From a virus, in the IMG/VR virus record IMGVR_UViG_3300025131_000347, positions 1 to 26,599 of that record: 26,599 bases of DNA. One strand, given 5' to 3'. The position numbers and the translations under genes were made by a program. The notes beneath the pieces were generated by a model. That model worked only from the letters and a program-made list of their open reading frames with translations, made no database searches and had not been told where the DNA came from. Of this stretch, positions 1-26,599 are shown piece by piece (positions within the stretch are counted from its first letter, which is position 1; every line of letters starts with the position of its first letter).

Positions 1-2
1 AA

Positions 3-2357
3 CAAATAACAGAAGACCAACAAGATGCTTTAGCTGGTTCAACAGGTTATTCACCTAGTTCTACAAATAAATATGTTTCAGCACCATTGATAGATACTTA
101 TACAGCTAACGCAGCTGGATACTTAACAGGTGGAACTGATGCACAAACTACTTATGGTACTTGGGCAGCAGTATCAGATGGTTCATTTAGGGTTGCAGTA
201 GATGGAGCAGCAGCAGTAAATGTAGATGGTATTAATTTTACAGGTGATGCTTGGATGGCAGATGTAGCTACAACAATACAAGCAAAATTACGAACAGCAA
301 CAGGTGGAACTGAAACAGTAGCTTGGAGTCAAACAGAAGATATAGATTATGATAATCTTACAGAAAAAGATGATTTAGAATTTGCTACTGAAGCTGCATC
401 AGATAATTCTTTAGTAAAAATAGATGATACTCATTTTATAGTAGCTTATTATGATGATGCTAAGGGATTTATAAGTACATTTAGTATAACTGCAGCTGGA
501 GTTATTACAAAGGAGGATACTTTAGAACATGATGCTAACCAAGGAACTTACAACTCTTTAGTAAAAATTGATGATACACATTTTATGTTAGCTTATGCTG
601 GAGATGGAGTAGATGGTTATGTAAAAACATTCTCAATAGATGGTTCTTATACTATTACAGAAATAGATGAATTAGAACACGATACTGACCATGGTACACA
701 CAACTCTTTAGTAAAAATTGATAGCACACATTTTGCTTTAGCTTATCAAGGAACTGATAGTGATGGATTTATTAAAATATTTACTTTAAGTGCAGCTTTT
801 GGAATAAGTCAAACAAGTTCATTAGAACATGATGCTGCAGATTCCGCTTATAATTCATTAGTATTAATAGATTCTACACATCTTATGTTAGCTTATCAAC
901 AATCTGATAATTCTGGTCATCTAAAAACATTTAGTATTGATGGTTCTTATACTGTAACACAAATAGATACTCTTTCAGTTGGTGCAAGTATTTATTACAT
1001 GTCTTTAGTTAAGATAGCTGTTACTGCAGGAGATTTGAGCTATTTTGCTTTAGCTTATAGAGGACTTGGTGATGATGGCTTTTTAGCAACATTTAGTATT
1101 GATAGTGCTTGGGATAATATTACTTTGGTAGAAACTTTAGAACAAGATACTGCAAATGCTTCTTACAATTCTTTAGTATTATTAGATAGTACACATTTAA
1201 TGTTAGCTTATTCTGGAAATGGCTATACAGGACAAGGTCTTATAAGAATATTTAGTGTTGGTGTTGATGGTACTAGTATAACTCAAACATTTTCATTAGA
1301 ACAAGATGCTGCTAATGGTACATATAATTCATTAGCAACACTTACAGATACAAGAGTTGCTTTAGCTTATAGAGGAGCAGATGGTGATGATTTGGTAAAA
1401 ACATTTGATTTAGACTTTAGTATAACAAGTGGAAATTTTACAATTACTTCAGCTACTGTAGGTGCAGATAGTGCAATTAGTGTACTTTCTACTTCTACAG
1501 GAACAGAGGGTACAGATATATCTGGAGCTGGTGCAGCTGATTGGATGGATGCTGATACAGGAAATGGAGTAGCAACTCAAGGTACTTCAGGCGAGGGTAA
1601 AATACCTAAATTTAATAGTGCTGGACGATTAGGAGGAGCTTGGGCACCGACAACTCCATCAGATGATAATGATATAGCTAGTAAAACTTATGTAGATGAT
1701 TCAGTTATTACTTATCCTATTGGATTAAATAATGCTGGTACTTGGTGGACATATACTATACCTTTTAATGACCAAACTGAAGTTGAAAATGATGCTCCTT
1801 GGTATATTAGCTCAAACACAGAAGTATATGGTGGTAATATTTATACTTCAACAGCAGCAGCTTATGCATATACTAATCTTATGACTATGGATGCTACAGT
1901 ATATAGAGCTAAGTTTAATCAGACAGAAAAAATTATAGTAGAATATCCACTTGCTCATGAAGGTAACACTGGTGATACTGGTGATTTAACATGGCATGGT
2001 TTAATACATGATGCAGATATGCCTGGTGGTTTAGCAACTACAGATACTAGAGTAGGTTTTACCTATGATTGTGATACTGGAAAAATGTATACAACAGTTG
2101 CAGATGGTTCAAATGTTACACAGTTTGAAATAACACCTTGGACAACATCACAAAGTCAAACAATGCAAATATATAGAATAGAATGGGATGGTGCAGGTGG
2201 AACATGTAGATTTTATGTTAATAATGTATTAGTAAATACAGAAACAGTTTACACTCCAGCTGAAGCAACGTACATTTATTTATTATTTCGTCAAGAAGCA
2301 GCTAATAAAATGGTAATAGGTATACCAAAAGTATCTCATGAATTACCAACTCCATAA
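3..2357 (+). CDS. Tail fibre / receptor-binding-like protein, 5' end outside window
   Basis: The frame is open from base 3, so the true start lies upstream; TTG at 87 is not needed as a start. Numbered from that TTG codon, residues about 1-80 and 445-500 look like two halves of one phage tail beta-domain (VDGINFTG, then NFTITSATVGADSAIS). Between them lie seven tandem ~50-residue units. Residues about 500-545 hold a linker with GKIPKFNSAGRLGGAW and an ASKTYVDDSV segment typical of fibre junctions. The last ~210 residues (WWTYTIPF to the end) are Trp/Tyr-rich with alternating strands and resemble a jelly-roll or LamG-like sugar-binding domain (inference). No catalytic motif is visible. It sits first in a rightward run of virion genes, so a receptor-binding or baseplate role is likely. 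A virion-associated enzyme is the alternative. Confidence 0.75.
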   Translation, partial: QITEDQQDALAGSTGYSPSSTNKYVSAPLIDTYTANAAGYLTGGTDAQTTYGTWAAVSDGSFRVAVDGAAAVNVDGINFTGDAWMADVATTIQAKLRTATGGTETVAWSQTEDIDYDNLTEKDDLEFATEAASDNSLVKIDDTHFIVAYYDDAKGFISTFSITAAGVITKEDTLEHDANQGTYNSLVKIDDTHFMLAYAGDGVDGYVKTFSIDGSYTITEIDELEHDTDHGTHNSLVKIDSTHFALAYQGTDSDGFIKIFTLSAAFGISQTSSLEHDAADSAYNSLVLIDSTHLMLAYQQSDNSGHLKTFSIDGSYTVTQIDTLSVGASIYYMSLVKIAVTAGDLSYFALAYRGLGDDGFLATFSIDSAWDNITLVETLEQDTANASYNSLVLLDSTHLMLAYSGNGYTGQGLIRIFSVGVDGTSITQTFSLEQDAANGTYNSLATLTDTRVALAYRGADGDDLVKTFDLDFSITSGNFTITSATVGADSAISVLSTSTGTEGTDISGAGAADWMDADTGNGVATQGTSGEGKIPKFNSAGRLGGAWAPTTPSDDNDIASKTYVDDSVITYPIGLNNAGTWWTYTIPFNDQTEVENDAPWYISSNTEVYGGNIYTSTAAAYAYTNLMTMDATVYRAKFNQTEKIIVEYPLAHEGNTGDTGDLTWHGLIHDADMPGGLATTDTRVGFTYDCDTGKMYTTVADGSNVTQFEITPWTTSQSQTMQIYRIEWDGAGGTCRFYVNNVLVNTETVYTPAEATYIYLLFRQEAANKMVIGIPKVSHELPTP
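354..1420 (+). repeat. Seven tandem ~150-bp repeats coding a beta-propeller-like insertion
   Basis: Seven consecutive units of roughly 50 residues each carry a strand ending in LEHD or LEQD, then NSLVKIDDTHFMLAY, then a GYVKTFSI-type strand. The first unit begins at NLTEKDDLEF and the last ends at KTFDLDF. Units 2 and 3 share an exact stretch of over 20 bases around ACTCTTTAGTAAAAATTGAT, which suggests recent duplication. Seven units with three or four strands each fits a seven-bladed beta-propeller. The sequence before and after reads as the two halves of one beta-domain, so the propeller appears inserted in a loop. The fold is inferred from the repeat pattern only. Confidence 0.75.
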
Positions 2358-2378
2358 ATTAAATTAAACAACAAATAT

Positions 2379-2738
2379 ATGCCAGAAACAGGAATATCAG
2401 CAGCACAAGCAGCAGCTCTAGCACGAGCCGCCGCTGATGCAGCATTAGCAGAAGCAAAACAACATGCTACTCAACAAGCAACCGCAGCTAGAGCAGTAGC
2501 TGTTGGGTTTGGAAGAAAAGAATTAGCTGCTTCGGAAGAATCATTAAAGAAATCTATTACTGCTACTCAGAGATATGCTGAACAAAAAGCTGCACAGACA
2601 GCAGAAGAAATAGGTCAGGAAATGTTTAAAGAAAAAGCACGTCCTAATCCTACCAAAAAGAAAACAATTTTTACGAGTAAAGAAGCTAGAGATTTAACTA
2701 AAAAAAATCTTAAGTATTTTTATTCACTTTATAAATAA
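2379..2738 (+). CDS. Small Ala-rich helical virion-region protein
   Basis: A 119-residue protein I do not recognise. Residues 6-75 are extremely rich in Ala, Gln, Glu and Lys (SAAQAAALARAAADAALAEA), which suggests a long amphipathic helix or coiled coil. The C-terminus is basic and ends in a Tyr-rich tail (KKNLKYFYSLYK). There is no signal peptide, membrane segment or metal site. It lies 21 bases after the fibre gene and 11 bases before the large hydrolase-domain virion protein, in one rightward transcript. The start is preceded by AACAACAAATAT rather than a Shine-Dalgarno. The position suggests a minor virion or internal capsid protein (inference). Codons such as CGA GCC GCC GCT in the Ala block are more GC-rich than their surroundings. 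Confidence 0.7.
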   Translation: MPETGISAAQAAALARAAADAALAEAKQHATQQATAARAVAVGFGRKELAASEESLKKSITATQRYAEQKAAQTAEEIGQEMFKEKARPNPTKKKTIFTSKEARDLTKKNLKYFYSLYK

Positions 2739-2749
2739 ACAACAAAATT

Positions 2750-5242
2750 ATGCCTTTAACACAAGAACAAATTGATGAACTTGATGCAATAGCGGGTGCT
2801 GTTCAATCAGGCGGAGGAACTCCAGAAGACCAAGCTAATTATAATTATGCAGTGGAAAACTTTGGTTATTCATATACACCACCAACTACAGAACCACCAC
2901 CAACTACAGATACACCACCAATTTATGGAGAAGAAGATGTAGTAGTAGAAGAAGATGTAGATTCAGATGATGATGCAACATCACAATTTGATGGTTCTTA
3001 TCCAGATTTTCAATCAGAAATAAATGATACATATGCAGAAATGGAGTTAGCACAAGCTCAGACTACTACTTTTCAAAATGACCTTACAACTTTTTATGAT
3101 ACTCAAATTGATGATTATAAAACTTTAATAGTCAATTCACTTGCTACAGTAAAAGGTAATTTTGAAACTGCAATGGATAGTCTTTTGGCATCATATAATG
3201 TTCGTAAAGAATTAATTCAACAAGAAAATTCTGCTATGTTAGCTGGAGTTACTTTATTAGGTATTCGTTCTGGTCGTCAAAGATATGCTGGTAATATACA
3301 CGCAGCAATACTTAGTGGTCAAGAAGATTGGGGAATGAAACGACTTACTGCACTAGATGCTGAAGAATTAGAAGCTAAAACAAAATTACAAGATGCTTAT
3401 GACAGTAAAGAATGGGAAATACTTAATCAAGAGGCAATAATGTTGCAAGATATTGAACAACAAAAAATTAAAGCATTTAATGATTTACAAGTTGCTGCTC
3501 AAAATGAAAATGATAGATTAATGAGTCTAGTTGAGAATTATCAACAAGGACTTACTGCTTTAAGAGAACATGCAGAAACCAAGTTAGAAGGTCTTCTTGA
3601 TGCTGGAATTCCAGAGTATACTTTAACAGATGCAGAAAAGTTATCTTTAGAGCAAGGTTTGGGATTAGTAGCTGGAACTTTTACAAAATTTTATAATGCT
3701 AAATTAGAAGAACGTAAACAAGAACAAGAAGCAGAAGATAGAGAATATATAGTAGACTGGGCAGAAAAAGCTGCACAAGCAGGAGCAACAGAAGCACAGA
3801 TAAGAACAATCTTAGAAGCAACAACTACTGACGAAGCATTAATTGCTGCTAGTCCATTTTTATATGATGGACCTTCATTTGCTGAACAACTAAATGCATC
3901 TAAAGAAGGAATGGTTTACATTAATGGTGAATTATATCCAGCAGATGGTTTAACAGACCCATTAACTGGTGCTCCAACAAATCCTGATAAATGGATAACA
4001 GTTCAAGGACCAGATGGAGATATTACTTATGACTTTACATCTTATGCTGGAGATATAACCTGGGCAGACGACCCAGATGGTGGTGTTAGAAAGATACTTA
4101 GAAATATACTTCTTAGTATGCCTAATTTTGTGAGTACTGAAGCAGCTAATGATTATATACAATATGGAGCACAGGGAAAATGGGCAGGTTCACCTATAAC
4201 AGGAGAAATGATAGAACAAGTAGCTATGCAATATGGTATAGATGGACGTGTATTGATGGCAGTTATACAGAAAGAAAGTGATTTTGGTACATCTCCTGTT
4301 GCAGTTAAAAATAATAATCCAGGAGGATATACATGGTTTGATGAAATGGAAGAATATGATTTGGGTTGGGAAAAGGGAACAGCTAGACCTGGAACAGAAA
4401 CTGGTAATTATGTTAATTTTCCAACAATGTTAAATGGTTTGAAAGCTATTGCGAGTAATATAAGTAGAAGAAGGATAGACCCTTCTAAATTATCAGGAGG
4501 AGTAGGAGAATTATCTGCTCTTGCTCAATCAGTTGTTGATAATCCAGGATTATTATCAACATTTACACCAACCATAAAAGGAGATATTATAGAAGAATTA
4601 GCAATAAAAGGTTATGATATACCTATAGAGTTAAGTATGGAAGAAAAAATTAGACTTGAAAGAGATATGAAGAAAGATTTTAATACTATAGCTAAAGATA
4701 CTAAAAAAGCTGTCCAACAAATAGATATTATGAATACATCATTTGATACACTTACAGAAGACCCATCAAATGAAGATAAATTAAATGCTGCTTCTCAAGG
4801 TATATTAGTGGTATTCCAAAAAATGTTAGACCCAACATCAGTTGTTCGTGAATCAGAATATGCTAGAAGTGGAACAGGACTATCACTTGAAGGAAGAATA
4901 CAAGGTTTTATGAAAAAATTAGAAGCTGGTGGTGCAGGTTTAACAGTAGATGATTTAAAACAATTTGTAGATATGGGTAATACTTATTTTACAAATGTTT
5001 ATAGACCATCATTAGTTGATGAAGCATTATTAACACGAGATATAGCTAATAAATATAATTTAGATTTACAATTAATATTAACAAGGTCAGTTATGAGCTT
5101 ATTAGAAGAATATGGTGAAGAAGAAGCAGAAGAAGAAGGAGGAATATCACAAACTACAGAATTTATGTCTATACCTCCAGAGAATATGACAGAGGATGAT
5201 ATATTATTCGCAGAATTTGATGCATTTAACAGTAATCAATAA
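2750..5242 (+). CDS. Virion protein with peptidoglycan-hydrolase-like domain
   Basis: An 830-residue protein. Residues about 43-60 are a Pro/Thr linker (PPTTEPPPTTDTPP) followed by an acidic stretch. Residues about 85-350 are predicted coiled coil, rich in Glu, Gln, Lys and Ala. Residues about 480-590 resemble a lysozyme, transglycosylase or glucosaminidase fold: MIEQVAMQYGIDGRVLMAVI is followed by QKESDFG, with candidate catalytic Glu near residue 509, then NNNPGGYTW and YVNFPTMLNGLKAIA. The remainder is helical and ends in an acidic tail. Phages often carry such domains in tail or ejected proteins to open a local hole in the cell wall at infection, and its place between fibre and polyvalent genes fits that. 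The exact hydrolase family is uncertain. The start is preceded by AACAACAAAATT with no Shine-Dalgarno. Confidence 0.8.
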   Translation: MPLTQEQIDELDAIAGAVQSGGGTPEDQANYNYAVENFGYSYTPPTTEPPPTTDTPPIYGEEDVVVEEDVDSDDDATSQFDGSYPDFQSEINDTYAEMELAQAQTTTFQNDLTTFYDTQIDDYKTLIVNSLATVKGNFETAMDSLLASYNVRKELIQQENSAMLAGVTLLGIRSGRQRYAGNIHAAILSGQEDWGMKRLTALDAEELEAKTKLQDAYDSKEWEILNQEAIMLQDIEQQKIKAFNDLQVAAQNENDRLMSLVENYQQGLTALREHAETKLEGLLDAGIPEYTLTDAEKLSLEQGLGLVAGTFTKFYNAKLEERKQEQEAEDREYIVDWAEKAAQAGATEAQIRTILEATTTDEALIAASPFLYDGPSFAEQLNASKEGMVYINGELYPADGLTDPLTGAPTNPDKWITVQGPDGDITYDFTSYAGDITWADDPDGGVRKILRNILLSMPNFVSTEAANDYIQYGAQGKWAGSPITGEMIEQVAMQYGIDGRVLMAVIQKESDFGTSPVAVKNNNPGGYTWFDEMEEYDLGWEKGTARPGTETGNYVNFPTMLNGLKAIASNISRRRIDPSKLSGGVGELSALAQSVVDNPGLLSTFTPTIKGDIIEELAIKGYDIPIELSMEEKIRLERDMKKDFNTIAKDTKKAVQQIDIMNTSFDTLTEDPSNEDKLNAASQGILVVFQKMLDPTSVVRESEYARSGTGLSLEGRIQGFMKKLEAGGAGLTVDDLKQFVDMGNTYFTNVYRPSLVDEALLTRDIANKYNLDLQLILTRSVMSLLEEYGEEEAEEEGGISQTTEFMSIPPENMTEDDILFAEFDAFNSNQ

Positions 5243-5252
5243 TAATAAAAAT

Positions 5253-8200
5253 ATGGCAATAACAAGAGAACAATTTATAAAATTAAGAAAACGAGGTGCT
5301 AGTGTTGAAGATATACAAAGATTTGCAGATAGTAGAAAAACTAAAAAAAGAGGTATGATACAAAATTTTGGTATAGGTGTTGCTAAAACTGGTTTAAAAG
5401 ATATGCGTAGTTTTCTAAAACTCGTATTACCTCAAGCAGCAGAAAAAGCACTTGATATAGATAAAGTTCCTGAAGAATGGATGACTCCACGTGGTGGTGC
5501 TCAAAAAGCTGGTGCTACGATAGCTGGTATAGCAGAATATTTTATTCCTGCTACAGGAGCATTAAAAGCTGGTAGAGCTCTTAGAGGTACTAAAAGAGTA
5601 TCAGAATTAGGTAAATTTGGTCAAAGAGCATCTCAACTAGGTGCTCAATCTTTAGTAGAAGGTGTGGGAGGACTTGGAGTAGGTACAGTTCAGGAAGGTG
5701 AACTTAATAAACAAGCATGGAGAGAAGGTGCTACTTCATTAGTAGCTCCAGGAGCTTTAGCTTTAGGAGGAAAAGTATTTAGACTTTTAGGTGGTGGAAA
5801 AGTAGCTAATAGATTTAAAAATGCTATTGGTAAAAGTTTAAAACCAACTATGAAATTTGGTACTAAAGTTGAAAAGTATTATGATGATGCTGTAAGAGCA
5901 TTTAAAACAATAGATGAAGATAAATTACTAGGTACAAAAGCTCTTTTTAAAGAAGCTGATGGAATAACACCAAGAAATCCAGAAACAGTTTCAGAAACTT
6001 TTGAAGCATTATCAGCAGCAAAGAAAAGAGTTTTTAAAAGTTATGATGATATAGCTAAAGAATCAGGAGAAATGGGTGCTACACTTGGAACAAAATTAAC
6101 AGACTTACAAAAAAATTTAAGAGCTGTAATAAAGGATAAGGGATGGAGTAAAAAGGCAAAAACTTATATGAGAACACAGATAAATGACTTAAATGATTTA
6201 AAAAATGTTTCCCCAGTAAAAATACAAGATAGAATAAAGGAATTAAATAAGAGAATTAATTGGAGTAGAGGAGGAATTGGAAAAATTAAAAATAATATTG
6301 ATGCTAGTATAGTAGTTAAGCTAAGAGGAGCATTAGATGAGTTAATAGAGAGCACAACTGGAAAGGCAGGAGCAGGGTATCAAGCATTAAGAAATCAATA
6401 TGGAGCATTAAAAACTATAGAACATGATTTAACTAGAGAAACACTTAAACAAGCAAGAAAGAATACAAAAGGATTTTTTGATGTTACTGATGTATTTACA
6501 GGTGCAGATATAGCATCTGGTATACTAACAGGAAATCCTGCGACTTTAGCTAAAGGAGCAGCTGGTAGAGGTTTTAAAGAATGGCTTAAGTTTTTGAATG
6601 ACCCAGATAGACATATTAAAGAAGCATTTAAAATAATTGAAAAATTAAAGATACCTAAAGGAGCAATGGAAAAGTTAAACTTAGAAACACTTCCTAAATA
6701 TTTTACAGGAGGTGCTTCAAGATTAATACCTAAAAGAGCCAAGAAATATTTAAAAGGTAAGGGCGAAACCCCTACAACTAAAAACCTAACTACTGAAGCA
6801 AAGAAATATAAAACAGCAGAGGAGTTTGTTGATGCTTTTCATAGAGGAAAAGTTGGACTTAAATATCATATTACAGATAATCCGAATTTCAAGATTAGCA
6901 CAAAGATAGAGCCGTCTGACGTTCCTGCTGGTATGGGTACGAAAAAGGTTTTATCTAAAACAGAGTTTGAAAAACAATTACAAGCTGATGTTAAAATATT
7001 CAGGGAACGTAGGCTTAAATCAGAAGAAGAAATACAAAAGTTTTTAGATGTTCAGAGAAAGCAATACACTGGCGAGGGTGGACTAATGACAACACAAAAT
7101 CTTGATGCTTGGTTAGAAAAAGGAGTTTTGTTGGGCGACAGAAAGTATGTTGCAATTATTGATACATCTACTGTTCCTGCCAAAAACATTATAGATTCAA
7201 CGAGGGGATTCGGCAACGAACAACTAATAACACTACCAAGTAAAGCAAGGGTTGTTGACGTCGTTACGATAGAAGAAGCATTAAAGCTACAAAAAGCAAA
7301 TCAAGAAATATTAGAACAAACCATTAAGGGTAAATCCCAACTAATAGACATCTTTAATAAAGCTAAACCTACTGTTATTAAGAAAAAAGTTAAAAAGAAA
7401 GCACAAAAATCTGTAGATGACAGTTTACTAAAATCAATACTGAAAGACCAAAGGGGAGAAATGAGTTTAGCTAAATTTGAAGGATTGGAAAATCTAACAC
7501 TTAAAACTGTAGAAAAACTTAAAGGTAGAACAGCTGTTAATAAACAGTTTATATCAGACTTAACTAATGCACCAGATATTAAACAAATAGAACGACAAAT
7601 TATTCGTGAAACACTTGCAAAGATGCCAGAAGGTAAAGTAAATGTTAAAGAGTTTGCAGATTCTATTGCATTAGATGAAAGAGTTTTACAATTAAATACA
7701 AAAATACATAATGTAGAAACACAAGGTAATAACTGGATTGGTGTAGGTGGTGAAGACGCTGTATTACCACAAAAGATTCGTGGTCAAATTGAAGATTATG
7801 GTGAAAAAATATACGAGAGTAATGTAGAAACTCCATTTGCTAGCGAAAAACATTTTCCTGGAGATACAAAAAATTATTTTGCTCATACTAGATATGAAGA
7901 CTTACCAGATAAAAGATATATAGCTGGTCAATATCAAGCAATGAATGATACTAAAGATGTTAGAAGAATTTTAGAAGTTCAATCTGATTTATTACAAGAA
8001 GGTGCAAAAATTTTAGAGAGAGAAATGGTACATGCTAAAAATATATTAAATAATCCAACATATAAAGCGAGTAATGAAGCAGCATTTAAAAACCCAGATA
8101 GTCGTAGACTTATTGTTGAAGAAGCACAAAGAAGATTAGATGAATTACAGAATTTGAAAAATACATACATGAAAACCTGGTTTAATAGAATAATAAAAGA

Positions 8201-8855
8201 AGAAATTAGGGATGCAGCTGTAGCTGGCAAAACTAAATTGCAATTTCCTACTGGTGAAACAGCTATGAAAGTAGAGGGGTTGGGGGAGTTTGATGAGGGT
8301 GCGAGTTGGGTCTTGAATAATAATCAGCGATTATCTTTTATAGATAGAGGTAGTAATTATACAAAACCAAAAGTAGGGCAAGAAATAAGTAGAATTGGAA
8401 CAATTGGAGATAACTGGGTAATAACAGACGTACTAGAAGATGGTAAGTTTAAGGCAATGCCAGAAGGTGCAATGCAACAAGCAGTTGAAGATGCTGGCAT
8501 TGCTACAGATAATATGAGTGCACAAGAATTATGGGAAGAATTTGATGGAGCTATAAAGAATATTAATTTAGAGTTTATAGAACAATTTGATATATCTGGC
8601 AAGATAAATACAGAGGATGCTGTTTATAAATTTTATGAAAAACAGATAAGAAATTCATTAAAAAAGGAAAGACCAGATATGAAACTGATTACTGACGCAC
8701 AGGGTGTAACTTGGTGGGAGATACCGATTATAGAGACAGATGCAACACAAGCAATAACAGCACATTCATTAGCACCATTGTTAGTACCTGGTACAGCAGC
8801 TGGAGTAAGTGCTACAGTAATAAAGAGAAAACAAAAAAGAAAAAGAGCTAAATAA
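5253..8855 (+). CDS. Large polyvalent virion-associated protein
   Basis: A 1200-residue protein beginning MAITREQFIKLRKRGASVED. I chose ATG 5253 because an upstream frame opening at 5196 overlaps the previous gene and has an implausible N-terminus. Residues about 60-180 are Gly/Ala-rich and hydrophobic (AGIAEYFIPATGALKAG), and residues 180-480 are helical. At about 536 comes YHITDNPNF followed by MTTQNLDAWL and KYVAIIDTSTVP, resembling the start of an ADP-ribosyltransferase-like domain of phage polyvalent proteins (tentative). The C-terminal ~370 residues (YFAHTRYEDLPD, ILEVQSDLLQEG, TKLQFPTGETAMKVEGLG, GVTWWEIPI) resemble a conserved block seen in large phage virion proteins, function unknown to me. 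It is likely packaged and possibly ejected into the host. Bases about 6755-7330 use visibly more GC-rich codons than the rest. Confidence 0.8.
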   Translation: MAITREQFIKLRKRGASVEDIQRFADSRKTKKRGMIQNFGIGVAKTGLKDMRSFLKLVLPQAAEKALDIDKVPEEWMTPRGGAQKAGATIAGIAEYFIPATGALKAGRALRGTKRVSELGKFGQRASQLGAQSLVEGVGGLGVGTVQEGELNKQAWREGATSLVAPGALALGGKVFRLLGGGKVANRFKNAIGKSLKPTMKFGTKVEKYYDDAVRAFKTIDEDKLLGTKALFKEADGITPRNPETVSETFEALSAAKKRVFKSYDDIAKESGEMGATLGTKLTDLQKNLRAVIKDKGWSKKAKTYMRTQINDLNDLKNVSPVKIQDRIKELNKRINWSRGGIGKIKNNIDASIVVKLRGALDELIESTTGKAGAGYQALRNQYGALKTIEHDLTRETLKQARKNTKGFFDVTDVFTGADIASGILTGNPATLAKGAAGRGFKEWLKFLNDPDRHIKEAFKIIEKLKIPKGAMEKLNLETLPKYFTGGASRLIPKRAKKYLKGKGETPTTKNLTTEAKKYKTAEEFVDAFHRGKVGLKYHITDNPNFKISTKIEPSDVPAGMGTKKVLSKTEFEKQLQADVKIFRERRLKSEEEIQKFLDVQRKQYTGEGGLMTTQNLDAWLEKGVLLGDRKYVAIIDTSTVPAKNIIDSTRGFGNEQLITLPSKARVVDVVTIEEALKLQKANQEILEQTIKGKSQLIDIFNKAKPTVIKKKVKKKAQKSVDDSLLKSILKDQRGEMSLAKFEGLENLTLKTVEKLKGRTAVNKQFISDLTNAPDIKQIERQIIRETLAKMPEGKVNVKEFADSIALDERVLQLNTKIHNVETQGNNWIGVGGEDAVLPQKIRGQIEDYGEKIYESNVETPFASEKHFPGDTKNYFAHTRYEDLPDKRYIAGQYQAMNDTKDVRRILEVQSDLLQEGAKILEREMVHAKNILNNPTYKASNEAAFKNPDSRRLIVEEAQRRLDELQNLKNTYMKTWFNRIIKEEIRDAAVAGKTKLQFPTGETAMKVEGLGEFDEGASWVLNNNQRLSFIDRGSNYTKPKVGQEISRIGTIGDNWVITDVLEDGKFKAMPEGAMQQAVEDAGIATDNMSAQELWEEFDGAIKNINLEFIEQFDISGKINTEDAVYKFYEKQIRNSLKKERPDMKLITDAQGVTWWEIPIIETDATQAITAHSLAPLLVPGTAAGVSATVIKRKQKRKRAK

Positions 8856-8863
8856 TTAGCTCT
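8844..8863. terminator. Bidirectional terminator holding both convergent stop codons
   Basis: The perfect 8-bp stem AGAGCTAA / TTAGCTCT has the loop ATAA. The downstream side on the plus strand continues CTCTTTTGATTT, and on the minus strand the stem is followed by TTTTTCTTTTTTG, so it can terminate both ways. The TAA of the rightward gene (8853-8855) and the TAA of the leftward HNH gene (8856-8858) are both inside the hairpin, with no spacing between the genes. Confidence 0.8.
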
Positions 8864-9209
8864 CTTTTGATTTATACTTTTCTATAATCTTTTTATAGTA
8901 ACCAATATTAATTTTAATATGGGTTTCTTTTTTTTGTGTCAATCTTTTTAACCATTTCTCACCTTTAATTTCATTCACTCTATTATGAATAGATGGGTCT
9001 CCTGTATGGTGTCTTAAGTGGCATCCATTACATATTGGTATTAAGTTATCTTCATCATATCTCAATACTGATGATTTACTTTTGGGATAATAATGATGTA
9101 GACAAGATAGTTCTCTACCACAGACCATACATTGTTTGTATGTTCTATGACCCCATTCTTGCATAAGTCGGTCTGCTTTTCTTCTATAATAACTTATTTT
9201 TCTAGCCAT
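8856..9209 (-). CDS. HNH-fold protein, NinG/Rap-like
   Basis: A 117-residue protein. CMVCGRELSCLHHYYPKS carries a first Cys pair and a His-His pair. It is followed by RYDEDNLIPICNGCHLRHH, with a second Cys pair and the Asn and His expected of the HNH beta-beta-alpha-metal site. The N-terminus is basic and helical (YYRRKADRLMQEW). The spacing RYDEDN...C..CH resembles phage NinG-type recombination proteins, whose role is Holliday-junction or recombination-linked processing. An ordinary HNH nicking enzyme is the alternative. It is the last gene of the leftward arm, 8 bases after its upstream neighbour. No Shine-Dalgarno precedes the start (AAAAAAACAAATG). Confidence 0.75.
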   Translation of the reverse strand: MARKISYYRRKADRLMQEWGHRTYKQCMVCGRELSCLHHYYPKSKSSVLRYDEDNLIPICNGCHLRHHTGDPSIHNRVNEIKGEKWLKRLTQKKETHIKINIGYYKKIIEKYKSKES

Positions 9210-9217
9210 TTGTTTTT

Positions 9218-9706
9218 TTAAGTAGAGCTAATAAAAGATTTTAACATTTTAATATCAATATTATTTTTATCCATGATATAACATAAATCATCTGTTATGA
9301 TATTATATTTTTTAATGAGTAACATTTTGCTCCAGTTATTATCTCCACCACTTACCTCCTTAGTAAGATGTTTATTTTCCTTTAAAAACTTTTTTAACTT
9401 TTTTAATTGAAAAAAATATACCAAGTTATCATTTACTATTACCCAGACGTCAGCTTTACTTTTATTTATACCACTTGGTTTATTCTTATAATAAATTTCA
9501 AATACAACATTCCCAGTTTCATTTATCTTTAAATCTTTTTTAACCTCTAATGTTTTTTTAATTATAGGCATATTAATATCCCAATCAGGAAAATAACCTT
9601 CGGACATAAAAGAAAAAACATCTATATCTTCTAAGATATTTAAAATAGAAACTTCTTCTTTCTCTCCTATTTTTAAATCTCTATTAAATGTTTCTTTATT
9701 ATTCAT
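9218..9706 (-). CDS. Possible PD-(D/E)XK-type nuclease
   Basis: A 162-residue protein I do not recognise with certainty. GYFPDWDINMPIIKKTLEVK gives a PD...D...E-x-K pattern (near residues 40-56) of the PD-(D/E)XK nuclease superfamily. It is followed by GNVVFEIYYKNKPSGINKSK and ADVWVIVNDNLVYFFQLKKL, which reads as the core beta-strands and helix after the active site. The length is typical of small phage nucleases of this fold. The rest is Lys/Asn-rich. It lies between the HNH protein and a conserved phage protein in the leftward operon. A nuclease role in recombination or host DNA breakdown is inferred from motif and context only. Confidence 0.5.
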   Translation of the reverse strand: MNNKETFNRDLKIGEKEEVSILNILEDIDVFSFMSEGYFPDWDINMPIIKKTLEVKKDLKINETGNVVFEIYYKNKPSGINKSKADVWVIVNDNLVYFFQLKKLKKFLKENKHLTKEVSGGDNNWSKMLLIKKYNIITDDLCYIMDKNNIDIKMLKSFISST

Positions 9707-9722
9707 AATTTATCTAATTATC

Positions 9723-10082
9723 TTAGGTTAGTCTTTCTTTAATCTCATTTATTCGCTTCTCCATATATCTTCTATAGTATGTTTCAAATTCTCCTTTTGA
9801 ACCTTCTTGTTTCCAATACACATATAAAGTATTATGTAGTTTTTGAGCTGGTGATTTATCTTCTTCAGCTCTTTTAGGTAATGAAGGTAAGTCTAATAAA
9901 TTTTCTTTTTCTATTTGATTATCAGGTGAAAAGGTAAACCAACCAAACTTATCTATGTTACCTATGATTTTTGCTAACTCCTCGTCAGATAAATTTTCCT
10001 GAGTATCAACTTGACACCTTAGTGTTCTATTACTCATGGATGTTATCTTACTTATTGTAGCTGGTACTTGTAGTAATTTCAT
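9723..10082 (-). CDS. Conserved phage protein of unknown function
   Basis: A 119-residue protein beginning MKLLQVPATISKITSMSNRT, with later segments ENLSDEELAKIIGNIDKFGW, KSPAQKLHNTLYVYWKQEG and FETYYRRYMEKRINEIKERL. This pattern (LQVPATISK, TLR..VDTQE, then KSPSQ.LRNVLYVLW) recurs in phage recombination or replication neighbourhoods as I recall, but its biochemical role is not known to me. No metal site, signal or membrane segment is visible. It starts just after the DUF616-like gene with a 4-base gap and no Shine-Dalgarno (AAAATAAATATATG), so it is probably translated from the same leftward message. Confidence 0.7.
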   Translation of the reverse strand: MKLLQVPATISKITSMSNRTLRCQVDTQENLSDEELAKIIGNIDKFGWFTFSPDNQIEKENLLDLPSLPKRAEEDKSPAQKLHNTLYVYWKQEGSKGEFETYYRRYMEKRINEIKERLT

Positions 10083-10086
10083 ATAT

Positions 10087-10677
10087 TTATTTTAAATGAT
10101 TAGTATATTTAAAGTAAGGATGATTTCTGGCATTACCATCTATCACCTTAACTTTTAATTTAGGAAATTTAGATAATACATAAGGAAAAGATAATTGGTC
10201 TCTAGAACTCCATCTACATATTTCTGACCACCAAGCATTATTAAATCTTTCCATCTCCTTACTATGTTTTCTTACTATTATACAACATTCTTTTAAACCA
10301 TGTAATTCTGGAAAGTTTTTATTTCTATAATGTTTTATTTGTTCATCTATTATTAATTTTTGATTACTAAATAATATTTTACATAAATTTGCTTCATCAT
10401 ATAAACATTTTCTATAAGGATGCTTCCATAATGCCATATCATATTTATCTCCCAACCATTCCTTTACTAATTGTTCTGGTGGTATTAATAATTCTACATT
10501 TCCATCTGTCCATATAGAGTAATCTGCTTCTATAAATTGGTGTGCTAAAATTTTATAAATCTTAGCTTCCATTACAGGTTCTATAAACTTTCCTTCACCA
10601 GTAAAACATTTAATTTTATCTTCTCTTGGGTTATCTTTATCACCAGTTATTGATGTATAAATTTTAATTTGTTTCAT
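10087..10677 (-). CDS. DUF616 / TOD1-MUCI70-like glycosyltransferase
   Basis: A 196-residue protein. The family hallmarks are visible in order: YSIWTDGNVELLIP (residues ~53-66, an acidic sugar-nucleotide-site-like DxN), LWKHPYRKCLYDEANLC (~83-99), FPELHGLKECCIIVRKHSKE (~122-141), FNNAWWSEI and SSRDQLSFPYVLSKF. DUF616 proteins are treated as putative GT-A-like glycosyltransferases, with acceptors mostly unknown. Its ATG overlaps the TGA of the upstream DNA methyltransferase by four bases (ATGA), which implies translational coupling. Together with the GT-A gene on the other side of the methyltransferase, it forms a three-gene transferase cluster. DNA, virion or host surface could be the acceptor; the sequence does not say which. 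Confidence 0.75.
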   Translation of the reverse strand: MKQIKIYTSITGDKDNPREDKIKCFTGEGKFIEPVMEAKIYKILAHQFIEADYSIWTDGNVELLIPPEQLVKEWLGDKYDMALWKHPYRKCLYDEANLCKILFSNQKLIIDEQIKHYRNKNFPELHGLKECCIIVRKHSKEMERFNNAWWSEICRWSSRDQLSFPYVLSKFPKLKVKVIDGNARNHPYFKYTNHLK

Positions 10678-12125
10678 AATAATTTATTATTTATTCTTAT
10701 TGCTTTTATTCTTGTTTCGGCTATCTTACAATATTCTTCTTCTTTTTCCATTCCAATAAAATTAAATTCTTCTTTTTTACAAGCAATACCTGTTGTACCA
10801 CTACCCATAAATGGGTCTAATACTGTTCCACCTTTAGGTGTTACTAATCTTACAAGATATTCCATTAGTTTAACTGGTTTTACAGTAGGGTGGTTGTTTT
10901 GTGTCTTTTTACTTTCCATTTTTCTATAATATACTTCACCAGAACATTTATCGTGATTATTAGTTCCATTAAGTGTTTTATCACAATCTTTACAAACTGG
11001 ACTTTGACTATAATTTCCTGCTGTAAATTTTTCATTGCTTAACTCCTCACACCCAGCATTCCTTTCACTCTTACTTGCTTTAGGACAGTAGAAGAATCTT
11101 GAAGCTCCACCTTTGTCACCTCTATTACTTGGACTATTGGGCTTATTATCTTTAATAAAGCCTTCTACTTTATACTGTTTATCCTTGTAATTATAAGTTT
11201 TACCACCTTTACTAACCCCACTCTGTTCATCTAACATTTTACCAGCTTCTTCATCTAATATTATATTAGCAGGAAATCTACCTTGTTTATCTTCACCCAT
11301 ACCACCAGCAGTTGTTGTTTCTTCACTTTGATATGCTCTTGATGTTTTTCCACTTGGTCTTGCTTTCATTTCTTCTGTTCCCACTCTACACCCATCTATA
11401 TTTATACCACCAGTTCCCCATTTAAGTACATTCTTAGCTACTGTTTTCTCTGATAAAGGTTTTCTTGCTACTACTATGGGTTCGTGTGCTGGTTTAAGAG
11501 CAGTTCCCCAACCTTCCCATTCGGAAGTTCCTTTGGTGTATTTACCTTTTTCACCACAAGGAACTTGGCTATCTCTTTGTTCTGTTTTATTACTTTTTGC
11601 TACAAAATCTGGTCTTTCATAAGGTATTCTCTCATTACCTTGTAACTTATCAACTGCCTTGCCTATGTTATGGCTCTTTGGAAATCCTGAACCATAAAGC
11701 CACATAATCTGGTCTCTTATTTCAAATCCTGCATCTTCAATACCACTTGCCATTCTATGATACATTCTACTGGAGTTAGAAGCTAATAGGTGTCCACCAG
11801 GCTTTAAAACTCTTAAACATTCTTTAGCCCATTCATAACACCAGTTTTGGTAGTCTCTTATAGCTTTATTACTCCTATCATATACACCAGCATAAGCCGC
11901 AGGAGAATTGATACCACCAACTACTTCTGAACCATCACTTCTTTTACCTCTTTTTGTTTTAGCTTTTAATATTTCTTCTCCTTTATAACCTGGTTCAAAA
12001 GTATCCCAAGCCTTTCCCATAAACCCAATACCATAAGGTGGGTCTGTTACAATACTATCTACTGAGTTTTCTTCTAACTCTTTCATTTTTTCTATACAAT
12101 CACCTTGTATTAAATCATTTTTCAT
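10674..12125 (-). CDS. Site-specific DNA methyltransferase (N6-A or N4-C, beta-type order)
   Basis: A 483-residue protein. Catalytic motif IV DPPYGIGFMGKAWD is at residues 28-41, and the SAM-binding motif DPFMGSGTTGIA is at about 437, giving the IV-then-I order of beta-class DNA amino-methyltransferases. Other recognisable segments are YEWAKECLRVLKPGGHLLAS (~100), QIMWLYGSGFPKSHNIGKAV (~140) and HPTVKPVKLMEYLVRL just before motif I. Between them is a long target-recognition region with a four-Cys cluster (CKDCD...CSG, ~375-395) that could bind zinc. No restriction enzyme lies next to it, so self-protection against host restriction is the likely role. It overlaps the upstream GT-A gene by 11 bases and the downstream DUF616-like gene by four. 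There is no Shine-Dalgarno. Confidence 0.9.
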   Translation of the reverse strand: MKNDLIQGDCIEKMKELEENSVDSIVTDPPYGIGFMGKAWDTFEPGYKGEEILKAKTKRGKRSDGSEVVGGINSPAAYAGVYDRSNKAIRDYQNWCYEWAKECLRVLKPGGHLLASNSSRMYHRMASGIEDAGFEIRDQIMWLYGSGFPKSHNIGKAVDKLQGNERIPYERPDFVAKSNKTEQRDSQVPCGEKGKYTKGTSEWEGWGTALKPAHEPIVVARKPLSEKTVAKNVLKWGTGGINIDGCRVGTEEMKARPSGKTSRAYQSEETTTAGGMGEDKQGRFPANIILDEEAGKMLDEQSGVSKGGKTYNYKDKQYKVEGFIKDNKPNSPSNRGDKGGASRFFYCPKASKSERNAGCEELSNEKFTAGNYSQSPVCKDCDKTLNGTNNHDKCSGEVYYRKMESKKTQNNHPTVKPVKLMEYLVRLVTPKGGTVLDPFMGSGTTGIACKKEEFNFIGMEKEEEYCKIAETRIKAIRINNKLL

Positions 12126-12717
12126 AATAAAAATTAAATAATATTTTAGCTTTTCTTTCTTTCCATAATAATTTATCTTTTAAAAAATTATCTTTACTAT
12201 AAACACGATTATAGTCATCATCTGGTTTTATCTTTTCATTTACCATAGGATTATTATGTATAAGTTTTGAAGTAAATTCATATTTGAATCTATCTAATAA
12301 TTTAGCTCTTAAAATTAATTCATCATCACAAAAACAATGATAATATCCTGTGTGAAATATCTCTCCCCCTATCATATCTATCATCTTTCGGTGAATCATA
12401 AAATGTGGAGCATGAGAATCATTGTGAGTTCCATCATTAATACCTACTAAACCAATACCATCTGGAAATTTTTTCATAGCTTTAAGAGCATTTTTTAACA
12501 TATCTTTATCTGGTTCTGTATCATCTCCAAGAAAAACTATTAAATCATATTTAGTTTTCTTTAGTAGTTTTTTAACCATTTTTGCTACACCAATACGTTC
12601 TTTATCTTCTTCTGCTATAATCTCAAAATTATCTCCCTTAAGTTTTGAAATACATTTTTCAAAACCTTCTGGTCTTATATATGGAATTATTATTGATAAC
12701 TTATTATTTACTGTCAT
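12115..12717 (-). CDS. GT-A family glycosyltransferase
   Basis: A 200-residue protein starting MTVNNKLSIIIPYIRPEGFE. I chose ATG 12717 over an in-frame start at 12822 because LSIIIPYIRP is the canonical first strand of GT2-type GT-A folds, and the extra 35 residues overlap a hairpin. YDLIVFLGDDTEPD (~residues 72-85) supplies the D-x-D-like metal and nucleotide-sugar site. HAPHFMIHRKMIDMIGG and YYHCFCDDELILRA match the acceptor-side region. Context: the next gene is a DNA methyltransferase (11-base overlap), then a DUF616-like transferase. The start codon is predicted to lie in an RNA hairpin. Acceptor unknown; modified DNA base, virion or cell-wall polymer are possibilities. Confidence 0.75.
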   Translation of the reverse strand: MTVNNKLSIIIPYIRPEGFEKCISKLKGDNFEIIAEEDKERIGVAKMVKKLLKKTKYDLIVFLGDDTEPDKDMLKNALKAMKKFPDGIGLVGINDGTHNDSHAPHFMIHRKMIDMIGGEIFHTGYYHCFCDDELILRAKLLDRFKYEFTSKLIHNNPMVNEKIKPDDDYNRVYSKDNFLKDKLLWKERKAKILFNFYYEK

Positions 12718-12794
12718 ATAATCTCTTATAAGCATCCCAACCGAAAGGAAATTTGTAGGGATTAACCTAAATTGGGATGCTTGTAAGAAATGAC
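12713..12794 (-). promoter_or_regulatory. Leader hairpin that sequesters the GT-A start codon
   Basis: The arms are 12713-12740 and 12772-12794. Core AAGCATCCCAA pairs perfectly with TTGGGATGCTT (11 bp). Outward, TCTTA pairs with TAAGA, and GTCAT pairs with ATGAC. In the leftward message the last pair includes the AUG of the glycosyltransferase. The loop contains CCGAAAGG and TAGG...CCTA mini-stems. No Shine-Dalgarno is visible within 15 bases upstream of that AUG. The fold was read by eye; energies were not computed. Confidence 0.6.
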
Positions 12795-12841
12795 AAACCC
12801 ATGCATTTGCCATCTCCTCCACCAGATAATCGTAAAGGCAT
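12767..12841 (-). CDS. Possible 24-residue upstream ORF (leader peptide)
   Basis: ATG at 12841 opens a 24-codon frame (MPLRLSGGGDGKCMGLSFLT then SIPI) ending with TAG at 12769-12767. That is only about five bases past the 5' arm of the hairpin blocking the downstream start. A ribosome ending there would hold the hairpin open, as in erm-type translational attenuators (known precedent). There is no clear Shine-Dalgarno ahead of its ATG. The frame could be chance or a relic of a broken gene, since it is more GC-rich than its neighbours. Confidence 0.3.
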   Translation of the reverse strand: MPLRLSGGGDGKCMGLSFLTSIPI

Positions 12842-12868
12842 GTAAAAAATATACGTATTATCTAGTAT

Positions 12869-13045
12869 CTATAATTTTAATATTGCTTCTTCAAAGATAA
12901 CTTCTATGTCATCTTGATATTTTTTAATGTCTATATTAAAATCTCTACGCTTTTTAAATTGATACCATCTTAATTTATTTTTCGCGTTGATAAGGTCATC
13001 ACGATAAGTATAAAGATTTATTAATGTTTTTGTTTTTTCTTTCAT
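12869..13045 (-). CDS. Small charged helical protein, unknown
   Basis: A 58-residue frame, MKEKTKTLINLYTYRDDLIN followed by AKNKLRWYQF, a basic KKRRDF patch and an acidic end (KKYQDDIEVIFEEAILKL). The composition suggests two amphipathic helices and no membrane segment. It lies 17 bases after the SSB-like gene stop in the same direction and fills an otherwise empty stretch. The start is preceded by AAATAAAATATT with no Shine-Dalgarno. Consistent codon choice and position support a real gene, but no family is recognised. Confidence 0.6.
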   Translation of the reverse strand: MKEKTKTLINLYTYRDDLINAKNKLRWYQFKKRRDFNIDIKKYQDDIEVIFEEAILKL

Positions 13046-13062
13046 AATATTTTATTTAATTA

Positions 13063-13578
13063 TTAAAAGGGTATTTCATCCACATTAACTGATTCTATTT
13101 CTTCACTTTCTTTCTTTTGATAAACTCCATTCATCACTAAATCTGTATAAGCTGGTAATACCTGTTTAATATCTTGTAAATCCTTACCTGCTTGAATTAA
13201 AGCACAGACCAAACCATGTCTCACCTTACCTAAAGCTATCTTATCCCAGTCAGGAGTTTCATTTCTTACCTTCTGTTTTTGATGAACTATGTTTTCTGAT
13301 GAATACTGTATATCATCTGCTGAGTCAAACATTAAAATGTTATGAGATGTAATTGTTTTACCAGCTTTATTAGTCCAGTCATTGTCTTTATAACATATTC
13401 CTATCTTAGAACCTGTTTTAAGTTCTTGTGATTTAAAATCTTGATGAGCTCTTGTTTCAGAACCATCTTGTTTAGTTTTCCAAAAGCTATAGGTTCTATT
13501 ATCATCACCTTTAACTTTAATTTGTTTTTCTAGGTCAGTTATCTCCTGGATAACAATGACTTTTTTTTCTAAATCCAT
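13063..13578 (-). CDS. SSB-like single-stranded DNA-binding protein
   Basis: A 171-residue protein. Residues 1-90 alternate beta-strands in an OB-fold-like pattern (KVIVIQEITDLEKQIKVKGD, TYSFWKTKQDG, KIGICYKDNDWTNKAGKTIT). Residues ~105-150 are helical. The protein ends in an acidic linker and the tip VNVDEIPF, closely matching the DDDIPF-type C-terminal peptide by which bacterial and phage SSBs recruit replication and repair proteins. I infer single-strand DNA binding in replication or recombination. It is not a classical SSB by sequence, and an annealing or replication-accessory protein with an SSB-like tip is the alternative. It has the AGAAAGG leader shared by six leftward genes. Confidence 0.55.
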   Translation of the reverse strand: MDLEKKVIVIQEITDLEKQIKVKGDDNRTYSFWKTKQDGSETRAHQDFKSQELKTGSKIGICYKDNDWTNKAGKTITSHNILMFDSADDIQYSSENIVHQKQKVRNETPDWDKIALGKVRHGLVCALIQAGKDLQDIKQVLPAYTDLVMNGVYQKKESEEIESVNVDEIPF

Positions 13579-13586
13579 AATTTTAT

Positions 13587-13594
13587 TCCTTTCT
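13587..13594 (-). promoter_or_regulatory. Strong AGAAAGGA ribosome binding site of SSB-like gene
   Basis: On the minus strand AGAAAGGA precedes the ATG at 13578 with ordinary spacing, in the context TAGAAAGGAATAAAATTATG, nearly identical to the leaders of five other leftward genes. It supports the chosen start. Confidence 0.8.
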
Positions 13595-13596
13595 AT

Positions 13597-13863
13597 TTAA
13601 TTATTATCTAATTTTTCTTGTAATCTTAACTTTTTTAACTTTTCGTATGCTTTTTTACCAGCTTTTTTCTGTATAGCATTCCATCTCTCTCTATGCTCAT
13701 CTCTCCATTTATAAACTGCAACTTTATGTTGTTGTTTATATTTTTTGTTAGTAGCATATCTGTGTTTAGAATAACAAGCTAAACATTTTCCTTTAGCATA
13801 ATATAATCTATTACTTGTTCCACAACTAATACATTTTTTATGCCATTTATTCCATTTTTCCAT
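13597..13863 (-). CDS. Small zinc-finger, basic protein
   Basis: An 88-residue protein. CISCGTSNRLYYAKGKCLAC (residues ~11-30) is a CxxC...CxxC zinc-binding knuckle. It is followed by a strongly basic helical tail (KKYKQQHKVAVYKWRDEHRE, KKAGKKAYEKLKKLRLQEKL). This suggests nucleic-acid binding, for example a transcription or recombination accessory or an HNH-nuclease relative lacking the catalytic His-Asn-His. I see no HNH residues after the Cys cluster. It lies between the membrane-anchored lysozyme-like gene and the SSB-like gene in one leftward unit, with its own strong ribosome binding site. Confidence 0.7.
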   Translation of the reverse strand: MEKWNKWHKKCISCGTSNRLYYAKGKCLACYSKHRYATNKKYKQQHKVAVYKWRDEHRERWNAIQKKAGKKAYEKLKKLRLQEKLDNN

Positions 13864-13871
13864 AGTTTTAT

Positions 13872-13879
13872 ACCTTTCT
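13872..13879 (-). promoter_or_regulatory. Strong AGAAAGGT ribosome binding site of zinc-finger gene
   Basis: Minus-strand context TAGAAAGGTATAAAACTATG fixes the start at 13863. By eye it differs from the 14723 leader by only a couple of bases over almost 30 bases, suggesting the leader was copied or is under shared selection. Confidence 0.8.
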
Positions 13880-13885
13880 ACTTAA

Positions 13886-14377
13886 TTAAATTCTATCCCA
13901 ACAAGTCCACTGATGTCCTTGTCCTTCATTTATCATATTGTTTGCAAAAGTTACACTACAATGAAAGTCAAATGCACAGTTATCACTTACCTCAGGATGC
14001 CAGATATTAGAAATCTGCATAAATCCTCTATCGTATGATGTTCCATTACTATGCACATTTACTCCTACAGCAAACTGATTTAAGCCTGACTCACATTTTG
14101 CTAAGTTATAAAGAATATTTACATTCTCACCACCTGTTATATCATTAATTTGTTGCCAAATAGATATTGCAGGTTCTTCTTTTGGAGCTGTTAAAATAGC
14201 TATAGTTTCATCTACCCTACTTTGAATACTTCTTTCCCATAAGTTAGATATACCTATAATAACTGCTGTTAGTAATAATGAAATTATTATTACTTTTATT
14301 TTCCATAACTTTTTTCTCCTTTTTGTTAGTTTTTTTGCGTAAGATTTATTATATCTTACATTTTTACTTTTAAACAT
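13886..14377 (-). CDS. Membrane-anchored lysozyme/transglycosylase-like protein
   Basis: A 163-residue protein. The N-terminus is very basic (KKLTKRRKKLWKIK), followed by a hydrophobic segment at residues ~28-46 (VIIISLLLTAVIIGIS) acting as a membrane or signal anchor, with the rest expected outside. The catalytic domain spans ~75-163: NILYNLAKCESGLNQFAVG has the candidate catalytic Glu96, then SYDRGFMQISNIWHPEV and CAFDFHCSVTFANNMINEG, with four Cys that could form disulfides. It resembles goose-type or Slt-like lysozyme domains. Role: peptidoglycan cleavage in lysis, perhaps as a signal-anchor endolysin (inference). No separate holin or spanin is recognised. No Shine-Dalgarno precedes ATG 14377. 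Confidence 0.8.
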   Translation of the reverse strand: MFKSKNVRYNKSYAKKLTKRRKKLWKIKVIIISLLLTAVIIGISNLWERSIQSRVDETIAILTAPKEEPAISIWQQINDITGGENVNILYNLAKCESGLNQFAVGVNVHSNGTSYDRGFMQISNIWHPEVSDNCAFDFHCSVTFANNMINEGQGHQWTCWDRI

Positions 14378-14390
14378 ATTTTTATTTTTA

Positions 14391-14723
14391 TTAAGTTCTT
14401 AATTTATCTTCTTGTATTTCTCTAAATGTAGGTTCATGATGTTGATGTACAACTGGTTCATTTTTTACTTCATTACTCAATTCTATAGTAGCTCTTGCTG
14501 CTTGAACTTCAGGTGGTAGCTTAAAAAAATACTCTGGTCTATTACTTTTCTTTATTTCTTTTGGTTCTATATCTTGATAATCACAACTATCGCATTCCCA
14601 CTCACCTGTTTCTTGCCAACCCTTATCATCATTTCCAACATATACTTGGCGAAATTCTCCTTTTTCATGGCAGGATGGACAATCCACCCCTTTGTTATAA
14701 TTTTCTTCTAATGTTTTTAACAT
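14391..14723 (-). CDS. Zinc-ribbon protein, unknown role
   Basis: A 110-residue protein. CPSCHEKGEFRQVYVGNDDK and WECDSCDYQD place two CxxC knuckles about 30 residues apart (residues ~15 and ~43), a zinc ribbon. The remainder is charged and includes an Ala-rich helix (AARATIELSNEV) and a His cluster (VVHQHHEP). Such small ribbons bind nucleic acid or RNA polymerase, but this one is not assigned to a family. It is the first gene downstream of a consensus promoter at 14759-14787 and carries the strong AGAAAGGA leader, so it probably heads the lysis/SSB/transferase transcript. It could regulate transcription (inference). Confidence 0.7.
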   Translation of the reverse strand: MLKTLEENYNKGVDCPSCHEKGEFRQVYVGNDDKGWQETGEWECDSCDYQDIEPKEIKKSNRPEYFFKLPPEVQAARATIELSNEVKNEPVVHQHHEPTFREIQEDKLRT

Positions 14724-14731
14724 AGTTTTAT

Positions 14732-14739
14732 TCCTTTCT
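14732..14739 (-). promoter_or_regulatory. Strong AGAAAGGA ribosome binding site of zinc-ribbon gene
   Basis: Minus-strand context TAGAAAGGAATAAAACTATG sets the start at 14723. It is one of six near-identical leaders in the leftward arm. Confidence 0.8.
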
Positions 14740-14758
14740 AATTAATTATTCTTATTAA

Positions 14759-14787
14759 ATTATATATTAAATTACATAATATGTCAA
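14759..14787 (-). promoter_or_regulatory. Consensus sigma-70-type promoter, leftward
   Basis: On the minus strand, perfect -35 TTGACA (14782-14787) and perfect -10 TATAAT (14759-14764) are separated by exactly 17 bases. It predicts a transcript start near 14752 and a short leader before the zinc-ribbon gene at 14723. Confidence 0.85.
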
Positions 14788-14820
14788 CTTTTCTAATTTA
14801 ATTTTTAAATATGCCGACCT

Positions 14821-14844
14821 TTAGCTCTCTAAAAACTGAATAGG
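14821..14844 (-). repeat. Terminal half-site of cassette-like array
   Basis: TTAGCTCTCT plus AAAACTGAATAGG (14832-14844). The last 13 bases are the exact reverse complement of CCTATTCAGTTTT at 15387-15399 on the other side of the 159-residue gene. The core half matches the other spacers (AGCTCTCTAAA at 15733-15743), but the partner arm of a following gene is absent, as expected at the end of an array. Confidence 0.7.
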
Positions 14845-14849
14845 ATTTT

Positions 14850-14867
14850 AATTATTAGCTAATAATT
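14850..14867. repeat. 18-bp perfect palindrome
   Basis: AATTATTAGCTAATAATT is its own reverse complement. It lies between the stop of the 159-residue gene and the terminal half-site, about 65 bases upstream of the leftward promoter. It could be an operator for a dimeric regulator or a hairpin at the end of the upstream message. No second copy was noticed. Confidence 0.5.
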
Positions 14868-14886
14868 CTATTTACTTAATTGTAAG

Positions 14887-15366
14887 TCAACTCTTTTTCT
14901 CATTTTTTTCTAAAAATAATTTGTCCAAAATCTTAACTTTGATTGCTTTTATGGATTTTTCTGTTATATCTTGAGCCCGACTACCCATACCGAGCATTTT
15001 ACTATCAATACTTGGCAGGACAGTAACTGTCTTATCAATATCGTTACCATATATAGTTTCTCGTCCAAAACCAAGTGCATCTATTTCTTTTTCATAATCT
15101 CTAATGCCATACCTATCATTATAGTTAAATGTTTTTGAGTGTAGCTTTTGTGCTATTTCTCTGGCTAACTCATAAACAGCAATGGAGTTTAGATTGGCTG
15201 TTGCCTCATAGTAATTCGCTCTGTGAAAGTATTTAGTCTTTTTTGGTTTTAATCCTAAATCTTTTAAATTGTAGCCAAATACTTTAGCAAGTTTTTTAGC
15301 AAACTTTGGGTCAACCATTGCTCGTGAATGTTCTTCCATTTCCTTTAGTGCTTTAGTTTTTTTCAT
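14887..15366 (-). CDS. Unknown 159-residue protein, third gene of cassette-like array
   Basis: Not recognised. MKKTKALKEMEEHSRAMVDP is helical and charged. The middle reads TANLNSIAVYELAREIAQKL, then DRYGIRDYEKEIDALGFGRE and TVTVLPSIDSKMLGMGSRAQ; the end is basic and helical. No metal site, signal or membrane segment. It is bracketed by 13-base perfect inverted arms at 14832-14844 and 15387-15399. Its base and codon use are visibly richer in G and C than the neighbouring leftward genes (for example the stretch around 14970-15060), which suggests a separate origin. The strong ribosome binding site AGAAAGGG fixes the start at 15366. The stop is TGA. Defence, counter-defence or regulatory cargo are possible, with no direct evidence. 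Confidence 0.75.
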   Translation of the reverse strand: MKKTKALKEMEEHSRAMVDPKFAKKLAKVFGYNLKDLGLKPKKTKYFHRANYYEATANLNSIAVYELAREIAQKLHSKTFNYNDRYGIRDYEKEIDALGFGRETIYGNDIDKTVTVLPSIDSKMLGMGSRAQDITEKSIKAIKVKILDKLFLEKNEKKS

Positions 15367-15374
15367 ATATTTTT

Positions 15375-15382
15375 CCCTTTCT
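15375..15382 (-). promoter_or_regulatory. Strong AGAAAGGG ribosome binding site, third cassette-like gene
   Basis: Minus-strand context ATATAGAAAGGGAAAAATAT precedes ATG 15366. It follows directly after the upstream complementary arm. Confidence 0.8.
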
Positions 15383-15386
15383 ATAT

Positions 15387-15439
15387 CCTATTCAGTTTTC
15401 AAAGAACTATTTTATAAAGTCTTCTAAGGGTTGAACGAG
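15387..15439 (-). repeat. 53-bp palindromic spacer between cassette-like genes 2 and 3
   Basis: Plus strand: arm CCTATTCAGTTTT (15387-15399), core CAAAGAACTATTTTATAAAG then TCTTCTAAGG, arm GTTGAACGAG (15430-15439). The first arm matches 14832-14844 across gene 3. The second pairs with 15701-15710 across gene 2, with one G-U pair in RNA. Within the spacer the ends also pair imperfectly around a central AAGA..CT stem. On the coding strand the ends read RYYYA (GTTCAAC) and TRRRY (ACTGAAT). Confidence 0.7.
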
Positions 15440-15457
15440 AATTATATAATTATTTAA

Positions 15458-15679
15458 TTAGTTAATTTTTTCTAATTCTAAATCTCCTTTTTTATTTTCT
15501 ACATAATCCCAACATTCATCATTAGGAAAGATAATTGTTTTATTTTTATCTTTTTCTATGGAAGTAAAATATTCTCCACCTATTTCCTTAAAAGTATTTC
15601 CTTCACTATCTATTGATAATAACACTTCGTTATTTTGTGGCTGAGCTTTTAATAACTCAATAAGTTCTTTTATTTTCAT
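15458..15679 (-). CDS. Small phage protein, second gene of cassette-like array
   Basis: 73 residues: MKIKELIELLKAQPQNNEVL, LSIDSEGNTFKEIGGEYFTS, then an acidic C-terminus. The pattern of an N-terminal amphipathic helix followed by 'L...D.EGN.F..I' strands is familiar from small phage proteins of unknown function; I can name no activity. It is bracketed by arms at 15430-15439 and 15701-15710. The ribosome binding site AGAAAGGA with good spacing supports ATG 15679. It is probably transcribed from the promoter at 16071-16099. Confidence 0.7.
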   Translation of the reverse strand: MKIKELIELLKAQPQNNEVLLSIDSEGNTFKEIGGEYFTSIEKDKNKTIIFPNDECWDYVENKKGDLELEKIN

Positions 15680-15688
15680 ATACTTGTT

Positions 15689-15696
15689 TCCTTTCT
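15689..15696 (-). promoter_or_regulatory. Strong AGAAAGGA ribosome binding site, second cassette-like gene
   Basis: Minus-strand context ATATAGAAAGGAAACAAGTA, next to the arm GTTGAATGAG, sets the start at 15679. Confidence 0.8.
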
Positions 15697-15700
15697 ATAT

Positions 15701-15754
15701 CTCATTCAACTTTTAGAAAACTTTATTTATAAAGCTCTCTAAACTTTAAGTAGG
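15701..15754 (-). repeat. 54-bp palindromic spacer between cassette-like genes 1 and 2
   Basis: Arm CTCATTCAAC (15701-15710), core TTTTAGAAAACTTTAT / TTATAAAGCTCTCTAAA, arm AAACTTTAAGTAGG (15741-15754). As leftward RNA it folds end to end into a 26-position hairpin with 22 paired positions (four G-U), including an uninterrupted 15-bp inner stem next to a two-base mismatch. The arms pair better with their cross-gene partners at 15430-15439 and 15967-15980. Confidence 0.75.
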
Positions 15755-15770
15755 ATTTTTATTTAATTAT

Positions 15771-15944
15771 TTATTTACTATATTTTTCACAAGCTACTTT
15801 TTTAATTAAAGCTTGTAATTTTTCTACTGTTATTTTTACTTCTTCACTTGTTTTATCATTTGGTGTCCAACATAACCATTTTAAATAATCAGTATAATCT
15901 AACCACTTTTCTAAATATTCTTTTTTACTTATTTTAGTTTCCAT
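15771..15944 (-). CDS. 57-residue protein, first gene of cassette-like array
   Basis: Sequence METKISKKEYLEKWLDYTDY, then LKWLCWTPNDKTSEEVKITV and EKLQALIKKVACEKYSK. It is acidic-basic mixed, Trp/Tyr-rich at the N-terminus and helical at the C-terminus. No family recognised. The strong ribosome binding site AGAAAGGA at 15954-15961 and the consensus promoter upstream support it as a real first gene of the leftward transcript. It is bracketed by complementary arms 15741-15754 and 15967-15980 (13 of 14 positions). Confidence 0.7.
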   Translation of the reverse strand: METKISKKEYLEKWLDYTDYLKWLCWTPNDKTSEEVKITVEKLQALIKKVACEKYSK

Positions 15945-15953
15945 ATATTTATT

Positions 15954-15961
15954 TCCTTTCT
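15954..15961 (-). promoter_or_regulatory. Strong AGAAAGGA ribosome binding site, first cassette-like gene
   Basis: Minus-strand context AAGAAAGGAAATAAATATAT immediately before ATG 15944; nine bases separate AAAGGA from the ATG. Confidence 0.8.
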
Positions 15962-15966
15962 TAAAT

Positions 15967-16004
15967 CCTACTTAAGGTTTAGAAAACTTTATTTTTAAGT
16001 TCTC
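15967..16004 (-). repeat. Leading half-site of cassette-like array
   Basis: Arm CCTACTTAAGGTTT (15967-15980), then core TAGAAAACTTTATTTTTAAG and TTCTC. The leftward RNA keeps the inner hairpin (GAGAACTT / AAAGTTTTC). No second arm follows because there is no gene upstream; the promoter leader begins instead. Confidence 0.65.
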
Positions 16005-16070
16005 TTTTTTATAATTGTCAATGTTCTGCACCTTACCTATCCTTTCACCCTTGCTTGTATTTATATATAC

Positions 16071-16099
16071 ATTATATATTATATTAGAAAATAAGTCAA
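16071..16099 (-). promoter_or_regulatory. Consensus sigma-70-type promoter of cassette-like array
   Basis: On the minus strand -35 TTGACT (16094-16099) and perfect -10 TATAAT (16071-16076) are 17 bases apart. The expected start is near 16064, giving a roughly 120-base purine-rich leader before the 57-residue gene. Confidence 0.85.
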
Positions 16100-16131
16100 G
16101 CATCTAATTAGAAAATCTTGTAAAATAATAA

Positions 16132-16159
16132 GAATAACCCCATTTTATAAGGGTTATTC
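16132..16159 (-). terminator. Strong hairpin, best read as leftward terminator
   Basis: The perfect 9-bp stem GAATAACCC / GGGTTATTC has a 10-base loop. On the minus strand it is followed by TTATTATTTT, a fair T-tract; on the plus strand the T-tract is poor. It would insulate the promoter at 16071-16099 from leftward transcription entering from the right. A replication-origin hairpin is the alternative. Confidence 0.6.
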
Positions 16160-16233
16160 GTTAAAAATAGCTTTAATGTTTTTATACTATTTTAAGTAAT
16201 TAAATTATAAAAAATATAGTTTTTTCTAATGCC

Positions 16234-16242
16234 TGTGGATAA
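16234..16242 (-). promoter_or_regulatory. Perfect DnaA-box match
   Basis: The plus strand reads TGTGGATAA, the reverse complement of TTATCCACA. It sits in the longest intergenic stretch, beside very A+T-rich DNA (16160-16225) and a GC-rich inverted repeat (CTGGG...CCCAG, about 16249-16265). Only one box was seen, so an origin role is suggestive rather than shown. Confidence 0.5.
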
Positions 16243-16270
16243 CTTTTCCTGGGAGACCTCCCCAGAATAC

Positions 16271-16299
16271 TTGTAAAATAATTTTAGGTATGATAGAAT
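16271..16299 (+). promoter_or_regulatory. Rightward promoter 1 (extended -10)
   Basis: TTGTAA (16271-16276), 17-base spacer, TAGAAT (16294-16299) with TGA forming an extended -10. The predicted start falls at or next to the ATG at 16306. It resembles promoter 2 at 16772 over about 50 bases. Confidence 0.65.
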
Positions 16300-16305
16300 T
16301 AAGCT

Positions 16306-16461
16306 ATGATAAAAAAAATACTCCAACAATTAATTTATAAACTTTCAACAAAAAATCTTTGTAAAGATTCATCTGACCTGTTTCATTTTTTATCATTATT
16401 ATTTGGAACAGGTAATAAATTTGCTCATAAGCTAAAGTTTATAAATTGTTGGATGATTTAG
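16306..16461 (+). CDS. Possible leaderless 51-residue ORF inside structured region
   Basis: ATG 16306 opens 51 codons to TAG 16459-16461: MIKKILQQLIYKLSTKNLCK, DSSDLFHFLSLLFGTGNKFA, then HKLKFINCWMI. The ATG is about seven bases after the -10, so the mRNA would be essentially leaderless. No homology is recognised. The same DNA carries long inverted repeats, so the open frame may be incidental to a structured RNA. Codon third positions are A/T-rich like those of the neighbours, which does not discriminate. Confidence 0.35.
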   Translation: MIKKILQQLIYKLSTKNLCKDSSDLFHFLSLLFGTGNKFAHKLKFINCWMI

Positions 16462-16486
16462 ATGAATCTTTATAAGGGTTTTTTTT
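16306..16486 (+). ncRNA. Candidate structured RNA with pseudoknot potential
   Basis: Three pairings are visible. (a) 16323-16345 with 16434-16452: CCAAC plus AATTTATAAACTTT against AAAGTTTATAAATT plus GTTGG, 19 bp with a short bulge. (b) 16362-16374 TAAAGATTCATCT with AGATGAATCTTTA at 16460-16472, 13 bp perfect. (c) ACCTGTT 16376-16382 with AACAGGT 16407-16413. The order a-b-c-c'-a'-b' means (a) and (b) cross, forming a pseudoknot or two mutually exclusive states. Arm b also has a local rival AATCTTT (16354-16360). A run of eight T follows at 16479-16486. The fold was judged by eye, not computed. Confidence 0.45.
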
Positions 16487-16507
16487 ATTATTAAAAATAT
16501 ATTAACA

Positions 16508-16637
16508 GAACCTTGAATTGGGGAGAACAAGTAAAAAGCTCCATTAAATAAAAGTTTTGGTTCAGGTTCAAATGCGAAAGCTCGGAAAATGGTTTACTCT
16601 TTATCACCGAGCCATTTAATTTGCATCGGAGCCAAAA
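16508..16637. other. Second block of inverted repeats, no gene seen
   Basis: GAACCTTGAA (16508-16517) pairs with TTCAGGTTC (16561-16569) with one bulge. TTTTGGTTC (16555-16563) pairs with GAGCCAAAA (16629-16637). GCTCGG (16580-16585) pairs with CCGAGC (16607-16612), next to a CGAAAG tetraloop-like motif. AAATGG (16588-16593 region) could pair with CCATTT just after CCGAG. Several pairings exclude each other. No ORF of note on either strand. It may be RNA structure on either strand or protein-binding DNA. Confidence 0.4.
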
Positions 16638-16681
16638 AAATTATCAAAAGAATGGTATGGGGATACTTCATTACTTGATAA
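16634..16681 (-). terminator. Leftward rho-independent terminator-like hairpin
   Basis: Stem TTATCAA (16641-16647) / TTGATAA (16675-16681) has an inner stem GAA..GTAT, loop GGGG, ATAC TTC. The plus-strand A-run 16634-16640 becomes seven T after the hairpin on the minus strand. It would stop antisense transcription running leftward from the late operon region. 16682-16770 is A+T-rich with nothing else recognised. Confidence 0.5.
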
Positions 16682-16771
16682 ATAGTTAATATCATAATCG
16701 TTAATCAATTATCATTTATATATTAAATAGGTAAAAGAGAGCTTTTTGTTTTAAAAGTTGATTTGGAAAAC

Positions 16772-16800
16772 TTGTATAAAATTATTAGATGTGTTATAAT
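16772..16800 (+). promoter_or_regulatory. Rightward late-operon promoter 2 (extended -10)
   Basis: TTGTAT (16772-16777), 17-base spacer, perfect TATAAT (16795-16800) preceded by TGT (extended -10). It is the likely promoter of the ParB-methyltransferase/terminase/portal operon starting at 16884. The leader 16808-16883 holds an 8-codon ORF (ATG 16809, MVKISYLH) and no Shine-Dalgarno. Confidence 0.75.
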
Positions 16801-16883
16801 TACTAGGTATGGTAAAAATAAGTTACCTACATTAATTAAGTTTTAGCTAAATAAATATTATTTGGTAATTTTGCTTGTAGCCT

Positions 16884-18056
16884 ATGAAAAATATTAAACA
16901 AGTATCAATAAACAAAATAGTTCCTTATAAAAATAATGCTAAAAAGCATCTTAGAAAACAAATAGAACAAGTAGCAAATAGCATAAAAGAATTTGGTTTT
17001 AATCAACCAATAGTGGTAGATAAAAATAATATAATAATAGTTGGACATGGAAGATTAGAAGCAAGTAAATTATTAGAGCTAAAAGAAGTACCTGTATTAC
17101 AGATAGACTTATCAGAAGAACAAGCAAAAGCATACCGATTAGCCGATAATAAGCTGAATGAATCTGATTGGGATATAGATTTAGTTGTTGAGGAATTAAA
17201 AGAATTATCAGAACCTATGTTAGACCTTACTGGCTTTGATAAGGATTTGATACTAGAACCTGAAGAAAAAGACGATATTATACCTGAAGATGTACCTGCA
17301 CAGGCAGAATTAGGCGATATATACCAGCTGGGCAATCACAGAATAATGTGTGGTGATAGCACTAATGTAGAATCTGTAGAGCAGTTAATGGATGGTAAGA
17401 AAGCTGATATGAGTTTTACCAGTCCACCTTACAATGTAGGACACAACCTAGGATATGACGATAAGGATAGCAAGTATGTCAACAGTGATGATAATTTAGA
17501 TAACTATGTTGATTTGATTGTTAAAAGCACCACATTGTCATTGGAGCATTCAAAAGAAGTTTTTGTAAATATACAGTTAGTCGCTAACAACAAAAAAGAA
17601 GTATTGATTTGGTTAGCAGAGTTATCAGAAAGTTTTAAGGATATATTCTTTTGGAAGAAATTACAGGTAGAACCAGCTATGGCGAGTAATGTTGTAAACT
17701 CACAAGTGGAATTGATTGTATTATTTGGTAAGGATAACAATAGTCGTGCTTGGGGTAATAAGAAATGGAGAGGTAATTTTAGTAATAGCATTGAAACAAA
17801 GTCGGCAAGTGGCGAGAATAAGAATGCTAAAATACATAATGCAACATACCCAGTAGATTTACCATTAAAGTTTATTACACAGGGTTATGAAGAAAACAGT
17901 TTGATATTAGACTTATTTATAGGAACAGGAACGACACTAATAGCAGCAGAGAAAACAGGAAGGATATGCTATGGAATGGAACTAGACCCAAAGTATGTAG
18001 ATGTTATAATAAAAAGGTGGGAAGATTATACAGGAAATAAAGTTAAAAAATTATGA
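16884..18056 (+). CDS. ParB-like domain fused to DNA methyltransferase
   Basis: A 390-residue protein. Residues 1-95 are a ParB/Srx-type N-terminal domain (VSINKIVPYKNNAKKH, IKEFGFNQPIVVD, IIVGHGRLEASKLL at ~51-64, then AYRLADNKL). Residues ~145-385 are an amino-methyltransferase: motif IV TSPPYNVGHNLG at 179-190 and SAM motif DLFIGTGTTLIA at 343-354 followed by GMELDPKYVDV. The product is expected to be N6-adenine or N4-cytosine methylation, with the ParB domain aiding DNA binding or acting as a CTP- or nucleotide-handling module (family knowledge, not shown here). It is the first gene of the late operon, with an ATGA overlap to TerS, so phage DNA may be methylated as it is packaged (inference). 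No Shine-Dalgarno (TTGTAGCCTATG). Confidence 0.88.
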   Translation: MKNIKQVSINKIVPYKNNAKKHLRKQIEQVANSIKEFGFNQPIVVDKNNIIIVGHGRLEASKLLELKEVPVLQIDLSEEQAKAYRLADNKLNESDWDIDLVVEELKELSEPMLDLTGFDKDLILEPEEKDDIIPEDVPAQAELGDIYQLGNHRIMCGDSTNVESVEQLMDGKKADMSFTSPPYNVGHNLGYDDKDSKYVNSDDNLDNYVDLIVKSTTLSLEHSKEVFVNIQLVANNKKEVLIWLAELSESFKDIFFWKKLQVEPAMASNVVNSQVELIVLFGKDNNSRAWGNKKWRGNFSNSIETKSASGENKNAKIHNATYPVDLPLKFITQGYEENSLILDLFIGTGTTLIAAEKTGRICYGMELDPKYVDVIIKRWEDYTGNKVKKL

Positions 18057-18427
18057 AATTAGATGAAAACACTGTCAGAAAATTAGAACAAGCATTTGCT
18101 ATTGATTGCACAGTAACAGAAGCGTGTTTATTTGCTAACATTAGTAGAGATACATATTATAGATGGATAAAAGAAAATAAAAAATTATCTGACAAATTTG
18201 AAAGGTTGAGAGCAAGACCAATCCTTAAAGCAAGACAAGAAGTAGTTAAAGGATTAGTAAACTATCATAATTCTATGGATTACCTTAAAAGAAAAAGGAA
18301 ATTAGAATTTTCAGAAAGGTTAGAACACACTGGGGAAGATGGAAAAAATATTCAAATTATTTTAGCAAAAGAAGTACAAGAAAAATATGATTTTAACCAG
18401 AGCCCAGAAAATAATAGCAAAGGATAA
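18053..18427 (+). CDS. terS: Terminase small subunit-like DNA-binding protein
   Basis: A 124-residue protein. CTVTEACLFANISRDTYYRW (residues ~18-37) is a helix-turn-helix of the terminase-small or Mor-like type. It is followed by a helical oligomerisation region and LKARQEVVKGLVNY. The position directly before a clear large terminase, with a 41-base gene overlap, supports the assignment. Role: recognition of the packaging site and loading of TerL. Its start overlaps the stop of the ParB-methyltransferase (ATGA). Confidence 0.75.
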   Translation: MKLDENTVRKLEQAFAIDCTVTEACLFANISRDTYYRWIKENKKLSDKFERLRARPILKARQEVVKGLVNYHNSMDYLKRKRKLEFSERLEHTGEDGKNIQIILAKEVQEKYDFNQSPENNSKG

Positions 18428-19619
18428 ACACAGATTTAGAGTTATAAATTGTGGTAGAAGATTTGGGAAAACAACTCTTTCCATAGAGGAGATAAAAGGT
18501 AGAGCCCTTTATATCCCTTCAAGGATAGCTTATATAGCTCCCACTTATCCTCAAGCAAGAGATATTGCTTGGCAAATGTTAAAGAATGAATTAAAACCTA
18601 TTATAAAAAACATCAATGAGTCTAGATTAGAATTAGTAGTACATACACAATCAGGAAAAGAAGAATCAATAATCCAACTTAGAGGTTGGGAGAACATTGA
18701 ATCCTTAAGAGGACAAAGATTAGATTTCATAGTCATAGACGAAGTAGCTATGATGAGAAACTTCTGGTTAAACTGGGAAGAAATAATCAGACCAACCCTT
18801 ACTGATACTAAGGGAGATGTAATGTTTATATCTACTCCCAAAGGATTTAATCACTTCTATGACCTTTACAACAAAGAAGCTGAAGATAAAGATTATAAGA
18901 GTTTTCACTTTACTAGTTATGACAATCCTCATCTCCCAAAAGAAGAATTAGATAAAGCTAAAAAGGAATTACCTGAAGATAGATTTGCCCAGGAGTATAT
19001 GGCAGACTTTAGAAAGACTGAAGGACTTGTCTATAAAGAATTTAGCAGACTAAACCATACTTATACAAAGTTCTTGGTTAAAGAAATAAAAGATGTAATA
19101 ATAGGATTAGACTTTGGCTATACTAATCCTTCAGCAATAATAAAAATAGTAGTAGATAAAAATGATAACTTCTGGATTGAAGATGAATGGTATAAAAATA
19201 AACAAACCAACGAACAGATAGCCGAAATAGTAAATAGATTTGAACCGAATATAGTTTATCCTGACCCAGCTAGTCCTGATAGAATAGCAGAACTTGCTAC
19301 TAAGGGAATAAACATTAGAGATGTAAACAAAGGTAAAGATTCTGTCATCAATGGAATTAATAAAGTTAGGGAATTATTAAAAACCAATAGATTAAAAATA
19401 AATAAAAAATGTGTTAATACAATCTGGGAGTTTGAAAGTTATTGCTATCCTGATGACAGGAGAAAAAGAACTGAGAATGAAATTCCTTTGAAAGAGAATG
19501 ACCATGCTATGGATGCAATCAGATATGCCCTTATGAGTTATGTTCCTACCAGAACAAAACCTTTACCAATTAAACAATTTAAACCTGACTTTAAAAAGAT
19601 AAGTTATCTAAGATATTAA
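18387..19619 (+). CDS. terL: Terminase large subunit (packaging ATPase/nuclease)
   Basis: A 410-residue protein. Walker A is CGRRFGKTT (22-30), Walker B FIVIDE (114-119) and coupling motif MFISTPKG (146-153). The RNase-H-like nuclease acidic residues appear as IIGLDFGYT (Asp242), YPDPASPDR (Asp293) and NDHAMDAIRY (Asp372/376). All expected motifs are present, so it should be active. It powers translocation of DNA into the prohead through the portal encoded next and cuts concatemers. The start lies inside terS (41-base overlap), suggesting translational coupling. The C-terminus is short and basic. Confidence 0.95.
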   Translation: MILTRAQKIIAKDKHRFRVINCGRRFGKTTLSIEEIKGRALYIPSRIAYIAPTYPQARDIAWQMLKNELKPIIKNINESRLELVVHTQSGKEESIIQLRGWENIESLRGQRLDFIVIDEVAMMRNFWLNWEEIIRPTLTDTKGDVMFISTPKGFNHFYDLYNKEAEDKDYKSFHFTSYDNPHLPKEELDKAKKELPEDRFAQEYMADFRKTEGLVYKEFSRLNHTYTKFLVKEIKDVIIGLDFGYTNPSAIIKIVVDKNDNFWIEDEWYKNKQTNEQIAEIVNRFEPNIVYPDPASPDRIAELATKGINIRDVNKGKDSVINGINKVRELLKTNRLKINKKCVNTIWEFESYCYPDDRRKRTENEIPLKENDHAMDAIRYALMSYVPTRTKPLPIKQFKPDFKKISYLRY

Positions 19620-19623
19620 ATAT

Positions 19624-21561
19624 ATGTTATTAGACCTAAATTTAAGTAAAGAACGTTCCAAAGCTAGTTATAGTCCTGGAGCTGAAGAAAGAAATGCTAT
19701 CAAGTTTATCTTGGAACATTTTACAATTAGTAATGTAATAAGAGAATCTACCTATGAAGAATTTAATGGACTATCACTTATTGAACGTCAAAGAAAAGAC
19801 CAGAGGACTTTTAATGTTTATCAGGATACTCCTACTGGAGATAATTCTTGGAAGTCTAACGCAGTAAGACCTATTGAAAGAAATAGAATCATTAGTATTG
19901 CTGCTCATTTAGCAGGAACTTTAATATCTCCCAAGGTCTTTGCTCAGAATGATAATGATGAAGAAGATAAGGAAGCAGCTGACGTAATGAGAGATTTAAT
20001 GGAATGGAGAGGAGACCAAGCTGATTACTCTAAGACATTTCTTTATTCAGTTATAGGAGCTTTAGTTAATCCAGCAGTAATCGTTCATACCGAATATGCT
20101 AATGTTAATCGTAAAATAAAAGAAATCAAAGACAATGGCTCTTGGACTGAGAAAGAAATAACAGATGAAATCTTTAGTGGATTCCAAGATACCCTTGTTC
20201 CAGTGGATGAACTTTATATTGCTAATATCTATCAACAAGAAATTCAAAAGCAAGAGTTTTTAATCTGGAGAAGAATTCTAGATTATGGAACAGCTGAAGC
20301 TAAGTATGGAACTAAAGAAAACTTTGAATATATCAAACCAGGAGTTCAGAATCTTTTAGCAGGAGATTATATGTATGAGCAAGAAGATAAAGACTTGGAT
20401 AATAGACTTGTAGAAGAAATTATCTTTTACCATAGAGGAAAAGATTTACAATTAACTTTAGTAAATGGAGTTTTATTATGTAAACCAGACCAACCTAATC
20501 CACGTAAAGATAAGATGTATCCCTTTGCTAAAACAGGTTATGAAATAGTTGATGAAGGTCAATTCTTTTACTACAAGAGTTTAGCTAATAAACTAGCTAA
20601 TGATGGAGAAGTAGTAAATACTTTATACAGAATGATAATTGATGGAACATTCTTACAACTAATGCCACCTACTGCAATCTTTGGAGATGAAGAAGTAAAT
20701 TCAAATATAATAATGCCAGGAGTTATTACTTCCTTTGGTAAAGACACTAAGATGGAAAAGATAGATGTAGGTTCAAACTTGGGAACTGGATTAAATGTAT
20801 TACAGAAAGTAGAAAACTCTATATCTGAAAGTTCACAAGATATAATGCAGGCAGGTATGTCTTCTACTAAATCTGGAACAACAGCATTTGAAGTATCTAG
20901 ATTAGAACAGAATGCAAGAATTATGCTTGGGCTATTTGGACAGATGATTGGCTTTTTAGTAAAAGACTTAGGACAATTATTTTTAGATGACATCCTTCAA
21001 TTCATGACAGTAGGTGAAGTGGGAGATATAACAACTGAAGAAGGTATATTAAAGTTTAGAAACATTTTAATTCCAGAGAAAATGGTAGAAGGTAAAGCTG
21101 TTACTCGTACTATAGACTTTGATATGGAATTACCAGATGAAGTTACTGAAGAAGAAACTATGGAGATAAGTAAAAATATTATGAAAAGTGAAGGAGGGTT
21201 TGAAACTGATAAAGAAATATATAAAGTTAATCCAACCTTTTTTAGAAACTTAAAATATAAAGTAAGAGTAGCACCAGATGCTGCTACACCTCAAAGTGAT
21301 AATGTTAAAAAAGCATTAGCACTAGAGTTATATGATAGAGCAATAGCTAATCCTTTAGCTGACCAAGAAGCAATATTTAGAGACCTTTTACTTGGAAGTT
21401 ATGATTCAACAAGAAATGATACAGACAAATATATTAAAGAAAAGGAACAGCAACTAGATAAATTAATTGGAGCTAAACCTTCAATGTCAGATGCAATGAC
21501 ACCACCACCACGAAGAAGTCCAGTGGGAGCTGTATCTCAAGCAGAAAGATTAACAACATAA
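19624..21561 (+). CDS. Portal protein
   Basis: A 645-residue protein directly after TerL. Features: an N-terminal region with QDTPTGDNSWKSNAVRPIER, a central alternating helix/strand body, and SISESSQDIMQAGMSSTKSG (about 400-420) followed by FEVSRLEQNARIMLGLFGQM, a long helix as in the portal stem/crown. Such helices and 'S...A' motifs recur in large portal proteins of podovirus-type phages. The C-terminus is Pro-rich (MTPPPRRSPVGAV). Role: dodecameric vertex ring for packaging and head-tail joining. The assignment rests on size, order and motif resemblance. No Shine-Dalgarno. Confidence 0.85.
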   Translation: MLLDLNLSKERSKASYSPGAEERNAIKFILEHFTISNVIRESTYEEFNGLSLIERQRKDQRTFNVYQDTPTGDNSWKSNAVRPIERNRIISIAAHLAGTLISPKVFAQNDNDEEDKEAADVMRDLMEWRGDQADYSKTFLYSVIGALVNPAVIVHTEYANVNRKIKEIKDNGSWTEKEITDEIFSGFQDTLVPVDELYIANIYQQEIQKQEFLIWRRILDYGTAEAKYGTKENFEYIKPGVQNLLAGDYMYEQEDKDLDNRLVEEIIFYHRGKDLQLTLVNGVLLCKPDQPNPRKDKMYPFAKTGYEIVDEGQFFYYKSLANKLANDGEVVNTLYRMIIDGTFLQLMPPTAIFGDEEVNSNIIMPGVITSFGKDTKMEKIDVGSNLGTGLNVLQKVENSISESSQDIMQAGMSSTKSGTTAFEVSRLEQNARIMLGLFGQMIGFLVKDLGQLFLDDILQFMTVGEVGDITTEEGILKFRNILIPEKMVEGKAVTRTIDFDMELPDEVTEEETMEISKNIMKSEGGFETDKEIYKVNPTFFRNLKYKVRVAPDAATPQSDNVKKALALELYDRAIANPLADQEAIFRDLLLGSYDSTRNDTDKYIKEKEQQLDKLIGAKPSMSDAMTPPPRRSPVGAVSQAERLTT

Positions 21562-21574
21562 TAATAAAACACCT

Positions 21575-21907
21575 ATGAATAGAATAAAAGTTAAAATACA
21601 GAATTGGTTACTTAAAAATTTATTTAACGCAATTAGCGAAGATGATATTCTCAAATATGAGAAAGGAAAGTTTCTTCTTAGGGGAACACTTTTAGATACG
21701 AGAGCAACAGGAAACTTTGTTAGTCAAGCTAATAGTATATTACGTTCACAATTATGGAAGCATCTTACTGATGATATAAAATATATTTCTAATCAAAGGA
21801 TGTATGAGAAAAGTACAACCATTGATGATGTAATATTTGGTAAAGCTATGCTTTATAATTTAGATATACTAGAACGCAAGTTAGAGCGTTTAAGTAAATT
21901 AAAATAA
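21575..21907 (+). CDS. Conserved small phage protein after portal
   Basis: A 110-residue protein: a basic, aromatic N-terminus (MNRIKVKIQNWLLKNLFNAI), then EDDILKYEKGKFLLRGTLLD and a helical region ending KSTTIDDVIFGKAMLYNLDI LERK. The 'KSTT..D...FGKAMLYN.DI' ending is familiar from phage genes placed between portal and scaffold; its function is unknown to me. There is no metal site or membrane segment. The start is preceded by AATAAAACACCT with no Shine-Dalgarno. Confidence 0.7.
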   Translation: MNRIKVKIQNWLLKNLFNAISEDDILKYEKGKFLLRGTLLDTRATGNFVSQANSILRSQLWKHLTDDIKYISNQRMYEKSTTIDDVIFGKAMLYNLDILERKLERLSKLK

Positions 21908-21916
21908 TTAATTCGT

Positions 21917-21933
21917 GGGGTTGAGTATACCCC
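21917..21933 (+). terminator. Small GC-rich hairpin before scaffold gene
   Basis: GGGGT / ACCCC with the loop TGAGTAT, followed by TTAATC. There is no real T-tract, so it may be an attenuator, mRNA-stability element or weak terminator between the 110-residue gene and the scaffold-like gene. Confidence 0.4.
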
Positions 21934-21947
21934 TTAATCAAAACACT

Positions 21948-22592
21948 ATGTCAAATGAAAAAAAGATGGAGAAAAAAGAAAACGTTCAGAATGCTCCTAC
22001 TGAACAAGAGGAGAATAAAAAAGACGTTCAACCTGCTCCAGTTGAGCAAAGCGAGGAATCTAAACCTGAAGTTGATTACGTAGCTGAACTAGGTATAGCT
22101 AAGTCTAAACTAGAGAAAGCTGGTAACACAATTGAAAAAATAAAGAAAGAAAACAAAGAGTTAAAGAATGATGATGATGATGATGAGTATATTGATTATC
22201 AAGAAGAAATTAATAAACAAGTAGCTAAAAAGATGGACAGTGTAAGAGCTGATTTATCTGAAGATACTATTGAATCTACATTAGAAGATTTAACAGTTAA
22301 TGTAGATGAAAGAGCTTTAATCAAACATCATTACGATAACTCTTTACAAAAAACTGGCTTTTCCCGCCAGGCAATTATGCAAGACTTATTGAATGCAAAA
22401 CTACTTGCTAACAGGAAAACTCTTTCAAAAGAAAATTCAGAATTAAAAGCTGCATTATCTGCGAAAGAATCTACTGGTAATTCAAGTAGAGGAGCTAATT
22501 TAGATAAAGCTAATATTGATAAACCAATAAAACCTATATCTGATATGACAAGAGATGAGCATAAAGCATACTGGGAAAGTTTTAAAAAATAA
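21948..22592 (+). CDS. Scaffold / capsid-assembly-like protein
   Basis: A 214-residue protein starting MSNEKKMEKKENVQNAPTEQ. I prefer ATG 21948 to a GTG at 21915 that lies inside the GC-rich hairpin. The N-terminal third is highly charged, with an imperfect repeat (NVQNAPTEQ / DVQPAPVEQ). The middle is coiled coil (AKSKLEKAGNTIEKIKKENK) with an acidic DDDDDE run. The C-terminal half is helical and ends DMTRDEHKAYWESFKK, a typical scaffold C-terminus. Its position immediately before the major capsid gene and its composition indicate a scaffold guiding prohead assembly. No protease domain is visible. Confidence 0.8.
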   Translation: MSNEKKMEKKENVQNAPTEQEENKKDVQPAPVEQSEESKPEVDYVAELGIAKSKLEKAGNTIEKIKKENKELKNDDDDDEYIDYQEEINKQVAKKMDSVRADLSEDTIESTLEDLTVNVDERALIKHHYDNSLQKTGFSRQAIMQDLLNAKLLANRKTLSKENSELKAALSAKESTGNSSRGANLDKANIDKPIKPISDMTRDEHKAYWESFKK

Positions 22593-22637
22593 TTGAAGAT
22601 TTTATAATTTAAAATTTTCATTAGGAAAATCAGAAAT

Positions 22638-23483
22638 ATGGCAATAAGTACAGGAACAATTACAAAAGCAGATGTTGTAGTATTTGAACCAGAGATATGG
22701 GAAGGTGCTGTTAATGATTTCTATAGAGCAAAGTTAATTGCAGGTAATTTCTTTTGGGATTTATCTTCTGCAGTAGACCAAGGTGGTGACCAAATTAATA
22801 TTCCAAATATTGCACAAATGACAGCGAATACTAAAACAAATGGTGCAGAAGTAACTTTAAATTCAGAGGTAGAAACTGATATTAATTTAGTAATTAATAG
22901 ATGGCAAGAAGTTTCCTTCTTAATTGAAGACTTTGAATCAAGACAAGTTGCTGCAGTATATGACTTACAAGAGAAATTTGCTAGAAACGCTGGGTACACA
23001 GCTGCTGCTAAATTAGAAGATGCACTAATCGCATTATTTAGTGGGTTTACCCAAATTGTTGGAGCATCTGATGCAACATTAGTAGATTCTGATATTAGAA
23101 AAGCAATTCAATATCTAGATGATGCTGATGCTCCACAGGAAGACAGAGCATTCTTTTTATGCCCTGCAACAATGTGGGATGACATCATGGCTATTGATAA
23201 GTTTGTATTAGCAAACGAATCAGGTGGTCGTGGTCCAGTAACCTCAGGTCCAGTTGGTATGTTATATGGATATAAAGTTTATGTAACTTCAAGATGTTCT
23301 GATGGTGATGGTGGTGTTCAAGCATTTGCTCACAAAGATGCATTAGTATATGCGTCTAGTAGAGTCAGAGTACAGTCAAACTATGTTCCACAACGTTTAG
23401 GTACTTTAGTTACCGCAGACGTTATGTATGGCACTTTAGAAAACAGAGACACATCAGGAGTATGGATAAAAGCTGCTGCTTAG
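22638..23483 (+). CDS. Major capsid protein
   Basis: A 281-residue protein: MAISTGTITKADVVVFEPEI, WEGAVNDFYRAKLIAGNFFW, GGDQINIPNIAQMTANTKTN, INRWQEVSFLIEDFESRQVA, then FFLCPATMWDDIMAIDKFVL and GPVGMLYGYKVYVTSRC. Extended-arm, P-domain-like and A-domain-like segments in this order are typical of HK97-fold coat proteins of the P22/N4-like group. The place directly after the scaffold gene fits. The ATG is preceded by GAAAATCAGAAAT, with AGGA only at a long spacing, so initiation is not classical. A hairpin follows the stop. Confidence 0.88.
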   Translation: MAISTGTITKADVVVFEPEIWEGAVNDFYRAKLIAGNFFWDLSSAVDQGGDQINIPNIAQMTANTKTNGAEVTLNSEVETDINLVINRWQEVSFLIEDFESRQVAAVYDLQEKFARNAGYTAAAKLEDALIALFSGFTQIVGASDATLVDSDIRKAIQYLDDADAPQEDRAFFLCPATMWDDIMAIDKFVLANESGGRGPVTSGPVGMLYGYKVYVTSRCSDGDGGVQAFAHKDALVYASSRVRVQSNYVPQRLGTLVTADVMYGTLENRDTSGVWIKAAA

Positions 23484-23493
23484 TAGTTTTATT

Positions 23494-23518
23494 CTGTGGG
23501 TTATCTATTAATCCACAG
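23494..23518 (+). terminator. Hairpin after major capsid gene
   Basis: CTGTGGGTT / AATCCACAG forms a 9-bp stem (one G-T) with a 7-base loop, starting 11 bases after the capsid stop. No T-tract follows, so partial termination or protection of the abundant capsid message from 3' decay are both possible. Confidence 0.55.
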
Positions 23519-23543
23519 AGCTAAGATTATTAACCAAAAACCT

Positions 23544-23675
23544 ATGGGAGTAAGAATAAATATCACAAAAAAAGAAAGATTGTTCATTCACAAAGATGGT
23601 CGTGTTGAAGTTCTAAGTAGTACAGATAAATCAAAACCTAAAAAGAAGAAAGAGAAAAAAGATGAAAGTATATAA
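23544..23675 (+). CDS. 43-residue basic protein
   Basis: MGVRINITKKERLFIHKDGR, then VEVLSSTDKSKPKKKKEKKD and ESI. A short beta-type start is followed by a Lys-rich tail. The start sequence AAAAACCTATG matches other late genes, and its end overlaps the following glycosyltransferase by 14 bases, which supports translation. No function recognised; a minor capsid-decorating or head protein is possible. Confidence 0.6.
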   Translation: MGVRINITKKERLFIHKDGRVEVLSSTDKSKPKKKKEKKDESI

Positions 23676-24738
23676 TATTACAGGGTGTCATTTTTCTTGT
23701 GCTTATGTTAGACAACTTCTCCCTATGTGGGAGAATGGCTATAATGGTAATTTTATTGGATTAAATACACCTAGAAAAGATATGAAGACAATCACTCAAG
23801 AAGCAATAGATTCAGACATAATAGTATTTCATAGACCAGAACTAGGTACATATTGGAAGGTAGCTGACATTCTTAAGGGGATGGGGAAAAAAATAGTATT
23901 TGATAATGATGATACATTTAAACTTCACAAAGGACATCCTTTTTATAAGATGCATATTGGTATGAAATTAATGGACAAATTTAATAGAAATTATGATATG
24001 ATAAATTATCAAACAAATAGTTTCATTAGAGCTGCAGACTTAGTAACTACTACTACAAAGACATTAGCTAAAGAGTATAAGGAATTAAATCCTAATGTAG
24101 TGATATTACCAAACTGTGTTAATCTAGATGATTGGGAAGAACCATTAAGACATGAAGATAATATAGTAAGAATAGGTATATCAGGTTCAACTGCATATAC
24201 TTATGATTTTAAGAACATTAAAAATTATATCAAAGAATTAGATGAAAGGGATGATGTTCAATTTATACTATTTGGACTTGATGATAAAGAAGATAGAAAA
24301 AAATATCCAAAGGTAACTAAGATTCTTGAAGATGAATATGCATTTTGGGATACATTAAAAAATAAAGAACACATGCATTGGGTTGATAGGTCTAAGTATA
24401 ATGAAACATTAAATAATTTAAAGTTAGATATAATGCTTATTCCAAGACAAGAATGTTATTTTAACAGATGTAAATCAAACGTTAAATTTTTAGAAGCAGC
24501 AATGTGTGAGATACCAGTAGTAGCAAGTAGTTTTACAGATGGTCCTTACGAAGAACTAGATGGGAAGAATGGTATTAAAATAAAAGATAAAACAAAATGG
24601 AAAGAGATAGTTGATGACCTTATTAAGAATAAAGAAAAGAGAAGGGCGATAGGCAAAGAAGCAAAACGATATGTTCTTAATAATTATGATATTAAAGACC
24701 ATGCATATAAATGGGAAGAAGTATATAAAACCTTATGA
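23662..24738 (+). CDS. GT-B type (GT4-like) glycosyltransferase
   Basis: A 358-residue protein. The N-terminal Rossmann half contains MKVYNITGCHFSCAYVRQLL, DIIVFHRPELG and KKIVFDNDDTF. The second half has VVILPNCVNLDDWE (~151-164), IRIGISGSTAY-like and DVQFILFGLDD strands, then FNRCKSNVKFLEAAMCEIPV and VASSFTDGPYEE, matching the donor-binding E-x7-E-like region of GT4 enzymes. Role: transfer of an activated sugar to an unknown acceptor. It directly follows the capsid gene in the late operon and is coupled to a second transferase (ATGA overlap). This suggests decoration of virion proteins, though host surface or DNA cannot be excluded. Confidence 0.85.
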   Translation: MKVYNITGCHFSCAYVRQLLPMWENGYNGNFIGLNTPRKDMKTITQEAIDSDIIVFHRPELGTYWKVADILKGMGKKIVFDNDDTFKLHKGHPFYKMHIGMKLMDKFNRNYDMINYQTNSFIRAADLVTTTTKTLAKEYKELNPNVVILPNCVNLDDWEEPLRHEDNIVRIGISGSTAYTYDFKNIKNYIKELDERDDVQFILFGLDDKEDRKKYPKVTKILEDEYAFWDTLKNKEHMHWVDRSKYNETLNNLKLDIMLIPRQECYFNRCKSNVKFLEAAMCEIPVVASSFTDGPYEELDGKNGIKIKDKTKWKEIVDDLIKNKEKRRAIGKEAKRYVLNNYDIKDHAYKWEEVYKTL

Positions 24739-25346
24739 AAAAAGTATTATTAGCAATTCCAACTAGTGGTAATTTAGATTATAGAATAGTTGAATTTATG
24801 CTAGATATGTATAACCAAAAGAAATATAAAGTAACTATACATATTTCAAAGCTAGTAGGAATTGAAGCAAATAGAAATCAAATAGTTAAAGCACTTTTAA
24901 ATTCAACTTGTGATTACCTACTTATGGTAGATACAGATAATCCCCCCCTGGATAATCCTTTAGATTTAATAAAAGAAGATAAAGATATTATAGGATTACC
25001 CACTCCAATTAATATGAGTTGTATTAGAGGAATGAGTTTCTTCAAATATAATATCTATAAAGATGATAAACAATTAAAAGATGGTGAAGGATTACAAAAG
25101 GTAGATGCGGTAGGAACTGGTTGTATACTTATTAAAAGAGAGGTATTTGAAAAATTGGGAGATAATCCTTTTACTCCAGAGAGATATGAAGATGATAGAA
25201 TAAAAGTAGGAGAAGATATAATGTTCTGTAGAAGGGTAAAGAAAGCAGGAATAGATATATGGACACATTGGGATTATAAGTGTCATCATTATAAGGAGAT
25301 AGATTTAACTACATTACCAGTAGAAATATTTAATAAACTAATATAA
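24735..25346 (+). CDS. GT-A type (GT2-like) glycosyltransferase
   Basis: A 203-residue protein: MKKVLLAIPTSGNLDYRIVE, VGIEANRNQIVKALLNSTCD, YLLMVDTDNPP (Asp-x-Asp at ~residue 61), DAVGTGCILIKREVFEKLG and GEDIMFCRRVKKAGIDIW followed by HxxH (CHHYKEID). These are the standard GT-A landmarks: nucleotide-binding strand, DxD metal site, acceptor-loop G-T-G and the E-D pair. It overlaps the GT-B gene by four bases, so the two probably act on the same glycan. Expressed late with capsid genes. Confidence 0.85.
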   Translation: MKKVLLAIPTSGNLDYRIVEFMLDMYNQKKYKVTIHISKLVGIEANRNQIVKALLNSTCDYLLMVDTDNPPLDNPLDLIKEDKDIIGLPTPINMSCIRGMSFFKYNIYKDDKQLKDGEGLQKVDAVGTGCILIKREVFEKLGDNPFTPERYEDDRIKVGEDIMFCRRVKKAGIDIWTHWDYKCHHYKEIDLTTLPVEIFNKLI

Positions 25347-25351
25347 AACTT

Positions 25352-25726
25352 ATGTTTAAAATTGAAGACATCACACCTACACGCGAAGTAGAATTACAAA
25401 ACGCAAAGTTACACAAATTGTTAGAAGAAAAAGTAAAGTTAGTAAATGAAGGTAAAGGTTATCAAAAAAAAGTAGAGGAACTACAAAAGAAACAAAGAAA
25501 GGTTGGACTTAAATTAAATAAGGTAAAAGAAAAGGTTTTGCCTTTAATAGCAGAAGAATCAACAAAGTTAGACATTGGACAATTTGAAGCACCTATGAAT
25601 GTTAATATTATAGATGGTAAATCTATTCTAACAATAGTAGATAGAGTAGAAGATTTTAAAAAAAGACTTTTAGAAAAATTAGAAGAAGATAATAAAAAAG
25701 ATGCCAAAGAAACAGAAACAGAGTAA
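25352..25726 (+). CDS. Coiled-coil protein, unknown
   Basis: 124 residues. Residues ~12-65 are a continuous heptad-like helix (LQNAKLHKLLEEKVKLVNEG, KKVEELQKKQRKVGLKLNKV). A short beta segment (FEAPMNVNIIDGKSILTIVD) and a second charged helix follow. Unrecognised. Placed between the glycosyltransferases and a tail-like gene, it could be a minor structural protein. Its end overlaps the next start by 26 bases. The start is preceded by ATAAAACTTATG without Shine-Dalgarno. Confidence 0.65.
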   Translation: MFKIEDITPTREVELQNAKLHKLLEEKVKLVNEGKGYQKKVEELQKKQRKVGLKLNKVKEKVLPLIAEESTKLDIGQFEAPMNVNIIDGKSILTIVDRVEDFKKRLLEKLEEDNKKDAKETETE

Positions 25727-26599
25727 ATACTACGAACAGTATTTTCAAATATTCACGTACTTTAACAACCTTTGGAATAAAATTATTCGTAAGCATGTTT
25801 TTAAAGTTAAGGTTGAAAATCAACCTAAAGTTCAAGATGTTAAGATTACTAATCCACAAGCTCCCCAGTCTTCATTAAAGGTTTCTAACTTTGAACAAGT
25901 TGAACAAGCATTGAATAAAAATGTAATTGACATTATAAAATTCCTAGAAAAGAAAGTTGAGCCAACTGATAATTCAGATATTCTTAAAAGTTTAAAAGGT
26001 ATTAGAAAAGAATTGAAGGTAAAAGATTTAACACCAAATGTAATTAAACGATTAGAGGATGTTAAAAAAGCTATAAGCAAGTTAGATATTAAATTTGACT
26101 TAAGTGGTTTAGAAAAGCGTTTAGATGTATCACAGGGCTTATTAGAGAGCTTAAAGAACTACACAGAGTATGATGAGTGGAAGGTAAAGATAAATGGTAA
26201 GCAAATGGAAGAACTTGTCAATGCTATGGGTAAGCAATGGATTAGTGCTAGTGGCACAGGAATAATTAAAGATGGTAGTGGGAATCCTTATAGCTCAACT
26301 AATAAATTACCAGTAGAAGCTACTTTAGAAATAGGAGATATAGAAATTGGTGCAGTAGAACTTAAAGATGGTGATACTGATACCAGAGCAGATATTGAAA
26401 GTGATGGAACTAAAAATGCTTTATTCGTTCAAGCTAATAATGATAGTTTAGGAGTACAACAGGTTCAATCTAATTCATCTAATATAGCAACAGAAACTAC
26501 CTTAGGTTTAATAAAAGATACAGATGGAATTAAGCAGATTACAGATGCAGTTACAGTTGAACAAGCTACTGCAGCAAGTTTAAAAGCACTTGTTAATCC
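25701..26599 (+). CDS. Tail or head-tail protein, 3' end outside window
   Basis: Open from ATG 25701 to the window end (299 complete codons). N-terminus MPKKQKQSKYYEQYFQIFTY, then NNLWNKIIRKHVFKVKVENQ. Residues ~60-150 are helical (ILKSLKGIRKELKVKD). Residues ~185-300 are beta-rich and repetitive (LPVEATLEIGDIEIGAVELK, DGDTDTRADIESDGTKNALF), followed by TETTLGLIKDTDGIKQITDA. The beta pattern resembles phage fibre/neck or tail-adaptor proteins that present a receptor-binding part beyond the window. It overlaps the coiled-coil gene by 26 bases. Not assigned to a family. Confidence 0.65.
   Translation, partial: MPKKQKQSKYYEQYFQIFTYFNNLWNKIIRKHVFKVKVENQPKVQDVKITNPQAPQSSLKVSNFEQVEQALNKNVIDIIKFLEKKVEPTDNSDILKSLKGIRKELKVKDLTPNVIKRLEDVKKAISKLDIKFDLSGLEKRLDVSQGLLESLKNYTEYDEWKVKINGKQMEELVNAMGKQWISASGTGIIKDGSGNPYSSTNKLPVEATLEIGDIEIGAVELKDGDTDTRADIESDGTKNALFVQANNDSLGVQQVQSNSSNIATETTLGLIKDTDGIKQITDAVTVEQATAASLKALVN

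Follow-up and report, generated by a model that had tools for sequence, protein, structure and literature searches.

Predicted boxA-type leader-trailer helices around small, exchangeable protein-coding genes of a phage

The stretch of viral DNA analysed here, hereafter the window (IMG/VR record IMGVR_UViG_3300025131_000347, 26,599 nucleotides), harbors three consecutive small genes between positions 14821 and 16004, encoded on the minus strand as are all features given in this paragraph. On the coding strand, the order is promoter, 57-aa gene (15771-15944), 73-aa gene (15458-15679) and 159-aa gene (14887-15366). The run is probably driven by a sigma-70-type promoter found by sequence match (TTGACT-17-TATAAT, 16071-16099), and each gene has its own ribosome binding site; both features had been named in a preliminary description of this DNA and were confirmed. 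Between promoter and first gene lies a degenerate boxA-like sequence, GAACATTGACAATTATA (16010-16026), a putative leader element, which is replaced by GTTCATTGACAATTATA in two related loci (L127 and L128). Each gene is enclosed by a 5' (leader) and a 3' (trailer) arm complementary to each other, at 15963-15992 and 15729-15758 for the 57-aa gene, at 15699-15726 and 15414-15442 for the 73-aa gene (the latter arm containing GTTCAAC) and at 15385-15409 and 14822-14846 for the 159-aa gene. The leader arm of the 159-aa gene includes the sequence GTTCTTTGAAAACTGAATA (15389-15407), which matches the boxA of rRNA operons. A short palindrome, AATTATTAGCTAATAATT (14850-14867), directly precedes the trailer arm of this gene, as it does the equivalent arm in a related phage (L130), and the conserved sequence AAAGGTCG follows directly after it. 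The enclosed sequences are protein-coding open reading frames with ribosome binding sites and not rRNA. No relatives of the 57-aa and 159-aa proteins were found in IMG/VR, neither the window nor the array DNA matched any named phage, and no Rfam family scored above cut-off in the window or in six other loci.

Inverted arms around each gene had been described before (13/13, 10/10 and 13/14 matching positions for the 159-, 73- and 57-aa genes). They were borne out and exceed the earlier description in length, with stems of 25-30 nt. The 57 stem (15963-15992 with 15729-15758) contains 27 Watson-Crick pairs, two G-U and one A-C among 30 positions, the 73 stem (15699-15726 with 15414-15442) consists of a 14-bp and an 11-bp helix with two A-C between them, and the 159 stem (15385-15409 with 14822-14846) has 22 Watson-Crick and three G-U pairs in 25 positions. 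The cognate duplexes reach -35.5 (57; -34 to -36), -31.1 (73) and -35.6 kcal/mol (159; -33.8 to -35.6), compared to -10.6 to -22.2 kcal/mol for non-cognate combinations, all of these energies being predictions for naked RNA free of ribosomes and proteins. The earlier statement that cognate arms match best is thus correct, with duplexes of -31 to -36 kcal/mol versus no better than -22 kcal/mol. Relative to dinucleotide shuffles, the flanks of the 57-, 73- and 159-aa genes obtained z values of -9.6, -8.2 and -8.7, the observed value being reached by none of 1000 shuffles, and no flank duplex of the 26 other genes in the window was better than -19.1. A scan for flank complementarity over 169 open reading frames of the window and the related phages, in which the arm sequences were not used as input, gave nine scores below -25, eight of which belong to arm units (L127 and L128 being near-duplicates). 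The top of the ranking was occupied by the armed genes of 57, 73 (in three genomes), 117, 67 and 159 residues.

In a partition function calculated over the 1.27-kb transcript, the cross-gene stems accounted for 28.5 of 30 (57), 18.6 of 31 (73) and 24.6 of 25 nt (159) in the ensemble, while the hairpins of the spacers were at 0.0. The palindromic spacers of about 54 bp reported earlier are present in the sequence and could fold as hairpins, but as the main structure these were rejected, since they are outcompeted by the cross-gene stems. Half-spacers at both ends of the run as well as the RYYYA and TRRRY motifs in the arms were found as described. On the coding strand, G-U predominates among the mismatches in the stems of the 57, 73 and 159 units and of an additional locus (L160, see below), with eight G-U versus three A-C (small numbers), as expected for RNA. 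The earlier suggestion of an RNA device in which the ends of each message pair is therefore backed by the ensemble fold, the duplex statistics and the scan of 169 open reading frames, as well as by the match to an rRNA boxA helix described below. A 105-aa gene in the related loci (L127:3371-3688 and L128:11918-12235), whose flanks are predicted to pair at -23.4 and -26.6 kcal/mol, is a weaker candidate for an armed unit.

Relatives of the 73-residue protein are encoded on four IMG/VR contigs (G001 to G004). G002 and G003 correspond to the loci L127 and L128, which are nearly identical and were counted as one phage; the sample hence comprises the window and two independent related phages. In G002 and G003 the 73-aa gene is flanked by arms as in the window, while in G001 (twice) and G004 it is part of ordinary operons without arms. 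Despite its two copies of the gene, the 41-kb contig G001 (IMGVR_UViG_3300025131_000104) contains neither boxA nor armed genes. The two copies are located near both ends of this contig (L084 and L088), in similar arm-less gene clusters whose DNA is partly repeated. The comparison of related phages proposed in the preliminary description revealed both the absence of a unit and different genes between arms of the type found at the 159-aa gene (159-type). These arms enclose a 117-aa gene in G002 and G003 and a 67-aa gene in G004 (L130). The arms are nearly identical across the three phages, and so is a large part of the sequence immediately surrounding the 3' arm; the 159-, 117- and 67-aa proteins show no mutual similarity (blastp E > 1). 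The 57 unit is missing from G002 exactly at a 17-bp direct repeat, AAATAAAGTTTTCTAAA: when the 266 bp separating both copies of this repeat are deleted from the window, 72 of 75 positions agree with the sequence of G002. Nor does a 159 unit follow the 73-aa gene of G002; at this place, the boxA half-arm continues into the AAAGGTCG tail. Since unrelated genes lie between equal arms and the 57 unit is absent exactly at the repeat, the units are modular and the gene between the arms is exchangeable. In this small sample of related phages, arms and boxA occur together or not at all.

No array was found in 80 terminase relatives checked for arms, which indicates that the arms do not follow that terminase. 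Three matches of a pattern scan with the 3' arm (L090, L092 and L094) apparently lie in coding sequence, look like chance and were discarded. Intergenic runs of a 5-nt repeat, GTGTC, are located in the related phages (L127:2815-2865, L128 near 14200 and L087:1580-1640), their length differing between near-identical genomes.

The promoters of L127 and L130 are followed by GTTCTTTGAAAACTGAATA or GTTCATTGACAATTATA approximately 15 nt after the -10 box, and a third promoter of L127 by GTTCATTGATAATTGAATA further downstream. These sequences resemble boxA, at which NusB/S10 binds in rRNA leaders. An exact 23-mer of the 159-type 5' arm, GTTCTTTGAAAACTGAATAGGAT, has two matches in bacterial genome contigs. 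One is located in a Bdellovibrionia rRNA operon, in the spacer between 16S and 23S, the other (L132, approximately 2340-2000, minus strand) upstream of a CRISPR-like array in a Desulfurobacteriaceae genome. The repeat of that array is GTTGAAATGCCCTAAAAAGTGGAAGGGATTGCGAC. Both settings, rRNA operon and CRISPR leader, are known for boxA (PMC7862264). In 144 genomes of the phylum to which the Bdellovibrionia operon belongs (Bdellovibrionota, chosen via this one exact 23-mer match and not claimed as host of the phage), the sequence GYTCTTTGAAAAHTGAATA was found at 31 sites, the reversed control at none. Of 30 sites examined, 26 are part of rRNA operons, 24 before the 16S gene and two in the 16S-23S spacer. 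Of the remaining four, two are cut off by the end of the contig, a third is close to such an end, and the fourth is unexplained.

In ten of these operons the boxA arm is predicted to pair with the 16S trailer at -20.0 to -34.6 kcal/mol, compared to averages of -11 to -15 for shuffled trailers. The pair GCTCTTTGAAAACTGAATAGCTAGAT with TATCTAGCTGTTTAGTTTTGAGAGAGTG from one operon may be set beside the phage pair GTTCTTTGAAAACTGAATAGGAT with ATCCTATTCAGTTTTTAGAGAGC, and the Bdellovibrionia operon shows a like pairing of boxA arm and 16S trailer. After 16S, eight of the ten operons also carry GTTCTTTGACAAYTGAATA, which resembles the other leader type of the phages. Judged by sequence, the 5' arm of the 159-type units is a boxA leader of bacterial rRNA, a connection new in this follow-up and not recognised in the preliminary description. 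boxA is present in the leaders of the 159-type units of the window, of L127/L128 and of L130. The arms of the 57 and 73 units have diverged from boxA and the first boxA of the window is degenerate, leaving the 159 unit as the only one in the window with a clear boxA.

These results are best explained by boxA-type leader-trailer helices around protein-coding phage genes, each forming an expression module like the 16S part of an rRNA operon (probability approximately 0.7). In E. coli, boxA-bound Nus factors were proposed to anchor the rRNA leader at RNA polymerase while the 16S part loops out, upon which the emerging trailer can pair with the anchored leader; for 30S subunits to be active, leader and trailer must form a helix of more than 17 bp (PMC10250234). 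Since the parts of an rRNA operon are arranged in equal order around the phage genes, we infer by analogy a Nus-dependent, termination-resistant transcription and a co-transcriptional closure of the cistron. Placed after a promoter or after another module, each module would comprise a boxA-type leader arm, the gene and the complementary trailer arm, with the next module following. With host NusB/S10 and partner factors bound to boxA, the leader would be kept close to RNA polymerase, and the polymerase would turn resistant to termination while the RNA of the gene loops out between leader and trailer. The emerging trailer arm would pair with its cognate leader during transcription and close the cistron in a stem of 25-30 bp, which might then be cut, presumably by RNase III, or shield the ends of the mRNA. 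The reading frame between the arms would be exchangeable. In the rRNA of E. coli, boxA is positioned outside the leader-trailer helix; in the phage arms and the Bdellovibrionota operons tested it lies inside, and stem formation and Nus binding could consequently compete. No published description of leader-trailer helices around phage mRNAs was found in a search limited to open-licence papers.

Arms that only pair and thereby protect or process the cistron, with boxA as a relic and Nus factors uninvolved, would account for the 57 and 73 units, which have kept their pairing after losing boxA, and for a predicted fold dominated by cross-gene stems. As these arms drifted from boxA but kept pairing, and as the first boxA is degenerate, the stem may indeed outweigh boxA for the first two genes. 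For the array as a whole we consider this explanation unlikely, because an exact boxA is kept in the 159 unit and, right after promoters, in the relatives, and because none of the related phages has boxA without arms or arms without boxA. A translational role of boxA is known from suhB of E. coli, which is repressed through a boxA near the ribosome binding site (PMC5725501). In the 159-type units, boxA is close to the ribosome binding site as well, so that Nus factors might, as for suhB and a ParE-like toxin, keep the gene off, until the trailer frees boxA; the long cognate arms of the 57 and 73 genes, in which boxA is not conserved, are left unexplained, making such repression quite improbable.

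Two further explanations refer to DNA rather than RNA. The preliminary description had considered an integrase-less cassette array, in which the arms would be attC-like sites and the cassettes be moved by an integrase in trans. The modularity implied by this idea was confirmed: units are gained or lost singly, as with the 57 unit absent in L127, and the arms enclose different genes. GTTCAAC and GTTGAAT are present in the 73-residue unit as stated, in this unit only. Integron membership was not supported. The window lacks an integrase, as noted before, and no tyrosine recombinase (PF00589) was detected in it or in four related, possibly incomplete records, while control genomes were positive. 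Cores of the attC-like form RYYYAAC/GTTRRRY were found in the 73-type unit alone; neither the 57 unit nor the 159-type units nor L160 has them. For both reasons an integron or attC identity was rejected; it is highly improbable also in view of the match of the arms to rRNA boxA and the leaders with ribosome binding sites in the units. The absence of the 57 unit is equally explained by homologous recombination between the 17-bp direct repeats. Least weight of all is given to a DNA-level element, with the palindromic spacers as operators of a DNA-binding protein or as terminal repeats of invertible or transposable units. It would fit the inverted arms around each gene and the palindromic spacers, but all armed genes share one orientation relative to boxA and promoter, the empty site contains one copy of a repeat lying inside the arms, without target duplication, and neither the cognate specificity across genes nor the boxA identity is explained.

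Read as a series of boxA-type leader-trailer modules, the phage array would work like an rRNA operon, but is not one. With the rRNA operon (rrnTAC system) it shares a promoter, a boxA leader, a long leader-trailer helix and a boxA before the next gene, the boxA arm being near-identical and the trailer arm similar. It differs in that the units enclose short, exchangeable protein-coding genes instead of rRNA, have gene-specific arms, occur up to three in tandem and show a decayed boxA in two of three units. The nut sites of lambdoid phages combine a boxA in a phage leader with host Nus factors. In these two respects the units can be likened to them (cf. PMC10250234), but in the array each gene is enclosed by arms; no N-like protein turned up among the proteins covered by a general scan. 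The boxA leaders of CRISPR arrays are similar in having boxA after a promoter outside rRNA operons (PMC7862264), whereas the phage units add a complementary trailer arm and contain protein-coding genes instead of repeats. Integron gene cassettes are likewise single-gene modules with inverted ends that may be singly absent; the phage units differ from them by the missing integrase, the lack of attC cores in most units and their own leader with boxA. Phage morons are comparable as small exchangeable genes, which have their own promoter in L127 and L130, but in the phage units the boxA leader is complementary to the end of the gene, and in the window three tandem units follow a single promoter.

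Further boxA-led loci were found in IMG/VR. The boxA-like sequence GTTCWTTGAMAAYTGAATA is present in at least 119 stretches. Among the matches listed, ten of 72 non-redundant cases have a downstream complement scoring 18 or more, two of the ten being the relatives of the window, compared to no upstream complement and approximately 0.2 per shuffle in the control for these 72 cases, also among the matches listed. On an unrelated-looking contig (L160), a promoter and boxA are followed by two small genes and a trailer pairing at 26 of 26 positions. In approximately 30 mostly AT-rich loci, boxA-TGAATAATRYGGTATT or a variant precedes one or two genes, and in nearly all of these an intrinsic-terminator-like hairpin follows, the 5' half of which complements the leader. 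These terminator-type loci were treated as a related form and not as members of the class to which the window belongs. Over ten non-anchor positions, cognate pairing amounted to 218 of 250 versus 197.7 on average after permutation (sd 3.0; highest value in 5000 permutations 211), a control that leaves shared ancestry in. In 19 of 21 loci with the hairpin scored whole, a set leaving out eight hairpins ended at an early T-run and L193, which has no terminator, the leader duplex is predicted to exceed the terminator hairpin in stability. No mutual blastp matches were obtained among the enclosed proteins, and two of the loci had no match in named phages or plasmids. Some of the loci may be host DNA beside prophages. 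The arrangement may represent a leader-specific control of termination. That exchangeable genes in boxA leader-trailer helices, together with this terminator-complementary form giving leader-specific terminator bypass, constitute a widespread, so far undescribed phage RNA device is a tentative proposal, to which we assign slightly less than even odds. In individual loci (L233, L224, L229, L247, L261, L178, L207 and about 20 more), the terminator has a 5' half complementary to the 14-18 nt following boxA; the genes in between are unrelated, and sometimes one unit directly succeeds another.

The combination of boxA and leader-trailer helix has been studied almost only within the making of ribosomes. 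A boxA helix around exchangeable phage genes suggests that it may be a free-standing module, and a small reporter could allow the chaperone role proposed for the rRNA antitermination complex (anchoring the leader, looping out the body and pairing the trailer) to be tested while the ribosome is left untouched. It also suggests a route by which phages may protect short mRNAs against termination and decay. The pattern of arm and boxA is a searchable signature for further units.

Upstream of the array, between divergent operons, the region 16316-16490 of the window (plus strand) is predicted to fold strongly (-46.3 kcal/mol, z -6.1) and ends in GGGTTTTTTTT. It has no match in Rfam, and a second helix (approximately 16322-16345 with 16434-16454) interleaves with the main helix, so that the region may encode a pseudoknotted non-coding RNA.
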